Shown piece after piece: positions 1-64,000 of a stretch of 64,000 nucleotides of DNA. Numbering within the stretch: position 1 is the first letter of the stretch; each line of letters opens with the position of its first letter. The stretch covers positions 1 through 64,000 of the IMG/VR virus record IMGVR_UViG_3300034072_002256; one strand, written 5' to 3'. A program made the translations under genes and the position numbers. This DNA is from a virus. The notes below the pieces were generated by a model. It had not been told where the DNA came from and ran no database searches. It saw only the letters and a list, made by a program, of their open reading frames with translations.

Positions 1-378
1 TTAGGTCTCTTCACCATTTTCTGCATCCGTGTGTATAGGACAGAAATCAGTATTCGCTATTGCGATATGACTGCATAATCCTCCCTTTTGGGTTAACGCA
101 GTACACCGATCGATCATATCTTTCTCTTTAAATCTGTAGGTAAAATAGCCGTCGTTTCCTTTTGGCTCTTTTTCATAAACGTCAACACTGTAATTTCGCC
201 AGCTCTTGTCGATCCGATCACTTTTAACTAATTGATATTGTTTATCTTTACTTACTCGATACCAATAGCCATTAAACTGTATGATTTTTTGTTTCATACC
301 TCGAGTGTCAAACGAATCATATACCTCTCCGTCGAGGCATCCTCCGACAAACTTAACTTTCGCTTTTCCAACAGCCAT
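1..378 (-). CDS. Hypothetical protein with C-terminal Cys/His zinc-binding motif
   Basis: 125 residues; the stop codon occupies the first three bases, so the gene is complete. The C-terminus reads C-x-A-x-T-x-x-G-x-x-C followed about 14 residues later by FC-x-x-H, a spacing seen in small zinc-binding domains of the DUF5763 kind (family from memory, not searched). The basic N-terminal half has no motif I recognise. It lies downstream of and on the same strand as the integrase, 22 bp from its stop codon, so it may be co-transcribed with it. It could be element cargo or the first host gene outside the element. Function unknown. Confidence 0.6.
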   Translation of the reverse strand: MAVGKAKVKFVGGCLDGEVYDSFDTRGMKQKIIQFNGYWYRVSKDKQYQLVKSDRIDKSWRNYSVDVYEKEPKGNDGYFTYRFKEKDMIDRCTALTQKGGLCSHIAIANTDFCPIHTDAENGEET

Positions 379-400
379 GTTGTTCTCCCTTCAATTGATT

Positions 401-1495
401 TTAATCTATCCAACGAGCATAAATTCGGCGGATCATGCCCCAGTCTTTGTGTCCCATTTGCTTTGCTATTCTGGATGGGTCTTCACCTGCGGTCAGCATG
501 GTCGATGCATAGGTATGGCGGCAGGTGTATTGGCTGCGATAGGCGACATTTGCGAGTTTGAGTGCTGGATTCCAAAAACGCTCGCGTGGGACGCCATCAT
601 AAACCCACGGTTTCATGTTGCGCGGATCTAGAAAAATACGTTGCTCTGGTGCTAGGTCAGGGTGATAGCTTTTAATGTGCTTTAGCACTGCCAAAGCTCG
701 GCTATCAAGTTCATGAGTACGGGCAGAACTCAGCGTTTTTGTGCCTGCTGTTTTGCCATTGACGATAGATTGGCGGATGTAAATGCGTGGTTTGTCACGG
801 TCTAAATCAATGTCCTGCCAGCGCAGGCCTAATTGTTCACCGGTACGTAAACCAGTCCAAAACGCAAATATGTAAAAATCGCGGGCAGCATTGTCTGGTA
901 GGGCATTAATAATCTTTTCGCGTTCATCAGCCGTGAAGGGTTTCGGCTCGGGCGCAGTCCTGGCGGCAGGTTTGCATTTATCAATTGGGTTATTCGCTAG
1001 AATGTCGTCATATACCAGTTCCTTGAAAACGCAGTGCAGTACAGAGCGGATTTCATTGATGGATTTACCAGATAAATCAACCTGCGCCGCCCAGTCTTTA
1101 TAGTGAGATGGCTTAAATTCTGCTGCTGTCATCTGGCCAAAATTGGGCAGAACATGCGTGTTTACCTTACTGACATATCCTCGATAAGTGCTGCGTGCCC
1201 AGTTTTTGCTGTTTCGATGAAACCATAAATCTACTGCTTTACTGATGGTTATATACGCGGCTTTATTGTTGCTGAATTTGTAAGCATTAGGGCTCGCAGG
1301 AAAATGTCTAGCGTAATCGAATTGCCCCATATCAATTTCATAAAGAACCTGTTCACGTTTGCGCGCGACTTCAGCTAATCGGGTTTTTGTTGGCGCACCG
1401 CGAATGGTTTCGCGGCAGCGAACTGCCTGATACATAAACTCAATTCGAATTGAGTTTTCACCGGCATAAATACCTTTGTATTGGGTTGGCTGCAT
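401..1495 (-). CDS. int: Tyrosine recombinase / phage-type integrase
   Basis: 364 residues. An N-terminal arm-binding region of the DUF3596 kind (residues about 1-70) is followed by a core-binding domain (about 80-175) and the catalytic domain (about 185-364). Visible catalytic residues are R217 (in GLRTGE), K248 or K253, R326 with H327 (in TCRHTYAS), H349 (in KQMGHKDW) and the nucleophile Y359. The enzyme would integrate and excise the older element by site-specific recombination. The reading frame stops only five residues after the tyrosine, shorter than usual for this family. Downstream of xis with a 3-bp gap, so probably one operon. ATG start beside the xis stop codon. Confidence 0.93.
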   Translation of the reverse strand: MQPTQYKGIYAGENSIRIEFMYQAVRCRETIRGAPTKTRLAEVARKREQVLYEIDMGQFDYARHFPASPNAYKFSNNKAAYITISKAVDLWFHRNSKNWARSTYRGYVSKVNTHVLPNFGQMTAAEFKPSHYKDWAAQVDLSGKSINEIRSVLHCVFKELVYDDILANNPIDKCKPAARTAPEPKPFTADEREKIINALPDNAARDFYIFAFWTGLRTGEQLGLRWQDIDLDRDKPRIYIRQSIVNGKTAGTKTLSSARTHELDSRALAVLKHIKSYHPDLAPEQRIFLDPRNMKPWVYDGVPRERFWNPALKLANVAYRSQYTCRHTYASTMLTAGEDPSRIAKQMGHKDWGMIRRIYARWID

Positions 1496-1498
1496 GAC

Positions 1499-1711
1499 TT
1501 AATTCCCTGTTTCAATCCAATCCTGAAAAGCAGGAAGACAAATAAAAATGCGTCCATTGCGTTTAGTCCAGTGAACATCTAAGCGGATCTTGCCTTTAAC
1601 ACGTAATGCATTTATCGCATCTTTGGACCAACCAATCAGTTCTGCACATTTTTCGACTGTCACCCATTTGAGTGGGTACGACTGAAGTAAATCTTGATCT
1701 GTTTGCTTCAT
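1499..1711 (-). CDS. xis: Excisionase / small AlpA-like DNA-binding protein
   Basis: 70 residues. The helix-turn-helix region WVTVEKCAELIGWSKDAIN near the N-terminus followed by a basic wing (VHWTKRNGRIFI) resembles Xis/Cox-type recombination directionality factors. I chose the ATG at 1711 rather than the one at 1723 because GAGG lies six bases before it. It sits immediately upstream of the integrase in the same direction, the usual arrangement for an excision factor. Some members of this class also act as repressors, so a regulatory role is possible. Confidence 0.8.
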   Translation of the reverse strand: MKQTDQDLLQSYPLKWVTVEKCAELIGWSKDAINALRVKGKIRLDVHWTKRNGRIFICLPAFQDWIETGN

Positions 1712-1755
1712 GAATAGCCTCATTTAAGGGATAGCAAAAGCCAGCCCTTTTAAAT

Positions 1756-2031
1756 TCAATTAATGGGGATTTTCAAAAAAATGGCGCCAATAGCAGATTG
1801 CGGAATTACTTTGGGGCTTAGGTTGGTTGGTTTTTCGCCCTGACAATGAATGTAATCAATTACCCCCCAGTCGTCAACTGCGAATATTGATAAAATAGCT
1901 ATAAATATCATGGTGTTAACGACGTTAATGGCGTTAACGGTTTCAACGGTGTTAAAGGCATAGTTGGCTTCAACACCGTTAAAGAGAAATAAACCGATTA
2001 AGATTTGATGATTTAAAAAAGTACTAAACAT
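1756..2031 (-). CDS. Doubtful small ORF spanning a 9-bp repeat tract
   Basis: An open frame of 91 codons starting MFSTFLNHQILIG. Its middle is a three-residue repeat (TVE-TVN-AIN-VVN-T) that simply reflects the 9-bp tandem repeat in the DNA. No family is recognised and coding potential looks weak. The stretch 1712-2041 between xis and the next gene may instead be a regulatory region or iteron-like site. Confidence 0.2.
   Translation of the reverse strand: MFSTFLNHQILIGLFLFNGVEANYAFNTVETVNAINVVNTMIFIAILSIFAVDDWGVIDYIHCQGEKPTNLSPKVIPQSAIGAIFLKIPIN
1912..1956. repeat. Five tandem 9-bp repeats, consensus GGYGTTAAC
   Basis: Units read GGTGTTAAC, GACGTTAAT, GGCGTTAAC, GGTTTCAAC and GGTGTTAAA without spacers. 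An inverted partner, AACACCGTTAAA, follows at 1972-1983. Such an array between xis and the replication genes of an integrative element could bind a replication or regulatory protein. Confidence 0.7.
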
Positions 2032-2041
2032 CTGAATTTAA

Positions 2042-2284
2042 TCACTTTTCATTGATGATTCTGTAGGTTTTACAAAATTCGGCTTTTGTGAACTGTCCTA
2101 CTCGGTCGATGAACTTCACAACAATTTCGACTTGTTCGTTTAGTGTCAGGACTCCGCAGATAATCCCGAGATTTTCAGGCTGAAACTTTGTCTCCCGATC
2201 AATTTTGATAACGGTCAGATTTATGAGCTCGACGACTTCAGAAATACTGAATTGTTCGCTGTTTGATATTTTGGGTTTAGTCAT
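2042..2284 (-). CDS. Hypothetical protein of the integrative element
   Basis: 80 residues, starting MTKPKISNSEQFSISEVVEL. GGAA six bases before the ATG is a plausible ribosome site. Mostly charged and helical, no transmembrane segment, no motif recognised. It follows the rep gene by 16 bp on the same strand, so the two are probably co-transcribed; a role in replication or copy control is only a guess from position. Confidence 0.5.
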   Translation of the reverse strand: MTKPKISNSEQFSISEVVELINLTVIKIDRETKFQPENLGIICGVLTLNEQVEIVVKFIDRVGQFTKAEFCKTYRIINEK

Positions 2285-2336
2285 TTCATGTTCCGTACAG
2301 TTATTTACACAAGTCCAAGGTTGCCCCCTCGCGTCC

Positions 2337-2370
2337 CGACACCGACCCGCCTAAAGGCGGGATGGTGTCG
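2337..2370. repeat. GC-rich inverted repeat inside the rep 3' end, candidate origin hairpin
   Basis: CGACACC (2337-2343) pairs with GGTGTCG (2364-2370), and inside it CCCGCC (2346-2351) pairs with GGCGGG (2356-2361) around a TAAA loop. It stands out from AT-rich surroundings. Phage P2 carries its replication origin inside gene A, so this could be the Rep nicking hairpin. A folded mRNA end is the alternative. Confidence 0.5.
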
Positions 2371-3787
2371 GTGCCACTCGGCGGCCCCGGTGTGATGTGC
2401 CATTTTCGAAAGCGAGTAATTAGAGTGAACCCGCGATAGTTGAAACCAACTACCGAAGGCTTTCGGATTTCCTGATAGCGATTTAAAACGGACTTGCAGA
2501 CTTCCCCAGTCTGAAAATCGATTTCCTCACTTTCGCGGATTTGATAACACGGGCTGAGCGTGTGTTCTTTTTTGGGTGTATTGACTGACTTCATTGCGAT
2601 GCAAAACGCCGCCCAGTTGGCACTATCTGCGGCAGCGTATGAGTCATTTAAATCGTAAAACGGTGAGTCACAGGCTTTAAGTCGGCGCAGTTCCCGCCAG
2701 ACCGTAACACTTGGCCCGCCGATCTGCTGGAACTGGCGAATACCTGCCGCTTTTGACCATGCGTTGATGCGGGCAGCGACCAAATCTGAGGCTTGGCCGC
2801 TGGTGTCGGTGCCGACTGCAAAGCCATCGATGTTTTTTGAGATGTATTTGGCGATGTAGCCGGCAGCGCTGCCTTTTTGTGGGTCTATGTCGATGAACTT
2901 CACCCGATACAGTTTTGCGCCTTTCTCGTCTGGCGAATCCTGCAAGCCATAGTGGCTGATGATGTCTTTAAATGGTTGTAGTTGGTGCGGCGCCATAAAC
3001 AGCAACAGGTGCCAGTGCGGTGTTCCGTCGTGGTGCGGTTCAACTACGCGAAAGCCATAAGGTTTGATTTGTTCGCGGTCTAGTTTGGCGCGGCAGAGTT
3101 GCCAGACATGATTCAGATAATCCTGGGCATCGTTAATGCTGGAACCGTCATAAGCAGAATTCGGAATGCCGGTGGCGTTGGTGGCGTGCATCCGTGATGG
3201 TGTAGTTAAAGTGACGAATACCGCTACGTGCTGGCAGTATTGGGCGACTTCTTCAAAGCCGCGAATTCTGACCATCAGTTCATGACGGCGGATCACCGGA
3301 TTACTGATGTTGTGTTCGGCAATCTCCGACAGCGGAATACTGAAACCTTCTTCATTTTGCAGATAGGTGTTTTGCATGTATTGCTGGCTTAAGAGCTGAT
3401 TGTGGCGGTGCCGGTTTAACGAGACATCACCGCAATACACGGCCCGACGTTTTGACACATAACCCAATGCGCGCTCGACCTGATTAATCAGTGATGCCGT
3501 TTTGCGGCGAATACGGCGCAGCCAGAACTTGGCATCCTGCAGCCGGTTTTGTATTTCGGTGTTGGTGTAGTCGAGTTTGCCCAACTGGTATTGCTCGAAA
3601 CGGAGCAGGGCAGAGGCAAGGTCAGCGGTTTTGCAGTAATCGGCCTGACTAACGGCAAAGCGTTTGAGTTCGGAAAGGTCAGCCGAGAAATCGAGATCAG
3701 CAATCACCATCGCCTGATGAATGGTATTGAGCAGATAGAGGGCGTGATTTTCTTCGACCAGCTGTTGGTCAGACAGATATTTTTTCA

Positions 3788-3792
3788 GGATG
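3788..3792. repeat. 5-bp target duplication GGATG, left copy
   Basis: GGATG directly precedes the left prophage end TGTAACCC. The same five bases follow its right end at 42370-42374. Five-bp duplications are typical of Mu transposition. Confidence 0.88.
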
Positions 3793-3994
3793 TGTAACCC
3801 ACCGTTAGGTTTGATAATAACAGAGGTAATAAGGGAATAGATGGGAAAAAGCGGGAATTCATGGGAATTCCTTTGACCACAAGGCTTAGAGACGAGTGTT
3901 ACATGATTTTTGTCGGCGAAGAATCGAATGCGTGTGCCGTACGATTTGATAAAAACGAAGCCACAAAAATGAATGAGTTCGAAGAGTTTGATAA
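3793..3994. other. Left end (attL) of left prophage with three transposase-binding motifs
   Basis: TTTGATAA occurs at 3810-3817, 3945-3952 and 3987-3994, that is 18-25, 153-160 and 195-202 bp from the end. This resembles the L1, L2 and L3 layout of phage Mu, where L2 and L3 are close together and far from L1. The remaining noncoding stretch to 4213 holds the GATCCCTTT repeats. An ORF on the plus strand at 3861-4160 overlaps the sites and looks spurious. Confidence 0.7.
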
Positions 3995-4074
3995 ATTCAG
4001 GAAAAAGCACCCATTCAAGGAGGATCCAAGTAAATTGGGGCTTCAAGGCCAGTTTAAGATGGTTTTAAAATCGA

Positions 4075-4205
4075 AAAGGGATCAAATTCGCTTCCGGATC
4101 CCTTTTCGAAAAGGGAAGAATGAGATCCCTTTGCGTAAGCATATGATTTATAATGGATAATCAGGATTCTGGTGTAAGGCTGATCCCTTTGCATCTGATC
4201 CCTTT
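4075..4205. repeat. GATCCCTTT repeat cluster next to repressor 3' end
   Basis: Direct copies at 4097-4105, 4124-4132, 4182-4190 and 4197-4205, plus an inverted copy at 4075-4083. CCCTTTTCGAAAAGGG at 4100-4115 is a perfect palindrome that could also terminate repressor transcription. Seven GATC tetramers fall between 4023 and 4215. The right prophage has a different GATC-containing motif in the same place. Confidence 0.7.
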
Positions 4206-4213
4206 GAATCGGA

Positions 4214-4954
4214 TCACATTGTCCGTCCAAACCACAATACTTTGCCCACTATAGATACGTCATTAGGCATCGCATCAAGTTTCACATCAAATGGTTGATA
4301 TGCTGGATTGGCACTGGTGATGTGCAGCACACTTCCTGGGAGCCGCTGAACTCGCTTCACAACTAAGTTGTCGCTATCGATCCTGAGCACATAAATACCA
4401 TCGCCAGGGAGGTTATCCCTTATATCTACCAAAATCACGTCTCGGTCATTTAATGTGCCTTCCATGCTGTCGCCAACGACTGTAATGACAGCACAGTTTT
4501 TTGGATTCACTCTTAACACCTGCTCCAGCCAGTAGCGCCTGAAAGCCATTGTGTGCATGCGAGTTTCATTTTCCAGGTGGACTCCATGCCCTGCAGCGGC
4601 TTTGACGTTGTATCGGGGGATAAATACAAATTCCTCCAGGTCAACAGGATGGCCGTCAATGTCAAAAGCTGAATGAGCAGAAGGCGCAGAACCGCTGTTT
4701 TCTTCTTCGCCGGTAGCAAGCCAAGAAATGCTAACTCCAGCATACTTTGCGATAAGAACTAATTTTTCCAGGGTTGGAGTTGCCGTCCCGCTCACATATT
4801 TGTGCAGCGCACCGTAGGAGATTCCGGTCTCTTTAGCGAACGCTCTTAGGCTTTTTGAGCCAAGTGCGCTTACAAATCGGGCTGAAAAACCTAAATCCGC
4901 ATCCGATTTGTTATCACTATAAGAATCATCTAATTCTACTTCTGACGTAGACAT
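4214..4954 (-). CDS. Phage repressor, HTH plus S24 (LexA/CI-like) autopeptidase
   Basis: 246 residues. An XRE helix-turn-helix occupies about residues 25-82 (SLRAFAKETGISYGALHKYV). The S24 peptidase domain spans about 108-246 with a cleavage site at Ala121-Gly122 (KAAAGHG), catalytic Ser163 (GDSMEG) and Lys200 (LVVKRV). It should repress the divergent ner-A-B operon and be inactivated by RecA-stimulated self-cleavage after DNA damage. It replaces the MuC-type repressor of phage Mu. It is unrelated in its C-terminal half to the repressor of the right prophage, so the two should not share immunity. Confidence 0.92.
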   Translation of the reverse strand: MSTSEVELDDSYSDNKSDADLGFSARFVSALGSKSLRAFAKETGISYGALHKYVSGTATPTLEKLVLIAKYAGVSISWLATGEEENSGSAPSAHSAFDIDGHPVDLEEFVFIPRYNVKAAAGHGVHLENETRMHTMAFRRYWLEQVLRVNPKNCAVITVVGDSMEGTLNDRDVILVDIRDNLPGDGIYVLRIDSDNLVVKRVQRLPGSVLHITSANPAYQPFDVKLDAMPNDVSIVGKVLWFGRTM

Positions 4955-5120
4955 GTTTTGCTTTTCTCTTTTGAATCAATGTTTTACTGTTTAAGTTAAA
5001 TTATCAGTCACTAAAAGAATCAAAAAGTGATTGACCGGTCTCTTTTGTGGATCAATACTGTATTACAACGAATAACACTTAAGCGTTATTACAAGTAATA
5101 ACAACAAAGGATCTCAAAAA
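4955..5120. promoter_or_regulatory. Divergent operator/promoter region of left prophage
   Basis: AT-rich gap between the repressor and ner. It contains an imperfect palindrome at 5071-5090 (AATAACACTTAAGCGTTATT) and the inverted repeat GTTATTAC-AA-GTAATAAC at 5085-5102, likely Ner or repressor sites. Repeated GAATCA/GATCAA elements occur at about 4973-5055. TTGACC at about 5033 may be the -35 of the early promoter, though no clean -10 follows. AAAGGATC precedes the ner ATG. Confidence 0.55.
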
Positions 5121-5369
5121 ATGTCTCCCAATGGAACCACTAAATGCGATTGGCATAGAGCAGACATAATCGCAGCTCTAAAGAAGAAAGGGACTTCTTT
5201 AGCTGCGTTATCCAGATCAGCTGGGTTGAATCAACGGACTCTAAATAATGTTTTGGAGCGTAAGTACCCCAAAGCAGAAGAGTTGATCGCAAATGCGCTT
5301 GGTGTAAAGCCTTCTGAGATTTGGCCTTCGCGTTACCCATGCAATTCAGACGAGGTCGGCCATGACTAA
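5121..5369 (+). CDS. ner: Ner-like DNA-binding regulator
   Basis: 82 residues with the Ner/Nlp-type helix-turn-helix: DWHRADIIAALKKKGTSLAA, then LSRSAGLNQRTLNNVL, then a typical KYPKAEELIANALGVKPSEIWPSRY tail seen in the family. In phage Mu, Ner shuts down early and repressor transcription once lytic growth begins. It is the first gene rightward from the operator region and overlaps transposase A by 8 bp, suggesting translational coupling. Confidence 0.9.
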   Translation: MSPNGTTKCDWHRADIIAALKKKGTSLAALSRSAGLNQRTLNNVLERKYPKAEELIANALGVKPSEIWPSRYPCNSDEVGHD

Positions 5370-7584
5370 AGAGTGGTTCACCTCTGGAGAGCTTGCCGGC
5401 ATTTCTGGCATGCCTAAGACAGTTCGTGGTGTCAGGATTAAAGCCGAAAAGTCTCTTTGGTTGTCACGCGCTAAAACTAAAGGCCAAGGGTTTGAATATC
5501 ACGTTTCTAATTTCCCTGATGAAGTAAAAGCGGCATTACTTTCGAACGAGGCCGCAGGTGAGACTTCAAAAGAAATCTCTGAGCGAGTTGAGCGCGAGAT
5601 AGCAAATGAGGCAACTAAAGAACAGTTAAATTCTGAGTCTCAGATGCAGGAATTGGCAAAAATGCCTGTGAATCAGAGCAGCCTTGTTTTAGCCAGGTTG
5701 GAGCTGTTATCTGCATACAATCAATTTCTGTCCCCGTATAAAAAAGCCCGTCAACTCACCGTTGGTGAAAAGTTGTTTGTGGAGCAATACAACTCCGGCG
5801 CTTTGCAGATGCCGAACTGGGTAAAAGTCGAAATACCTACAGTCAGTGTGATGACCATTCGACGTTGGAAGGCAAAGCGTGAATCCAGTGGGACCACAGC
5901 ACTCGCTGATGCCTATAAAAAAACAAAAGCATCCACCTTTGAGCGATATCCAGAGGTCGCTGAGTTCGTGTTGGCATTGATCACAGCCAAGCCTCATCTG
6001 ATGAAAAAGAGCAGAGAGGTGGCAAATTTAATCGATGTGAAACGCCGGGAGCTTTACAAGGATTGGCCACAAGTATCTGCGTCAGCTGTTCAACGACATT
6101 TGGAAAAGCTAAGCCAAAGTATCGTGACGGAGCTGGCCTATACCACAAATCCCAGAGAATTTAACAACTCACACCGACCTCTGTTTGGCCGAATGTATCC
6201 GTGGATTTCTGGGCCAAATCAGGTGTGGGAATTGGATTCAACCCCGACAGATGTGCAGCTTAATGTAGAAGGCAAGGCGAGAAGATACAGCATTATCGGC
6301 GCTATCGACGTTTTCACTCGACGGCTGAAAGTGGTGCTGATGCCAGCTTCGAGTAGTGAAGGCATTTGTCTTTTATTGCGTAAATGTCTGCTGGATTGGG
6401 GCATCCCAGAGCCAGATTCTGTGATCCGAACTGACAATGGTTCTGACTACGTCAGCAAAACGACCATCGGGATTTTCAATTTACTGCAGTTAAATCAAAG
6501 CCGCGCGAACGCTTTTAGTGGTTGGGAAAAACCTTTTATTGAACGAGCTTTTAAAACGCTAAGCCATGGTTTGATGGAGAAGCTACCTGCATACCAAGGC
6601 CACAACGTTGCCGACAAAAAACGCCTGCAGGATATGCAGAGTTTTGCTGAGAGCATTGGTGCGAAGCGTAAGAAACGTGATCAGGAACTGCTGGAATTGT
6701 CTCTGACACCTGCTGAGCTGCAGGGGATTCTGGATGACTGGCTGGCCTTTGATTACCACCACAAAAAACACTCTGGCTTGAAGGACATGACGCCGTTTCA
6801 AGTCTATGCCGAAAGTGGCTATCGGCCACGTGTGCCGGCCAACCCGCATAGTCTTGATTTACTGCTGAATTACGTCGGAACAGCAACCGTGATCCGCGGA
6901 TCTGTATCAGTGAACTCAGTGAAGTACACAGCGCCAGAACTGATGGAAAGCGCTTGGGACCGTCGGACTGTTCGGGTGTTTCTTGACCCGAGTGATGTCG
7001 GCCGTGCCACGCTTTACCCAAGTGATAGCTGGGGGGACTTTGTTGAAGCTATCAACATGGACTTAATTGGCCGTGATATCGACCCTGGCCAGTTCCGGGA
7101 GCGCCGCAAAGAAGCCACCAAAACATTGCGGGAGTTTAAAAGGACTGCTGAACAGCTGCAGGAAAAATTCGGCATCAATGAGCTGGCGGCCGTTGAGTTG
7201 GCACAGAAGAAACTCGCAAACCAAAGCCTCATTGGTTTCAACAGACCAGGGCAAGTGTCAGACAACGAAGCTATCGCAGCATTAAGCCAATCAGCAACAA
7301 GCCTATTAAACAAATCGGCAGAGCCTGTGTATTCAGAGGCCGAACTGAAGGCTATTGCAGCAAGACGTGCAGAGATTGATAGGCGGCGGGAGCAATTAAC
7401 GGAGCAAAGCAGCAAGGTGCTTCGCAGTGAGCATGAACAGGCTGAGTTTTTAACCAGAGAAAGTCTGGTTCGAGAACTAACCAGTGCAGAAGCCGATTGG
7501 CTGAAGAAATTCCGCTCGACGCATGTCATGACCAGAAAACGTCTCGACAGAATTTTAGAAGAGGGCAAGCGCGCCAACGGATGA
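5362..7584 (+). CDS. A: Mu-type transposase A (DDE recombinase)
   Basis: 740 residues. The N-terminal Mu-type HTH (WFTSGELAGISGMPKTVRGV) binds the phage ends, middle helical domains bind the TTTGATAA-type sites, and the rve/RNase H core holds the catalytic triad D292 (WELDSTP), D358 (RTDNGSDY) and E394 (KPFIERAF). A basic C-terminal region would contact the B ATPase. It joins the prophage ends to target DNA for integration and replicative transposition. The core is very similar to the right prophage transposase but the N-terminal 200 residues are clearly different, matching the different end sequences. Confidence 0.96.
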   Translation: MTKEWFTSGELAGISGMPKTVRGVRIKAEKSLWLSRAKTKGQGFEYHVSNFPDEVKAALLSNEAAGETSKEISERVEREIANEATKEQLNSESQMQELAKMPVNQSSLVLARLELLSAYNQFLSPYKKARQLTVGEKLFVEQYNSGALQMPNWVKVEIPTVSVMTIRRWKAKRESSGTTALADAYKKTKASTFERYPEVAEFVLALITAKPHLMKKSREVANLIDVKRRELYKDWPQVSASAVQRHLEKLSQSIVTELAYTTNPREFNNSHRPLFGRMYPWISGPNQVWELDSTPTDVQLNVEGKARRYSIIGAIDVFTRRLKVVLMPASSSEGICLLLRKCLLDWGIPEPDSVIRTDNGSDYVSKTTIGIFNLLQLNQSRANAFSGWEKPFIERAFKTLSHGLMEKLPAYQGHNVADKKRLQDMQSFAESIGAKRKKRDQELLELSLTPAELQGILDDWLAFDYHHKKHSGLKDMTPFQVYAESGYRPRVPANPHSLDLLLNYVGTATVIRGSVSVNSVKYTAPELMESAWDRRTVRVFLDPSDVGRATLYPSDSWGDFVEAINMDLIGRDIDPGQFRERRKEATKTLREFKRTAEQLQEKFGINELAAVELAQKKLANQSLIGFNRPGQVSDNEAIAALSQSATSLLNKSAEPVYSEAELKAIAARRAEIDRRREQLTEQSSKVLRSEHEQAEFLTRESLVRELTSAEADWLKKFRSTHVMTRKRLDRILEEGKRANG

Positions 7585-7655
7585 CACCGGTCGCGCTTAC
7601 CAGCAAACCGCTTGGCTGTTGCAAAGCCATGCAATTCACAACACGGAGTATATAG

Positions 7656-8381
7656 ATGAAAAACAAAACAGTCGAAGTCAAAAACGTGACCCGAACGCAG
7701 GAAATGTTCGAGAACCTGAGTTCGCGCAGCATGATCACACCAGGCATTGGCCTAATTCATGGCCCAAGCGGCTTCGGTAAAACGACCACTGTCACATACA
7801 TGTTTAATGAATTGACCGTGTCGGGCCAGCAACCACTTTATGTGCGCTGCTATGCAACGGACACCCCTAGTTCATTTTTAGCGCGGGTTATGGGGGAGCT
7901 TGGCGCACAACCGATGTTCCCGCTGCGCAAGATGGTTGATTACGTGGTTCAGGCGATGAACGAGCGCAGTTTGGCGCTGTTTGTTGACGAGGCCGACCAC
8001 ATTGTCAGCCAGGCAAAAACCATGGAAACCATCCGTGATTTATACGACAGCACTGAGCAGCCCGTGGTGCTGATTGGCATGGAAGAAATTGCCCGCCGTA
8101 TTTCTCACCGCAAACAACTGTTTAACCGGATCTCGGAGTGGGTTGAGTTCGTGCCTGCAGATATTGAAGACGTCCATTTGTTCGCAACAGATCTGGTGGA
8201 TGACCGGGTTCAGGTCGGTGAAGACCTGCTCGACTTTATCCGGCAAAAGTCGGGCGGTGAAGTGCGCCGTATTTTAATCGCTTTGGAAAAAATCGAGCGT
8301 GCGGCACTGGCCAGCGGTGAAACCTTTGTCGATTTGCACAGCTGGGGCAACCGCCCACTGTTCCTGAACCATCGTCGTTAA
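7656..8381 (+). CDS. B: Transposition target-selection ATPase B (AAA)
   Basis: 241 residues, an AAA ATPase of the MuB type with Walker A GPSGFGKT (36-43) and Walker B LFVDEAD (108-114). It coats target DNA, delivers targets to transposase A and underlies target immunity. The right prophage protein differs at only about two residues (V/A in EFVPAD and V/M in TDLVDD) although many codons differ synonymously. CGGAG precedes the ATG; it lies 71 bp after A in the same operon. Confidence 0.95.
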   Translation: MKNKTVEVKNVTRTQEMFENLSSRSMITPGIGLIHGPSGFGKTTTVTYMFNELTVSGQQPLYVRCYATDTPSSFLARVMGELGAQPMFPLRKMVDYVVQAMNERSLALFVDEADHIVSQAKTMETIRDLYDSTEQPVVLIGMEEIARRISHRKQLFNRISEWVEFVPADIEDVHLFATDLVDDRVQVGEDLLDFIRQKSGGEVRRILIALEKIERAALASGETFVDLHSWGNRPLFLNHRR

Positions 8382-8396
8382 TTGCGGAGCTGGTCA

Positions 8397-8993
8397 ATGA
8401 CTAAACACGAATTAGCTTGGGACAAGATGAAGCAAATGGAGCGCTTCACTGTTACCGACGTGGCTAATGCGGTTGAGATGGACCTCGAAGAATGTCGCAA
8501 ATCAATAAAACGCCTTGAAAAATCAGGCTATCTGGAAATTGTTTCGGGAATTGGTGTGGCTGGAAGGCCGTATTTTTATCGGGTGAAACCTGAGGTTACC
8601 ACCACACCACAGTTTGGACGTGGTGGTACAAGCGGACTGAAAAAAGTCCGCTCAGGCATGAATGGGCAGCAACTGATTTGGAACGCATTGCGGATAAACC
8701 GAAAGTTGACTGTTGGGACTGCAGAGGCAGTTACAAAACTAAATTCAAGAACGATTTATCGCTACCTGAATGACCTCGAAAAAGCTGGCTATGTGAAGTG
8801 TCAGCGGCATGACAGGGTTGGTTCGAACTTCGACCGGACTGGCGTGCAGAACATTTGGAAACTGATCCGTGAGACAGGCCCCAAAGCTCCAATTTTGCGC
8901 AGAGGCAAAGGGTTTTGGGACCAGAACGAAGATAAGTTTTATTCCTTAGATGGTGGAAAAACTGTTGGAGGCCGCACGGATGAAGTGGCTTGA
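8397..8993 (+). CDS. Early-region winged-helix DNA-binding protein
   Basis: 198 residues from the ATG at 8397, chosen because GGAG precedes it; a TTG at 8382 directly after the B stop is less likely. Two winged-helix-like segments are visible: FTVTDVANAVEMDLEECRKS with KRLEKSGYLEIV, and LTVGTAEAVTKLNSRTIYRY with LNDLEKAGYVKC. Such paired domains suggest sequence-specific DNA binding and a regulatory or replication role in the early operon. The right prophage copy is nearly identical. Exact function unknown. Confidence 0.75.
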   Translation: MTKHELAWDKMKQMERFTVTDVANAVEMDLEECRKSIKRLEKSGYLEIVSGIGVAGRPYFYRVKPEVTTTPQFGRGGTSGLKKVRSGMNGQQLIWNALRINRKLTVGTAEAVTKLNSRTIYRYLNDLEKAGYVKCQRHDRVGSNFDRTGVQNIWKLIRETGPKAPILRRGKGFWDQNEDKFYSLDGGKTVGGRTDEVA

Positions 8994-9477
8994 AGTATTG
9001 AGGGAGCAGGTGGGCCTAAACGGTCAACGGCCAGTTGCTGACAAGCTTGGTGTCAGTAACACAGTGATCAGTCAGGTCGTTAACGAAAAATACCCTGGCG
9101 ATATGGGCCGAATTCAGGCGCTGGTGGAAAGCGTGTACATGAGCAAATCAGTGCTTTGTCCGGTGCTGGGCGAAATTGCCTGGCATACCTGCCAGATGCA
9201 CCAGAAAAACACTCACACCGGCAATCCGACCAAGCTGCGCTTGTATCGGGCCTGTCGCAGTGGCTGTGAAAACTCTGACTTGCCAGTGACGCAAAACATC
9301 CAGTTAAACCCGAGCGCCACACTTAATCGCAGCCTGAAGGTTTACGACGCAGATGCTGTTATAGCCAGGTTAAAACGCCAGGTGGAATCAGACGGCGGCG
9401 GACCGGCCCAGTTGGCAGAGTTGCTACAGGCAGAACTGAAGAATTTGGCCACCAAACTGAACAGAACGGACAAATGA
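8980..9477 (+). CDS. Early-region HTH protein with Cys cluster
   Basis: 165 residues from the ATG at 8980, which has a perfect GGAGG at 8967-8971; it overlaps the previous gene by 14 bp. An HTH (RPVADKLGVSNTVISQVVNE) is followed by a cysteine-containing segment (LCPVLGEIAWHTCQM, then RACRSGCEN) that may bind metal, and by a helical C-terminus. Mu-like phages often carry such a gene in the semi-essential early region. Function not known; regulation of early transcription is an inference from the HTH. Confidence 0.7.
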   Translation: MKWLEVLREQVGLNGQRPVADKLGVSNTVISQVVNEKYPGDMGRIQALVESVYMSKSVLCPVLGEIAWHTCQMHQKNTHTGNPTKLRLYRACRSGCENSDLPVTQNIQLNPSATLNRSLKVYDADAVIARLKRQVESDGGGPAQLAELLQAELKNLATKLNRTDK

Positions 9478-9749
9478 CCATGAAAAACGCAAACGATATC
9501 AAGTTGGCACTCCGCGATGCCACCAACGCAGTGAACCTGTTGGATAAACGCGGCTACAAGGTGATTGGCCTCAGCATGAATCACGTGCAGCCAATCATCA
9601 CCATCAGCACACCACCGGCCAGCAAAACGCCAAAGGGTACAGAGATCCGCTGTATCCGTGAGCGTGGCGCTGCGCCAGAACGAATTATGGCTGCGGTATT
9701 CAGTGGGTGCCTCGTCACCTGGAATGCCGACGATTCGGCCATGCAGTAA
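9474..9749 (+). CDS. Hypothetical early protein
   Basis: 91 residues, start overlapping the upstream stop (ATGA), so probably translationally coupled; a second ATG lies six bases on. The central segment GYKVIGLSMNHVQPIITIS and the conserved TEIRCIRERGAAPERI are shared with the right prophage, where substitutions are few and mostly conservative, supporting real coding. No family recognised. Confidence 0.65.
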   Translation: MTMKNANDIKLALRDATNAVNLLDKRGYKVIGLSMNHVQPIITISTPPASKTPKGTEIRCIRERGAAPERIMAAVFSGCLVTWNADDSAMQ

Positions 9750-9780
9750 CCCGCCAACAACCATCGCTATTGGAGACCCC

Positions 9781-10410
9781 ATGGATACTTCTACACATGC
9801 AATTCCTGCCGGCTACTGGCAGAACGCTCAGGGTGCGTTAATCCCTGTGGAAATGGTGAAGCCGATTGACCGGGCACGGAATGATTTAGTGCATGAACTG
9901 GTGCAAAAGGCCAATGAACTGAGCCAGTTAATGGCCAAGTTTAAGACTTCAGCTTTTGCTGATATTGCTGCTTTTGTTGACCTGTCGCTGGAGCAGTACG
10001 ACACCAACGTTGGCGGCAAAAAGGGCAACTTGACGCTGTACAGCTTTGATGGCCGCTACAAAGTGCAGCGCGCTATTCAGGAGCACCTGCAATTTGATGA
10101 AAGGCTGCAGGCGGCACGGGCACTAATTGACGAATGCCTGGCTGATTGGACGGCCGGCGCTGCACCGGAATTAAAAGCTATTGTGGCCAACGCCTTTAAC
10201 ACGGACAAGGCCGGCAACATCAGCACCAGTCGGGTGCTGGGACTGCGTCGACTCGATATTAAAGACGAGCGCTGGCTTAAGGCCATGACCGCAATTGGTG
10301 AAGCGGTGCAGGTTGTCGGCAGCAAGGCTTACATCCGGGTGTATGAGCGCATCGGCGAGTCAGATATGTACCGGTCTATTCCCCTGGATATTGCGGCGGT
10401 GCAGCTATGA
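9781..10410 (+). CDS. DUF3164 family protein
   Basis: 209 residues from the ATG at 9781, which has GGAGA six bases upstream. DUF3164 proteins occur in the early region of Mu-like phages; recognisable features are the IPAGYWQNAQGALIPVEMVK start, the helical middle and a C-terminal KAYIRVYER followed by PLDI. The molecular function is unknown. A longer frame extending upstream to 9658 overlaps the preceding gene and lacks a ribosome site. Confidence 0.8.
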   Translation: MDTSTHAIPAGYWQNAQGALIPVEMVKPIDRARNDLVHELVQKANELSQLMAKFKTSAFADIAAFVDLSLEQYDTNVGGKKGNLTLYSFDGRYKVQRAIQEHLQFDERLQAARALIDECLADWTAGAAPELKAIVANAFNTDKAGNISTSRVLGLRRLDIKDERWLKAMTAIGEAVQVVGSKAYIRVYERIGESDMYRSIPLDIAAVQL

Positions 10411-10610
10411 CAGCGCCAGCACGTAAGCGAGCCGTACGGCCTGACGATGAAGCCATTCGGCGTGAAATCGCGGTGTCTTTGGCTATTCGGGAACAGTACG
10501 TCACTAATCAACCAGGTAACACCTTTGAACAGGGAGTAGCTGCAGCGCTGCTGTGGGTACTGGGCAACGGCGAACTGCCGAACGGGGAGACAAAGGGATG
10601 GATGAACTGA
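10407..10610 (+). CDS. Hypothetical small early protein
   Basis: 67 residues, ATGA overlap with the DUF3164 gene. The middle IREQYVTNQPGNTFEQGVAA and the ending VLGNGELPNGETKGWMN are conserved in the right prophage. Acidic, soluble, no recognised domain. Confidence 0.65.
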   Translation: MTAPARKRAVRPDDEAIRREIAVSLAIREQYVTNQPGNTFEQGVAAALLWVLGNGELPNGETKGWMN

Positions 10611-10621
10611 CCAAAGCATGA
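10598..10621 (+). pseudogene. Remnant of a 75-residue early gene removed by deletion
   Basis: Only seven codons (MDELTKA) remain before a stop. The right prophage keeps the full gene at 49215-49442 with the same first six residues. About 205 bp are absent here, with the short sequence AAAGC at both sides of the lost segment, which points to deletion between microhomologies. Confidence 0.75.
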
Positions 10622-10740
10622 AGCGAAACAGTCCGGTATTGATGACCGGGCTGTCTATCCAGCGTCGTGGCTGGGTACTGATGAGCAGCGAAGAGGTAAG
10701 CAGTTTTGCAGACGAAAACATCAAAGCAGCATCTGATTAA
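10618..10740 (+). CDS. Small ORF, 40 residues, coupled to flanking genes
   Basis: Starts MKRNSPVLMTGLSIQRRGWV. The ATG overlaps the upstream stop (ATGA) both here and in the right prophage, where the frame is interrupted after 26 residues by an inserted cassette. Conserved position and coupling support translation. It overlaps the GemA start by 35 bp and may mainly serve as a leader that couples gemA translation. Confidence 0.4.
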   Translation: MKRNSPVLMTGLSIQRRGWVLMSSEEVSSFADENIKAASD

Positions 10741-11272
10741 GATGCTCCACATCGGCAAAAGCCAACTGCACATGGCCGATGAAAGCTATCGGGCGCTATT
10801 GGCCCACCACGGCAAAGGCAAAACCAGCAGCACTCAGTTAAACATTGTAGAGCTGCAGGCTGTGTTTGATGCCATGGTTAATCTGGGTTTTAAGGTCGCT
10901 AAAAAGCCAGTTAAACCGGGGCAAAAACGCTTAAGCCCAGCCCGTGCTGATGGCCCGCAGGACATTCGCGCAGTGATCCGCGCTGTTTGGGTATTTATGG
11001 CCAAGGCCGAGTTCCTGAACAATGGCAGCGAAACCGCGTTGAATAGCTGGGTGCAGCGCATGACCGCTGAAATGAATAGCGGCATGGGTGTCGCTGAGGT
11101 GCAGTGGCTGCAGGATGACATGGCCGTGAAGGTGCTGGAGTCTTTGAAGCGTTGGTGCCGGCGTGAAATGTTCAACGCTCTACGCTCTGACGGCCACGAA
11201 ATCCACCCACAGGCCAGTTACAGCCAGGTGCTGTCTAAATGGCAACGAATCTATGAAGGGCAGAGCGCATGA
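10706..11272 (+). CDS. gemA: GemA / Mu gp16-like regulatory protein (DUF1018)
   Basis: 188 residues. The N-terminal LIKMLHIGKSQLHMADESYRALL pattern is typical of the GemA family. I use the TTG at 10706, since GAGG lies nine bases before it and the next ATG (10742) would cut into the conserved N-terminus. In Mu, GemA changes host gene expression and DNA supercoiling and its gene precedes mor, as here. Overlaps the next gene by 4 bp. Confidence 0.85.
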   Translation: MQTKTSKQHLIKMLHIGKSQLHMADESYRALLAHHGKGKTSSTQLNIVELQAVFDAMVNLGFKVAKKPVKPGQKRLSPARADGPQDIRAVIRAVWVFMAKAEFLNNGSETALNSWVQRMTAEMNSGMGVAEVQWLQDDMAVKVLESLKRWCRREMFNALRSDGHEIHPQASYSQVLSKWQRIYEGQSA

Positions 11273-11751
11273 AGTTAGGCCGCTGCCCAGTTTGTCACAG
11301 TCACATTCAGCTGGACGCATTGATCCAGGATGAAGCTGGCCGTCAGCTACTTGGCCTGATGTCAAAGCTGGGTTACCAGCTGGCACCGGCGCTGGTGAGT
11401 TATCTGGGCCTGTTCCGGCCCGCCAAACAAGACCTATCCAATGGCCGCGCTTTAAATCTGGCGCAAGAAACACTGGCACTGACATCTAACCAGCCGTTGT
11501 TGGCTGAGGCACTGCGCGAGACTGTGCAAAGCATTCACAACAAACGGCACCAGGGCGAAAACAAGCCGCTGGCCAATCACAACTATCTAAGGCGGGTGAT
11601 GGAAGCCAAGGCGCAAGCGCCGGTGGCCAATCGTTCGCCCAGTATTGAGCTGAAGCAACAGCACCAGCTGTCAGCAGCGGAAGACCGCAGATTGTTTGAA
11701 GAGCGCATGCAGCAGTTAGGCGGCCGTGTATTTACCAAGGTGGAACCATGA
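11269..11751 (+). CDS. Hypothetical protein with N-terminal CPVC motif
   Basis: 160 residues. RCPVCHSHIQLDALIQDEAG at the start suggests a half zinc-knuckle or metal site; the rest is helical and basic, with ALRETVQSIHNKRHQGENKP in the middle. It sits between gemA and mor with ATGA overlaps on both sides and is nearly identical in the right prophage. A DNA-binding role is possible but unproven. Confidence 0.65.
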   Translation: MKLGRCPVCHSHIQLDALIQDEAGRQLLGLMSKLGYQLAPALVSYLGLFRPAKQDLSNGRALNLAQETLALTSNQPLLAEALRETVQSIHNKRHQGENKPLANHNYLRRVMEAKAQAPVANRSPSIELKQQHQLSAAEDRRLFEERMQQLGGRVFTKVEP

Positions 11752-12170
11752 GCGAACAGCAGTTAGACGCCTTTTCGACGCCAGAAGAACTGCAGGATTT
11801 ACTGCAGCAGTTGGAGAATTTGCCTGACGACCAGCGTCAGGATGTGGTGAAACGCATTCCGGCCATGCTCCAAAGCCTGATGGCACTGTTCACCAGTGAG
11901 CTGCGCAGCAAAGGCGCCAAGGATCCAGAACGGCTGGCAGAACACCTGGTGATTTGCATGGCGAACTACTTTGGCGGCATGCAGCTGTATTTACCACGCA
12001 ACGATAAGCTGGCGCTGGAACTTCGCAACATCCGGATTTACCAGCAACACCGGGGCGGCAATACAGAACAGCTGGCGCGCCAATACGGCCTGACGTCAAT
12101 TCAGATTTATCATATCGTGCGGGAGCAGACTGTGGCTGAGCGGGCTAGACGGCAGATGGGGTTGTTTTAG
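11748..12170 (+). CDS. mor: Mor-family middle/late transcription activator
   Basis: 140 residues. The C-terminal half matches the Mor/C family: YFGGMQLYLPR, then LRNIRIYQQHRGGNTEQLAR, then YGLTSIQIYHIVREQ, an HTH that binds middle or late promoters. The N-terminus is the acidic dimerisation region. It ends the early operon. No separate C gene was seen, so this single activator may control all later transcription. Confidence 0.92.
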   Translation: MSEQQLDAFSTPEELQDLLQQLENLPDDQRQDVVKRIPAMLQSLMALFTSELRSKGAKDPERLAEHLVICMANYFGGMQLYLPRNDKLALELRNIRIYQQHRGGNTEQLARQYGLTSIQIYHIVREQTVAERARRQMGLF

Positions 12171-12183
12171 AAACGCTAGGTTG

Positions 12184-12213
12184 TTGAGTCTTTTAAATGT
12201 TTTCCGTTATAGT
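12184..12213 (+). promoter_or_regulatory. Promoter after mor driving the ParB/Dam cassette
   Basis: TTGAGT (12184-12189) and TATAGT (12208-12213) are 18 bp apart, close to the sigma-70 consensus, and AAAGGAAA precedes the next ATG. The segment is conserved in the right prophage while bases on either side vary. In Mu the Mor-dependent promoter lies just downstream of mor, so Mor control is possible. The good -35 suggests it may also work alone in the lysogen. Confidence 0.65.
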
Positions 12214-12242
12214 CACAAAATTGACCATGCAAAGGAAAGCCA

Positions 12243-13691
12243 ATGTACTCTTCTGAAACTCTCAACCTCGCAAAACTTGTTGTTAACCAAGACAATCCTC
12301 GATTTCCTGAACCTCAAGAAAATCAAAGAGCTGCAATAAACACAATGCTCAGGTTACAACAAGATAAGTTAATACAACTGGCAACTGATATTTGCGAAAG
12401 AGGATTAGATCCGACTGAAAGAGTTTTAGTGGTGCCATCGATTGAATATGAGGGGCGCTTTAAGGTCCTCGAGGGAAATCGTCGTATAACTGCGCTTAAA
12501 ATTTTGCACGAAAATGGTTTGATAGATGATGAAAAGACAAAAGCTGTTATAAGCCGACTAGCAAAAACAGCTCAGTCACTACCTCAGACAATCGAATGTG
12601 CAGTTCTGGAGGATGAGGCAGACTCTGAGCACTGGGTTTCATTGAAACATACAGGACAGAATAGTGGAAAGGGTCGTGTTGAATGGCAAACTACTGAAAA
12701 AGAACGTTTTAAAGCTAGCCTAGGCAAAGAATCCTATACGAATCAATTTTATACATATCTTATGTCGGAAGACATGTTTGAAGATATGAGAGCTGATATC
12801 AAAAGGTTGGTCAAACCTACGAATATAGGTCGCTTGCTAGGCGATCCGCATGTTCGAAAATGTCTCAATTTGGAGCCAATAAACGGTTTTTTATTTTGCA
12901 AGATTTCTAAAGAACAATTCTTTGATAAGTGTTATGTGTTGGTCAATGAAATGCTTGGTAACGGTGCTATCGAAAACTTTCGAGTGCAGAACATTTTTTA
13001 TAAAGAAGACCGCTCAGGTTTGATGTCAAAGCTCCGCATCAATGAGTTTTTCACTGGATTGAGAGACAAACCATGGAAAATTAGTGAGCCTCAGAAATAT
13101 CAGGAAGAAACACCGAATTCGCAAACTCAGGGAAGTGAGACTCAGCAAAGTGGTTCTGAAAAAAGCAGAAATGCCAATCAAGAAAGCACTTCCACTACTA
13201 CTGATACGACTAAACCTGATAATAAAGAAACCGGCAGCAGGAAGCATCGACCTGAAAATTCAGATAGGAATAAACTGATTAGTCAGTATTTTACGCTTAA
13301 AATTGAGTCTCAAAAGTGCAATGAGATATTTAAGGAGCTGAAAACGAAGTTAGTTCCTATTGAACCGTATAAATACAGCATTAGTGTAATGATACGAATT
13401 TTTCTCGATTTATCAGTCTCATACTTCATCGAGCATAGAGTACCCAAGGCAAAGAGAGTAAAATGCCAAGGGCTACATGAAAAAATAGTTTTTGTTAGCA
13501 ACTACTTGCGAGACAATGACGAATTGGCACCGAGTCAAGCGACCGCAGTACAGACATTTTCCAGCTCTGTTACGGGGAGAACTGGTGATTTACAACAGTA
13601 TGTACATAACGAAAGTTTCCAGCCCGAAAAATCCAAGCTTATTGCCGAGTGGGATAATTTTTCTCCCTTATTTCGCGCTATCTGGAAATAA
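12243..13691 (+). CDS. ParB/Srx-fold protein with Ser/Thr-rich linker and C-terminal helical domain
   Basis: 482 residues. Residues about 8-90 look like a ParB N-terminal (ParB/sulfiredoxin-fold) domain with NPRF (18-21) and the nucleotide-binding GNRR motif (78-81, in VLEGNRRITALK). A Ser/Thr/Gln-rich linker (about 285-343) leads to a C-terminal helical domain (about 344-482). The DNA is more AT-rich than its neighbours. It is 15 bp upstream of a Dam-type methylase and the pair is present in both prophages. CTP-dependent DNA clamping or a nuclease is possible for this fold; true function is unknown. It is not next to a ParA gene, so partition is unlikely. Confidence 0.75.
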   Translation: MYSSETLNLAKLVVNQDNPRFPEPQENQRAAINTMLRLQQDKLIQLATDICERGLDPTERVLVVPSIEYEGRFKVLEGNRRITALKILHENGLIDDEKTKAVISRLAKTAQSLPQTIECAVLEDEADSEHWVSLKHTGQNSGKGRVEWQTTEKERFKASLGKESYTNQFYTYLMSEDMFEDMRADIKRLVKPTNIGRLLGDPHVRKCLNLEPINGFLFCKISKEQFFDKCYVLVNEMLGNGAIENFRVQNIFYKEDRSGLMSKLRINEFFTGLRDKPWKISEPQKYQEETPNSQTQGSETQQSGSEKSRNANQESTSTTTDTTKPDNKETGSRKHRPENSDRNKLISQYFTLKIESQKCNEIFKELKTKLVPIEPYKYSISVMIRIFLDLSVSYFIEHRVPKAKRVKCQGLHEKIVFVSNYLRDNDELAPSQATAVQTFSSSVTGRTGDLQQYVHNESFQPEKSKLIAEWDNFSPLFRAIWK

Positions 13692-13706
13692 CAAGGTCAA
13701 TTTGGA

Positions 13707-14561
13707 ATGAGATACTACACCCCGTTACGGTACCCAGGTGGAAAAGGCAAGCTTTCCTATTTCTTAAAAGCGTTGCTAGAAGATAATAATCTTGTTGGAG
13801 GCGCTTATGTAGAGCCATTTGCTGGTGGTGCAGGGATAGCCTTAGAATTGCTCCTTCAAGAATTTGTTAGCGAGATTTACATAAACGACATCGACTACGC
13901 TGTTTATTCTTTTTGGCGCTCTGTTATCGACCACACTGAAGATTTGTGTGCTGCTATTGAAAATACAGCAGTGACAATCGATGAATGGCATAAGCAACGT
14001 GAAATACTGAAATCTTCAGATGACATTTTGGAATTAGGGTTTGCTGCGTTTTTTTTAAACAGAACAAATCGGTCAGGGATTCTCAATGCAGGTGTAATCG
14101 GAGGGAAAAAGCAAGACGGAAAGTGGAAACTTGATGTCAGATTTAACAAGGCGGAGCTAATCGAACGAATCCGAAAAATAGCAAGTCATAGAGAGCGTAT
14201 TCATGTTACCAATATGGATGCTGTTCAATTCTTAAACACAATCACACATATTTTGCCGCGTCGTTCTTTAATTTATTTAGACCCGCCCTATTACGTAAAA
14301 GGGCAAGGTCTCTACAGGAACTTTTACGAACATCAAGATCATGTAGATATAAAAAATGTCGTCGCGAGTATTCCTGATATTCCTTGGATGGTTTCGTACG
14401 ACAATTGCCCTGCGATTAGAGAAATTTATTCAGATTTTGAAATCTTTGAGTACGCACTCCAGTACACGGCGCAGGATAAGAAGGTTGGTTCGGAACTAAT
14501 GGTTTTCTCCGACTCACTAGCACTGCCTGAAACAACGCTTGGCAAAAGTCTAGTAGCTTAG
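13707..14561 (+). CDS. D12-class DNA N6-adenine methyltransferase (Dam-like)
   Basis: 284 residues. Motif order is that of alpha-type (D12/Dam) enzymes: RYPGGKGKL at the start, SAM-binding EPFAGGAG (36-43), FFLNRTNRSGI near 115-125 and catalytic DPPY (192-195). It should transfer methyl groups to adenine in DNA, and GATC is the most usual target of the class. No restriction endonuclease gene is adjacent, so it may protect phage DNA, regulate phage promoters or act with the ParB-like protein upstream. AAGG precedes the ATG. AT-rich, probably acquired cargo. Confidence 0.88.
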   Translation: MRYYTPLRYPGGKGKLSYFLKALLEDNNLVGGAYVEPFAGGAGIALELLLQEFVSEIYINDIDYAVYSFWRSVIDHTEDLCAAIENTAVTIDEWHKQREILKSSDDILELGFAAFFLNRTNRSGILNAGVIGGKKQDGKWKLDVRFNKAELIERIRKIASHRERIHVTNMDAVQFLNTITHILPRRSLIYLDPPYYVKGQGLYRNFYEHQDHVDIKNVVASIPDIPWMVSYDNCPAIREIYSDFEIFEYALQYTAQDKKVGSELMVFSDSLALPETTLGKSLVA

Positions 14562-14597
14562 TTAAGTAGTTTAATCTCAACAGTTTATCTAGAAAAA

Positions 14598-14633
14598 CTA
14601 ATCTGCGGTCACCAATGACCAACCGCAGATTAG
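14598..14633 (+). promoter_or_regulatory. Perfect 12-bp stem-loop between Dam and lysis genes
   Basis: CTAATCTGCGGT (14598-14609) pairs with ACCGCAGATTAG (14622-14633) around a 12-base loop, ending four bases before the next ATG. No T-run follows, so it is not a standard terminator. It might control translation of the following gene. Unchanged in the right prophage. Confidence 0.6.
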
Positions 14634-14637
14634 GCCG

Positions 14638-15072
14638 ATGTCCCCCAAGCTTAAACTCCATTTAAAAACTCATTCTTTTTCCCACGGCACCTATGGCGAA
14701 CTGTTTGACGGTAATACCGGCGAACGGCTTTGCGTAACGGTCGAATGCCCCTGGTTAAACAACGAAGCGGGCCGCAGCTGTGTGCCGGCCGGCGACTATG
14801 TTGTTGAATTCCATGTCAGCCCACGCTTTGGCAAATCCCTGATTATTGCCGCACCAAGTCTTGGTGTTACCCACGAAGGCCCGAGCCTTCGCACTCACTG
14901 TTTATTCCATGCCGCTAACCGGGCGTCAGAACTCAAAGGCTGTATTGCGCCAGGTGTGCGTTTTGGCTCTGTTGACGATGACTGGGCAGTGCTGGATTCG
15001 CGTAAAGCACTCGACAAGCTGCTGGTACTGGTTGGCAACGATAAAGTGCCACTGCGTATCGAGCGTGCGTGA
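14638..15072 (+). CDS. DUF5675 family protein, probable lysis-associated enzyme
   Basis: 144 residues. The pattern SVPAGDY-like (CVPAGDYVVE), a His/Cys-rich THCLFHAANRASELKGCIAPG stretch (86-106) and AVLDSRKAL fits DUF5675, a family found where phages carry lysis genes. The His and GCI arrangement recalls L,D-transpeptidase-like folds, though catalysis is unproven. It precedes a small gene and a 3TM holin, so it may be the cell-wall enzyme of the lysis cassette; no classical lysozyme is seen elsewhere. Confidence 0.72.
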   Translation: MSPKLKLHLKTHSFSHGTYGELFDGNTGERLCVTVECPWLNNEAGRSCVPAGDYVVEFHVSPRFGKSLIIAAPSLGVTHEGPSLRTHCLFHAANRASELKGCIAPGVRFGSVDDDWAVLDSRKALDKLLVLVGNDKVPLRIERA

Positions 15073-15329
15073 TGGGGCGCAACTGGGACTGGAGCTTTGA
15101 CTGCGGGCGCGAAAAACGCCTGCAGGCAGAGCACGCAGCTGCCCACGGCGGCGCACCGGTGCCGGTTAAACCACCTCTGCATAGCCATGACGGCACGATG
15201 CAATCTTTCTTCGAAAATGGCTGGGCCTCGCCAACACCGGTGGAGATCCAGCGTCATATCCACCCACCGCCGCCGATTGGTTTACAACTCAAAACCAACC
15301 AACGGCTGCGCGACCTGTTAGGAATTTGA
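15072..15329 (+). CDS. Hypothetical small protein in lysis block
   Basis: 85 residues starting MGRNWDWSFDCGREKR; its ATG overlaps the upstream TGA by one base. Histidine-rich middle, proline run HPPPPIGLQLK near the end, no membrane segment. Conserved in the right prophage. It lies between the DUF5675 protein and the holin; function unknown. Confidence 0.6.
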   Translation: MGRNWDWSFDCGREKRLQAEHAAAHGGAPVPVKPPLHSHDGTMQSFFENGWASPTPVEIQRHIHPPPPIGLQLKTNQRLRDLLGI

Positions 15330-15331
15330 TT

Positions 15332-15910
15332 ATGTCCATTGCACTTGTGGCCAGCGTGGCCGCCATGGCTGTGCGCCAAGGTCCAAACGTGATCCGCGGT
15401 ATTGCGTCTTTATTTGGCGGGAATGATACCGCTGACAAAGTGGCCAACATTGTGGAGCAAGTCGGCAGTATCGCCGGTATCAGTCCGGAGCAAAAAGTTG
15501 CGAAAGTCGCCGAGAAAATCGCAGCGCTGCCACCGGAAGTATTGCTGGGGTTAGAACAGCTCAAAGTGGAGCTGGAAAAAGAACAAACCCGGCGCCAGGA
15601 GCTGGCTTACAACGACCAGCAAACCACGCACCGCGAAACCCAAATGACGATCCGAAACGGCGATAACGCCACGGACGAATATGTCCGTCGAACCCGGCCG
15701 ATGATGGCCCGGCAGTCGTTTTATCTCGGGTCGTTGTATGTGATTGCGATGGAGCTGTTGCTGGCGATTGGTAAAACAACCACTGGCGCCGATTGGGCAC
15801 TGGCCATGGCGATTTATACCCCAGCGCTTAGCTACATGGGCCTGCGGACTCTGGATGGCTTTGCGCCTTTTGGTAAAAACAGCAGCCAAAAGCCAGGGAA
15901 GCCGGCATGA
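15332..15910 (+). CDS. Holin of the 3TM (GTA-type) family
   Basis: 192 residues from the ATG at 15332. A hydrophobic N-terminus (MSIALVASVAAMAV), a charged helical middle and the family signature MTIRNGDNATDEYVRRTRP lead into two membrane segments (FYLGSLYVIAMELLLAIG and LAMAIYTPALSYMGL). This matches the 3TM holin family described in gene-transfer agents and Mu-like phages. It would permeabilise the inner membrane at lysis. Ends with an ATGA overlap to the zinc-finger gene. Confidence 0.85.
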   Translation: MSIALVASVAAMAVRQGPNVIRGIASLFGGNDTADKVANIVEQVGSIAGISPEQKVAKVAEKIAALPPEVLLGLEQLKVELEKEQTRRQELAYNDQQTTHRETQMTIRNGDNATDEYVRRTRPMMARQSFYLGSLYVIAMELLLAIGKTTTGADWALAMAIYTPALSYMGLRTLDGFAPFGKNSSQKPGKPA

Positions 15911-16140
15911 CAGATGTAATCGACCAGGCTGCACTGCGGGAAGAGCAGATCCGACAACAGGCTATCAATGCTGTGCTTAGCAAACCGCTTGAATCTCAGG
16001 ATATCGACGACGCGGGCAATCATTACTGCAATGACTGCGGCATTCAGATCCCGCCCAAACGCATTGCTGCAGTGCCCCATGCCGTGTGCTGTATCGACTG
16101 CCAAACCATCCGCGAACACAAGGGAAAGCACTTTGTTTGA
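15907..16140 (+). CDS. TraR/DksA-type zinc-finger protein
   Basis: 77 residues. Acidic coiled N-terminus, then CNDCG (41-45) and CIDC (62-65) forming a C4 zinc finger as in TraR/DksA. TraR-type phage and plasmid proteins bind the RNA polymerase secondary channel and mimic DksA/ppGpp. Located between the holin and DUF2730 genes as in many Mu-like phages. Confidence 0.9.
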   Translation: MTDVIDQAALREEQIRQQAINAVLSKPLESQDIDDAGNHYCNDCGIQIPPKRIAAVPHAVCCIDCQTIREHKGKHFV

Positions 16141-16471
16141 AGACATCAATTACACCGGGGCCAAGTTCTGGCTGGACTTTCTGCAAGTCGCTTTTACCGC
16201 GTTGATTGGCTTGTATGTCTGGCTCAGCAAGCCCACCAAGCAAAACAAAATCGCCACTGAACAGCTCAAGGACATTCTGGTGGCGCAGGACCGTCGACTG
16301 GGAGAACTGGAGTTAAAGCTGCAGTTCATTCCAGACCAGGACGAATTCCATGCCCTGGATAAAAAGGTGTCTGAGCTGGTCGGCAAGATGGACAACGTGC
16401 ATGGCCGGATGCGCAGTGTCGACCAAAAACTGGATTTATTAATCGAAAACGAACTGCGAGGGAAATCCTGA
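16133..16471 (+). CDS. DUF2730 family membrane-anchored coiled-coil protein
   Basis: 112 residues. I infer the TTG at 16133 as start because AGGGA lies seven bases before it and no ATG occurs in this frame before the conserved sequence. One membrane segment (FLQVAFTALIGLYVWLS) is followed by a coiled coil (KKVSELVGKMDNVHGRMRSV). Mu gp25-like position. Possibly a spanin-like or lysis accessory protein, but this is unproven. Confidence 0.75.
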   Translation: MFEDINYTGAKFWLDFLQVAFTALIGLYVWLSKPTKQNKIATEQLKDILVAQDRRLGELELKLQFIPDQDEFHALDKKVSELVGKMDNVHGRMRSVDQKLDLLIENELRGKS

Positions 16472-16761
16472 TGTTGCAGGAATTGATGACCGAACATCAG
16501 CGGCTGGCCATTTTACGCCTGCTGGCTGAGGACTCAGGGTATGACCTGAACGAGTCCATTTTACATGATGGCGTGAATGCGCTGGGGCTGGATATCAGCC
16601 GGGACCAGCTGCGGACACAGTTAGCCTGGCTCAGTGAACAGGGCTGTGTGACGCTCGACAAAGTTGGCTCTGTGCAGGTCGCCAAATTGACCGGACGTGG
16701 CTTAGACGCCGCCACAGGCCGCGCTCGCATCCCAGGGATTAAACGCCCAACACCACAATAA
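16471..16761 (+). CDS. Mu gp26-like small winged-helix protein
   Basis: 96 residues. HQRLAILRLLAEDSGYDLNE and RDQLRTQLAWLSEQGCVTLD form a winged helix-like fold common to the Mu gp26 / VpaChn25_0724 family. It sits directly before the gp27-like gene. Family function is unknown; DNA packaging regulation has been guessed for its position. Confidence 0.78.
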   Translation: MLQELMTEHQRLAILRLLAEDSGYDLNESILHDGVNALGLDISRDQLRTQLAWLSEQGCVTLDKVGSVQVAKLTGRGLDAATGRARIPGIKRPTPQ

Positions 16762-16773
16762 AAGGTGCCCCCG

Positions 16774-17355
16774 ATGAATGACAAAGTCACCAGGGGCCGT
16801 CGCAGCAAAATCCATCTGTTACCCGAAGAGATCCGGCGTGAGCTGGACGCCAAGCTGCGCGATGGCCGCCTGACCCAGCAAGACGTGCTGGACTATATCA
16901 ACGACCTTATCGAACAAAGCCAACTGCCTGAAGACGAAAAGTCAGAGCTGAAAATCAGCCGCTCTGGCCTGAACCGTTATGCGACTCATCTTGAAACCAT
17001 AGGCAAAGACATTCGCGAACTGCGGGAAGTTAGCAATGCATTGGTTGCACAGCTTGGCGACAAACCTACTGGTGATGTCAGCAAGATGATTTTGGAGATT
17101 GGCCGCACTCAGCTGTTCAAAGCCATGATGCAGCAGTCGTCAGCGGAAGAAATGGATATCGGCCTGATTAAGGACGCCATGTTGGCTGCACAGCGCCTTG
17201 AAGCTGCAGCGATGCAAAGCCATAAGCGCGAAAAAGAGATCCGCCAGTTGTTTGCCGCTGAGGCTGCCGAAGCTGCTGAAAAAGTCGCGAAGCAAGCCGG
17301 TTTAACCGCCGAAGGTGTGGCCACGCTTAAACGTGAAATTCTGGGGATCGCCTGA
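16774..17355 (+). CDS. DUF3486 / Mu gp27-like, probable terminase small subunit
   Basis: 193 residues from the ATG at 16774 (AAAGGTG upstream). RGRRSKIHLLPEEIRRELDA with an HTH-like region (SRSGLNRYATHLET) and a long helical C-terminus match DUF3486. Located immediately before the large terminase, it likely recognises the phage end for packaging. Its stop overlaps the terminase start (TGATG). Confidence 0.85.
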   Translation: MNDKVTRGRRSKIHLLPEEIRRELDAKLRDGRLTQQDVLDYINDLIEQSQLPEDEKSELKISRSGLNRYATHLETIGKDIRELREVSNALVAQLGDKPTGDVSKMILEIGRTQLFKAMMQQSSAEEMDIGLIKDAMLAAQRLEAAAMQSHKREKEIRQLFAAEAAEAAEKVAKQAGLTAEGVATLKREILGIA

Positions 17356-19055
17356 TGAAGCTGCGTAAGGTCATTCAGGCGTCTGTGCTGGCAAGCAGCC
17401 TGGTGCTATCGCCTTTGGCTCAGGCGATTCAGGTCAAAGCACCGGCCAGTCAATCAGCCATTGCAACCAATGCGCCTGTGCTGCAGGTGACAGCCGCGCA
17501 GAACGCGCAGGCAGTTGCTGATCACAACGCAGGCCAGCTCAGTCTGTTTGATCCTGGCGAAGTGTTGCTGGGTTACCAGAAACGCTGGATAGCGGACGAA
17601 AGTCCTTTAAAAATTGCTGAGAAAAGTCGGCGAACCGGCATTACCTGGGCAGAAGCATGTGATGCGGTGCTGTGTGCATCCACCCGGCGCCAGGATGGCG
17701 GCTGCAACCATTTCTATGTGGGCAGCAACAAAGAGATGGCCCGCGAGTTTATCGAAGCGGCGGCCATGTGGGCGCGGGTCTTTAATAAAGCCGGTTCAGA
17801 AATTCAGGAAGAGCTGTTTGTTGATGATGGCCAAGAAGGCAAAGAGATCCTGACCTTTGTCGTGCACTTTGCCAGCGGCTACAAGATTCAGGCGTTAAGC
17901 TCCAACCCGTCGAACCTTCGCGGTATGCAGGGTAATGTCACCATCGACGAAGCCGCATTCCACGAACGTCTGGCCGAAGTATTAAAGGCTGCCCTGGCAT
18001 TGACCATGTGGGGCAGTAAAGTCCGTTTAATCAGCACCCATAACGGCATTGAAAACCTGTTCAACCAGCTGATTCAAGACAGCCGCGCCGGCAAAAAACG
18101 CTACTCAATCCATACCATCACGCTGGATGATGCCTGCCGCGATGGTCTGTACCAGCGCATCTGCCAGACACGAAAGCTCAGCTGGAGCATGGAAAAAGAA
18201 ATCGAGTGGAAGGAAGGTCTGCTTAAAGACACCGCCACCGAAGAAGACGCGCTGGAAGAATATTTCTGTGTGCCCAAGGCAGGCTCCGGGGTCTATCTCA
18301 AACGGACGCTGATTGACCGGGCTATGGTCAAAGAAGTGCCGATTGTGCGCTTTAAGCCCTCCAAAGATTTTGAACTCTTGCCGGAATCCACCCGCGATAA
18401 GCTGGTGCTGGACTGGTGTAACGACGTTCTGAAACCATTGCTCGATGCGCTGCCGGATAACTGCCGCCATGTGTTTGGTGAAGACTTTGCGCGCCGGGGC
18501 GACTTGTCGGTTTTTGTCCCGCTGACCATCAAACCAGATCTCACCAAGCGGGTGCCGTTTGTGGTGGAGCTATCAGGCACCACCTATGACGCCCAGCGCC
18601 AAATCATGTTTTACATCCTGCAGCGATTACCCCGGTTTACCAGCGCGGCTTTTGATGGCACCGGTAACGGCGGCTATCTGGCTGAGGCGGCCCGGCTTCG
18701 CTATGGCACTGAAGTGATTGACTGCGTGATGCTCAGCCAAGCCTGGTATCGCGAGTGGATGCCCAAGCTTAAAGCTGAGTTTGAAGACGGCAACATCGAG
18801 ATCCCGCGCCACCAGGATATTCAGGATGACCTTTGCAAAATCCAGCTCAAGAACGGGATCCCGCAAATTGAGAAAGGTTCAGGCAGCGGCTCTGATGGCC
18901 AACAGCGTCACGGCGACTTTGCAGTAGCGCTGGCCATGGCCATTCGCGCCAGCTGGATGGAAGGCGGCAGTATTGATTTTATTCCATTGCCCGGACGCAC
19001 TGAAGCCGGCGATGACGACGATGACTTACCCAGCCATGACATTGGCTGCTTCTGA
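17355..19055 (+). CDS. Terminase large subunit (Mu gp28-like) with signal-peptide-like N-terminus
   Basis: 566 residues. ATPase motifs are Walker A-like EKSRRTGIT (89-97) and Walker B NVTIDEAAF (194-202). The nuclease domain starts near GEDFARRGDLSVF and includes the conserved AFDGTGNGGYLAE. It packages phage DNA by a headful mechanism. Unusual: residues 1-25 (MKLRKVIQASVLASSLVLSP then LAQA) look like a Sec signal with an AQA cleavage site, followed by an Ala/Gln-rich stretch. The right prophage keeps this sequence with mostly synonymous changes, so it is real coding sequence. Confidence 0.93.
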   Translation: MKLRKVIQASVLASSLVLSPLAQAIQVKAPASQSAIATNAPVLQVTAAQNAQAVADHNAGQLSLFDPGEVLLGYQKRWIADESPLKIAEKSRRTGITWAEACDAVLCASTRRQDGGCNHFYVGSNKEMAREFIEAAAMWARVFNKAGSEIQEELFVDDGQEGKEILTFVVHFASGYKIQALSSNPSNLRGMQGNVTIDEAAFHERLAEVLKAALALTMWGSKVRLISTHNGIENLFNQLIQDSRAGKKRYSIHTITLDDACRDGLYQRICQTRKLSWSMEKEIEWKEGLLKDTATEEDALEEYFCVPKAGSGVYLKRTLIDRAMVKEVPIVRFKPSKDFELLPESTRDKLVLDWCNDVLKPLLDALPDNCRHVFGEDFARRGDLSVFVPLTIKPDLTKRVPFVVELSGTTYDAQRQIMFYILQRLPRFTSAAFDGTGNGGYLAEAARLRYGTEVIDCVMLSQAWYREWMPKLKAEFEDGNIEIPRHQDIQDDLCKIQLKNGIPQIEKGSGSGSDGQQRHGDFAVALAMAIRASWMEGGSIDFIPLPGRTEAGDDDDDLPSHDIGCF

Positions 19056-19066
19056 CGGTACTCACC

Positions 19067-20635
19067 ATGAAACGACAATCACCCATCCTCGACCGCTGGG
19101 GCAAACCCATCAATATTGACCTTGAAGTGCCGCAGACCAAAGATGAAGCCGCGCTGGCACACCTGCAAAGCCACTACGGCGGGCACCCATCGTCTGGCCT
19201 GACTCCGGGCCGTATTGCAGCAATATTAAAAGATGCCGAACGCGGCAACCTGATTGCTCAGTGCGAACTGGCCGAGGATATGGAAGAGAAAGATGCTCAT
19301 ATCCAGTCTGAGTTGGGGAAACGCCGGCTGGCACTGATGTCTGTGCCCTGGAACATCACCGCGCCACCTGGTGCCAGCGCTGAAGAAAAGCGCGATGCAG
19401 AAATGATTGAATCACTGCTGCGCTCTGCGACCTGGCTTGATGATGCGATTTTTGATGCAGCAGATGCCATTCTAAAAGGCTTCAGCAATCAGGAACTGCA
19501 TTGGGATTACATCGAGAACACGCATGTCATTGTGGGATGTGAGTGGACAGATCCAAGCTGGTTCCAGGTGCATCCAAATGAACGCAACCAGCTGATGCTG
19601 CGCGATGGTAGTCATACCGGCATGGCCCTTCGCCAGTTCGGCTGGTTAAGCCATCGTGCGAAATCTAAAAGTGGCTACATTACCCGCACTGGTTTGGCCC
19701 GAGTTCTGGCATGGCCTTATCTGTTTAAAAACTACAGTGTGCGTGACTTGGCGGAATTTCTGGAGATTTACGGTTTGCCGCTTCGGATTGGTAAATATCC
19801 GGAAGGGGCCAGCCAGACAGAGAAAGCAACGTTACTTAGGGCCGTGATGTCGATTGGCCACAATGCCGGCGGCATTATTCCCAAAGGTATGGAGATTGAG
19901 TTTGAGAAGGCCGCAGACGGGGCATCAGATCCGTTTATGGCGATGGTCGCCTGGGCGGAAAAGTCGCAGAGTAAAGCGATTCTGGGCGGAACGCTCACCA
20001 GCCAGGCTGACGGGAAAAGTTCGACTAATGCGCTTGGTAACGTGCATAACGATGTGCGTGAAGATATCCGTAATGCCGATTTAAAAGCCCTTCAAAACAG
20101 CATTACACGGGACATTATTTATCCGTTGTATGCACTGAACTGTAAGAGTTACCAAAGCCCACACCGCCATCCGCGCTTTGAATTCGACACCTCAGAGGCT
20201 GAGGATTTATCTGCGCTGACATCACCGCTAAAAACTTTGGTGGAGTTGGGTATCCAAATCCCGCAAAGCTGGATCCATGAAAAAGGGCGGATCCCGATGC
20301 CGGCCAACAATGAACCCGTGCTGACACTGCAGGCAGTAAAGACTGAGCCAGTCGAGCAGCTGCGAGGGGTTGCTGTATTAAAAGCGGACGTCAGTACCGA
20401 TGACCAGACAGCAATTGAACATGCCCTGGATGCGCTATCGGCTGGTGAACTCAATACCGATATGGTGAGTGTATTAAAGCCGCTGATGGCTTTGGCAGAG
20501 CAAGACCCGGATGGCCTTAGTGCCAAACTTGGCACTATCTGGCCTCAGATGGACGACCAGGCGCTGACAGAGCGGATTGCACAGGTCATGTTTGTGGCTG
20601 AATTGTGGGGGCAGGTGAATGCCGAAGCCATTTAG
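19067..20635 (+). CDS. Portal protein (DUF935, Mu gp29-like)
   Basis: 522 residues of the DUF935 family: PSSGLTPGRIAAILKDAERG at the start, the conserved FKNYSVRDLAEFLEIYGLPLRIGKYPEGA region and a helical C-terminus. Forms the dodecameric portal at the capsid vertex through which terminase pumps DNA. Overlaps the minor head gene by 17 bp. Confidence 0.92.
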   Translation: MKRQSPILDRWGKPINIDLEVPQTKDEAALAHLQSHYGGHPSSGLTPGRIAAILKDAERGNLIAQCELAEDMEEKDAHIQSELGKRRLALMSVPWNITAPPGASAEEKRDAEMIESLLRSATWLDDAIFDAADAILKGFSNQELHWDYIENTHVIVGCEWTDPSWFQVHPNERNQLMLRDGSHTGMALRQFGWLSHRAKSKSGYITRTGLARVLAWPYLFKNYSVRDLAEFLEIYGLPLRIGKYPEGASQTEKATLLRAVMSIGHNAGGIIPKGMEIEFEKAADGASDPFMAMVAWAEKSQSKAILGGTLTSQADGKSSTNALGNVHNDVREDIRNADLKALQNSITRDIIYPLYALNCKSYQSPHRHPRFEFDTSEAEDLSALTSPLKTLVELGIQIPQSWIHEKGRIPMPANNEPVLTLQAVKTEPVEQLRGVAVLKADVSTDDQTAIEHALDALSAGELNTDMVSVLKPLMALAEQDPDGLSAKLGTIWPQMDDQALTERIAQVMFVAELWGQVNAEAI

Positions 20636-21944
20636 CCTGGCATCCGCTTTTGGTATGCCACCCAAAGATGCGGTGGCCTACTTTCGGGCCAAAGGCTATG
20701 CCGTCTCTGATAACTGGTGGGAAGTCTGGCAGGCGTCTCATGCCAGAGCATTTACCGTGGCCAAAGCCATGCGAATGGATGTGCTGACCACTATCCGGGC
20801 AGAGCTGGACAGAGCTATGTCTCAGGGCAGAACGGCAGACCAGTTCGCAAAAGACCTGGCGCCGACGTTAAAGAAGCTTGGTTGGTGGGGCAAGCAAATC
20901 TGGGCTGATGCAGCCGGTAATGCTCAGGAAGTGCAGCTTGGCAGCATGCACCGCCTACGCAACATCTACCGGGTCAATATGCAAACTGCGTACATGGCGG
21001 GCCGATATCGAGAGCAACTGGCCAATGTGGATGACCGGCCTTACTGGATGTATGTCGCTATTAAAGACAGCCAGACCCGGCCAAGTCATGCCAGGTTAAA
21101 TGGTCGGATTTTTCGTTACGATGACCCTATCTGGAAACACATCTATCCACCAAACGGGTGGGGCTGTCGTTGCCGCGTTCGGGCATTGACCGAAGCCCAG
21201 GTGAAAAAGCTTGGCCGCTCTGTTGAAAACGGTGCTGGGTACATTGAAGAAATTAAGGCTGAAGCGGGCGTTGATAAACGTACCGGCGAAGTGATCACCG
21301 TGGACCATGTTCGGATTAACTTACCGGGTGGAAAGAGTATGCAGCCGGATGTGGGCTGGGCCTATTCACCAGGGGAAGCCGGTTTCGGGACTGATGTGGC
21401 CATCGCACAAAAGCTGGCCCAAGCCAAAGACATCGACCTTCGCAGTCAGCTTATCCAATCTCTCAATAACAGCGAGCTTCGCCAGGCACAATTCGCCAAC
21501 TGGGTGGACAAGGCGCTGGAGAATCGCCGGGCCGGGAATTCGGTGCAGACTCTGGGGTTCATGCAGGATTCTATCCGCGATGTCGTCAACAACAAGCTCG
21601 GTATCGAGGCCAGTTATCTGATGGCCATCTCAGAAAAAGAGCTGCTGCATGCAGATAGCCCAAAACACCAGGCAAAAGGCGTCACGTTAAGTGCGACTGA
21701 GTATCAGCAATTACCAATGCTGCTGCAGCAGGCTGAAGCGGTGCTTTGGGATAAGGCGAATAATAATCTGATGTATGTGTTGCCATCGGTTGATGGTCAG
21801 GCCATTAAGATAATCGTCAACGCGAACTGGCAGATGAAGAAACAGCCACAGCTTTTAAACGCGGTGATCAATGTGTACAAAGTGCAGTGGGAAATGCTCG
21901 GTGGTGAGCAGTATGAAGCCATTCAGGGGAAATTGAGCAGGTAA
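20619..21944 (+). CDS. Minor head protein (Mu F / SPP1 gp7-like) with PBECR-type C-terminal domain
   Basis: 441 residues. The N-terminal region (about 1-190) is the phage head morphogenesis domain, with SQTRPSHARLNGRIF and YPPNGWGCRCRV (176-187). The C-terminal region (about 320-441) fits the phage Barnase-EndoU-ColicinE5/D-RelE-like (PBECR) nuclease fold described in phage head proteins; identification is by pattern only. It is probably carried in the capsid and could enter the host with DNA. The right prophage has a completely different C-terminal domain on the same N-terminal scaffold. Confidence 0.8.
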   Translation: MPKPFSLASAFGMPPKDAVAYFRAKGYAVSDNWWEVWQASHARAFTVAKAMRMDVLTTIRAELDRAMSQGRTADQFAKDLAPTLKKLGWWGKQIWADAAGNAQEVQLGSMHRLRNIYRVNMQTAYMAGRYREQLANVDDRPYWMYVAIKDSQTRPSHARLNGRIFRYDDPIWKHIYPPNGWGCRCRVRALTEAQVKKLGRSVENGAGYIEEIKAEAGVDKRTGEVITVDHVRINLPGGKSMQPDVGWAYSPGEAGFGTDVAIAQKLAQAKDIDLRSQLIQSLNNSELRQAQFANWVDKALENRRAGNSVQTLGFMQDSIRDVVNNKLGIEASYLMAISEKELLHADSPKHQAKGVTLSATEYQQLPMLLQQAEAVLWDKANNNLMYVLPSVDGQAIKIIVNANWQMKKQPQLLNAVINVYKVQWEMLGGEQYEAIQGKLSR

Positions 21945-22013
21945 CGGTGGGCCTCGAACCTCACACTCCCAACGCATAGCGACGGCGATTTACCAATTAA
22001 TCGTACGTTACCT
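21941..22013 (-). ncRNA. tRNA-like structure (possible tRNA remnant)
   Basis: Read on the minus strand, 73 bases fold like a tRNA: perfect 7-bp acceptor stem GGTAACG/CGTTACC, TA at positions 8-9, a D arm CGATT-AATTGGTA-AATCG with GG in the loop, a weak anticodon arm around GCTATGC, and a T loop TTCGAGG. The T stem is mispaired, U33 is doubtful and no CCA follows. It fills the gap between the minor head and morphogenesis genes in this prophage only. Either a decayed tRNA or an RNA structure used by the phage. Confidence 0.35.
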
Positions 22014-22043
22014 GTCCCCATCAGTATAAATCGAGGATAGAAA

Positions 22044-22502
22044 ATGACCAACCCCTTTGTGGTCGAACATAACTTTGATGAGCTGTCGGCTGCATTAACT
22101 GGCCTGCAGCATCGTGCTGAAGATTTAACACCAGCCATGCGCAAGATTGGCGGCCTTTTGTCTGACATCACAGAAGAAGCTTTTGAAACGGAGTCTGATC
22201 CGGTAACCGGTGAATCCTGGCCGTGGCTGTCTGAAAACTACTTAAAGCGCCGACCAAACCGACGCAATGGCCAAATGCTACAGGCAAGTGCCGGCGGTCT
22301 GGCATCGAGCATCGCAGTCGATACAGGGGACATCTGGGCACAGATTGGCAGCAACAAACCTTATGCTGCTATACACCAGTACGGCGGCACCGATGATATG
22401 GCGCCAGGACCAGCTGCTATTCCTGCCCGGCCTTATCTTGGCTTTGGAGAAAGCCACCATGATGAGATAGTCGGGATCATCAGAACTTATATTGAAGGGT
22501 GA
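22044..22502 (+). CDS. Phage virion morphogenesis protein (Mu gpG-like)
   Basis: 152 residues. AFETESDPVTGESWPWLSEN and the AAIHQYGG motif identify the phage virion morphogenesis family (Mu G, P2 S-like). In Mu, G is needed for tail assembly or completion. GAGGATAG precedes the ATG. Followed by 143 bp without a gene and then the FRG cargo gene. Confidence 0.9.
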   Translation: MTNPFVVEHNFDELSAALTGLQHRAEDLTPAMRKIGGLLSDITEEAFETESDPVTGESWPWLSENYLKRRPNRRNGQMLQASAGGLASSIAVDTGDIWAQIGSNKPYAAIHQYGGTDDMAPGPAAIPARPYLGFGESHHDEIVGIIRTYIEG

Positions 22503-22645
22503 TTGTTACAGCGACGCACAGGAACGATTTTGGCGGCCTGTATTCGGATTTGGTGTCGTTGGGTTAAGTAGACATGCCTTGACTGTGTATGGCAGATTTA
22601 AAGGCCTATTAAACGGCATAAAATTTGGGATGCAGGACGCGTTGC

Positions 22646-23374
22646 ATGAAAACTATAGAAATCGAATCGGTTGAACAATTTATAAAAGCAATTGGTAGTG
22701 ATCACTTCTTTGTCCAGACAATCTATAGAGGACAATCATACAGGCAAGGTCTGTTGCCTGGAGTTTGTAGAGGAGATAATAAACGCAACACAACGAGTTC
22801 TGAAAAATTAATGTTGGAGCAATTGCGATTGCAAGCAGGCTCCTTAATATCGTCGAGCACGATGACAGATCTAGAGCTTATGATTTTTGCGCAGCATCAC
22901 GGGTTAAAGACGAGACTGTTGGATTGGTCAACAAGTCCGCTGGTGGCTCTTTGGTTTGCATGTCAAGACGCAAACCCAAATTCAGATAGTTATGTTTACA
23001 GCCTTGAATGCGATGACATAGTTGTCACTCAGAGATCTATTTCAGATCCTTTTGACCTAGAAAGAACGGTAGTTTTTCAGCCTGCGGTGAACAATAATCG
23101 GATGGCGGCACAGTCCGGATGGTTTTCACTGCACCACTTTTCTGAGAGTGATGGTCAGTTTGTCCCATTAGAAGCAAATAAGCGTATGCAAGGTGACTTA
23201 TTAGTCGAGTATTACATTAGTAAAAAAGTTCGTGAGTTTCTAGTTCTACAACTTGATGCTCTCGGTGTTCATCACAAAAGTATGTATCCTGATTTTTCTG
23301 GTCTATGTGAACATATAAACTATACCTACAAACACCTTTTAAAACCCGCAAAGACGAATAGTAAATTCCTTTAA
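22646..23374 (+). CDS. FRG-domain protein (accessory gene, possible defence or toxin)
   Basis: 242 residues from the ATG at 22646 (AGGA eight bases upstream). The FRG domain is marked by TIYRGQSYRQGLLPGVCR near the N-terminus and by the hallmark FAQHHGLKTRLLDWSTSPLV followed by ALWFAC. FRG domains appear in toxin and phage-defence proteins; biochemical activity is uncertain, though an ADP-ribosyltransferase-like fold has been proposed. The gene is AT-rich, is absent from the right prophage, and sits between two head genes, so it is a moron: expressed in the lysogen or late in infection. No convincing promoter was found upstream. Confidence 0.85.
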   Translation: MKTIEIESVEQFIKAIGSDHFFVQTIYRGQSYRQGLLPGVCRGDNKRNTTSSEKLMLEQLRLQAGSLISSSTMTDLELMIFAQHHGLKTRLLDWSTSPLVALWFACQDANPNSDSYVYSLECDDIVVTQRSISDPFDLERTVVFQPAVNNNRMAAQSGWFSLHHFSESDGQFVPLEANKRMQGDLLVEYYISKKVREFLVLQLDALGVHHKSMYPDFSGLCEHINYTYKHLLKPAKTNSKFL

Positions 23375-23402
23375 TTTAGCCACTTAAACCTTCTCCCGCA
23401 AA

Positions 23403-23435
23403 ATCAGCTCAGTGAATTTTTTGACCTGAGCTGAT
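23403..23435 (+). promoter_or_regulatory. Stem-loop abutting the protease start codon
   Basis: ATCAGCTCAG (23403-23412) pairs perfectly with CTGAGCTGAT (23426-23435) around TGAATTTTTTGAC; the protease ATG starts at the next base and no Shine-Dalgarno is seen. The right prophage has a stem of different sequence with a similar 13-base loop in the same place. Probably an RNA element controlling translation. Confidence 0.6.
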
Positions 23436-24539
23436 ATGTCCACCAAAACCGCCATCGCCCTTGCTGTTCTGACCGCCACCACTGGCGGCATGGCTGTATT
23501 GACCAGTGTGCTTGATTTGTCTGTTGACGATGAATGGGCGCAGCTGACACCAGATGGTGAATTCTCTGCTGTCGACGGCCGGCCTTTTGATGTGCCTGGC
23601 CGCAAATGGTTGATGAATGCCGATATCGCCGCTCAGGTGATTGCCCGTGTGCAAAGCCGTGCAAATGACCTGGTCATTGACTACGAGCATCAGACTCTGG
23701 AAACAGAGAAAAACGGCAAGCCAGCCCCGGCTGCCGGTTGGTTCAAAGAAATTGAGTACCGCCCAGGGCTTGGTCTCTTTATCAAACCTGTCTGGACGGA
23801 AAACGCAGCGGAGTTCATCCGCAAAAAAGAATACCGCTATCTGTCCGCCGTTTTCCCATACGACAAATCCACTGGCGCCGTGCTCGATGTCCGCATGGCG
23901 GCAATCACCAATTTCCCTGGTCTTGATGGCATGCAGTCTCTTGCCGCATTGGCCGCCCGGAAGTTTCAAACCAACCAACCTAACCACGGAGACGCCCACA
24001 TGTGGAAACAACTTTTAGCCAAGCTGGGAATTACCCTGGCTGATGGCCAGGAGCCAACAGCTGAGCAAGTCGCTCTGGCTGAAACTGCATTGGCTGCCTT
24101 AAAGGCCAAAGCAGACCAGTCCGACAGCCTCAATGAACAAGTCGCAGCACTCAAAGCCAATCCTGGCAATGTCGACCTGCAGCAATATGTGCCGGTGACC
24201 ACTTACAACGCTTTGTTGGGTGAAGTGGCTGCACTGCGTCAGAACGCTGAAACCGGCGATATCAATCAGCTGATTGAGAAAGGCCATCAGGACGGCAAAG
24301 TGCTGGCCGCTGAAAAAGACTACCTGCAGCAGTTCGCGACTCAGCACGGCTTTGCTGCGCTCAAATCATTGATTGCCGCCCGGCCAGTTTTGGCGGCGCT
24401 GAAGTCAACCCAAACCTCCCAAACCCAACAATCTGAATCCGGCAAAACGGAGCTGAGCGCCGAAGATCTGGCTGTGTGTAAAGCCTGCGGTATCAGCCCT
24501 GAAGACTTCCGGAAAACCAAAGAAGGAATGACCGCGTGA
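23436..24539 (+). CDS. Prohead protease with fused scaffold (Mu I/Z-like)
   Basis: 367 residues. The protease half (about 1-180) carries the family sequences LTPDGEFSAVDGRP, DLVIDYEHQTLE and KEYRYLSAVFPY. The C-terminal half is Ala/Gln/Glu-rich and helical, typical of a scaffold that shapes the procapsid and is then cleaved away. A nested start at 24000 can make the scaffold separately. The ATG is directly after an RNA stem-loop. Confidence 0.9.
   Translation: MSTKTAIALAVLTATTGGMAVLTSVLDLSVDDEWAQLTPDGEFSAVDGRPFDVPGRKWLMNADIAAQVIARVQSRANDLVIDYEHQTLETEKNGKPAPAAGWFKEIEYRPGLGLFIKPVWTENAAEFIRKKEYRYLSAVFPYDKSTGAVLDVRMAAITNFPGLDGMQSLAALAARKFQTNQPNHGDAHMWKQLLAKLGITLADGQEPTAEQVALAETALAALKAKADQSDSLNEQVAALKANPGNVDLQQYVPVTTYNALLGEVAALRQNAETGDINQLIEKGHQDGKVLAAEKDYLQQFATQHGFAALKSLIAARPVLAALKSTQTSQTQQSESGKTELSAEDLAVCKACGISPEDFRKTKEGMTA
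24000..24539 (+). CDS. Nested in-frame scaffold protein (Mu Z-like)
   Basis: An internal ATG at 24000 with GGAGA seven bases upstream would give 179 residues starting MWKQLLAKLGITLADGQEPT. The right prophage has the same arrangement at 63130 with GGAGA, although the residues differ. Mu makes its scaffold Z from an internal start in gene I. Inferred from sequence only. Confidence 0.65.
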   Translation: MWKQLLAKLGITLADGQEPTAEQVALAETALAALKAKADQSDSLNEQVAALKANPGNVDLQQYVPVTTYNALLGEVAALRQNAETGDINQLIEKGHQDGKVLAAEKDYLQQFATQHGFAALKSLIAARPVLAALKSTQTSQTQQSESGKTELSAEDLAVCKACGISPEDFRKTKEGMTA

Positions 24540-24910
24540 GCTTAGCAACCCGTGAAGGCTTAAAGCGTCGCTACCCAGTGAAGGCTGCGACCAAGTTAAC
24601 GGCTAATACCGCCATCTTACTGGTGGCCGGCCTTGCGACTCCCATCGCGATGGTCGCCGGCTTATCAGGTGGTGTCAGCACTTTTGAAGTGGATAACACG
24701 GCTGGCGCTGACGGTGCTGCATTTGTGGAAGTGATTGTTGGTGAGCACAAGTTTGTGAACTCCGGCGATATCACCCGCGCTGAAGTCGGCACGACCGCTT
24801 ATTTCGTCAATGCCCGTTCTCTGTCGAAGGTAAACACCGGTGGCCGTCCAGCTGCGGGGAAAATTACCCAGGTCGACGAAGACGGCGTGTGGGTTGTGCT
24901 CGGCGTTTAA
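24536..24910 (+). CDS. Small head protein, possible capsid decoration protein
   Basis: 124 residues; a GTG at 24536 overlaps the protease stop. Gly/Ala/Val-rich with FEVDNTAGADGAAFVEVIVG and a C-terminal beta-rich GKITQVDEDGVWVVLGV, resembling capsid cement proteins of the DUF2190 kind (weak). It lies between protease and major head genes; the right prophage lacks it. Confidence 0.6.
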   Translation: MSLATREGLKRRYPVKAATKLTANTAILLVAGLATPIAMVAGLSGGVSTFEVDNTAGADGAAFVEVIVGEHKFVNSGDITRAEVGTTAYFVNARSLSKVNTGGRPAAGKITQVDEDGVWVVLGV

Positions 24911-24948
24911 TGCCAGGCATCAGTTTTAACCGGTTTTAGGAAAACAAC

Positions 24949-25842
24949 ATGAAAATCACACAAGCTGCCTTATCGGCACTTTTCACAGCGGTCAATGCCG
25001 CATTTAACCAAGGGCGCAACTCATACACGCCTTCCTGGAGTCGCATTGCCACATTGGTCACTTCGACCACGTCGCAGGAAAACTATGGCTGGCTGGGTGA
25101 GTTCAGCCGACTGCGCGAATGGATTGGCGACCGCCAGGTCAACAAAGCCAAAGTGTTCGATTACTCGATTAAAAACAAAAAGTTTGAAGCCACTGAAGGT
25201 ATTCAACGCGAGTACATCGAAGATGACACCTATGGCGTGTTAATGCCGAAGTTCTCGGACATGGGCTATGCCGCCGCATCACACCCGGATGAACTGGTGT
25301 ATGCGTTATTGGCCGCCGGCTTTACCAGCAACTGTTTTGATGGTCAGTTCTTCTTTGATACCGACCACCCGGTTGGTCTTGAAGGTCAGGAAACGTCTGT
25401 CAGCAATATGCAGGCTGGTGCTGGTTCGCCTTGGTTCCTGCTCGATACCAGTCGCCCGTTAAAGCCGCTGATTTTCCAAAAACGTCGTGAATACAACCTG
25501 GCAGCAAAAACCGATGCCGGCACGTCTGATCACGTGTTTATGAAAGATGAGTACCTGTACGGCGTGGATGCACGGGTCAACGTTGGCTTTGGCTTCTGGC
25601 AGATGGCGTTTGGTTCAAAGGCCGCTCTGGATGAAACCAACTTCAACGCTGCTGTGGAAGCGATGATGAGCTTCAAGTCCGATCAGGGCCGTCCACTGGG
25701 TGTCAATCCGAACCTGCTGGTTACGGGGCCGAAAAACCGTGCTGCAGCCAAAGCACTGATTGAAGCCCAGCAAAAGGCCAATGGTGCCAGCAACCCGAAC
25801 TACAAAGCTGTGGAAGTTCTGGTTGTCCCTTGGCTGCAATAA
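24949..25842 (+). CDS. Major head subunit (Mu T-like)
   Basis: 297 residues. Characteristic features are YTPSWSRIATLVTSTTSQEN, YGWLGEFSRLREWIGDR and FFDTDHP. This is the main capsid protein. The right prophage protein is homologous but clearly diverged, so the head modules have different histories. A strong stem-loop follows the gene. Confidence 0.94.
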   Translation: MKITQAALSALFTAVNAAFNQGRNSYTPSWSRIATLVTSTTSQENYGWLGEFSRLREWIGDRQVNKAKVFDYSIKNKKFEATEGIQREYIEDDTYGVLMPKFSDMGYAAASHPDELVYALLAAGFTSNCFDGQFFFDTDHPVGLEGQETSVSNMQAGAGSPWFLLDTSRPLKPLIFQKRREYNLAAKTDAGTSDHVFMKDEYLYGVDARVNVGFGFWQMAFGSKAALDETNFNAAVEAMMSFKSDQGRPLGVNPNLLVTGPKNRAAAKALIEAQQKANGASNPNYKAVEVLVVPWLQ

Positions 25843-25850
25843 GCCCTGGT

Positions 25851-25872
25851 GAGTGACGGCTTGCCGTCACTC
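25851..25872 (+). terminator. Stem-loop after major head gene
   Basis: GAGTGACG (25851-25858) pairs with CGTCACTC (25865-25872) with a six-base loop, followed by a pyrimidine-rich CTTTCTCC. Probably a partial terminator or mRNA-stabilising hairpin that sets high expression of the capsid gene relative to downstream genes. Confidence 0.6.
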
Positions 25873-25907
25873 CTTTCTCCTGTTCCTGACAAAGAGGACA
25901 TCATGCG

Positions 25908-26291
25908 ATGGAAACAATCGTTGTTGTATCGGGTGCTCATAGCGGTTACCGCCGTGCTGGGCGCGCATTTGAACCCGGTGAGAATATTGTGGAGCTTTCG
26001 ACAGTTAGCGAAGAGCAGTTATTGCAGCTCAAAGCTGATCCGCGGCTGGTTGTATTACAAGCGCCATCTGATGGCGTATCTGCGACCGGCAATGCTTCGC
26101 AAAGCGTTCAAACCTTAGAGGAAGCCTTTGCACTGCTGGACCCGGCAAACACTGAGCACTTTACCGGCTCTGGCCTGCCGCAAACACAGGCGCTGACCAA
26201 GCTGGTGGGCCGCACAGTCAATGCAGCTGAGCGCGACAGTGCCTGGGCGGTATTCAAAGCCAAACAAACACCGGCTGACGGTCAGGGCTAA
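25908..26291 (+). CDS. Mu gp35-like head-region protein (HI1506-related)
   Basis: 127 residues. Starts METIVVVSGAHSGYRRAGRA, then LKADPRLVVL; the C-terminal part (VQTLEEAFALLDPANTEHF and GLPQTQALTKLVGRTVNAAE) is shared with the Mu gp35/HI1506 family. GAGG lies ten bases before the ATG. Probably a structural or connector protein; role unproven. Confidence 0.75.
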   Translation: METIVVVSGAHSGYRRAGRAFEPGENIVELSTVSEEQLLQLKADPRLVVLQAPSDGVSATGNASQSVQTLEEAFALLDPANTEHFTGSGLPQTQALTKLVGRTVNAAERDSAWAVFKAKQTPADGQG

Positions 26292-26293
26292 CC

Positions 26294-26713
26294 ATGTACG
26301 CCACAGTCTCTGATTTGCAGCAACGATTCTCCGACAGCGAACTGGTCTCACTGACCGACCGCATGCAGACAGGCTCCATTGATATGGACCTGCTGCAGGG
26401 GCGCATCACCAGCGCATCGGCCCGGATGGATAGTTATCTCGCTGGACGTTACAGCTTGCCACTGGCGCAAGTCCCAGTGGTGCTTGTTGATGTTTGTGCG
26501 GATTTGGTGCGCTACAGCCTGTATGACCAATCAGTGCCGGATGTGGTGAAAAGCCGCTTTGATGATGCCGTTCGCTTTTTAGAACAAGTCAGCAAAGGGG
26601 CTGTCCAGCTGCAAATTCAGGGGATTGGCCCTGCAGCACAACCAGAGAATCTGATTGTGATGGAGTCAGACGGCCATGTCTTTGGCCGGCGTACCAGCAA
26701 AGGATTCATCTGA
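26294..26713 (+). CDS. DUF1320 head-tail connector (Mu gp36-like)
   Basis: 139 residues. MYATVSDLQQRFSDSELVSL and ASARMDSYLAGRYSLPLAQV are typical of DUF1320, a head completion/adaptor protein at the portal ring. Its stop overlaps the next start (TGATG). Confidence 0.9.
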   Translation: MYATVSDLQQRFSDSELVSLTDRMQTGSIDMDLLQGRITSASARMDSYLAGRYSLPLAQVPVVLVDVCADLVRYSLYDQSVPDVVKSRFDDAVRFLEQVSKGAVQLQIQGIGPAAQPENLIVMESDGHVFGRRTSKGFI

Positions 26714-27150
26714 TGCTCAAACAGGTCGTTGAAAAGCTTCGTCAGGCTTTGGACAACCATGGGGCGTCACGATTCCCCGAGGTTGGCAGTGCCATGACTG
26801 TGGCCAATGCCTTTGATAACGGCTGCCGGAAACCGCTGGAACTCTACGTGGTGCCGCTCCCTGGGAGTTACCGCGCAGCCAGTCAGGATCTGGGGCCACT
26901 GGTTCAGGTCGGGGTTGAAGATGTCGGCGTTATCGTCGGGATGCGTTCTCCAAACGATGCCACCGGCACGAAAGTCGCGGCGGAGCTGGATGCGCTCAAA
27001 TCTGACTTGCTGGAGTGCTTGCTGGGTTTTGCGCCCACACCAAATCACGAGCGGTTAACTCTCAAATCGTTCGATCCGATAGGCCTTAAAAAAGACTGCT
27101 TTTGGGTCATATACCGCTTCAGTAGCGCTGTGTATATCCGGCAGAACTAA
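26713..27150 (+). CDS. Mu gp37-like protein (DUF1834), head-tail joining
   Basis: 145 residues. Contains FPEVGSAMTVANAFDNGCRK and VGVIVGMRSPNDATGTKV, matching the DUF1834/gp37 family. Predicted to be a tail terminator or neck component from its place between gp36 and the tail-tube gene. Confidence 0.8.
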   Translation: MLKQVVEKLRQALDNHGASRFPEVGSAMTVANAFDNGCRKPLELYVVPLPGSYRAASQDLGPLVQVGVEDVGVIVGMRSPNDATGTKVAAELDALKSDLLECLLGFAPTPNHERLTLKSFDPIGLKKDCFWVIYRFSSAVYIRQN

Positions 27151-27160
27151 GGAAAGCCAG

Positions 27161-27301
27161 ATGGCAAAAAAACAAGAGCAGCCGGCCGAACCGGCAGAGT
27201 TTACCCCGCCAGGTGGCGGTGGTCGTTATCAACTGATTGATGGTGTGCCAGAGCCAGTGACTGACGCTGAGCAGGCCAACGAACAACCAACCGGAGAGTA
27301 A
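27161..27301 (+). CDS. Small Mu gp38-like protein
   Basis: 46 residues (starts MAKKQEQPAEPAEFTPPGGG, ends NEQPTGE) with AAGG upstream; acidic and Gly/Pro-rich. Mu and relatives have a short gene here (gp38). Stops two bases before the tail-tube ATG. Confidence 0.7.
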   Translation: MAKKQEQPAEPAEFTPPGGGGRYQLIDGVPEPVTDAEQANEQPTGE

Positions 27302-27303
27302 GC

Positions 27304-28251
27304 ATGCCTGCATTACGTGCCGAAGAAGAATATATCCTGGTCAAAGTCAGCTCTGCTGCCTATGGCCTCGACCAGGCGCTGGTCGCTGCAGATGCAGTGC
27401 CGGTGTTTGATGTGCAGTACAGCCCTGAGTACAGCAAAACCACGATGAAAGAAGCCCGTGGCTTCCCAGGTGGCGCTGCTGACAAAGTCACAGGCGGCTA
27501 TCAGAAGCTGACCTTTAAAGCCTACGTCCGTGGTTCATCTGCCAAGGATGTCCCAACCATCAACGGCAAGCTGCTGCGTTTATGTGGTAACAGCGAAACC
27601 ATCACGGCGACGACCAGCGTGACCTATGCGCCGGCAACCGACAGTTTTGAGCACGGCATCATTTACTACTACGTCGGTGGTGCAAACGGCGTGCTGCATA
27701 AAATGGCGGGTGTCCGGGGTAGTGCGAAGCTGGTGAGCAAAGTTGGTGATTTGGACTATTACGAGTTCGAATTCATGGGCCTTGATACCGGTCCAGTTGC
27801 TGCGGGCGCGTTGCCGGCTGTGAGCTGGGTTGGCCTGTCGACGCCGATGCACACCGCGGCAGCGACGGTGGAAACCATGACCCTGTTTGGTCAGGCGGTC
27901 GGGATGGCCAACATGACCATCACGTTTGGCAATAAGTTTTCGCACATGCATGTGACCGGTGAAGAAGAGATCGCCTTTGAAAGTCGCGAAGGCTCGGTGG
28001 ATATCTCCATCGTGGAGCCGAACCCGGCCACCATCAACTGGTGGAACAAATCGCGGGCTGGCGACCAGGGCGCGTTGGTGTATCAGCGCGGTAAAACCGC
28101 CGATGCCACCAACATTCTGTTAGCCAACATTCCGAACCTGCAGCTTGGGGGTGTCACCCGCCGAAAAGAAGCCGGCAAGTTGTTCCTGGACATCAAGCTC
28201 AGCATCGTGCCTACGGCCAAAAACAGCGATTACACCATCGTTACCAAGTAA
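27304..28251 (+). CDS. Major tail tube protein
   Basis: 315 residues, beta-rich, of the phage tail tube class (ARGFPGGAADKVTGGYQKLT, ESREGSVDISIVEP, RKEAGKLFLDIKLSIVPTAK). There is no sheath gene, so the tail is long and non-contractile. A terminator-like hairpin follows, suggesting this product is made in high amounts. Confidence 0.85.
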   Translation: MPALRAEEEYILVKVSSAAYGLDQALVAADAVPVFDVQYSPEYSKTTMKEARGFPGGAADKVTGGYQKLTFKAYVRGSSAKDVPTINGKLLRLCGNSETITATTSVTYAPATDSFEHGIIYYYVGGANGVLHKMAGVRGSAKLVSKVGDLDYYEFEFMGLDTGPVAAGALPAVSWVGLSTPMHTAAATVETMTLFGQAVGMANMTITFGNKFSHMHVTGEEEIAFESREGSVDISIVEPNPATINWWNKSRAGDQGALVYQRGKTADATNILLANIPNLQLGGVTRRKEAGKLFLDIKLSIVPTAKNSDYTIVTK

Positions 28252-28277
28252 ACCCGCTGCAGTCTCCCTGGAGTCGT

Positions 28278-28301
28278 GGGCACGGATGCCCCCTCTTTTT
28301 T
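28278..28301 (+). terminator. Rho-independent-like terminator after tail tube gene
   Basis: GGGCA (28278-28282) and TGCCC (28287-28291) form a short stem with a CGGA loop, followed by CCTCTTTTTT. Probably leaky, because the chaperone and tape-measure genes follow without a visible new promoter. Confidence 0.6.
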
Positions 28302-28329
28302 AAACCACCTTTTAATCGAGATTTAAACC

Positions 28330-28755
28330 ATGAAATTCCAACTGACCGCTTTAAAACAACAGCAATTCAAAGCCGCGATTTGTGCCCGTATTCCGACGGA
28401 CAAGATTGATGACAAAGGCAACACCGTGTTTGGTGAGGCGCATTTCGTTGGTCTGTTTAAAACCCAGCCGATCTCCTTTGCTCGCGAGCAGTTCGAGCAG
28501 CTGGAAGTCCTTCGCGAAAGTGGCGATACCAAAGGCGCTTTATCACTGGCCGCCAAGCAGCTGGACGATGCTTTTATTGGTTTTGAAAAACACCCATCAC
28601 ACGATTTCCCGTTCTTAGACGGCGACGAGCCGATTGCCTGCACTCCGGACAGCATCAAAGCGCTGCTGGATATCAAAGAAGTGCGCGAAGCCATTCAGGA
28701 CGCATTTAACACAGCGCGCTCCGGAGATGTCCTCACAAAAAACTCGAAGAAGTAG
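28330..28755 (+). CDS. Tail assembly chaperone, short form (G-like)
   Basis: 141 residues ending KNSKK. It lies between tail tube and tape measure, the usual place for the G/GT chaperone pair that binds the tape measure during tail assembly. A slippery heptamer close to its stop directs part of the ribosomes into the next frame. Confidence 0.85.
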   Translation: MKFQLTALKQQQFKAAICARIPTDKIDDKGNTVFGEAHFVGLFKTQPISFAREQFEQLEVLRESGDTKGALSLAAKQLDDAFIGFEKHPSHDFPFLDGDEPIACTPDSIKALLDIKEVREAIQDAFNTARSGDVLTKNSKK

Positions 28756-29108
28756 CGACCTGGTGGGCCGGTGGTGCAACCAGCAAGGCAAGCCTGGTGC
28801 GAGAGCGCATGGAAGCCATGGGAGCGCCGCCGGAAGCCATCGAGGCCGCTACGACCGGAATTGATACGACCCCGGATATCCAGCCGGGAAATCTGATGAC
28901 CGTGCAGGTGTTTTTTGCGGTGTCGACCCAGTGGGTGCATGCCGGCATGTCCGGTGTCCGGGTCGGCCTGAACTACCCGGCGGTTGAAGCCAGATGCCGC
29001 GTGATGCCCGATTACCAGGCATTAGAACTGGATGAGCAGAACCTGATTTGGTCAGGGCTGCAGCGGATGGAAAAAGCCGCGCTGGAAGTCTGGCGCAGTA
29101 AAGACTGA
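28330..29108 (+). CDS. Tail assembly chaperone, -1 frameshifted long form (GT-like)
   Basis: Join of 28330-28743 with 28743-29108, about 259 residues. After the slip the product continues LEEVATWWAGGATSKASLVR and ends in a DUF1799-like domain (GLNYPAVEARC, then LQRMEKAALEVWRSKD). The second frame has no good start of its own: its first in-frame GTG at 28797 has no ribosome site. The fusion is expected from lambda G/GT and other long-tailed phages. Confidence 0.85.
28737..28743 (+). other. Programmed -1 frameshift site AAAAAAC
   Basis: A-AAA-AAC in the exact phase needed for -1 slippage (zero-frame codons ACA, AAA, AAC), 12 bases after which the zero frame stops. Confidence 0.85.
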
Positions 29109-29119
29109 TGTAAGGATGG

Positions 29120-32100
29120 ATGATGAGTGACTTAACCTTAGCGATCAAATTGACCACAACCGGTGGCCAGGTGGTGGTTAAGGATATTGCCTCAATCAAC
29201 GCGGCGGCAAAGTCAGCAGCGGTCTCACTGGATGGCATTGGCGAGGCTGGCAGCGAAGCCGGCGAGGGCTTAGAGCAGACTGCCAAAAGCGGGAAAGCCG
29301 GCGCGCAGAGCCTCAAACAAACCGGTGAGGCGGCCGCTGCAGCCAAACGTGGTCTCTTACAAACCAGCGAAGGCGCGGACGCATTAAGCCGTCAGGCGAA
29401 ACAAGCCGATGCGGATTTAAACAGTCTGCGCGGTCAAATGCTGGCCATGGTCGGCGTTGGTGCGGCGTTTTATGGCGCACTGGCTGCAGGCTCTGGTCTG
29501 GTCGACTTTGCTTACCTGGCCGATGATTTCAATACGCTGCAGCAGCGCATCAAGACAGCCACCAAAGAGACCCATGATTACAATCAGGTCTCCGCTGAGA
29601 TGTATGCCATTGCCCAGCGAAACGGTGCAGAGCTTCAGTCGACCGTTGAGCTGTTTCAGCGCTTAAGCTCCAGCCGTAAAGACCTCAAAGCCACGAATGA
29701 TCAGATGCTGCAGTTTACCGATGCCGTGCAAAAGCTGGGTGTCATTGGTGGCAGCAGTAATGATGCCATGGCCAATGGCCTGATGCAGTTAAGTCAGGGT
29801 TTATCGGGTGGCATTCTGCGGGCCGAAGAATTTAACTCAATCCTGGAGAACATCCCGGAGCTTGCTGTTCGCATTGGTGCCGGTATGGATGACATCGGTA
29901 AAAGCAGCAAAGAGCTGGGCCTTGGCGACCTTCGCAAGCTGGTGCTGGCCGGCGAACTGCTGTCCAAAGATGTCTTAAACAGTATCCTGGTGCAGCTGCC
30001 ACAAATCCGCGCTGAGTTCGAACAGATGCCGGTAAGCCTCAGCCGCGCCTCTCAGATGATGGAAAACAGCTGGTCAAAAGCTGCCGCACAGCTTGATTTA
30101 ATGCTGGGCCTCTCCACTAGCATGGCCGGGCTTTTCCAGCAAATTTCCAAAGATTTAGACGCCTTTAGCACGGGCGACTTAGATAGTTTGTCCCCAACCA
30201 TGCAGGCGACTATTGAGACCGCAGAGCTTCTGATTTACATCCTGGGCACAGCTGCAGTGGTGGCCATGGGGCGCTATGCAGCGTCAGTAATTGCCAGTGT
30301 GCAGGCTCAGCTGCTGGCCAATACCCAAGCCATCCGCACGGTCTCTGCGCTTGGTCTGGTAACCACAGTGACCGGCACCGCCACGGTCGCGACCAACGCT
30401 CTTGCGATGGCGCAGCGCCTGCTGCTTGGTCCGGTGGGGTTGGGGCTTACGGCCATCAGTGCGCTGGCGGTCGCCTTTGGGGTCTATAAAGACCGGGCGG
30501 CAGAAACTGCACAGAAAAATGCAGAGCTGACTGCCAGCTTTAAAACGCTTACTGCTGCCGCCCAGGAAAACACGATTTCGCAATACAAGCAGCAGCTGCA
30601 GGACGTTCAGCAAGCGCTTGCCGAGGCGCAGAAAGAGCTGCAAAGCTCGATGAACAAAGCGCCCACCGGTCAGTTTGGTGGCTTTGGTGACCTCGCTGGT
30701 CATTCCGCCAAAGTGGCTGAGTTAAAGGCCAAGCAAGCGGAACTGAAAAGCACCATTGAAGCGCTGAGCACCGCGCAAAAGGCAGGAAAAGCCGATGCCG
30801 ATGCGATGGCCGAAGCCACCGCCAATCTTGGCGCGCACTCAGCCTCCAGCGCCGACAATATGCTCAAACTCTATAACGCACAGATGCTGTCCGCTCAGGC
30901 GGTGGATGCACAGGGCCGGGCACTGGCTGGCGTTGATTTAGAACTCTTTAAAGCGCAGTTCGTTGAAGCCAAAGAGCTGCCCAAAGAAGCGGCTGCTGCT
31001 ATCCGTGAATTTGCTCAGACCGCCAAAAACGCGGCAACAGCGCTTGATTTGTCCAAAGCCCTCACCAGCCTTCGTACTGAAAACAGCCTACTTAAAATCA
31101 AAAACGCTGAGGGCGAGCGGGCCTATCAAATTGCAAAAGTCCTGAGTCAATACCAGGGCGCGCCAGAGAAGTTATTGGCGGCCCTTCGCCAGGAACTGCA
31201 GCTGCAGATGTCGCTCAATCAACTGAAAGAGCAGCAGGACTATTTAAAGAATATCCAGCAAGAGAATGATTTGCTGGTGGTTCGCATTCAAAAGGGCGAG
31301 CAGGAATATCAACTCCAAAAAGCAATTCGCCAATTAAAGGCAGACGATCCGGCCTTTATTGCTGCGCTTGAAAAAGAAATCACCCGGCAAAAAGAGCTGA
31401 ACGAACAATTAGAGCTGCAGAAGTATTTTAAAGATGGTGGCTTTGATGCGGCGTTAGATAGTTTGACCCAAATGGGCCGGATTGGTGGCGAAGTCGGCAA
31501 TGTGCTGATTGATTCCTTTGGTGACTTGGCCAATGTGTTGGAGCACATGACCGAGCAGCAGGATGATTTCACCAAAGCCTTTAAAAAGCTCAGCGAAGAG
31601 CGCGCTAAAGCCAGCAAACTGGACGACCCAGCCAAAAAAGAAGCGGCCCTTAAAAAAGTATCGGCCACTGAACAAGATTTAATGCGCAAGCAAACCCAGG
31701 CGCAGCTTGGCAGTTATGCCAGCATCGCCGGCGCGGCCAGCAAGATGTTCAGTGAGAACAGCAAAGGCCGCGAAGCCTTGCACCGCATGGAAATGGTCTT
31801 TACTGCGGCTGAAATCGCTCTGGCTATTCAAAAGGCTGCAGCCAATGCGCTGGCAGCTATCACCAATCAAGGTAATGGCGATCCATACACGGCTTTTGCC
31901 CGCATTGCGGCAATGGCGGCGCTGATGGCAGGTCTTGGCGTCTTCAGTGGCTCCGCATCCGGCAGCGCGCCGAGTGCTGCCCAGCGCCAGGAAACGCAGA
32001 GCACCGGCACTGTGCTTGGTGATAGCAGCGCCAAATCTGAGTCTATCGCCAATGCGCTAGGCCGGATTGAAGACTTAGAACTGGACCAATACGCCGAGCT

Positions 32101-34975
32101 GCGCTCGATTAACGGCAGCATCCGCGAACTCTCTGCCGGCATTAAAAACTTGGCCGTCAACCTGGTCGCCAGTTACGGCCGTTTCAATGAGTCTAATTAC
32201 CCTGGGGAGCTGGGTAAAGACTACAACCTGCAGCTGGGGAGCGGCTTGGCTTCTGTGGTCGGCGGCGGTGTGATTGGCCTGGTCGCAGATAAGCTACTGG
32301 GCGGTCTTGTCGGTGGCCTTACCAATAAACTGCTCGGCGGGCTGTTTGGCTCAACCAAAAAAGAGCTGGTCGACAGTGGTCTCTCGTTTGGTGCTCAGGA
32401 ACTCGGTGACATCATCAGCACGGGCCTGATGAATGCCACGGTTTATGACGTGATCAAAACCACGAAAAAGAAACTGTTTGGCCTCAGTAAATCATCAAGC
32501 GAATCCACCGAATATCGCGCCATTGATAACGCGCTTCGAAGCGAGTTTGCCCGCATCTTTGCCCACATGGGCGAGTCTGTGACTGAAGCCGTCAGTCTCC
32601 TTGGTCTTGAGACCAACAAGACGTTGGAATCGTTTGTTATCAATCTGCCGGCGCTGTCGTTTAAAGATCTCAAAGGCGATGAAATCGAAAAAGAGCTGCA
32701 GGCGATGTTCAGCCAGCAGGGCGATTTGATGGTGCAGTACCTGGTGCCAGGCATCGCAGAGTTCCAGAAAATGGGTGAAGGCTTATATGACACCCTCATC
32801 CGGGTTGCCCAGGAACAAGCGGTGTTTAATGCGGCCATGAGCAATCTGGGCCTGCAGCTCAGCCGGTTCTCCGGCGTGACCAAAGCCGTGGAGCTTGAAG
32901 TTGCGCAGGCGCTGATTGAACTCATGGGCGGGATTGAGGAATTCCAGAGCGCGACCAGCACCTATTTCAGTGAGTTTTATAACGAGTCCGAGCAGCTGCA
33001 GGCCATCACCAAAAACCTGCAGGCACAGTTCACATCGCTCGGTGTGGCCATGCCGGCAAGCCGTGATGGCTTTAAAGACTTGATTGATGGTCTGGATCTG
33101 ACCACCGACGCCGGCCAGGCAATGTTCGCGGCCCTGATGAAGCTGGTGCCAATGATGGATGAATTCTATGACGCGGCAGAGCGCGCCGCCGAGGAAGAAA
33201 AACAGCGCCTGCAGGATAAAGCCGCATTGGAGAAATCCTTTGCAGATCAGCTCGCCAAAATGGGCATGTCTGATGTGCAAAAGTCATTGTTTGACCTCAA
33301 TGCCTGGTTTGAAGAGCAGAAAAAGGCCGCTGAAGAAGTCGGCGCCGATACGGTTTTTCTGGAACGCCTGTATGGCCGTAAACGCCAGGAGCTGTTTGAC
33401 CAGCAACTGGCGGCCATCAACAGCAAGGCAGAGCAGGAACTGTCAGCCCTTAAAACCAAGTTTGAAAGCCTGTTTAACAGCTTAAAACAGCTCGGTGAAA
33501 GTCTGACAGGATCCATGCTGGAAGTTCGCCGGCAGATGTCCGGCTGGGATGAATCTGGTTATCAGCAGAGCCAAATTGCCGCCCTCAAAGCCGGCCTTGG
33601 CCAAGGCTCGATTGAAGAGCAGATGTCCCAGGTATCGCGGCTGCAATCGGCTGTGATGGCGCGCTACAACGCCGAAATGGCCGCTAACAACCAGCTGCTG
33701 CAAAGCCAGCTGCAGGCGATTGACTCGTTAAAATCCAACTACCAGGCATTTGTCAGCCAAATGCAGGCCGCAAAATCCGCCCTGGCTGATTCGATGTTAT
33801 CCATTCGCCGGCAAATGCCTGGCTGGAATGAGGTCAGCTATCAACGCGGCAATATCAGCAGCCTTCGCGCCAATGTGGGCAAGGGCAGCACGACTGAGCA
33901 GCTGACGAACCTGCAGCAGTTGCAGCAAGCCATCATGGACCGCTACAACGCGGAACTGTCCCAGCAGCAAGCCCTGCAATCTGCAGCGGAATCGCGCTAC
34001 CAGACGGACATGGCTGCCTATGAGGCGGCACAAGCAGCGGCCCGGCAATTACTGGCTGCAGCGGATGCGCTGCTGTTAAGCGACTTGTCGCCGGCAAAAA
34101 TGGGCGAACAGTTTGGTGAAGCCCAGAGCCAGTTTAATGCGCTGCTCTCCAAAGCCAAGTCTGGTGATACCGATGCGATGTCCCAGCTCTCTCAGGTGGG
34201 AAATGACTACCTCAGTATTGCTCGCGATTACTACAGCAGCGGCAGCAGTGAGTATGCGTCCATCTTTAACCAGGTGCAGGCTGCCTATCGTAGTTTCGCC
34301 GGCACAGCCAACGGCACTGATAATTCAGTGCCGCGCCCGGTGCTGCAGTTCCAGGCGCAATCACTAGAGCTTCAGACCGGTACGCTCGCCGAACTCGAAG
34401 AGTTGCAAAAGCTGATGGACGAACTCGCCAAAAAGGCTGAGGAAGAACAAAAGGCAGAGCTGGAGAAAGCGGAAGCGCTACTGAAGGCTTACCAGGACAA
34501 AACGGTGGAACTGCAAAGCGGCGCGCTTGATGAACTCAAGGCACTGAAACTTGTGCAGGAAAAACTGGCTGAGCAGGCCCAGGCAGCCTATGCCGCAGAG
34601 CAGGCCAAGATCCTTGCAAAACAGGATGAGGAAATTGCCAACCTAAAAGCCTTATTTGACCAATCGGATGCGACCATCGGCAACAAGCTCGATGGCATCG
34701 CTGCAGCGATTTTAGACCTCGATTTGGCGCCAGTGATTGTGATCCCGCCAGTGGTCGTGACGCCACCGGCAGCGACATCAGATGCAACAGATGGCCTGCA
34801 AAACGCAGGCGCGCCGGTGGTGCGTGATGGCACCAATCCGATTGTGGACGCGCTCGATACGCTGAATCAATCCCAGCAACAGCAGACCGATACGCTTCGC
34901 CGGGAGCTGGCTGATATGCGCCGTGAACTGGCCCGCACACAGGAAATGGCGATGAGTGCGCGGAGGCTGGCATGA
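29120..34975 (+). CDS. Tail tape-measure protein
   Basis: 1951 residues, the longest gene here. Helical throughout, with hydrophobic segments near residue 115 (MLAMVGVGAAFYGALAAGSG), near 375 (LLIYILGTAAVVAMG) and near 440 (LLGPVGLGLTAISALAVAFG), as usual for tape measures. Two tandem 93-residue repeats lie at about 33481-34038. It sets tail length; at roughly 0.15 nm per residue the tail would be near 290 nm (rule of thumb). Two ATGs (29120, 29123) follow AAGGA; the second is better spaced. Confidence 0.95.
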   Translation: MMSDLTLAIKLTTTGGQVVVKDIASINAAAKSAAVSLDGIGEAGSEAGEGLEQTAKSGKAGAQSLKQTGEAAAAAKRGLLQTSEGADALSRQAKQADADLNSLRGQMLAMVGVGAAFYGALAAGSGLVDFAYLADDFNTLQQRIKTATKETHDYNQVSAEMYAIAQRNGAELQSTVELFQRLSSSRKDLKATNDQMLQFTDAVQKLGVIGGSSNDAMANGLMQLSQGLSGGILRAEEFNSILENIPELAVRIGAGMDDIGKSSKELGLGDLRKLVLAGELLSKDVLNSILVQLPQIRAEFEQMPVSLSRASQMMENSWSKAAAQLDLMLGLSTSMAGLFQQISKDLDAFSTGDLDSLSPTMQATIETAELLIYILGTAAVVAMGRYAASVIASVQAQLLANTQAIRTVSALGLVTTVTGTATVATNALAMAQRLLLGPVGLGLTAISALAVAFGVYKDRAAETAQKNAELTASFKTLTAAAQENTISQYKQQLQDVQQALAEAQKELQSSMNKAPTGQFGGFGDLAGHSAKVAELKAKQAELKSTIEALSTAQKAGKADADAMAEATANLGAHSASSADNMLKLYNAQMLSAQAVDAQGRALAGVDLELFKAQFVEAKELPKEAAAAIREFAQTAKNAATALDLSKALTSLRTENSLLKIKNAEGERAYQIAKVLSQYQGAPEKLLAALRQELQLQMSLNQLKEQQDYLKNIQQENDLLVVRIQKGEQEYQLQKAIRQLKADDPAFIAALEKEITRQKELNEQLELQKYFKDGGFDAALDSLTQMGRIGGEVGNVLIDSFGDLANVLEHMTEQQDDFTKAFKKLSEERAKASKLDDPAKKEAALKKVSATEQDLMRKQTQAQLGSYASIAGAASKMFSENSKGREALHRMEMVFTAAEIALAIQKAAANALAAITNQGNGDPYTAFARIAAMAALMAGLGVFSGSASGSAPSAAQRQETQSTGTVLGDSSAKSESIANALGRIEDLELDQYAELRSINGSIRELSAGIKNLAVNLVASYGRFNESNYPGELGKDYNLQLGSGLASVVGGGVIGLVADKLLGGLVGGLTNKLLGGLFGSTKKELVDSGLSFGAQELGDIISTGLMNATVYDVIKTTKKKLFGLSKSSSESTEYRAIDNALRSEFARIFAHMGESVTEAVSLLGLETNKTLESFVINLPALSFKDLKGDEIEKELQAMFSQQGDLMVQYLVPGIAEFQKMGEGLYDTLIRVAQEQAVFNAAMSNLGLQLSRFSGVTKAVELEVAQALIELMGGIEEFQSATSTYFSEFYNESEQLQAITKNLQAQFTSLGVAMPASRDGFKDLIDGLDLTTDAGQAMFAALMKLVPMMDEFYDAAERAAEEEKQRLQDKAALEKSFADQLAKMGMSDVQKSLFDLNAWFEEQKKAAEEVGADTVFLERLYGRKRQELFDQQLAAINSKAEQELSALKTKFESLFNSLKQLGESLTGSMLEVRRQMSGWDESGYQQSQIAALKAGLGQGSIEEQMSQVSRLQSAVMARYNAEMAANNQLLQSQLQAIDSLKSNYQAFVSQMQAAKSALADSMLSIRRQMPGWNEVSYQRGNISSLRANVGKGSTTEQLTNLQQLQQAIMDRYNAELSQQQALQSAAESRYQTDMAAYEAAQAAARQLLAAADALLLSDLSPAKMGEQFGEAQSQFNALLSKAKSGDTDAMSQLSQVGNDYLSIARDYYSSGSSEYASIFNQVQAAYRSFAGTANGTDNSVPRPVLQFQAQSLELQTGTLAELEELQKLMDELAKKAEEEQKAELEKAEALLKAYQDKTVELQSGALDELKALKLVQEKLAEQAQAAYAAEQAKILAKQDEEIANLKALFDQSDATIGNKLDGIAAAILDLDLAPVIVIPPVVVTPPAATSDATDGLQNAGAPVVRDGTNPIVDALDTLNQSQQQQTDTLRRELADMRRELARTQEMAMSARRLA
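33481..34038 (+). repeat. Tandem 93-codon repeat inside tape measure
   Basis: The segment with VRRQMSGWDE (from about 33521) recurs as IRRQMPGWNE 279 bp later, each followed by a similar stretch ending RYNAE. An in-frame duplication of this kind lengthens the tail by a fixed step. Confidence 0.75.
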
Positions 34976-36399
34976 GTTTCGCGCAGTGGATAAAGCTACC
35001 GGCCCTCGACCGTTGTTACCTGCTGGAAGTGTCTTATCGCCTTGCTGGCCAGTTGTATGTGCTGCGCCGTTCGACGCATCCGTATCGGACGCACCCTGGC
35101 GATACGCCGGCACTCACGCCATACCCGGACACTATTTTGCAGTTGCCGGAATTTGAACGTGACATGACCGAAGTCTTTGCCGGCTTTAGTCGCACCGGGT
35201 TTGGTGATCTGCAGCTTTTCCTCGATGACGATATCCAGATGCTGATTGACTCCGCCAACGTGGCCGGCATGAGTGTGACGCTGCGCTGTGGTGACATGAG
35301 CTGGCCATTATCAGACTTTGGGGTGGTGCTTTCAGGTGCTCGGGTGGAACAGCTCGATGCAGTCAGTAGTGATACAGCGCGCCTTAGCTTCAAAGACGCG
35401 GCAGCGCTTTTCGATACGCCGGTCCCAAGGGCCACCATCAGCACCGGGCCAAATGCCGGCAAGCCAGTGCCCCTGACATACGGCCGCTGCTTTAACGTGA
35501 GTCCTGAGCTGATTAACGAAGCGACGCGCACTTACCAGGTCCATGATGGCGCGGTACAGGCCATCACTTCGGTGCGGGAAAATGGCCTCGCCATTCCTTA
35601 CACCGCGAACCTCGCCGCCGGCACTTTTACTCTGACGAACAATGCCAAAGGTCGCATTACAGCAGACGTTGATGGCGCGGTGGTGAGCAGTACCTGGTTG
35701 CAGTCAGCCAAACAAATTATTGATGCCCTGATTAGCCGGATAGGCATTGCGCCTTCAACCGGCACACTGCCGGGTTATGCACTGGGCCTTTTTATCGGCC
35801 GGGACCAAACCCTGAAATCTGCACTGGATGATTTGGTGTCATCGGTGGGCGGTTCCTGGGCATTTAACCGGGCAGGCCAACTTGTTTTAACGACTTTTAA
35901 TGCCCCGTTAAACCCAACTGCGATGCTTACGGCAGACGATATCGCTGACGCAAGTCTGTTACCGCGCCGCCGCTTAGCACCTGCCAAAAGTGTGAAGCTT
36001 GGGTATCGGCGCAACTGGACACCGCAGGCTGATGGCCTTGCCGGCAGTGTGCGCGAAACGATGCCGGGACAAGCTGCGCTTTATGAGGCTCAGGAGAGCC
36101 TGGTCACTGCCATTAATCCTGATAACCCGGACTATCCGGATGCGGCGGTTATTAGTCACAGCACCCTGATTGCGAGCCAGGCGGATGCACAGACTGAAGC
36201 AAGCCGGCGGGCAGTTTTAGGTGCAGTTCCCCGGACGGTCTTTGAACTCAGTGCCTTTACCGCACCGCTTGCGATGGAGCTTGGCCAAGTCGTGCAGGTG
36301 ACATATCCGCAGTATTTCGAGGCAGGCGCGCCTGCAGTCATTACCCGCATTGTTGATGTGCTTTCTGACAATACCTGCAAGCTGGAGATTTACCGATGA
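34972..36399 (+). CDS. Tail tip/hub protein (B3-like)
   Basis: 475 residues starting MSFAQWIKLPALDRCYLLEV, overlapping the tape-measure stop by 4 bp. Conserved-looking parts are FARSG-like GFSRTGFGDLQLFLDDD, PVPLTYGRCFNV and a C-terminal ELGQVVQVTYPQYFEAGAPA, similar to tail proteins after the tape measure in transposable siphoviruses. A distal tail or hub role is inferred from position. Confidence 0.65.
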   Translation: MSFAQWIKLPALDRCYLLEVSYRLAGQLYVLRRSTHPYRTHPGDTPALTPYPDTILQLPEFERDMTEVFAGFSRTGFGDLQLFLDDDIQMLIDSANVAGMSVTLRCGDMSWPLSDFGVVLSGARVEQLDAVSSDTARLSFKDAAALFDTPVPRATISTGPNAGKPVPLTYGRCFNVSPELINEATRTYQVHDGAVQAITSVRENGLAIPYTANLAAGTFTLTNNAKGRITADVDGAVVSSTWLQSAKQIIDALISRIGIAPSTGTLPGYALGLFIGRDQTLKSALDDLVSSVGGSWAFNRAGQLVLTTFNAPLNPTAMLTADDIADASLLPRRRLAPAKSVKLGYRRNWTPQADGLAGSVRETMPGQAALYEAQESLVTAINPDNPDYPDAAVISHSTLIASQADAQTEASRRAVLGAVPRTVFELSAFTAPLAMELGQVVQVTYPQYFEAGAPAVITRIVDVLSDNTCKLEIYR

Positions 36400-37238
36400 A
36401 CCGCATCCGGATGCTGGTCAAAAACTTATGGGATATGGCCGCGCTGACGTTGGAGCAGGGCGGTGCTGTCGGGACTTTACCGCTCTCGAATAGCCAGCGT
36501 TATGGCAAATCATTAACTGCAGCAATCACCCCTGTTGCCGGCAATTCAGCGGTAGTTTTCACGTTACCGGAAATGTCTCTGGCCAGTGGCCTGGTGATTT
36601 ACCGGCACTGGCTAAGTAACGCCGGCAAGTGGCGCGTGGAGCTGTTTGATGGCCCGAACGCCACTGGCACGAAGGTCTATGACTCTGCACTTTTGGACGC
36701 TGTGGCGACTAAATCACTTGGTGAGCTGGACTGGCTGGTCGACCCGCTCATAGCAAGTCCCTTTGATGCCTGGCCGTTTAAATTCAGCCAGCATTGGTTC
36801 TCACCGCAGTTTTTTCGCTCTGGGCGTCTCTCGATTTCAGATGCGGATGGCCGGGACGGGTTACATGAGTTTGACCGGATTTACTTAGGTCAGGTGTTTG
36901 AGCCATCGGTCAATTTCAGCTGGGGTGCTGGCCATCAGTGGCAAAGCACAGAGCGTCAGTATGTGACGGCTGCCGGCAGTGTGTTTGCCAATGAGCGCAT
37001 CAAAACCCGCGAAATTAAATTCACGTTGGACCATTTATCAGAGTTGGAGCGGCCGCACTTGTCGGCAGCTATTCGCACGGTGGGGATCTCAAAGGATTGG
37101 TTTATCAGCCTGTATCCGGAAGCCGCCACGGTGAAAGAAATCGAGTACGCCATGAGCTGCAAGTTCACAGCGCTACCCGGCCTTACCAACACTCACTTTA
37201 ACAACTACGCCGCGCCATTCGCGGTACGGGAGGCATGA
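36396..37238 (+). CDS. Tail tip protein
   Basis: 280 residues, beta-rich, ATGA overlap with the previous gene. Contains WPFKFSQHWFSPQFFRSGRL and EFDRIYLGQVFEPSVNFSWG. A tail-tip component of B3/D3112-type phages is likely from order; no catalytic motif seen. Confidence 0.6.
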   Translation: MNRIRMLVKNLWDMAALTLEQGGAVGTLPLSNSQRYGKSLTAAITPVAGNSAVVFTLPEMSLASGLVIYRHWLSNAGKWRVELFDGPNATGTKVYDSALLDAVATKSLGELDWLVDPLIASPFDAWPFKFSQHWFSPQFFRSGRLSISDADGRDGLHEFDRIYLGQVFEPSVNFSWGAGHQWQSTERQYVTAAGSVFANERIKTREIKFTLDHLSELERPHLSAAIRTVGISKDWFISLYPEAATVKEIEYAMSCKFTALPGLTNTHFNNYAAPFAVREA

Positions 37239-38155
37239 TGACGGCTTTAGTAAAACCCGCCGTTGTTTTTGAACTAACAGACCGGGGCGGAGATTACTTC
37301 GCTAAGCTCCAGGCATTAGCTACCGGTGTGGATACCGCCTTTGAAGCATACAACCAGCAGCTGGCTGCAGCACAAACCGCTGAACAAATTAGCCAGGCGA
37401 CCGCGCAACTGTATCAACAAACGTCTGATTTGGTTGAAGAGGCCCAAGGTTATGTTACTCAGGTTTACAACGCTATTGGTACTGCAGGGAATTCCGCTCA
37501 ATATGCAGCTCAGCTGCTGACTGCCCGGCTTATTGCGGGGGTGCCTTTTAATGGTACGCAAAACATCGTTCTGACAGCTGACAATGTCGGCGCAATGTCG
37601 AAAACTGCCACTGCAGTCACTGATTGGAATAACGCCCTGACAAATGGGGCCTTTTATTCTTTGAGTGGTGCTGCCAACGTGCCCAAAGCTGCGGCAGGCT
37701 GGCAAGGATTTGTTTCAGTGCTAAACGCTGAAAACGTCCGCCAAATCGTCTGGTCAGCTGATGGTCCTGCTGTTGAGATATATAGCCGCTGCGGTGACGG
37801 CACCACACTGGTTTGGGGAGCTTGGGTTTCGCTACGTCATTCTGCGGACCAACTGGATAATACTGACTACATCACAGCCGCATCGTCAATTGCGCGAAAG
37901 GGTGTTGTAACCCGCGCAGCAATTGTTCCTGCTACTGCCTCGGTGACAATCACCATTCCTTCCGGCTACCAGAATAAAGATCGCATCGAATTAGACGTCA
38001 TGGTCCCTGCAGGCCGTCAGATAACTCTGTCGTGTGCACTCAGTATGGATGTTGCAAACGGCACCAATGGCACCAGTCATACCCTGACGGGGCCTGTATC
38101 AGCAACTATTTCCCTCATCAATCGCAGCACATTATGGCAGCTGTTTATTGCCTGA
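37235..38155 (+). CDS. Tail fibre protein
   Basis: 306 residues. A coiled N-terminal region rich in Ala/Gln (AYNQQLAAAQTAEQISQATA) is followed by the fibre motif FNGTQNIVLTADNVGAMSK and a beta-rich C-terminal part with TLVWGAWVSL and a terminal STLWQLFIA. Such fibres bind host receptors. Confidence 0.7.
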   Translation: MMTALVKPAVVFELTDRGGDYFAKLQALATGVDTAFEAYNQQLAAAQTAEQISQATAQLYQQTSDLVEEAQGYVTQVYNAIGTAGNSAQYAAQLLTARLIAGVPFNGTQNIVLTADNVGAMSKTATAVTDWNNALTNGAFYSLSGAANVPKAAAGWQGFVSVLNAENVRQIVWSADGPAVEIYSRCGDGTTLVWGAWVSLRHSADQLDNTDYITAASSIARKGVVTRAAIVPATASVTITIPSGYQNKDRIELDVMVPAGRQITLSCALSMDVANGTNGTSHTLTGPVSATISLINRSTLWQLFIA

Positions 38156-38172
38156 TGGCATAGGAGAACGCA

Positions 38173-38577
38173 ATGGAACTTTCAATGTTGCTGGGTGGTG
38201 GAATTAAGAGTAACCAAACAGGTTTCGTCTCAATTTCAAACCCACTATACGGCACCGTAAACGGCGAGGACGGCATCTATATCGATGTAACAATTTCTGC
38301 TGTGGATGTGACCAAATCAATCGCCAATTTTGATGGCAATGTGTTTCTGCGAACGTTAGGAACAAGTAACAGCTCCCTGGGTTTTGGAGTGGATTACATT
38401 CGTGCTCAGACAATTGACAGCAATAATGGCGTCTATCAAGCGCTGCAAAGAGTGCGTGCACGACTTATCAACTCCACCACATTGCGCCTATCAACCATCA
38501 CAAATTTAGCGGCAAGCGAATATACGTTAGGCGACTGCAAATTCATTGGCCGCTGGCAAGTCGTGGAGACCAAATAA
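38173..38577 (+). CDS. Hypothetical tail-region protein
   Basis: 134 residues starting MELSMLLGGGIKSNQTGFVS; beta-rich, AGGAG eight bases upstream. It follows the fibre gene by 17 bp and is probably a tail-tip or fibre-associated protein. No family recognised. Confidence 0.55.
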   Translation: MELSMLLGGGIKSNQTGFVSISNPLYGTVNGEDGIYIDVTISAVDVTKSIANFDGNVFLRTLGTSNSSLGFGVDYIRAQTIDSNNGVYQALQRVRARLINSTTLRLSTITNLAASEYTLGDCKFIGRWQVVETK

Positions 38578-38578
38578 C

Positions 38579-39094
38579 ATGTTCAGATACGCCATTTTAG
38601 ACGCTAGTGGTTCGGTGATTAGTATCGCTGACTTATCAGGCCCGGTAGACCTTCCAGACTACATCATGCTGAGCGCTGATTCGGATGTGCAGACTGGGGA
38701 CTACTACAACAGGGGCACGGCAGAGTTTAGCCGGCCAGTTCCAATGTTGCCGACGCCGGCACCAAAAATCAGCGAAACCAATCTTGGCCGCAAAATTACC
38801 GCTAATGCATTTCGTGCTCGGTTTGACTGGGATGAGTCTGTGGACTTTGAAAACGCTTTGGCATCAAGTGCAGAGCTTCGGGTTCTGGATAAGCGCCTGC
38901 AGGCCGTTGTTGCCACACATGTTGATTTGGACGACCCGACCTACTCAGCAGTCGCGATGCCGGCATTGGTGACGGCGGGGATCCTAACCTCCGCCAGATC
39001 AGCAGCAATCCTTGCGGCACCCGTGCAGTGGAAAGAATTACCGCCTTCAATCCAGCAGCAGTTCATTGCTGCCGGCTATCAAATCGACGTTTAA
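38579..39094 (+). CDS. Tail fibre-associated protein
   Basis: 171 residues starting MFRYAILDASGSVISIADLS, one base after the upstream stop. The end (WKELPPSIQQQFIAAGYQIDV) and FRARFDWDESVDFENALASS resemble small proteins next to fibre genes that may act in fibre assembly. Function unproven. Confidence 0.55.
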   Translation: MFRYAILDASGSVISIADLSGPVDLPDYIMLSADSDVQTGDYYNRGTAEFSRPVPMLPTPAPKISETNLGRKITANAFRARFDWDESVDFENALASSAELRVLDKRLQAVVATHVDLDDPTYSAVAMPALVTAGILTSARSAAILAAPVQWKELPPSIQQQFIAAGYQIDV

Positions 39095-39105
39095 ACAGGG
39101 TTTAA

Positions 39106-39567
39106 ATGATGGATGAATTACAAAAAGTACAGTTAATTTTTGCGCGGGGTCACTCTGTTGGCAGTTATGCGATCCGCGTACGCTACCAGTCGCGCTGGTC
39201 CCACGTAGCCATCATTATTGGCGATGTGGTGCACGAGGCCATCTATCCGGATGGCGTGGTGAAAACACCGCTGCAGGAATTTAAAGACCGTTATGGTGCT
39301 GGCAACTGGGAGATTGCAACCGCATACGCCGCGCCTGGCTGGCAAACTCGGGCCAATAGCTTGCTTGGCCTTGAGTACGATTTCTGGGGCGCCGTTGGCA
39401 TTGGGTTTGGCACTCGCAAACTGGATAACCCGTTTGCGCTTTGGTGTAGCCACCATACGGCCATCATCCTTGGCACTTTACGCCAGGAACGTCTGAACCG
39501 TCTGGCGCCGGAGCATTTGTGGATTGTTACACAGCCGGCAAATGATGCCGCAGGAGTTGCAGCATGA
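39106..39567 (+). CDS. Possible permuted papain-fold (YebB/YiiX-like) hydrolase in tail module
   Basis: 153 residues. SRWSHVAIIIGDVVHEAIYP followed later by NPFALWCSHHTAIIL puts a histidine before a cysteine, the order of circularly permuted NlpC/P60-like peptidases. In a tail module such a protein could cut peptidoglycan or act during infection. Identification is by motif only. Confidence 0.5.
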   Translation: MMDELQKVQLIFARGHSVGSYAIRVRYQSRWSHVAIIIGDVVHEAIYPDGVVKTPLQEFKDRYGAGNWEIATAYAAPGWQTRANSLLGLEYDFWGAVGIGFGTRKLDNPFALWCSHHTAIILGTLRQERLNRLAPEHLWIVTQPANDAAGVAA

Positions 39568-40253
39568 GCTTACATTCAGTATTGGAGGCCATGCGTGGCC
39601 AGCCATATCCAGTGATCCTCGAAACGTTACGCCAGCAATCAGCACCTGCCATTGGCAAAATCCAAGGCAGCCAGCTGAAACTCCTGCAGTCGTTTATCGG
39701 TGCCACCGGGTTACGTAATCGGTTGGCGAATGCGACTCCGGAACAAGCAGCCGCTGCGGCATCAGTCACAGAAGCCATTCAACCAGCTTATCTGGCGCGG
39801 GAAGACTCATACAGCATCAATCTGGCCGACCCACAGGTTGCGCAGCTACTGATCGATGCCGTAAGTGCTGGCGTTTTGACTGCAGACGAAAAAGCTTACC
39901 TGATCCAACTAGCGACCTATTCAAAGCCACTCTGGCCAAACGTGACACTGCGTGACGTTGTGGCTTATTTCGAACCGAGCCTGGTTGATGTGGGGGATTG
40001 GGTCGAAGTGGAACCGGGCGAGTCTCAGCGGTTACGTTTGAAGTTGGCCGCAGTCACGCCAGAATCCACATATATAGTGGTGCAGATGCAGGAAAACGAC
40101 GGCGAGTGGTCGGAATGGTTCCATGCGACAGCACACCATGGCATCCAGCAGCTGCGCTCATACACCTTTGCGGTGCCTCATAACGGTTTACCGCGCCGGA
40201 TGCGCTGGCGTGGTGGCGAATACCGCATTGACGGCACTGTGACGGCGGTCTGA
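39564..40253 (+). CDS. Hypothetical tail-region protein
   Basis: 229 residues, ATGA overlap upstream. Helical N-terminal part (TLRQQSAPAIGKIQGSQLKL) with VLTADEKAYLIQLATYSKPL, then a beta-rich C-terminal part with WSEWFHATAHHGI. Position suggests a tail-tip accessory role. Confidence 0.5.
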   Translation: MSLHSVLEAMRGQPYPVILETLRQQSAPAIGKIQGSQLKLLQSFIGATGLRNRLANATPEQAAAAASVTEAIQPAYLAREDSYSINLADPQVAQLLIDAVSAGVLTADEKAYLIQLATYSKPLWPNVTLRDVVAYFEPSLVDVGDWVEVEPGESQRLRLKLAAVTPESTYIVVQMQENDGEWSEWFHATAHHGIQQLRSYTFAVPHNGLPRRMRWRGGEYRIDGTVTAV

Positions 40254-40254
40254 T

Positions 40255-41529
40255 ATGCCTAATGCAGTAACTACTCAAGGCCAAGGCGCAGATGCTTTTA
40301 TTTCAATGCCCAGCTGCACAATCAATGCCGGCACAAACACTGGCATCAGCGGTATTGAGATTGATGTAAAACCTTTAACAGGCAGCGCTGCAGGATTCAT
40401 CAACCTGTTTGGCGTTTCGTCTACCAATGTGACAGCGTTGCGGATAAATACTGCGACACAAACCCTTCAATGGCGATACAGCAGTACGGTTTATCTTGAG
40501 TCTGCTGCGGGTACAGCTCCACTTAATGAGCGTCACAAGTATGGTGCTGAGTGGGAAGAGTCTACTTTATCGCTGTATTTAACTAAAAATGGTGTCCGAA
40601 TTGCTGGGCCATACGTTGCCCCATCTGCAGGCTCTTTGATTACCAATGTTCCGTGGAATCAAATTGGTAAGGTTGGCTCGACTGCACCTGGTGGTGCGAT
40701 GGCATTCGAGCTTTATGGCGTTCGGACCTACGGCAATAACTGCAGCTATCAATCGCAATGGGATGAAACTGGCGCGAGTGGTGCCGGTACTGCTTGGGCA
40801 AATGACTCAGTTGACAGAAATCTAAACCTAACAAGTTTTGCTGGCACATCCAACAGTTGGTGGGTGTTTTACAGCAACCTCTATATCGGTGAAGGCACTT
40901 TCAACGCTATCGCAACAGCGAGCGTTGCACTGACAGGTTCTAAAATTGGCAATGGAAGCATCCCGGCAGTAGTTGCCGCAGCTGTTGCAGGCAACGGCTG
41001 CAAAATTGGTACCGCGCAGCTCAGCACGCCAATTGCTGCCGGCATTGAAATGTCCGCGGTAAAAGTTGGCGTGGCTGAAATGCCAATCGAGGCAAATGCT
41101 GAGGTCGATCTTTACTCCGGCAATCTGTACATCGGAACGGGCACTTTTTCCGTGTCCGCTGACGCGAACGTGACTCTGGTGGGTTCAAAAGTCGGCTGCA
41201 GTGCGGTTGAGTTTGTTGCCGTGGCCACTAGCTATCTGAATGCGACCAAGACAGCAAATAGTATCGCGCCAGTTCCAGCGACATCTGCATTGGCGTTTGA
41301 TGGCTATAAGATTGGATATGCACCAGCTGTTGTACATGCATCTGTCGCCATGACGTTATCAGGTGGTCGCGTAACAAATGAATCCGCGCCTGTAACTGTC
41401 GTATTCATTCGAACATCCAGCAAGTTGTCATACAACGTCAAAACATCAAGTCGCACCATCCACAGCGTCAAAACGACCAGCCGTTACCAATATCACTTGA
41501 AGACTTTTAGCGGAGGCGACCATGCCTGA
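40255..41529 (+). CDS. Candidate receptor-binding tail protein with repeats
   Basis: 424 residues. The first 200 look like a concanavalin/LamG-type beta sandwich (WQRYSS-like WRYSSTVYLESAAG, FELYGVRTYGN). Then come imperfect repeats of about 23 residues containing (S)KIG/VG (GSKIGNGSIPAVVAAAVAGN) and a C-terminal series of 10-residue units (IRTSSKLSY, VKTSSRTIH, VKTTSRYQY, LKTFS). Such architecture suits host-surface binding. The family is not recognised. Confidence 0.55.
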   Translation: MPNAVTTQGQGADAFISMPSCTINAGTNTGISGIEIDVKPLTGSAAGFINLFGVSSTNVTALRINTATQTLQWRYSSTVYLESAAGTAPLNERHKYGAEWEESTLSLYLTKNGVRIAGPYVAPSAGSLITNVPWNQIGKVGSTAPGGAMAFELYGVRTYGNNCSYQSQWDETGASGAGTAWANDSVDRNLNLTSFAGTSNSWWVFYSNLYIGEGTFNAIATASVALTGSKIGNGSIPAVVAAAVAGNGCKIGTAQLSTPIAAGIEMSAVKVGVAEMPIEANAEVDLYSGNLYIGTGTFSVSADANVTLVGSKVGCSAVEFVAVATSYLNATKTANSIAPVPATSALAFDGYKIGYAPAVVHASVAMTLSGGRVTNESAPVTVVFIRTSSKLSYNVKTSSRTIHSVKTTSRYQYHLKTFSGGDHA

Positions 41530-41851
41530 TCCATTAGTGCAGCTCAGACAGGGTACTGGCGGTGTCATTAACATTGAACACGATATCGATGGCCAACCAA
41601 TTGACGGTATAACAGCCGCTAAATATGAGCTTAGAGACCGAGGCGGCAACGTCTTGCTGACCTTAACAGAAGGTGCAGGCATCACCTGGAAAGATGGGTA
41701 TATCGTCATTTCTATCACAAAAGACCAGTGCAAAACGCTTGCTGGCAATTACGAACATGAATGCGCTGCAGTTGACTTGGCTGGGCGCGATTTAACGGTC
41801 CTTGAAGGCCCCATTAACTTTAAACCACGTAAGACTTGGAGCGAATTATGA
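41522..41851 (+). CDS. BppU-like small tail/baseplate protein
   Basis: 109 residues. INIEHDIDGQPIDGITAAKY with beta strands ending ITWKDGYIVISITKDQ and GNYEHECAAVDLAGRDLTVL resembles the N-terminal domain of phage baseplate upper proteins. Overlaps both neighbours. Confidence 0.5.
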   Translation: MPDPLVQLRQGTGGVINIEHDIDGQPIDGITAAKYELRDRGGNVLLTLTEGAGITWKDGYIVISITKDQCKTLAGNYEHECAAVDLAGRDLTVLEGPINFKPRKTWSEL

Positions 41852-42201
41852 GCATGTCTGATAAAGCAAAAAACAGGGCGGCGAACGCGATCATTGCAGT
41901 ACAGGCGTCATTGCATAGCGGTGACCCAGGCGCTGATGGCGCAGCCAATGAGCTACCGACAGCAGGTGGCATCTATTCCCGCAAGCCAACTAACTACGGA
42001 GCTGCGGTGGCGGGGAAGCGCAGCCTGCCTGCTGATATTCTTTTTGACACACCACCGGGTTCATCGGTGTCACACTATGTGATTTGGGATGAAGACGGTG
42101 ACGTAGTTAAAATTGGGCAGTTCGCTAAGACAGAAACTTACTCTGGCCAAGGCCAGCACAAGATAAAGGCTATTGGAAGTGAGCTGACTGTCAACGGTTA
42201 A
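41848..42201 (+). CDS. Hypothetical protein, last gene of left prophage
   Basis: 117 residues from the ATG at 41848, which overlaps the previous stop (ATGA). NAIIAVQASLHSGDPGADGA and VSHYVIWDEDGDVVKIGQFA resemble phage tail-region proteins of unknown function. Followed by a strong terminator. Confidence 0.55.
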   Translation: MSMSDKAKNRAANAIIAVQASLHSGDPGADGAANELPTAGGIYSRKPTNYGAAVAGKRSLPADILFDTPPGSSVSHYVIWDEDGDVVKIGQFAKTETYSGQGQHKIKAIGSELTVNG

Positions 42202-42232
42202 GCCAAACAGTCATACCTGTTTCAGATGAATG

Positions 42233-42256
42233 AAAGCCCCGTTTAAGGGGCTTTTA
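42233..42256 (+). terminator. Rho-independent terminator of the late operon
   Basis: AAGCCCC (42234-42240), loop GTTTAA, GGGGCTT (42247-42253) and a T-run. It closes the rightward transcript before the prophage right end. Confidence 0.85.
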
Positions 42257-42289
42257 ACTATCTCAAAATAAATAAACCGATTCGTTTGG

Positions 42290-42369
42290 TTTGATAAATT
42301 TGTATCGTTGAGTTTGATAATTTATCAAACCGTGCGGCGCAAATTTATCAAACCGTGCGGCGCGCTACA
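42290..42369. other. Right end (attR) of left prophage
   Basis: Two 22-bp direct copies (42319-42340 and 42342-42363, period 23) each contain TTATCAAACC, i.e. the transposase motif facing inward, at 18-25 and 41-48 bp from the end. A 19-bp palindrome GTTTGATAATTTATCAAAC lies at 42312-42330 and another TTTGATAA at 42290-42297. The end finishes CGCTACA. Adjacent sites about one 22-bp unit apart recall R1/R2 of Mu. Confidence 0.75.
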
Positions 42370-42374
42370 GGATG
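42370..42374. repeat. 5-bp target duplication GGATG shared by both prophages
   Basis: The only sequence between the right end of the left prophage and the left end of the right prophage, identical to 3788-3792. Confidence 0.88.
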
Positions 42375-42484
42375 TGTAACCCGTCATAGAGTTTGAAAAA
42401 GGATAAGGGAAAAGTGGGATTTGCCGGGAATAGCCGAAAACACGTGGGAGCCTTGGAAAATAAGGCTTTGCGGGTTTTGAAGAA
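42375..42484. other. Left end of right prophage
   Basis: TTTGAAAA at 42392-42399 is 18-25 bp from the end, the same offset as TTTGATAA in the left prophage; TTTGAAGA at 42477-42484 may be a second site. The variant motif goes with a different transposase N-terminus. Confidence 0.55.
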
Positions 42485-42503
42485 AACTTTTCAGGAATGA
42501 TGA

Positions 42504-42713
42504 GATCGGACGTAAAAAGCGTTAAAGATGAAAAATACTTTCGGACGCTAGAGAATAACCCACATAGTATGAAAAAACGTCCGATTTAAGAAATCGATGC
42601 CTAGCGCGGCTTACAGAACAATACTTATCAAATTATCATAATAAAGTGGTGATCGGACACCAGGATAGATCGGACGTGGGATAACGGAAGGATCGGACCT
42701 GGTATGTCCGATC
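42504..42713. repeat. GATCGGAC repeat cluster next to repressor 3' end
   Basis: Direct GATCGGAC at 42504-42511, 42651-42658, 42668-42675 and 42691-42698, inverted GTCCGATC at 42706-42713, and partial copies at 42541-42546 and 42579-42585. This noncoding region, 42202-42726, otherwise holds the terminator, both prophage ends and no gene. The last pair (42691-42713) could form a hairpin ending repressor transcription. Confidence 0.7.
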
Positions 42714-42726
42714 CTCAGCTTAAAAA

Positions 42727-43557
42727 CTACTCTTTTGACTTATTTCTGGATCTTGCAGATGACAATGAACGGTAGACTTTATCTAATGATTCATCAGTAA
42801 GTTCAGTCAAGCTCTGCACACCAAATTCACTTAGTTTCGAAACTAGCCAACGCTTCCCGAACTCTGAGTTCGTATTCACTTTGATGTATGCATACTTTCG
42901 ATTTCGCCAAGAAGAATTGTCCGATTTTTCAGCTGCTGTGGTTGAATTCAATCGGCCAATCCACTTCAAGAGATAAGTTTCAGCAGTGGAAAACTTTTCA
43001 AGGGGCAGCAATCGATAAGATGCAACCTTGCAATGAGAATTGAGCGAAGACCAAATAGACCGATATCCCTTCGGCGCTTTCTTCGTGATCTCTTCTAAAC
43101 GAACGACTTCAGCGACTAATTCAGTCAATCTGGAGGCTTGAGATTCGCTAATGTGCTCAATCCCTGGTGAAGTTTTCGCGATTGTGACTTTTTTTAGATT
43201 GTTTGTGACGATGTTATTCACAGTTGATCCGGCTTCTGCCTTCATCAGCAAATTCCCAGAATTCTGTTTTACCACTAATTTAGATTCATTCACCCTGGGG
43301 GGGACTGCAGGCGCATTTGCATCTTCAGCGTCCTGCAGATTAGCGGATTTTATTCCCGTCAGTACGTATTGAACGTCAATTCCATATCCAGCTGATTTAG
43401 CTAGGAGTTCGGCGTCTAAACGACTTTGCCCGATTTCATATCGGCGCAAAGTTTCCGCACTAATTCCAAGTTTGTCAGCAAAATCGCGTTGTGAATATCC
43501 TATCCGGCTCCGTTCTTCAACGAGACGAAGCGCAATATCAGCTCTGTCAAAACTCAT
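42727..43557 (-). CDS. XRE-type phage repressor without peptidase domain
   Basis: 276 residues from the ATG at 43557 (GGA upstream). The ATG at 43578 is rejected because it lies inside an 18-bp palindrome. N-terminal HTH (GYSQRDFADKLGISAETLRR) is followed by a linker with LVVKQNSGNLLMKAEAGSTV and a C-terminal region (about 150-230) resembling the ORF6C domain (KKAPKGYRSIWSSLNSHCKV). No S24 Ser/Lys dyad, so induction by RecA cleavage is not expected. Divergent from ner/A, as expected for the immunity repressor. Confidence 0.8.
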   Translation of the reverse strand: MSFDRADIALRLVEERSRIGYSQRDFADKLGISAETLRRYEIGQSRLDAELLAKSAGYGIDVQYVLTGIKSANLQDAEDANAPAVPPRVNESKLVVKQNSGNLLMKAEAGSTVNNIVTNNLKKVTIAKTSPGIEHISESQASRLTELVAEVVRLEEITKKAPKGYRSIWSSLNSHCKVASYRLLPLEKFSTAETYLLKWIGRLNSTTAAEKSDNSSWRNRKYAYIKVNTNSEFGKRWLVSKLSEFGVQSLTELTDESLDKVYRSLSSARSRNKSKE

Positions 43558-43572
43558 AAAAATCCGTTTGAC

Positions 43573-43590
43573 TACCACAATATTGTGGTA
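43573..43590. promoter_or_regulatory. 18-bp palindromic operator TACCACAATATTGTGGTA
   Basis: Perfect palindrome just upstream of the repressor start and in front of the ner leader. Likely bound by the repressor or Ner. Confidence 0.65.
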
Positions 43591-43620
43591 TATCTTTTAA
43601 TTGAAATCGAAACAAACCTT

Positions 43621-43641
43621 CATTGCAATTGCAGTGCAATG
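43621..43641. promoter_or_regulatory. Inverted repeat CATTGCA-N7-TGCAATG before ner
   Basis: Seven-base arms separated by seven bases, ending 21 bp before the ner ATG. Spacing is suitable for a dimeric regulator such as Ner. Confidence 0.55.
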
Positions 43642-43662
43642 ACATCAAAACGGGTAATTATC

Positions 43663-43935
43663 ATGGACAAAGACGCTATTAAGCAAGCGCTTCATGCCAA
43701 AGGGTTTTCCTTCACCATGATCGCTGAAGCTTTAGGAGTTGGACCGAACGCGGTGTCTGCTATCGCCTCACGAAGAGGCCAATCTAAACGAGTTGCTGAT
43801 GCTATAGCAAAGGCGCTCGAAATGCCGGTTGAGGAAATATTCCCAGATATCGAAAGTTACAAACGTGACAGGCTGCCATGTGGCAAAGAAAAGGATGCCA
43901 AGCGAGCTGAACTAGCCAAGTTATTGGCGAGCTGA
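43663..43935 (+). CDS. ner: Ner-like DNA-binding regulator
   Basis: 90 residues from the ATG at 43663. IKQALHAKGFSFTMIAEALG and VGPNAVSAIASRRGQSKRVA give the HTH, and AIAKALEMPVEEIFPDIESY matches the Ner/Nlp C-terminal pattern. Clearly diverged from the left prophage Ner, consistent with a different operator. Ends 7 bp before transposase A. Confidence 0.85.
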   Translation: MDKDAIKQALHAKGFSFTMIAEALGVGPNAVSAIASRRGQSKRVADAIAKALEMPVEEIFPDIESYKRDRLPCGKEKDAKRAELAKLLAS

Positions 43936-43942
43936 GGTCTAT

Positions 43943-46204
43943 ATGCAGGAATGGTTTGTTGCAAACGAAATTGCAGGTCTGCCTGGGTTACCAACTACAG
44001 AGCGGCGTACCCGTGATTCACTCGAAAAGCTTGTTGAAGGCAAGCCTGGGCTAAAGCGAAATCGTGAAGGTACTCGTGGTTTTGAGTACCACTACACCTG
44101 TCTTTCAGTCGAAGCTCAATCCGTATTGCTTGAACGCTCTTTACTGGCAGGCAATTCAGAGAAAACAGTAATTGAAGAAAAATCAGTAACACGCAAGGAG
44201 TGCTCTGATTCAAGGACGCGTGCTGAAGACAAAATTAGCAAGGGTTTGGCCGCTCTTGGTCAGATCGTTGCGCTTGAACCTAAAAAACGAGAGTTAGTTG
44301 AAGCAAAAATTGCTCTTGTTCGTGCTTATGACGACTACCTTGAACAATTTGAAGTCACCCGCAGCAAATGCGCGGGAGAGCGTGCATTCATAGAAAACTA
44401 TGATTTGCTAGTTCCAGACTGGATTCGTAAATCAATTCCTAGCGTCAGCATTAGTACTATTAAACGAGCAAAAAAGGGTATTGAAAGCCACAAAATTGCA
44501 GAGCTGGCCGGAAACTACAAATCTGACAAGAAGTCAGTTTTCGATCTCAATACAGAAATGGCGAATTTTGTTCTGGCTTTGATTACAGCCAAACCGCATT
44601 TCATCAGCAAGCCGAAAACTGTTAAAAACGCGATACAAGTCAAGATTAATGAAGGCTACAACTGGCCAAACGTCTCTAATAGTTCGGTTAGCAGGCATCT
44701 TTCAAAATTAACGAAAACTTTGTCGGCAGAGCTTGCATATGCAACTAACCCTAAGGAGTACAACAACAGCCATCGCCCAATTTTTGCTGAGATGTATAGC
44801 TGGATCACTGGACCAAACCAAGTTTGGGAACTTGATTCCACGCCAACAGATGTTCAGCTCAACGTCGCCGGAAAAGCTCGTAGATATAGTGTCATTGGCG
44901 CAATTGACGTTTTTACGCGGCGAATGAAAGTAGTTTTAATGCCGTCAAGTTCCAGTGAGGGCATTTGTCTGTTACTTCGAAAATGCTTGCTGGAATGGGG
45001 TATCCCCCAGGAAGGCGCTGTAATAAGGACAGACAACGGATCGGACTATGTAAGCAAAACAACTACCGGGCTTTTCAGCATGCTGGGCCTCTCTCAAAGC
45101 AGAGCCAAGGCATTCAGCGGTTGGGAAAAACCATTTATTGAGCGTGCATTCAAAACTATGTCGCACTCATTAATGGAGAAATTACCAGCATATGTGGGGC
45201 ACGATGTTGCCGACAAAAAGCGACTGCAAGAAATGCTCAGCTTCGCAGAAAGTATCGGCGCAAAACGCAAAGAGCGAGATCGCCAACTTCTTGAAATCAG
45301 TCTAACGCCTGAAAGGCTTCAGGCAGCACTCGATGATTGGTTGGAATTTGATTACCACCACCAACCGCACGAAGGCCTTAACAAAAGAACTCCGTTTGAG
45401 GTTTATTCGGAGAGCGGCTATCGACCGCAGTTGCCAGAAAATTCTCATAGTTTGGACATCCTTTTAAATTATGTCGGGACTGCCACAGTGGTTCGCGGCG
45501 GCGTGTCCGCCATGAACGTCAAATTTACATCACCGGAGCTGATGGAACCGATTTGGGACCGAAGAAAAGTACGTGTTTTTCTTGATCCATCAGATGTTGG
45601 TCGAGCAACTTTGTACCCACTTGATAGTTGGGATATGCACGTCGAGGCCGTGAATATCGACCTTATTGGGCGCGACATAGATCCCGCAATGTTCAGGGAA
45701 AGTCGCCGAGAAGCAGCTAAAACTTTGCGCAAGTTCAAACAATCAGCAGCTGCGCTTCAAAAGGATTTTGGTATTGATGATCTTGCAGCATTAGAGCTGG
45801 CACAAAAGAAATTGGCCAATAGCAGTCTAGTTGCATTTAACAAAACTGAAGTGGACATAAACAATCCAGCCATTTCTGCATTGAGCAAAACGGCGACCGT
45901 TTTGATGGATGGTAAGAAAGAACGTACATGGTCTGAAGCAGAGCTAAAAGCCATTGAAGCTAGGAGGCAATCATTAGAGCAACAGAGAGCGGCGCAGGCC
46001 CGCAGGGAAGAAAACCTTTCTGAGCAATCACGTGTAGTACTTCGCACTGAACACGAACAAGCAGAGTGGCTTACCCGCGAAAGCTTGGTTCGGGATCTTA
46101 GCGAGGTCGAAAAAACTTGGCTAATTAAATTCCGCAATACACACGTGATGACGAGAAAACGGCTGGACAGAATTCTAGAAGAAAGCAAGCGCGGAGTCGG
46201 TTAG
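43943..46204 (+). CDS. A: Mu-type transposase A (DDE recombinase)
   Basis: 753 residues. HTH start MQEWFVANEIAGLPGLPTTE; catalytic D298 (WELDSTP), D364 (RTDNGSDY) and E400 (KPFIERAF). GAGG precedes the ATG. From about residue 250 it closely follows the left prophage enzyme, but the first 240 residues are much less alike, which fits recognition of different end sequences. Codon use in this gene is more AT-rich than in B downstream. Confidence 0.96.
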   Translation: MQEWFVANEIAGLPGLPTTERRTRDSLEKLVEGKPGLKRNREGTRGFEYHYTCLSVEAQSVLLERSLLAGNSEKTVIEEKSVTRKECSDSRTRAEDKISKGLAALGQIVALEPKKRELVEAKIALVRAYDDYLEQFEVTRSKCAGERAFIENYDLLVPDWIRKSIPSVSISTIKRAKKGIESHKIAELAGNYKSDKKSVFDLNTEMANFVLALITAKPHFISKPKTVKNAIQVKINEGYNWPNVSNSSVSRHLSKLTKTLSAELAYATNPKEYNNSHRPIFAEMYSWITGPNQVWELDSTPTDVQLNVAGKARRYSVIGAIDVFTRRMKVVLMPSSSSEGICLLLRKCLLEWGIPQEGAVIRTDNGSDYVSKTTTGLFSMLGLSQSRAKAFSGWEKPFIERAFKTMSHSLMEKLPAYVGHDVADKKRLQEMLSFAESIGAKRKERDRQLLEISLTPERLQAALDDWLEFDYHHQPHEGLNKRTPFEVYSESGYRPQLPENSHSLDILLNYVGTATVVRGGVSAMNVKFTSPELMEPIWDRRKVRVFLDPSDVGRATLYPLDSWDMHVEAVNIDLIGRDIDPAMFRESRREAAKTLRKFKQSAAALQKDFGIDDLAALELAQKKLANSSLVAFNKTEVDINNPAISALSKTATVLMDGKKERTWSEAELKAIEARRQSLEQQRAAQARREENLSEQSRVVLRTEHEQAEWLTRESLVRDLSEVEKTWLIKFRNTHVMTRKRLDRILEESKRGVG

Positions 46205-46272
46205 CGGCCACACCCGCGCTTGCCAAGCAAACCTGTGGTGGTCCCACAGAATTTACATAACGGAGTATATCG

Positions 46273-46998
46273 ATGAAAAACAAAACAGTCGAAGTCAAAA
46301 ATGTGACCCGGACGCAGGAAATGTTCGAGAACCTGAGTTCGCGCAGCATGATCACACCAGGCATAGGTCTTATTCATGGCCCGAGCGGCTTTGGAAAAAC
46401 AACCACAGTCACATATATGTTCAACGAGCTGACGGTGTCGGGCCAGCAACCTTTATATGTGCGCTGTTATGCGACAGATACACCCAGTTCATTTTTAGCA
46501 AGGGTTATGGGGGAACTTGGTGCACAACCAATGTTTCCGCTTCGCAAGATGGTTGATTACGTGGTGCAGGCCATGAACGAACGCAGCCTGGCGCTATTTG
46601 TTGACGAAGCTGATCACATCGTCAGCCAGGCAAAGACGATGGAAACCATCCGCGATTTATACGACAGCACCGAGCAGCCTGTGGTTCTGATTGGCATGGA
46701 AGAAATTGCCCGCCGCATCTCACACCGTAAGCAGCTGTTTAACCGGATCTCTGAATGGGTCGAATTTGCGCCGGCAGACATTGAGGACGTGCATTTGTTT
46801 GCTACTGATTTGATGGATGACCGGGTTCAGGTCGGTGAAGATCTGCTCGACTTTATCCGGCAAAAGTCAGGCGGTGAGGTACGCCGGATTTTGATCGCAT
46901 TAGAAAAAATCGAACGTGCGGCCCTTGCCAGCGGTGAAACCTTTGTCGATTTGCACAGCTGGGGCAACCGCCCACTGTTCCTGAACCATCGTCGTTAA
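46273..46998 (+). CDS. B: Transposition target-selection ATPase B (AAA)
   Basis: 241 residues with GPSGFGKT and LFVDEAD motifs. Only about two residues differ from the left prophage B despite numerous synonymous changes, so both B proteins probably serve either transposase. The upstream ribosome site CGGAG is shared. Confidence 0.95.
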   Translation: MKNKTVEVKNVTRTQEMFENLSSRSMITPGIGLIHGPSGFGKTTTVTYMFNELTVSGQQPLYVRCYATDTPSSFLARVMGELGAQPMFPLRKMVDYVVQAMNERSLALFVDEADHIVSQAKTMETIRDLYDSTEQPVVLIGMEEIARRISHRKQLFNRISEWVEFAPADIEDVHLFATDLMDDRVQVGEDLLDFIRQKSGGEVRRILIALEKIERAALASGETFVDLHSWGNRPLFLNHRR

Positions 46999-47013
46999 TT
47001 GCGGAGCTGGTCA

Positions 47014-47610
47014 ATGACTAAACACGAATTAGCTTGGGACAAGATGAAGCAAATGGATCGCTTCACTGTTACCGACGTGGCTAATGCGGTTGAGATGGAC
47101 CTCGAAGAATGTCGCAAATCAATAAAACGCCTTGAAAAATCAGGCTATCTGGAAATCGTTTCGGGAATTGGTGTGGCTGGAAGGCCGTATTTTTATCGGG
47201 TGAAACCTGAGGTTACCACCACACCACAGTTTGGCCGTGGCGGCACAAGTGGACTGAAAAAAGTCCGCTCAGGCATGAATGGACAGCAGCTGATTTGGAA
47301 CGCATTGCGGATAAACAGAAAGTTGACTGTTGGGACTGCAGAGGCAGTTACAAAACTAAATTCAAGAACGATTTATCGCTACCTGAATGACCTCGAAAAA
47401 GCTGGTTATGTGAAGTGTCAGCGGCATGACAGGGTTGGTTCGAACTTCGACCGGACTGGTGTGCAGAACATTTGGAAACTGATCCGTGAGACAGGTCCCA
47501 AAGCGCCAATTTTGCGCAGAGGCAAAGGGTTTTGGGACCAGAACGAAGATAAGTTTTATTCCTTAGATGGTGGAAAAACTGTTGGAGGCCGCACGGATGA
47601 AGTGGCTTGA
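47014..47610 (+). CDS. Early-region winged-helix DNA-binding protein
   Basis: 198 residues from the ATG at 47014 (GGAG upstream). One visible substitution near the start (KQMDRF instead of KQMERF) compared with the left prophage; the remainder is essentially identical, including both winged-helix-like segments. Confidence 0.75.
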   Translation: MTKHELAWDKMKQMDRFTVTDVANAVEMDLEECRKSIKRLEKSGYLEIVSGIGVAGRPYFYRVKPEVTTTPQFGRGGTSGLKKVRSGMNGQQLIWNALRINRKLTVGTAEAVTKLNSRTIYRYLNDLEKAGYVKCQRHDRVGSNFDRTGVQNIWKLIRETGPKAPILRRGKGFWDQNEDKFYSLDGGKTVGGRTDEVA

Positions 47611-48094
47611 AGTATTGAGGGACCAGGTCGGATTGAACGGTCAACGGCCTGTCGCTGAAAAGCTGGGTGTCAGTAACACAGTGATCAGCCAGGTCGTCAA
47701 TGAAAAATACCCTGGCGATATGGGCCGAATTCAGGCTCTGGTGGAAAGCGTGTACATGAGCAAATCAGTGTTGTGTCCGGTGCTTGGTGAAATCGCCTGG
47801 CATACCTGCCAGATGCACCAGAAAAACACTCACACCGGCAATCCGACCAAGCTGCGCTTGTATCGGGCCTGCCGCAGTGGCTGTGAAAACTCGGATTTGC
47901 CAGTGACGCAAAACATCCAGTTAAACCCGAGCGCAACGCTTAATCGCAGCCTGAAGGTTTACGACGCAGATGCAGTGATCGCCCGGTTAAAGCGCCAGGT
48001 GGAATCCGATGGCGGCGGGCCGGCTCAATTAGCTGAGTTGCTGCAATCAGAACTGAAGAATCTGGCGACCAAACTGAACAGAACGGACAAATGA
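47597..48094 (+). CDS. Early-region HTH protein with Cys cluster
   Basis: 165 residues from the ATG with GGAGG upstream. Differs from the left prophage protein at a few positions (RDQVG for REQVG, VAEKLG for VADKLG, LLQSEL for LLQAEL). HTH VSNTVISQVVNE and the paired cysteines are kept. Confidence 0.7.
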   Translation: MKWLEVLRDQVGLNGQRPVAEKLGVSNTVISQVVNEKYPGDMGRIQALVESVYMSKSVLCPVLGEIAWHTCQMHQKNTHTGNPTKLRLYRACRSGCENSDLPVTQNIQLNPSATLNRSLKVYDADAVIARLKRQVESDGGGPAQLAELLQSELKNLATKLNRTDK

Positions 48095-48366
48095 CCATGA
48101 AAAATACTAACGCTATCAAGCTGGCGCTCCGCGACGCCACCAACGCCGTGAACCTGTTGGATAAACGCGGCTACAAAGTGATTGGGCTGAGCATGAATCA
48201 AGCGCAACCAATCATCACCATCAGCACTCCACCGGCCAGCAAAACGCCAAAGGGTACAGAGATCCGCTGTATCCGTGAGCGTGGCGCTGCGCCAGAAAGA
48301 ATTATGGCCGCGCCGTTTAACGGGTGTTTAGTCACCTGGAATGCCGACGATTCGGCCATGCAGTAA
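48091..48366 (+). CDS. Hypothetical early protein
   Basis: 91 residues, ATGA-coupled start. Substitutions from the left copy (NTNAIK, MNQAQP, AAPFNG) are scattered in loops, while TEIRCIRERGAAPERI is unchanged, which argues for a selected protein of unknown function. Confidence 0.65.
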   Translation: MTMKNTNAIKLALRDATNAVNLLDKRGYKVIGLSMNQAQPIITISTPPASKTPKGTEIRCIRERGAAPERIMAAPFNGCLVTWNADDSAMQ

Positions 48367-48397
48367 CCCGCCAACAACCATCGCTATTGGAGACCCC

Positions 48398-49027
48398 ATG
48401 GATACTTCTACACATGCAATTCCTGCCGGCTACTGGCAGAACGCTCAGGGTGCGTTAATCCCTGTGGAAATGGTGAAGCCGATTGACCGGGCACGGAATG
48501 ATTTAGTGCATGAACTGGTGCAAAAGGCCAATGAATTGAGCCAGTTAATGGCCAAGTTTAAGACTTCAGCTTTTGCCGATATCGCTGCTTTTGTTGACCT
48601 GTCGCTGGAGCAGTACGACACCAACGTTGGCGGTAAAAAGGGCAACCTGACGCTGTACAGCTTTGATGGCCGCTACAAAGTGCAGCGCGCTATTCAGGAA
48701 CACCTGCAATTTGATGAACGGCTGCAGGCGGCGCGGGCACTGATTGACGAATGCCTGGCTGACTGGACGGCCGGCGCTGCACCGGAATTAAAAGCCATCG
48801 TGGCCAACGCCTTTAACACTGACAAGGCCGGCAACATCAGCACCAGCCGCGTGTTAGGCCTGCGTCGCCTCGATATCAAAGACGAGCGCTGGCTTAAAGC
48901 TATGACCGCCATTGGTGAAGCGGTGCAGGTTGTCGGCAGTAAGGCTTATATCCGGGTGTATGAACGCATCGGCGATTCAGAAATGTACCGGCCTATTCCT
49001 CTGGATATCGCGGCGGTGCAGTTATGA
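48398..49027 (+). CDS. DUF3164 family protein
   Basis: 209 residues, GGAGA before the ATG at 48398. Nearly identical to the left prophage protein; the end reads RIGDSEMYRPIPLDIAAVQL. Confidence 0.8.
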   Translation: MDTSTHAIPAGYWQNAQGALIPVEMVKPIDRARNDLVHELVQKANELSQLMAKFKTSAFADIAAFVDLSLEQYDTNVGGKKGNLTLYSFDGRYKVQRAIQEHLQFDERLQAARALIDECLADWTAGAAPELKAIVANAFNTDKAGNISTSRVLGLRRLDIKDERWLKAMTAIGEAVQVVGSKAYIRVYERIGDSEMYRPIPLDIAAVQL

Positions 49028-49227
49028 CAGCACCAGCACGTAAGCCAGCCCCACGGCCTGACGATGAAGCCATCCAGCGTGAAATTGCGGTGTCATTGGC
49101 CATCAGGGAACAGTACGTCACTAATCATCCAGGTGACACTTTTGAGCAAGGTGTTGCAGCCGCATTGCTCTGGGTACTCGGCAATGGCGAACTGCCAAAC
49201 GGGGAGGCCAAGGGATGGATGAACTGA
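49024..49227 (+). CDS. Hypothetical small early protein
   Basis: 67 residues, ATGA overlap upstream; overlaps the following gene by 13 bp. Substitutions relative to the left copy are mostly at the N-terminus (KPAPRPDDEAIQREI). Confidence 0.65.
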   Translation: MTAPARKPAPRPDDEAIQREIAVSLAIREQYVTNHPGDTFEQGVAAALLWVLGNGELPNGEAKGWMN

Positions 49228-49442
49228 CCAAAGCCTTATGGGAAATGCGCCAGCACATGATTTCACTCTGTGTGCTTTACAAGCTGGACGTATGGCCGCA
49301 AGTGCCCGGCTATGAATGCCTGATGAAAGGCATCGCCAGTACAGCCGGTATCGACGAAGACACACTCTGGAACTGGTTCGAAAACACTTGCGAGAGCGTT
49401 GAACAGCTGCAGGAGTTTGTCGAATTTCATAAAGCAGCATGA
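49215..49442 (+). CDS. Hypothetical early protein (deleted in left prophage)
   Basis: 75 residues: MDELTKALWEMRQHMISLCV, then PGYECLMKGIASTAGIDEDT, ending EFVEFHKAA. No family recognised. The left prophage keeps only the first six codons, so the gene is dispensable. Confidence 0.6.
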   Translation: MDELTKALWEMRQHMISLCVLYKLDVWPQVPGYECLMKGIASTAGIDEDTLWNWFENTCESVEQLQEFVEFHKAA

Positions 49443-49525
49443 AGCGAAACAGTCCGGTATTGATGACCGGGCTGTCTATCCAGCGTCGTGGCTGGGTACT
49501 GATGAGCAGCGGGAGCATTCAATGA
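49439..49525 (+). CDS. Short coupled ORF, 28 residues, interrupted version
   Basis: Starts MKRNSPVLMTGLSIQRRGWV and stops after GSIQ. ATGA overlaps on both sides couple it to its neighbours. The left prophage has a 40-residue uninterrupted version; here the frame is split after LMSS by the inserted cassette. Confidence 0.35.
   Translation: MKRNSPVLMTGLSIQRRGWVLMSSGSIQ
49474..49511 (+). repeat. 38-bp direct repeat, left copy
   Basis: Identical to 49959-49996 and to the single copy at 10653-10690 in the left prophage. It frames the 139-residue cargo gene. Confidence 0.9.
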
Positions 49526-49941
49526 TTAGCAAAGAGCAGTGGGCGACAATCGAAAAACATTTCAGTGAGCGAGTGTTTCACACTGAAAAATTCCAGTTGG
49601 GCGAAACTTTATTATCCGTCAGCAAGACATTTGTCGAAAAAAACAAACTCGGCTTAGTGGTTTACATAGACGGGGTTATTCAACCGTCCCAAGGAATTCA
49701 ATCCAGCAGTTTATTTAACCCGCTCACAAGTCAGGTGTGGTGCAAACGCACAAAGCATCTTTACTCACCGGCAAAGAAACAGAAGCTCATCAACGAGTAT
49801 GGCAAGCGTCGGATCAAACAGTATTTTCCGGATTTGGATAAAACCTATTCATATTTCTCTCCACTGTTTACCAGTGAAAAAACGCTCATTCGGCAGTTTA
49901 AAAAATTGGATGGGTTAAGTGTTGTCGCCGAGAGCGAATAA
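49522..49941 (+). CDS. Hypothetical cargo protein between 38-bp repeats
   Basis: 139 residues starting MISKEQWATIEKHFSERVFH. Basic C-terminal half (KRTKHLYSPAKKQKLINEYG, then KRRIKQYFPDLDKTY). No known motif. It exists only in the right prophage, starts at an ATGA overlap and is bounded by direct repeats, so it is an acquired cassette; a host-interaction or anti-defence function would fit such a site but is not shown. Confidence 0.6.
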   Translation: MISKEQWATIEKHFSERVFHTEKFQLGETLLSVSKTFVEKNKLGLVVYIDGVIQPSQGIQSSSLFNPLTSQVWCKRTKHLYSPAKKQKLINEYGKRRIKQYFPDLDKTYSYFSPLFTSEKTLIRQFKKLDGLSVVAESE

Positions 49942-49958
49942 GCGAAACGCCAATTGGC

Positions 49959-49996
49959 GTCTATCCAGCGTCGTGGCTGGGTACTGATGAGCAGCG
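49959..49996 (+). repeat. 38-bp direct repeat, right copy
   Basis: Second copy behind the cargo gene, leading into the gemA leader exactly as in the left prophage. Confidence 0.9.
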
Positions 49997-50011
49997 AAGA
50001 GGTAAGCAGTT

Positions 50012-50578
50012 TTGCAGACGAAAACATCAAAGCAGCATTTGATAAAGATGCTCCACATTGGCAAAAGCCAACTGCACATGGCCGACGAAAGCTATCGGGC
50101 GCTATTGGCCCACCACGGTAAAGGCAAAACAAGTAGCACTCAGCTGACCATTGCAGAACTGCAGGCTGTGCTGGATGCCATGGTTAATTTGGGTTTTAAG
50201 GTCGTTAAAAAGCCGGTTAAACCGGGGCAAAAACGCTTAAGCCCAACCAGTAGCGATGGCCCGCAAGATATCCGCGCAGTGATCCGCGCTGTTTGGGTGT
50301 TTATGGCTAAGGCCAAATTTCTGAACGACGGCAGTGAAACCGCTTTGAATAGCTGGGTGCAACGCATGACCTCTGAAATGAATGGCGGCATGGGTGTGGC
50401 TGAAGTTCAGTGGCTCCATGATGGCATGGCTGTGAAGGTGCTGGAGTCCTTAAAGCGCTGGTGTCGGCGTGAGATGTTCGACGCTTTGCGTTCTGACGGT
50501 CATGAAATCCACCCGCAAGCCAGTTACAGCCAGGTGCTGTCGAAATGGCAACGAATTTATGAAGGGCAGAGTGCATGA
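50012..50578 (+). CDS. gemA: GemA / Mu gp16-like regulatory protein (DUF1018)
   Basis: 188 residues, TTG start with GAGG upstream as in the left prophage. About fifteen substitutions from the left protein (for example PTSSDGPQD for PARADGPQD), more than in neighbouring genes, but the GemA core is intact. Confidence 0.85.
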   Translation: MQTKTSKQHLIKMLHIGKSQLHMADESYRALLAHHGKGKTSSTQLTIAELQAVLDAMVNLGFKVVKKPVKPGQKRLSPTSSDGPQDIRAVIRAVWVFMAKAKFLNDGSETALNSWVQRMTSEMNGGMGVAEVQWLHDGMAVKVLESLKRWCRREMFDALRSDGHEIHPQASYSQVLSKWQRIYEGQSA

Positions 50579-51057
50579 AGTTAGGCCGCTGTCCCGTTTG
50601 TCACAGTCACATTCAGCTGGATGCATTGATCCAGGATGAAGCCGGCCGGCAGTTGCTTGGCCTGATGTCAAAGCTGGGTTATCAGCTGGCGCCAGCCCTT
50701 GTGAGTTATCTGGGCCTGTTCAGGCCAACGAAGCAAGACTTATCCAATGGCCGTGCCTTAAATCTGGCGCAGGAAACACTGGCCCTGACATCTAACCAGC
50801 CGTTACTGGCCGAAGCACTGCGCGAAACCGTGCAAAGCATTCACAACAAACGGCACCAGGGCGAAAACAAGCCGCTGGCCAATCACAACTATTTAAAGCG
50901 GGTGATGGAAGCCAAAGCGCAAGTGCCGGTAGCCAACCGTTCGCCCAGTATCGAACTGAAACAACAGCACCAGCTGTCACCGGCGGAAGACCGCAGATTA
51001 TATGAAGAGCGCATGCTGCAGTTAGGCGGCCGTATATTTACCAAGGTGGAACCATGA
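50575..51057 (+). CDS. Hypothetical protein with N-terminal CPVC motif
   Basis: 160 residues, nearly identical to 11269-11751 (RCPVCHSHIQLDAL start). Overlaps gemA and mor by four bases each. Confidence 0.65.
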   Translation: MKLGRCPVCHSHIQLDALIQDEAGRQLLGLMSKLGYQLAPALVSYLGLFRPTKQDLSNGRALNLAQETLALTSNQPLLAEALRETVQSIHNKRHQGENKPLANHNYLKRVMEAKAQVPVANRSPSIELKQQHQLSPAEDRRLYEERMLQLGGRIFTKVEP

Positions 51058-51476
51058 GCGAACAGCAGTTAGACGCCTTTTCGACACCAGAAGAGCTGCA
51101 GGATTTACTGCAGCAACTGGAGAACTTGCCGGACGACCAGCGCCAGGATGTGGTGAAACGTATTCCGGCAATGCTGCAAAGTCTGATGGCTCTGTTTACC
51201 AGCGAACTGCGCAGCAAGGGAGCTAAGGATCCAGAGCGACTGGCAGAACACCTGGTGATTTGTATGGCGAACTACTTTGGTGGGATGCAGCTGTATTTAC
51301 CGCGCAACGACAAGCTGGCGCTGGAGCTTCGCAACATCCGGATTTATCAGCAACACCGGGGCGGTAACACAGAACAGCTGGCCCGCCAGTACGGCCTGAC
51401 GGCAATTCAGATTTATCACATTGTTCGGGAACAGACTGTCGCTGAGCGGGCGAGGCGGCAGATGGGACTATTTTAG
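51054..51476 (+). CDS. mor: Mor-family middle/late transcription activator
   Basis: 140 residues; a single visible change from the left protein (LTAIQIYHI for LTSIQIYHI). The two prophages can therefore cross-activate each other's middle/late promoters even though their repressors differ. Confidence 0.92.
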   Translation: MSEQQLDAFSTPEELQDLLQQLENLPDDQRQDVVKRIPAMLQSLMALFTSELRSKGAKDPERLAEHLVICMANYFGGMQLYLPRNDKLALELRNIRIYQQHRGGNTEQLARQYGLTAIQIYHIVREQTVAERARRQMGLF

Positions 51477-51489
51477 AGACGCGATGTGG

Positions 51490-51519
51490 TTGAGTCTTTT
51501 AAATGTTTTCCGTTATAGT
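51490..51519 (+). promoter_or_regulatory. Promoter after mor driving the ParB/Dam cassette
   Basis: TTGAGT (51490-51495), 18-bp spacer, TATAGT (51514-51519), identical to the left prophage promoter. Confidence 0.65.
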
Positions 51520-51548
51520 CACAAAATTGACCATGCAAAGGAAAGCTA

Positions 51549-52997
51549 ATGTACTCTTCTGAAACTCTCAACCTCTCAAAACTTGTTGTTAACCAAGATA
51601 ATCCTCGATTTCCTGAACCTCAAGAAAATCAAAGAGCTGCAATAAACACAATGCTAAGGTTACAACAAGACAAGTTAATACAACTGGCAACTGACATTTG
51701 CGAAAGAGGATTAGATCCCACTGAAAGAGTACTAGTGGTGCCATCTATTGAATATGACGGACGCTTCAAGGTCCTCGAGGGGAATCGTCGTATAACCGCG
51801 CTTAAAATTTTGCACGAAAATGGTTTGATTGATGATGAAAAGACAAAAGCGGTCATCAGCCGACTAGCAAAAACAGCTCAGTCACTGCCTCAGACAATTG
51901 AATGTGCAGTTCTGGAGGATGAGTCAGACTCTGAGCACTGGGTTTCATTGAAACATACAGGGCAGAATAGCGGAAAGGGTCGTGTTGAATGGCAAACCAC
52001 TGAAAAAGAACGTTTTAAAGCTAGCCTAGGCAATGAGTCCTATACGAATCAATTTTATACATATCTTATGTCGGAAGACATGTTTGAGGATTTGAGAGCT
52101 GATATCAAAAAGTTGGTCAAACCTACGAATATTGGTCGTTTGTTAGGCGATCCTTATGTTCGGAAATGCCTTAATTTGGAGCCAATAAACGGTTTTTTAT
52201 TTTGCAAGATTTCTAAAGAACAATTCTTTGACAAGTGCTATGTGTTAATTAATGAAATGCTTGGTAACGGTACTATCGAAAACTTTCGAGTGCAGAACAT
52301 TTTTTATAAAGAAGACCGCTTAGGCCTAATGTCAAAGCTCCGGATCAATGAATTTTTCACTGGATTAAGAGACAAGCCTTGGAAAATTAGTGAACCTCAG
52401 AAATATCAAGAAGAAACACCGAATTCGCAAACTGAGGGAAGTGCGACTCAGCAAAGTGGCTCTGAAAAAAGCAGAAATGCCAATCAAGATAGCTCTTCCA
52501 CTACTACTGATGCGACTAAACAAGATAATTCAGAAACCGGCAGCAGGAAGCATCGTCCTGAAAATTCAGACAGGAACAAACTGATCAGTCAGTATTTTAC
52601 GCTTAAAATTGAGTCCCAAAAGTGCAATGAGATATTTAAGGAGCTAAAAACGAAGTTAGTTCCTATTGAACCGTATAAATACAGCATTAGTGTAATGATA
52701 AGAATTTTTCTTGATTTATCAGTCTCATACTTCATCGAGCATAGAGTACCGAAGGCTAAGAGAGTAAAATGCCAAGGGCTACATGAAAAAATAGTTTTTG
52801 TTAGCAACTACTTGCGAGACAATGACGAATTGGCACCGAGTCAAGCGACCGCAGTACAGACATTTTCCAGCTCTGTTACGGGAAGAACTGGTGATTTGCA
52901 ACAGTATGTACACAACGAAAGTTTCCAGCCAGAAAAGTCCAAGCTTATTGCCGAGTGGGATAATTTTTCTCCCCTATTTCGTGCTATCTGGAAATAA
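51549..52997 (+). CDS. ParB/Srx-fold protein with Ser/Thr-rich linker
   Basis: 482 residues. GNRR motif and NPRF are kept. Differences from the left copy cluster in the Ser/Thr-rich linker, while the N-terminal and C-terminal domains change little, as expected for folded functional domains. Followed 15 bp later by the methylase. Confidence 0.75.
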   Translation: MYSSETLNLSKLVVNQDNPRFPEPQENQRAAINTMLRLQQDKLIQLATDICERGLDPTERVLVVPSIEYDGRFKVLEGNRRITALKILHENGLIDDEKTKAVISRLAKTAQSLPQTIECAVLEDESDSEHWVSLKHTGQNSGKGRVEWQTTEKERFKASLGNESYTNQFYTYLMSEDMFEDLRADIKKLVKPTNIGRLLGDPYVRKCLNLEPINGFLFCKISKEQFFDKCYVLINEMLGNGTIENFRVQNIFYKEDRLGLMSKLRINEFFTGLRDKPWKISEPQKYQEETPNSQTEGSATQQSGSEKSRNANQDSSSTTTDATKQDNSETGSRKHRPENSDRNKLISQYFTLKIESQKCNEIFKELKTKLVPIEPYKYSISVMIRIFLDLSVSYFIEHRVPKAKRVKCQGLHEKIVFVSNYLRDNDELAPSQATAVQTFSSSVTGRTGDLQQYVHNESFQPEKSKLIAEWDNFSPLFRAIWK

Positions 52998-53012
52998 CAA
53001 GGTCAATTTAAA

Positions 53013-53867
53013 ATGAGATACTACACCCCGTTACGGTACCCAGGTGGAAAAGGCAAGCTCTCCTACTTTATAAAAGCGTTGCTAGAAGATAATAATCTTG
53101 TTGGAGGCGCTTATGTAGAGCCATTCGCCGGTGGTGCAGGGATAGCCTTAGAATTGCTCCTTCAAGAATTTGTTAGCGAGATTTACATAAACGACATCGA
53201 CTATGCTGTTTATTCTTTTTGGCGTTCTGTTATCGACCATACTGAAGACCTGTGTGCGGCTATTGAAAATACAGCTGTGACAATCGATGAATGGCATAAG
53301 CAACGTGAAATACTGAAATCTTCAGATAACATTTTAGAATTAGGGTTTGCAGCATTTTTTTTAAACAGAACAAATCGGTCTGGGATTCTTAATGCAGGTG
53401 TAATCGGTGGGAAGAAGCAAGACGGAAAGTGGAAACTTGATGTCAGATTTAACAAGTCAGAGTTAATCGAACGAATCCGAAAAATTGCAAGTCATAGAGA
53501 ACGTATTCATGTTTCCAATCTGGATGCTGTTCAATTCTTGAACACAATCACGCATATTTTGCCGCGTCGTTCTCTAATTTATTTAGACCCTCCGTATTAT
53601 GTAAAAGGACAAGGTCTCTACAGGAACTTTTACGAACATCAAGATCATGTAGATATAAAAAATGTTGTAGCGAGTATTCTTGATATACCTTGGATGGTTT
53701 CGTACGACAATTGTCCTGCGATTAGAGAAATTTATTCAGATTTTGAAATCTTTGAGTATGCACTCCAGTACACTGCGCAGGATAAGAAAGTTGGTTCGGA
53801 ATTGATGGTTTTCTCTGACTCACTCGTACTGCCTGAAGCAACACTTGGTAAAAGTCTAGTAGCTTAG
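53013..53867 (+). CDS. D12-class DNA N6-adenine methyltransferase (Dam-like)
   Basis: 284 residues with PGGKGKL, EPFAGGAG and DPPY all unchanged. About nine substitutions from the left enzyme (for example SYFIKAL, SSDNILE, SNLDAVQ), none in motifs. Confidence 0.88.
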   Translation: MRYYTPLRYPGGKGKLSYFIKALLEDNNLVGGAYVEPFAGGAGIALELLLQEFVSEIYINDIDYAVYSFWRSVIDHTEDLCAAIENTAVTIDEWHKQREILKSSDNILELGFAAFFLNRTNRSGILNAGVIGGKKQDGKWKLDVRFNKSELIERIRKIASHRERIHVSNLDAVQFLNTITHILPRRSLIYLDPPYYVKGQGLYRNFYEHQDHVDIKNVVASILDIPWMVSYDNCPAIREIYSDFEIFEYALQYTAQDKKVGSELMVFSDSLVLPEATLGKSLVA

Positions 53868-53903
53868 TTAAGTAGTTTAATATCAACAGTTTATCTAGAA
53901 AAA

Positions 53904-53939
53904 CTAATCTGCGGTCACCAATGACCAACCGCAGATTAG
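53904..53939 (+). promoter_or_regulatory. Perfect 12-bp stem-loop between Dam and lysis genes
   Basis: CTAATCTGCGGT (53904-53915) and ACCGCAGATTAG (53928-53939), the same structure and loop as in the left prophage. Confidence 0.6.
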
Positions 53940-53943
53940 GCAG

Positions 53944-54378
53944 ATGTCCCCCAAGCTTAAACTTCATTTAAAAACTCATTCTTTTTCTCACGGCACGTAC
54001 GGCGAACTGTTTGACGGCAATACCGGTGAACGGCTTTGCGTTACTGTCGAGTGCCCCTGGCTAAACAACGAAGCTGGACGCAGCTGTGTACCAGCCGGCG
54101 ACTATGTTGTTGAATTGCATGTCAGCCCACGCTTTGGCAAATCTCTGATTATTGCTGCACCAAACCTTGGTGTTACGCATGAAGGCCCGAGCCTTCGCAC
54201 TCACTGTTTATTCCATTCTGCGAACCGCGCGTCTGAACTCAAAGGCTGCATTGCACCAGGTGTGCGTTTTGGCTCTGTTGACGATGACTGGGCGGTGCTG
54301 GATTCGCGTAAAGCGCTGGATAAGCTGCTGGTGCTAGTTGGCAACGATAAAGTGCCACTACGTATCGAGCGTGCGTGA
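53944..54378 (+). CDS. DUF5675 family protein, probable lysis-associated enzyme
   Basis: 144 residues; His/Cys pattern THCLFHSANRASELKGCIAP retained. Three or four substitutions from the left protein. Confidence 0.72.
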   Translation: MSPKLKLHLKTHSFSHGTYGELFDGNTGERLCVTVECPWLNNEAGRSCVPAGDYVVELHVSPRFGKSLIIAAPNLGVTHEGPSLRTHCLFHSANRASELKGCIAPGVRFGSVDDDWAVLDSRKALDKLLVLVGNDKVPLRIERA

Positions 54379-54635
54379 TGGGGCGCAACTGGGACTGGAG
54401 CTTTGACTGCGGGCGCGAAAAACGCATGCAGGCAGAGCACGCAGCTGCCCACGGCGGCTCGCCAGTGCCAGGCAAACCACCTCTGCATAGCCACGACAGC
54501 ACCATGCAATCTTTCTTCGAAAAAGGCTGGGCCTCGCCAACACCGGTAGAGATCCAGCGTTACATCAACCCTCCGCCGCCGATTGGTTTACAACTCAAAG
54601 CCAACCATCGTCTGCGCGACCTGTTAGGAATTTGA
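54378..54635 (+). CDS. Hypothetical small protein in lysis block
   Basis: 85 residues starting MGRNWDWSFDCGREKRMQAE. TGATG overlap upstream. Varies more than its neighbours in the middle (GSPVPGKPPL, YINPPPPIGL) but keeps length and frame. Confidence 0.6.
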   Translation: MGRNWDWSFDCGREKRMQAEHAAAHGGSPVPGKPPLHSHDSTMQSFFEKGWASPTPVEIQRYINPPPPIGLQLKANHRLRDLLGI

Positions 54636-54637
54636 TT

Positions 54638-55216
54638 ATGTCTATTGCACTTGTAGCCAGTGTGGCCGCCATGGCTGTGCGCCAAGGCCCGAACGTGATC
54701 CGCGGTATCGCTTCTTTATTTGGTGGCAATGACACCGCAGATAAAGTGGCCAACATTGTGGAGCAGGTCGGCAGTATCGCCGGTATCAGTCCGGAGCAAA
54801 AAGTTGCGAAAGTCGCCGAGAAAATCGCAGCGCTGCCACCGGAAGTATTGCTGGGGTTAGAACAGCTCAAAGTGGAGCTGGAAAAAGAACAAACCCGGCG
54901 CCAGGAGCTGGCTTATAACGACCAGCAAACTACGCACCGCGAAACCCAAATGACGATCCGAAACGGCGATAACGTCACGGACGAATATGTCCGCCGCACC
55001 CGGCCGATGATGGCCCGGCAGTCATTTTATCTTGGGTCGCTATATGTGATTGCGATGGAACTGCTGATGGCCATAGGTAAAACCACAAGTGGCGCTGATT
55101 GGGCACTGGCCATGGCGATTTATACCCCAGCGCTTAGCTACATGGGCCTGCGGACTCTGGATGGCTTTGCTCCCTTTGGTAAAAACAGCAGCCAAAAGCC
55201 AGGAAAGCCGGCATGA
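54638..55216 (+). CDS. Holin of the 3TM (GTA-type) family
   Basis: 192 residues; three hydrophobic segments and the NGDNVTDEYVRRTRP signature as in the left prophage, with only a few conservative substitutions (AIGKTTSGAD). Confidence 0.85.
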   Translation: MSIALVASVAAMAVRQGPNVIRGIASLFGGNDTADKVANIVEQVGSIAGISPEQKVAKVAEKIAALPPEVLLGLEQLKVELEKEQTRRQELAYNDQQTTHRETQMTIRNGDNVTDEYVRRTRPMMARQSFYLGSLYVIAMELLMAIGKTTSGADWALAMAIYTPALSYMGLRTLDGFAPFGKNSSQKPGKPA

Positions 55217-55446
55217 CAGATGTAATCGACCAGGCAGCACTGCGGGAAGAACAGATCCGGCAACAGGCAATTAATGCTGCGCTTAGCAAACCGCTTGAAT
55301 CTCAGGATATCGACGAGTCGGGTAATTATTACTGCAATGACTGCGGCATTCAGATCCCGTTCAAACGCATTGCTGCAGTGCCCCATGCCGTGTGCTGCAT
55401 CGACTGTCAAACCATCCGCGAACACAAAGGAAAGCACTTTGTTTGA
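55213..55446 (+). CDS. TraR/DksA-type zinc-finger protein
   Basis: 77 residues; CNDCG and CIDC pairs conserved. Linker differs (DESGNYY for DDAGNHY, IPFKRI for IPPKRI). Confidence 0.9.
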   Translation: MTDVIDQAALREEQIRQQAINAALSKPLESQDIDESGNYYCNDCGIQIPFKRIAAVPHAVCCIDCQTIREHKGKHFV

Positions 55447-55777
55447 AGACATCAATTACACCGGGGCCAAGTTCTGGCTGGACTTTCTGCAAGTCGCTTT
55501 TACCGCGTTGATTGGCTTGTATGTCTGGCTTAGTAAGCCAACCAAGCAAAACAAAATCGCCACGGAACAGCTCCGGGAAATTCTGCTGGCACAAGACCGT
55601 CGACTGGGAGAACTGGAGTTAAAGCTGCAGTTCATCCCGGATCAAGACGAATTCCATGCCCTGGACAAAAAGGTTTCTGAGCTGGTCGGCAAGATGGACA
55701 ACGTGCATGGCCGGATGCGCTCGGTGGATCAGAAACTCGATTTACTCATTGAAAACGAACTGCGAGGGAAATCCTGA
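55439..55777 (+). CDS. DUF2730 family membrane-anchored coiled-coil protein
   Basis: 112 residues from a TTG at 55439 with AAAGGAAA upstream, matching the left prophage start. One membrane segment then a coiled coil. Confidence 0.75.
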   Translation: MFEDINYTGAKFWLDFLQVAFTALIGLYVWLSKPTKQNKIATEQLREILLAQDRRLGELELKLQFIPDQDEFHALDKKVSELVGKMDNVHGRMRSVDQKLDLLIENELRGKS

Positions 55778-56067
55778 TGTTGCAGGAATTGATGACCGAA
55801 CATCAGCGGCTGGCCATTTTACGCCTGCTGGCTGAGGATTCCGGGTATGACCTGAACGAATCCATTTTGCATGATGGCGTGAACGCACTGGGGCTGGATA
55901 TCAGCCGGGACCAGCTGCGGACGCAATTAGCCTGGCTCAGCGAGCAGGGCTGTGTGCAGCTCGACAAAGTAGGCTCAGTGCAGGTCGCCAAACTGTCCGA
56001 ACGTGGCTTAGATGCTGCCAATGGCCGTGCCCGCATCCCTGGGATTAAACGCCCAACACCAAAATAA
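55777..56067 (+). CDS. Mu gp26-like small winged-helix protein
   Basis: 96 residues; changes from the left copy only near the C-terminus (VQLDKVGS, KLSERGLDAANGRARI). Confidence 0.78.
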   Translation: MLQELMTEHQRLAILRLLAEDSGYDLNESILHDGVNALGLDISRDQLRTQLAWLSEQGCVQLDKVGSVQVAKLSERGLDAANGRARIPGIKRPTPK

Positions 56068-56078
56068 AAGGTGCCCCG

Positions 56079-56660
56079 ATGAATGACAAAGTCACCAGGG
56101 GCCGTCGCAGCAAAATCCATCTGTTACCCGAAGAGATCCGGCGTGAGCTGGACGCCAAGCTGCGCGATGGCCGCCTGACCCAGCAAGACGTGCTGGACTA
56201 TATCAACGACCTTATCGAACAAAGCCAACTGCCTGAAGACGAAAAGTCAGAGCTGAAAATCAGCCGCTCTGGCCTCAATCGCTACGCGACCCATCTTGAA
56301 ACTATCGGTAAGGACATCCGCGAACTGCGGGAAGTCAGCAATGCCTTGGTGGCACAGCTTGGCGACAAACCTACTGGTGATGTCAGCAAGATGATTTTGG
56401 AGATTGGCCGCACTCAGCTGTTCAAAGCCATGATGCAGCAGTCTTCAGCGGAAGAAATGGATATCGGCCTGATAAAGGACGCCATGCTGGCTGCACAGCG
56501 CCTTGAAGCTGCGGCGATGCAAAGCCATAAACGCGAAAAAGAGATCCGCCAGTTGTTCGCTGCAGAGGCCGTAGAAGCTGCGGAAAAAGTAGCGAAGCAA
56601 GCCGGCTTAACTGCCGAAGGCGTGGCCACTCTTAAGCGCGAAATTCTGGGGATCGCCTGA
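56079..56660 (+). CDS. DUF3486 / Mu gp27-like, probable terminase small subunit
   Basis: 193 residues with a single visible substitution (AAEAVEAAEKV for AAEAAEAAEKV). Its stop overlaps the start of an extra gene rather than terminase. Confidence 0.85.
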   Translation: MNDKVTRGRRSKIHLLPEEIRRELDAKLRDGRLTQQDVLDYINDLIEQSQLPEDEKSELKISRSGLNRYATHLETIGKDIRELREVSNALVAQLGDKPTGDVSKMILEIGRTQLFKAMMQQSSAEEMDIGLIKDAMLAAQRLEAAAMQSHKREKEIRQLFAAEAVEAAEKVAKQAGLTAEGVATLKREILGIA

Positions 56661-56935
56661 TGAACTTATTTTCAGAACGAGTCGCAAATTTGCTGGGGTT
56701 CATCACGAAAGCGCAGGCGAAAAGCGAAGGGTATTCCCATCACGCGAGCTACTACGGAATTCCGCTTTGGATGGGTGACATTGAAAGTGATGGTCCAATT
56801 GTCTCCGTAAAATGGCGACCGCTGGACTGTGTAATGGATTTGTTCATGTACATCGAGGCGTTCATGTTTCCGCTAGTCCATGGCGCAGATACCGAACCCA
56901 TGTTCATGTTTAAAATCCATGGGGAATTGAAGTGA
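56660..56935 (+). CDS. Hypothetical inserted gene between gp27 and terminase
   Basis: 91 residues: starts MNLFSERVANLLGFITKAQA, contains YSHHASYYGIPLWMGDIESD, a hydrophobic aromatic stretch near MDLFMYIEAFMFPLVHG, and ends KIHGELK. Absent from the left prophage, where gp27 runs directly into terminase. Overlap coupling at both ends (TGATG upstream, GTGA downstream) shows precise insertion without breaking the operon. No family recognised. Confidence 0.6.
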   Translation: MNLFSERVANLLGFITKAQAKSEGYSHHASYYGIPLWMGDIESDGPIVSVKWRPLDCVMDLFMYIEAFMFPLVHGADTEPMFMFKIHGELK

Positions 56936-58635
56936 AAGTGCGCAAAATCATTCAGGCGTCCGTGCTGGCCAGCAGCCTGGTGCTTTCACCATTGGCTCAG
57001 GCCATTCAGGCCAAAGCACCTGCCAGCCAATCAGCGATCGCTACCAATGCGCCAGTGTTGCAGGTGACTGCAGCGCAGAACGCGCAGGCAGTTGCTGATC
57101 ACAACGCCGGCCAGCTCAGTCTGTTCGACCCTGGCGAAGTCTTGCTGGGTTATCAGAAACGCTGGATAGCCGACGAAAGCCCTTTAAAAATTGCCGAGAA
57201 AAGCCGGCGAACTGGCATTACCTGGGCAGAAGCTTGTGATGCGGTGCTATGTGCATCCACCCGGCGCCAGGATGGCGGCTGCAACCATTTCTATGTGGGC
57301 AGCAACAAAGAGATGGCCCGCGAGTTTATCGAAGCGGCGGCCATGTGGGCGCGGGTCTTTAACAAGGCCGGCTCAGAAATTCAGGAAGAGCTGTTTGTTG
57401 ATGACGGCCAGGAAGGCAAAGAGATCCTAACCTTTGTCGTGCATTTTGCCAGTGGCTATAAAATCCAGGCGCTTAGCTCCAACCCGTCGAACCTTCGCGG
57501 TATGCAGGGTAATGTCACCATCGACGAAGCCGCATTCCACGAACGTCTGGCCGAAGTATTAAAAGCCGCCCTGGCACTGACCATGTGGGGCAGCAAAGTC
57601 CGTTTAATCAGTACTCATAACGGCATTGAAAACCTGTTTAACCAGCTAGTTCAAGACAGCCGCGCCGGCAAAAAACGCTACTCAATCCATACCATCACGC
57701 TTGATGATGCCTGCCGCGATGGCTTGTATCAGCGCATCTGCCAGACACGAAAGCTCAGCTGGAGCATGGAAAAGGAAATCGAGTGGAAGGAAGGTCTGCT
57801 TAAAGACACCGCCACCGAAGAAGATGCGCTGGAAGAATATTTCTGTGTGCCAAAGGCTGGCGCTGGCATCTATTTGAAACGCACGCTCATTGAGCGCGCC
57901 ATGGTCAAAGACCACAGTATTCCGATTGTTCGTTTTACGGCGCCCAAAGACTTTGAGCTGTTATCCGATGCAGACCGGCAGCGCATTGTCAGTGAATGGC
58001 TGGAAAACAATGTGCAGTTTTTGCTGGAGCAGCTGCCGGCGAACTGCCGGCATGTATTCGGCGAGGACTTTGCCCGCAAAGGTGACTTGTCAGTATTTGT
58101 ACCATTAACCATCCGGCCGAACCTGACCAAACGGGTGCCATTTGTCGTTGAGATCTCCAACGGCACTTATGAAGCTCAACGCCAAATCCTGATGTACATC
58201 ATGGAGCGCCTGCCGCGCTTTACTGGGGCAGCATTTGATAGCACCGGTAACGGCGGGTATTTGGCTGAAACGGCTAGGCTGAAGTTTGGCACTGAAATGG
58301 TCGATTGCGTGATGCTAAGCCAAGCCTGGTATCGGGAGTGGATGCCCAAGCTTAAAGCCGAGTTTGACGATGGCTTTATCGAGATCCCGCGTCACCAGGA
58401 CATCCTTGACGACCTTTGCAAAATCCAGCTGAAAAACGGCGTGCCACAAATTGAGAAAGGCTCCGGCAAAGGCACGGATGGCCAGCAGCGCCACGGTGAC
58501 TTTGCAGTTGCGCTGGCCATGGCCGTTCGCGCCAGTTGGATGGAAGGTGGCGAAATCGACTTCACCTCAATCACAGCACTAACACAAAACAAAGACTCCC
58601 CCTCAGAAATGCAATCCTCATCAGGATGTTGGTAA
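56932..58635 (+). CDS. Terminase large subunit (Mu gp28-like) with signal-peptide-like N-terminus
   Basis: 567 residues from a GTG overlapping the previous stop. The N-terminal MKVRKIIQASVLASSLVLSP plus LAQA is preserved. Residues 1 to about 310 are almost the same as in the left prophage; beyond KAGAGIYLKRTLIERAMVK identity drops sharply, marking a recombination breakpoint inside the gene. ATPase motifs SRRTGIT and TIDEA intact. Confidence 0.93.
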   Translation: MKVRKIIQASVLASSLVLSPLAQAIQAKAPASQSAIATNAPVLQVTAAQNAQAVADHNAGQLSLFDPGEVLLGYQKRWIADESPLKIAEKSRRTGITWAEACDAVLCASTRRQDGGCNHFYVGSNKEMAREFIEAAAMWARVFNKAGSEIQEELFVDDGQEGKEILTFVVHFASGYKIQALSSNPSNLRGMQGNVTIDEAAFHERLAEVLKAALALTMWGSKVRLISTHNGIENLFNQLVQDSRAGKKRYSIHTITLDDACRDGLYQRICQTRKLSWSMEKEIEWKEGLLKDTATEEDALEEYFCVPKAGAGIYLKRTLIERAMVKDHSIPIVRFTAPKDFELLSDADRQRIVSEWLENNVQFLLEQLPANCRHVFGEDFARKGDLSVFVPLTIRPNLTKRVPFVVEISNGTYEAQRQILMYIMERLPRFTGAAFDSTGNGGYLAETARLKFGTEMVDCVMLSQAWYREWMPKLKAEFDDGFIEIPRHQDILDDLCKIQLKNGVPQIEKGSGKGTDGQQRHGDFAVALAMAVRASWMEGGEIDFTSITALTQNKDSPSEMQSSSGCW

Positions 58636-60200
58636 TGCAAACAGATAAAAATGGCACCATGTTCCGGGTGCGAGAGAAACAAAAACAGACCGATAACAGC
58701 CCGCGCATTCTGCAGCTGCGCCGGGAGTTCGCCGAACATCCAAGCCGTGGTTTAACGCCGATGACTCTGGCGGCCATTATGACGGATGCAGAGCAGGGCA
58801 ACTTACTGGCGCAGTGTTACCTGGCTGAAGACGTTGAAGAAAAAGACGGCCATATCTATGCCGAGCTGTTCAAACGCCGGATGGCGCTGACCAGTGTGCC
58901 GTATCGTATTGAACCACCACGCAACGCCAGTGCCCAGGAAAAGAAAGACGCCGCCACCTACAACGATGTGTTGTCCGATATCCCCAACTTTGAAGATGTG
59001 ATCTTCAATATGGCCGACGGTATTTTAAAGGGCTTCAGCAATCTGGAGTTTCACTGGGAGCGCTATAACGACTTTCGCTTGCCGGCGGATTTTCAGCACC
59101 GGCCGGCTACATGGTTCCAGTTATCTCCGCATAATCAGGACCAGTTGGTGCTGCGTAACGGCACTTCTGAAGGCGAAGCGCTGGCGCAGTTCGGCTGGAT
59201 CCAGCATCGCCACGCTGCCAAAAGTGGTTACGTCGCCCGCACAGGTTTGATTCGCCAATTAGCCTGGCCATTTATCTTTAAGAACTATTCGGTACGAGAC
59301 CTTGCCGAGTTCTTGGAGATCTATGGCATCCCGATCCGGATTGGTAAATATCCGGCCGGCGCCAGTGATGATGAAAAGAACCGGCTGCTGCAGGCCGTCT
59401 GGAGTGTTGGCCACAACAGTGCCGGCATTATGCCAAAGGGCATGGAAATGGATTTTGTCGAAGCGGCCAAAGGCGGCGGCGATCCGTTTTTGAGCATGAT
59501 GTCCTGGTGTGAGCGCGTCCAATCCAAGGTTATTTTGGGCCAGACATTAACAGCACAGGTTGACAGTACCGGCAGCCAGGCGCTGGGGAATGTACACAAT
59601 GAAGTCCGGCTTGATATCCGAAATCATGACTTGCGCCAACTGGCCAGCACGCTAAATCGCGATTTACTGTGGCCAATGCATATGCTGAACGGCAAATCGT
59701 ACACCGGCGACCCGCGCCGGATGCCGCAGCTGAAATTTGATATCGAGGAAGCCGAAGATATCAAGCTGTTCAGTGAAGCGTTGCCAGCTTTGGCCAATGC
59801 CGGTATGAGGATCCCAACAGCCTGGGCACATCAAAAATTATCAATCCCGTTACCGGAGAACGACGAACCGGTGCTGGGAGCACAAGCACCAGTTGTACCA
59901 GCAAAAGAGAAAGCGGCAGCGCTGACAAGGGCCATAGCCAGCCTGAAAGCCGAATTGCCTGAACAAGACATTGCTGACCAGCTTGCGGCACAGCTGCGAG
60001 CAAAAGCAGCGCCAGTGATGGGCAAGTTGTTAAAGCCAATTGAAGAATTGGTCGCGAACGCCACCAGCCTGGAAGACTTGCTGCAGCAACTGCTGACACT
60101 TGAAGGCAAGCTGGATGAATCAGAACTGGCCGAAGTGATGCAGCTGGCGCTGAGTGCGGCAGAAATGGGTGGCCGGTTTGATGTTGCTGTGGGGAACTGA
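58635..60200 (+). CDS. Portal protein (DUF935, Mu gp29-like)
   Basis: 521 residues from the ATG at 58635, which overlaps the terminase stop (TAATG); an upstream in-frame ATG at 58536 lies within terminase and is rejected. Homologous to the left portal but diverged; PSRGLTPMTLAAIMTDAEQG and FKNYSVRDLAEFLEIYGIPI conserved. Confidence 0.92.
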   Translation: MQTDKNGTMFRVREKQKQTDNSPRILQLRREFAEHPSRGLTPMTLAAIMTDAEQGNLLAQCYLAEDVEEKDGHIYAELFKRRMALTSVPYRIEPPRNASAQEKKDAATYNDVLSDIPNFEDVIFNMADGILKGFSNLEFHWERYNDFRLPADFQHRPATWFQLSPHNQDQLVLRNGTSEGEALAQFGWIQHRHAAKSGYVARTGLIRQLAWPFIFKNYSVRDLAEFLEIYGIPIRIGKYPAGASDDEKNRLLQAVWSVGHNSAGIMPKGMEMDFVEAAKGGGDPFLSMMSWCERVQSKVILGQTLTAQVDSTGSQALGNVHNEVRLDIRNHDLRQLASTLNRDLLWPMHMLNGKSYTGDPRRMPQLKFDIEEAEDIKLFSEALPALANAGMRIPTAWAHQKLSIPLPENDEPVLGAQAPVVPAKEKAAALTRAIASLKAELPEQDIADQLAAQLRAKAAPVMGKLLKPIEELVANATSLEDLLQQLLTLEGKLDESELAEVMQLALSAAEMGGRFDVAVGN

Positions 60201-61639
60201 TGCCAACACCACCCCCAAATACCGCTCAGTACGGCAGCTTGCCATTTAAAGAAGCCATCGCGTTTTTCCGGGCCAAAACCAATCTGCCCAGTGAGCGCTG
60301 GGCAGATATCTGGCGCGAGCAGCACAACGTCGGTTTTATGGTTGCCGGTGCGATGAAGACCGATTTACTGGCTGATTTACGCCAGGCGGTGGATGCAGCT
60401 ATCGCCGAAGGGCGCAGTTTAAAGTGGTTTCAACGCGAGTTTAAAAACATTGTGAAACGCACCGGTTGGGAACATACCGGCGATGCCGCCTGGCGGGCGC
60501 GGACCATTTACGACACCAATATGCGCCAGGCTTATAACGCAGGTCGTTATCAGCAACTGCAGCAGTTTGAATTCTGGCGTTATGTGCATGGTGATAGCCG
60601 ATATCCGCGCCCAGCACACCAGGCTAAACACGGCTTGGTTTTACCTAAGACTGCAGCCTTTTGGCAGGTATGGTTTCCGCAGAACGGCTGGGGCTGTAAG
60701 TGCAAAGTTATTGGCGAGACTAAACAAAGTCTGGAGCGAAAAGGCCTGAAGGTTTCCGACGAACCAGAAATCGAGCGCCGTGAATGGGTCGATAAAAAGA
60801 CCGGCGAAGTGCACCTGGTACCAAAAGGCATTGATCCAGGGTTTGACTATGCACCCGGCGCAAGCAAACCCAGTGAGCAAGTAAAACAGCAACTGGATGA
60901 CAAGTTACCTCTGGCAGAGCGTTTACCAGACCGGTTAGTTCCTTCAGCTTTTAGCACGGTGCCAGGTGTAAATATCCATCGGCTGAATGAGAAACTGACA
61001 GAACTCGCAGCAACCTCTGCTGGCCCACAAGTGCAGCTGTTGTCGCAGTTCCTGCAAAAGCATGACATCAAAACGATGTTCATTACCCAAGCTCAGATGA
61101 ACCCCAAGGCGATTGCGGCAGCCAAGCTACGTGGAGATATACAGGATTATCTCTCCAGCGAGTTGGGTTATCACCCGATGAATCTGTATACACTCAGAGA
61201 GTTTGAGCAGGCTGCTGGGTTCACCGCGCCAGATTTTAATCACGTAGTGATTAAGGCCGGCGTAAGCTCGATGTTAAGTCGAACTGTTGTCAGTGAGTTG
61301 CAGCAAGCAGTAAATGCTGTGATAAGACTAAAAGCTGCGGAACGGCCGGCGTTTACGTTGTCAAATATTATTAGTAAGTACGCCACGAATGGCGAAGACG
61401 CAGTGTTGCTGACCAATTGGTTACATGAGATTGGCCACCAGTTGCATTATAAAACAGGTGGCGGCATACCAAAGTCTTTGAGCAAATATTGGCTAACCGA
61501 ATATCAGCTGACCGATTATAAAGAATGGCACGCAGAATTGTTCACACTCTGGGTATTAGACCGGGCCGCGCTCGACGCATGGAATAAGGATGTTGCTGTA
61601 TACTTCGATGCGCTGATGCGTCAAGTAATGGGAGGCTGA
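60200..61639 (+). CDS. Minor head protein (Mu F / SPP1 gp7-like) with C-terminal HExxH zinc-protease-like domain
   Basis: 479 residues. The head morphogenesis half ends near FPQNGWGCKCKV (159-170). The C-terminal half (about 245-479) is unlike the left prophage protein: WLHEIGHQLHY gives an HEIGH motif (409-413), and WHAELFTLW supplies a possible third ligand Glu446, an arrangement of gluzincin-like metallopeptidases. Such a domain may be cleaved off or injected with the DNA to act in the host cell. An unknown 86-residue gene follows after 3 bp. Confidence 0.8.
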   Translation: MPTPPPNTAQYGSLPFKEAIAFFRAKTNLPSERWADIWREQHNVGFMVAGAMKTDLLADLRQAVDAAIAEGRSLKWFQREFKNIVKRTGWEHTGDAAWRARTIYDTNMRQAYNAGRYQQLQQFEFWRYVHGDSRYPRPAHQAKHGLVLPKTAAFWQVWFPQNGWGCKCKVIGETKQSLERKGLKVSDEPEIERREWVDKKTGEVHLVPKGIDPGFDYAPGASKPSEQVKQQLDDKLPLAERLPDRLVPSAFSTVPGVNIHRLNEKLTELAATSAGPQVQLLSQFLQKHDIKTMFITQAQMNPKAIAAAKLRGDIQDYLSSELGYHPMNLYTLREFEQAAGFTAPDFNHVVIKAGVSSMLSRTVVSELQQAVNAVIRLKAAERPAFTLSNIISKYATNGEDAVLLTNWLHEIGHQLHYKTGGGIPKSLSKYWLTEYQLTDYKEWHAELFTLWVLDRAALDAWNKDVAVYFDALMRQVMGG

Positions 61640-61642
61640 TAA

Positions 61643-61903
61643 ATGGCAATCGAAGACATTTTCACGATGCTGGAAAATGGCACCTATCCACCGGCGGAGC
61701 TAACGCCTTTGAGTGACCAGGCGTTTGCATTGTTAAAAACCGATCTGCCATTTAGGGAAAAGTGGATGCAGATCCAAATATTGTCAAAGCAAGTACGCCG
61801 AGCAGGTGGTGAAGATGCAGACCGCTTTAAGTGGGTGATTGAATCGATTTATGCCGGTGCAACTGCAGAGGAAATCAGCCTTATGCATGAGGACATAGTC
61901 TGA
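61643..61903 (+). CDS. Hypothetical partner of the minor head protein (possible immunity protein)
   Basis: 86 residues: MAIEDIFTMLENGTYPPAEL, then FREKWMQIQILSKQVRRAGG and ATAEEISLMHEDIV. Acidic, helical, no known family. It occurs only in the prophage whose minor head protein has the protease-like tail and is translationally adjacent, so an inhibitor or chaperone of that domain is a reasonable but untested idea. Confidence 0.55.
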   Translation: MAIEDIFTMLENGTYPPAELTPLSDQAFALLKTDLPFREKWMQIQILSKQVRRAGGEDADRFKWVIESIYAGATAEEISLMHEDIV

Positions 61904-62349
61904 TGGCCGGCGTACGACTCAATGCTCAACTGACCGGTGTGGCTGATTTGGTGGATACCCTCAATCAGCTGATGAATAAAACCCGGGATCTACAGCCAGC
62001 ACTTTCTCAAGTCGGCGAATATCTGCTGGAGTCGCACCAATCTCGCTTTCAACTGGAAGTTGCCCCAGACGGCACCCCTTGGGCACCGTTGGCTGCGGAA
62101 ACCCTTGCCCGTAAAAAAGGTGAAGATCGCATCCTGCAGGACCAAGGTACTTTGCGTGACACTTTGAGCTATGAAGCTACCGCCTCTGAACTGCTGTTCG
62201 GTTCAAATCTGGAATATGCCGCAACGCATCAGTTTGGCCGCGAAGAGGATGGGATTGAGGGCCGCCCATTTATCGGCATCACCGATGGCCCCTGGCAGGA
62301 TAGTGTGGAAATTTTGGGGATTTTGCGAGACCATCTGAATACGCCTTAA
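61903..62349 (+). CDS. Phage virion morphogenesis protein (Mu gpG-like)
   Basis: 148 residues; SRFQLEVAPDGTPWAPLAAE and AATHQFGRE are family signatures. Diverged from the left prophage protein. Overlaps the previous stop by one base. Confidence 0.9.
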   Translation: MAGVRLNAQLTGVADLVDTLNQLMNKTRDLQPALSQVGEYLLESHQSRFQLEVAPDGTPWAPLAAETLARKKGEDRILQDQGTLRDTLSYEATASELLFGSNLEYAATHQFGREEDGIEGRPFIGITDGPWQDSVEILGILRDHLNTP

Positions 62350-62541
62350 AAACGCCTGAGAAGCGATTTGAGGCAAGAGGCGCAATCACGCTATCAAAAG
62401 TAGGGTTGGCAGCGCTCAAAATCAGTTTTAAACACCATTTAAACGGTTTGGTTGTGGCAGCTCTCGAAGAAATTCCGGGAGAACCTTCCAAAATTCGCAA
62501 ATTGCTTTAATTCAGTCCAGCACTCAGACCATATCAAAATC

Positions 62542-62568
62542 AGCCCAGTGAGTTTTTAACCCTGGGCT
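62542..62568 (+). promoter_or_regulatory. Stem-loop before the protease start codon
   Basis: AGCCCAG (62542-62548) pairs with CTGGGCT (62562-62568) around TGAGTTTTTAACC; the ATG follows three bases later without a clear Shine-Dalgarno. The rest of the gap 62350-62571 holds no gene; the left prophage has its FRG gene here. Confidence 0.6.
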
Positions 62569-62571
62569 TTT

Positions 62572-63684
62572 ATGTTTTCCAAATCTGCTTTGTCCATCGC
62601 CGTTCTCTCTGCTGCCAGTGCTGGCCAGCTGGGTTATGCCGTTCTGACGGCAGAACTGAGCGAAGGCGATGACTGGAAAATGTTGCTGCCTGATGGCGAG
62701 TTCTCTGCTGTTGATGGCCGGCCGCATGATGTGCCAGGTGGCAAATGGCGGATGAATGCCGAAGTTGCCGCACGACTGATTGCTAAAGCGGCACTTCGCC
62801 AAAATGACCTGGTGATTGATTACGAACACCAAACCTTAAACGCGGCCACTACTGGCATTGCTGCACCTGCTGCGGGCTTCTTTCGCGAATTTCAATATCA
62901 GCCAGGCAAGGGGCTTTACGTCAAACCTTTATGGACTACACGTGCTCAGGGCTTTGTTGATGCCAAAGAGTACCGTTACCTGTCTGCCGTTTTCCCTTAT
63001 GACACCACTACCGGCGAGCCAACAGAAATTCTGATGGCGGCGCTGACTAACAATCCCGGCGCCATCGGTATGGAGGCGCTTGCGTCTCTGGTGGCTCGGT
63101 TTGAACAACCCACCCACGGAGATAAACCCATGTCTGATTTGCTGATCCAGTTGATGGCAAAGCTCGGCATTACTCTGAAGCCAGGCGACACCCTGACTGA
63201 CGAGCAAGCCCAGGCCGCGCTGACCGCTGTGACCCACTTACAAGGCAGTGCCGGCAGTGTTGCCGCTTTAACTGCAAAAATCGAAACCCTTGAATCCGCC
63301 GGCGCCGGCAATGTTGACCTGTCGCAGTACGTGCCCATCGCGCAGTACAACGCCGCGTTGACACAGGTGGCCGCCCTAACGGCAACCACAGCCAGCCTGA
63401 CTGTGGAGCAAGTGATTGCCCAGGCAGAGCAGGACGGCAAGCTGATCCTGGCGTCGGAAAAAGACTACCTGGTGAGCCTCGGCAAGCAAAACATGGCTGC
63501 ACTGACAGCACAGCTTGCTGCCCGTCCGGTCGTTGCCGCTTTAACGGCAAAGCAGACCGAACAGCGCAAAGCGCCGGATACGCAAGACAAATCATCGGTC
63601 GCTGCGTTAACGGCTGACCAGAAATCAATCGCTGACCAAATCGGCATTTCCCACGCTGAGTTGGCTCAGGGCTTAGGAGTTTAA
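62572..63684 (+). CDS. Prohead protease with fused scaffold (Mu I/Z-like)
   Basis: 370 residues. LLPDGEFSAVDGRPHDVPGG, DLVIDYEHQTLN and KEYRYLSAVFPY mark the protease; an Ala/Gln-rich helical scaffold follows. Moderately diverged from the left prophage protein. The next gene is the major head protein; the small decoration-like gene of the left prophage is absent. Confidence 0.9.
   Translation: MFSKSALSIAVLSAASAGQLGYAVLTAELSEGDDWKMLLPDGEFSAVDGRPHDVPGGKWRMNAEVAARLIAKAALRQNDLVIDYEHQTLNAATTGIAAPAAGFFREFQYQPGKGLYVKPLWTTRAQGFVDAKEYRYLSAVFPYDTTTGEPTEILMAALTNNPGAIGMEALASLVARFEQPTHGDKPMSDLLIQLMAKLGITLKPGDTLTDEQAQAALTAVTHLQGSAGSVAALTAKIETLESAGAGNVDLSQYVPIAQYNAALTQVAALTATTASLTVEQVIAQAEQDGKLILASEKDYLVSLGKQNMAALTAQLAARPVVAALTAKQTEQRKAPDTQDKSSVAALTADQKSIADQIGISHAELAQGLGV
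63130..63684 (+). CDS. Nested in-frame scaffold protein (Mu Z-like)
   Basis: Internal ATG with GGAGA nine bases upstream; 184 residues starting MSDLLIQLMAKLGITLKPGD. Parallel to the nested start at 24000. Confidence 0.65.
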   Translation: MSDLLIQLMAKLGITLKPGDTLTDEQAQAALTAVTHLQGSAGSVAALTAKIETLESAGAGNVDLSQYVPIAQYNAALTQVAALTATTASLTVEQVIAQAEQDGKLILASEKDYLVSLGKQNMAALTAQLAARPVVAALTAKQTEQRKAPDTQDKSSVAALTADQKSIADQIGISHAELAQGLGV

Positions 63685-63688
63685 GCAC

Positions 63689-64000
63689 ATGGCACTTGTT
63701 ACCAATGCAACCTTAAACGCGATGCGCGTTGGCTTTAATAAAGTTTTTGAACAGGGCAAAGCTCGGGCAAAGCCGCAGTATATGCAGGTGGCCACAGTGG
63801 TTCCCAGCACCACCAAAAGCAACACCTATGGCTGGTTAGGTCAGTGGCCGGGCTTTCGGGAGTGGGTGGGCGATCGCGTCATCAATTCGATGAAAGAGCA
63901 CGCCTATTCCATCCAGAACAAAGACTTTGAAAGCAGCGTCGGTGTGGACCGCAACGATATCGCGGACGACAACCTGGGCGTCTATAACCCGATGTTCGAT
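63689..64000 (+). CDS. Major head subunit (Mu T-like), 5' part only
   Basis: 104 codons starting MALVTNATLNAMRVGFNKVF, cut by the window end. YGWLGQWPGFREWVGDRVIN and the following IQNKDFESSVGVDRNDI match the T-type major capsid family. More distant from the left prophage capsid than the early genes are. Confidence 0.9.
   Translation, partial: MALVTNATLNAMRVGFNKVFEQGKARAKPQYMQVATVVPSTTKSNTYGWLGQWPGFREWVGDRVINSMKEHAYSIQNKDFESSVGVDRNDIADDNLGVYNPMFD

Follow-up and report, generated by a model that had tools for sequence, protein, structure and literature searches.

Two adjacent genes located between Mor and the lysis region of a Mu-like prophage very likely constitute a divergent PD-λ-5 system with a role in anti-phage defence, and defence is predicted for this copy. 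PD-λ-5 itself has already been described; here it is swappable cargo of Mu-like prophages. A known, mechanistically unexplained defence system is thereby located in a cargo site of these phages for which no earlier hotspot label was found. The analysed 64,000-nt stretch of DNA (the window) comes from an IMG/VR virus record of 75,273 bases and carries two copies of the pair, referred to below as A and B:

11748–12170, plus strand: Mor transcription activator gene (PF08765), left edge of the cargo interval
12184–12213, plus strand: candidate sigma-70 promoter, TTGAGT-18-TATAGT, near-identical in both copies, not above chance expectation
12243–13691, plus strand: PD-Lambda-5_A, 482 aa, with a modelled ParB/Srx-fold domain (~1–285), disordered linker (289–329) and C-terminal HEPN-like helical domain (~340–482)
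13707–14561, plus strand: PD-Lambda-5_B, 284 aa, D12-class N6-adenine DNA methylase with intact motifs
14598–14633, no strand assigned: hairpin of 14 pairs at the right-hand border of the variable cargo, kept beside unrelated cargo in relatives
14638–15072, plus strand: DUF5675 gene of the lysis region, flanking the cargo interval on the right
51549–52997, plus strand: second copy of PD-Lambda-5_A, in the second Mu-like prophage, of the same length as the first
53013–53867, plus strand: second copy of PD-Lambda-5_B, in the second Mu-like prophage, of the same length as the first

Assignment of the pair to PD-λ-5

Searches against PADLOC matched A to PD-Lambda-5_A (PDLC03998; E = 1.4e-139) over residues 1–482 and profile positions 1–465 of 466, and B to PD-Lambda-5_B (PDLC04018; E = 2.6e-127) over residues 1–277. 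As both proteins were thus matched nearly end to end, we assign the pair to PD-λ-5. In Pfam, A had no significant match, and NCBIfam gave it no name either; B was recovered as MethyltransfD12 (4.7e-23), which together with its DPPY motif identifies it as the D12 N6-adenine methylase that an earlier note on this DNA had taken it for.

For PD-λ-5, Vassallo et al. 2022 (PMC9519451) report isolation through a functional selection for anti-phage loci in E. coli, lowered plaquing or plaque size for all phages tested but one, and a host strain without the mrr region, and they term it a compact RM+Abi system. The prophage in which it was first found is P2-like, and in Actinobacteria, too, the system is frequently carried by prophages (PMC10482375). 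By analogy, anti-phage activity would be expected of the window's copy. Defence against other phages, one of three roles offered in the earlier note, hence gains support from the anti-phage activity of PD-λ-5 in E. coli; the note's statement that no characterised system with this pair was known is wrong, given the description of PD-λ-5 (PMC9519451).

The homologous pair of E. coli G47-1 (A ~38% and B ~58% identical to the window's proteins) resides between the replication endonuclease and portal genes of a P2-like prophage, a site presented by Vassallo et al. as a P2 defence hotspot (PMC9519451). This form was found in 22 of 5426 E. coli genomes, and identity between the window's A and enterobacterial homologues reached only ~38–40%. 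Among the papers covered by the literature search, none was found that explains how PD-λ-5 works, and none that describes the system between Mor and the lysis genes of a Mu-like phage.

Two copies in neighbouring Mu-like prophages

The window contains two adjacent Mu-like prophages (5362–41529 and 43943–64000). To the left of the first, minus-strand genes at 404–4046 encode a tyrosine integrase and a P2-type replication protein A (Phage_GPA), and are part of another phage or a remnant thereof. The Mu-like prophages themselves are mosaics, with transposase genes of 58.5% DNA identity, whereas the neighbouring genes compared are 89–98% identical.

As described in the earlier note, the 482-residue ParB-like protein and the D12 methylase form a tight pair in both prophages, with a gap of 15 bp in the first copy according to ORF coordinates and a second copy spanning 51549–53867. 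Judged by sequence, these copies sit in two different Mu-like prophages, since A and B share 94% DNA identity and the transposase genes only the 58.5% given above. At the protein level, the copies are 96.5% (A) and 97.2% (B) identical. The 17 residues at which the A copies differ include seven within positions 296–328, part of the disordered linker, in line with the earlier observation of few changes outside it. With dN/dS values between copies of 0.067 (A) and 0.044 (B), both proteins are kept by purifying selection. The pair is also AT-rich relative to its surroundings, as previously noted (GC content of 39–41% vs. 46–56% in the flanking genes compared).

Neither a ParA gene nor a nuclease gene was seen between Mor and DUF5675, which agrees with the earlier reading. 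The promoter of its own with which the pair had been credited is weakly suggested: the two copies are nearly identical there, but neither the promoter scan nor the terminator scan yielded more matches than shuffled sequence did. The hairpin at 14598–14633 has its T run on the minus strand and is terminator-like there.

The Mor–DUF5675 interval is a cargo hotspot

Comparison with related phages revealed the interval between Mor and DUF5675 (12171–14592) to be a cargo hotspot, because flanks of ~90–94% identity enclose unrelated genes. In loci L166–L170, the Mor protein is 95–99% identical and the DNA flanks are ~90–94% identical, yet the intervening cargo consists of an HTH gene, an M78 (IrrE-like) peptidase gene and further small genes. 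The HTH and M78 genes resemble parts of CapH/CapP and RosmerTA. Other relatives carry HTH, M78 and Panacea-domain genes (L171) or an AAA_25 ATPase gene (L172) there, and close relatives thus hold toxin-antitoxin-like or defence-like genes in the same interval. PD-λ-5 occupies this place again in L003, where identity is just 42% for A and 69% for B, and A does so in L023. In Vibrio phage vB-Vv-ZX4290, the flanking genes are ~90 bp apart, an apparently empty site. The breakpoints of the cargo fall just past the Mor stop codon on the left and, on the right, at the hairpin kept by relatives.

A is predicted to combine a ParB/Srx-like domain with a C-terminal helical domain

The structure prediction that the earlier note had proposed for the ParB-like protein was carried out with AlphaFold2, supplied with 94 homologues (mean pLDDT 88.8), and returned an N-terminal mixed domain, a disordered linker (289–329) and a C-terminal helical domain. 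The N-terminal fold is ParB/Srx in the model: among solved structures, Foldseek ranked ParB, Noc and KorB as closest to the full-length model (E-values of 1.7e-4 to 8.6e-4), followed by sulfiredoxin. The earlier reading of a ParB/Srx fold with a GNRR box was therefore right for the N-terminus and missed the C-terminal helical domain. Invariant over the 94 homologues are N18, R20, GNRR (78–81), H136, W148 and R197.

A feature of the ParB CTPase clamp, the ParB/Srx fold with a GxRRxxA-type box, is present in A. The second ParB nucleotide motif, ENxxR, is absent: G occupies position 142 in 91 of 94 homologues, and position 143 is mostly A, V or I, not R. This site instead carries an HxG...GxG...W block, whose H and W are invariant.

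Modelled alone, the C-terminal domain reached a pLDDT of 95.0 and a pTM of 0.89. Its best Foldseek matches were HepT/HEPN toxins, none of them significant (E-values of 0.63 or worse, TM-scores of 0.38–0.57), and the HEPN motif RX4-6H occurs in only one of 89 homologues. As the predicted structure only weakly resembles these toxins, we term the domain HEPN-like, not HEPN. E365, R385 and H455 are nearly invariant in it. Pfam, NCBIfam and fold searches identified no nuclease family in A; a sequence search of the PDB gave no match with A alone and nothing reliable with an A profile. A low-E profile match of the C-terminal domain was discarded as a repeat artefact.

A and B are near-obligate partners

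A scan of viral contigs with the single A sequence recovered one relative only, and an alignment of A was needed as the query for more; this query brought in 80 viral plus 80 genomic loci. The A loci span Proteobacteria, Bacteroidota, Clostridia, Actinobacteria, Chloroflexota, Bdellovibrio, archaea and others. Among 163 loci, a set that was built with A as the query and contains near-duplicates (118 pairs remain below 85% identity), 156 had a B-family ORF within 4 kb of A, counting L085, whose B is only a weak fragment located upstream. Recurrence beyond these prophages, on which the earlier note had made its proposal depend, is thus found across many phyla. The two genes are adjacent on the same strand in 139 of the paired loci, adjacent and convergent in 11, and further apart in six. 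Six of the seven loci without a nearby B end at a contig edge within ~100 bp of A, and the seventh, Vibrio phage PQ189371, encodes B elsewhere in the same genome. The A–B pairing is, hence, near-obligate.

The Vibrio phage record (L004; A at 1–1656, B at 35343–36158) is the sole fully testable case of a pair far apart along the linear record. The convergent gene adjoining its A bears the label of a type II restriction enzyme.

Distances among A proteins correlated with those among B proteins over the 118 non-redundant pairs (Mantel r = 0.73; best of 1000 permutations, 0.09). This fits joint inheritance of the two genes and could come from joint inheritance alone.

The methylase also pairs with an OLD/Gabija-like ATPase

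B carries DPPY and FAGG motifs, DPPY being invariant in every member compared. The most conserved stretch of the protein is 113–154 (mean majority fraction 0.76 vs. 0.56 overall), by its position the presumed target-recognition region. Such conservation is the opposite of what would be expected for differing sites, from which we infer that the B family may read one common recognition sequence.

Inspection of gene neighbourhoods revealed another partner of B. In five loci, an AAA ATPase of ~540–560 aa (Pfam AAA_15/AAA_21), with only partial PADLOC matches (PtuA, GajA, AbiL), is encoded between A and B. When viral loci were retrieved with B as the query, 23 had A as a neighbour, 12 had the ATPase without A and one had all three. 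The two further arrangements are:

A, AAA ATPase and B methylase (three-gene version): L037, L146, L150, L152, L163, L189
ATPase and B without A: L176, 3995–6707 (E. coli 042); L179–L184, L188, L192, L198, L201, L205, L207

The ATPase–B pair type of E. coli 042 was found in 85 of 5426 E. coli genomes, and the methylase of this locus likewise matches PADLOC PD-Lambda-5_B. On a quick B tree, the ATPase-only loci require eight changes, at least seven of them forced by well-supported branches, so the partners have been swapped several times. The repeated pairing of B with an OLD-like ATPase supports a logic of modification plus effector.

We tentatively propose, as a possibility short of an even chance, that B provides a common self-mark with one recognition sequence that serves two unrelated effectors, A and the OLD/Gabija-like ATPase, sometimes within one operon. 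If true, this would define a distinct class of modification-guided immunity, in which effectors are exchangeable and the mark stays constant. A shared methylase with a second effector also offers a direct route to testing self/non-self discrimination by PD-λ-5: if the mark is shared, effector swaps between A-type and ATPase-type loci should work.

Proposed mechanism and alternative readings

In the mechanism that we moderately favour, B provides a self-mark and A is both sensor and effector. The PD-λ-5 pair is interchangeable cargo of the Mor/lysis interval, and its expression in the lysogen would probably serve to keep competing phages out. B would methylate adenines within one fixed sequence motif, in the DNA of host and prophage alike, and A would survey DNA via its ParB-like domain. 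Incoming unmethylated DNA may then activate the C-terminal helical domain of A, which could act as a nuclease or a growth-stopping effector.

An unlikely rival is a methylation-controlled toxin-antitoxin or addiction module, in which toxin A is restrained by B through methylation or binding, the prophage is stabilised and defence is a by-product. The near-obligate pairing, the small operon, a helical domain with HEPN toxins as its nearest folds, and the RosmerTA/CapHP-like HTH and M78 peptidase genes in the same interval of related phages would all suit such a module. However, B has all the parts of a DNA methylase and its catalytic motifs are invariant, it serves another kind of partner, and the E. 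coli system has demonstrated defence. Exchange of A for the ATPase is easier to reconcile with a modification module whose effectors can be swapped than with a plain toxin-antitoxin pair.

We regard it as improbable that B shields the DNA of the Mu-like phage from host restriction, with A as a partition-like or packaging accessory. Mom protects Mu DNA in this way, orphan methylases are common on phages, and the pair does lie in a prophage; but bacterial contigs from many phyla carry it as well, A accompanies B in every kind of element, and PD-λ-5 cloned away from its prophage still defends. Least probable is a reading of A as a divergent ParB that serves segregation or gene control, with B as an epigenetic switch, since the ParB/Srx fold and GNRR box are countered by the extra C-terminal domain, the block replacing ENxxR and the defence phenotype in E. 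coli. Partition or centromere function as the main explanation was rejected, given that ParA and ENxxR are both absent.

Comparison with known systems

The E. coli PD-λ-5 system and the window's pair share gene order, a prophage location and nearly full-length matches of both proteins; they differ in setting, the E. coli homologue occupying the P2 hotspot and the window's pair lying between Mor and DUF5675 of Mu-like phages. Type II restriction-modification systems likewise place an adenine methylase next to a presumed effector, but no recognised restriction nuclease accompanies the window's pair, and a diverse recognition stretch would be expected for them, whereas the presumed one of B is conserved across phyla. 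With type IV restriction by GmrSD/BrxU (DUF262, ParB/Srx-like fold), A shares a ParB/Srx-like N-terminal domain and a predicted part in DNA-targeting defence, and GmrSD_N gave a weak match in two of 94 A homologues. In contrast to these enzymes, no HNH (DUF1524) domain was found in A, which is paired with a methylase, and its whole-model match to BrxU was not significant (E-value of 2.0). From ParB, Noc and KorB, with which it shares the N-terminal fold (Foldseek E-value of 1.7e-4 to Caulobacter ParB) and the GxRRxxA-type box, A departs by lacking ENxxR and ParA and by its different C-terminal domain. Finally, OLD/Gabija/Septu-type ATPases, at loci outside the window, adjoin a methylase of the same family as B, with an AAA ATPase as the effector instead of A.
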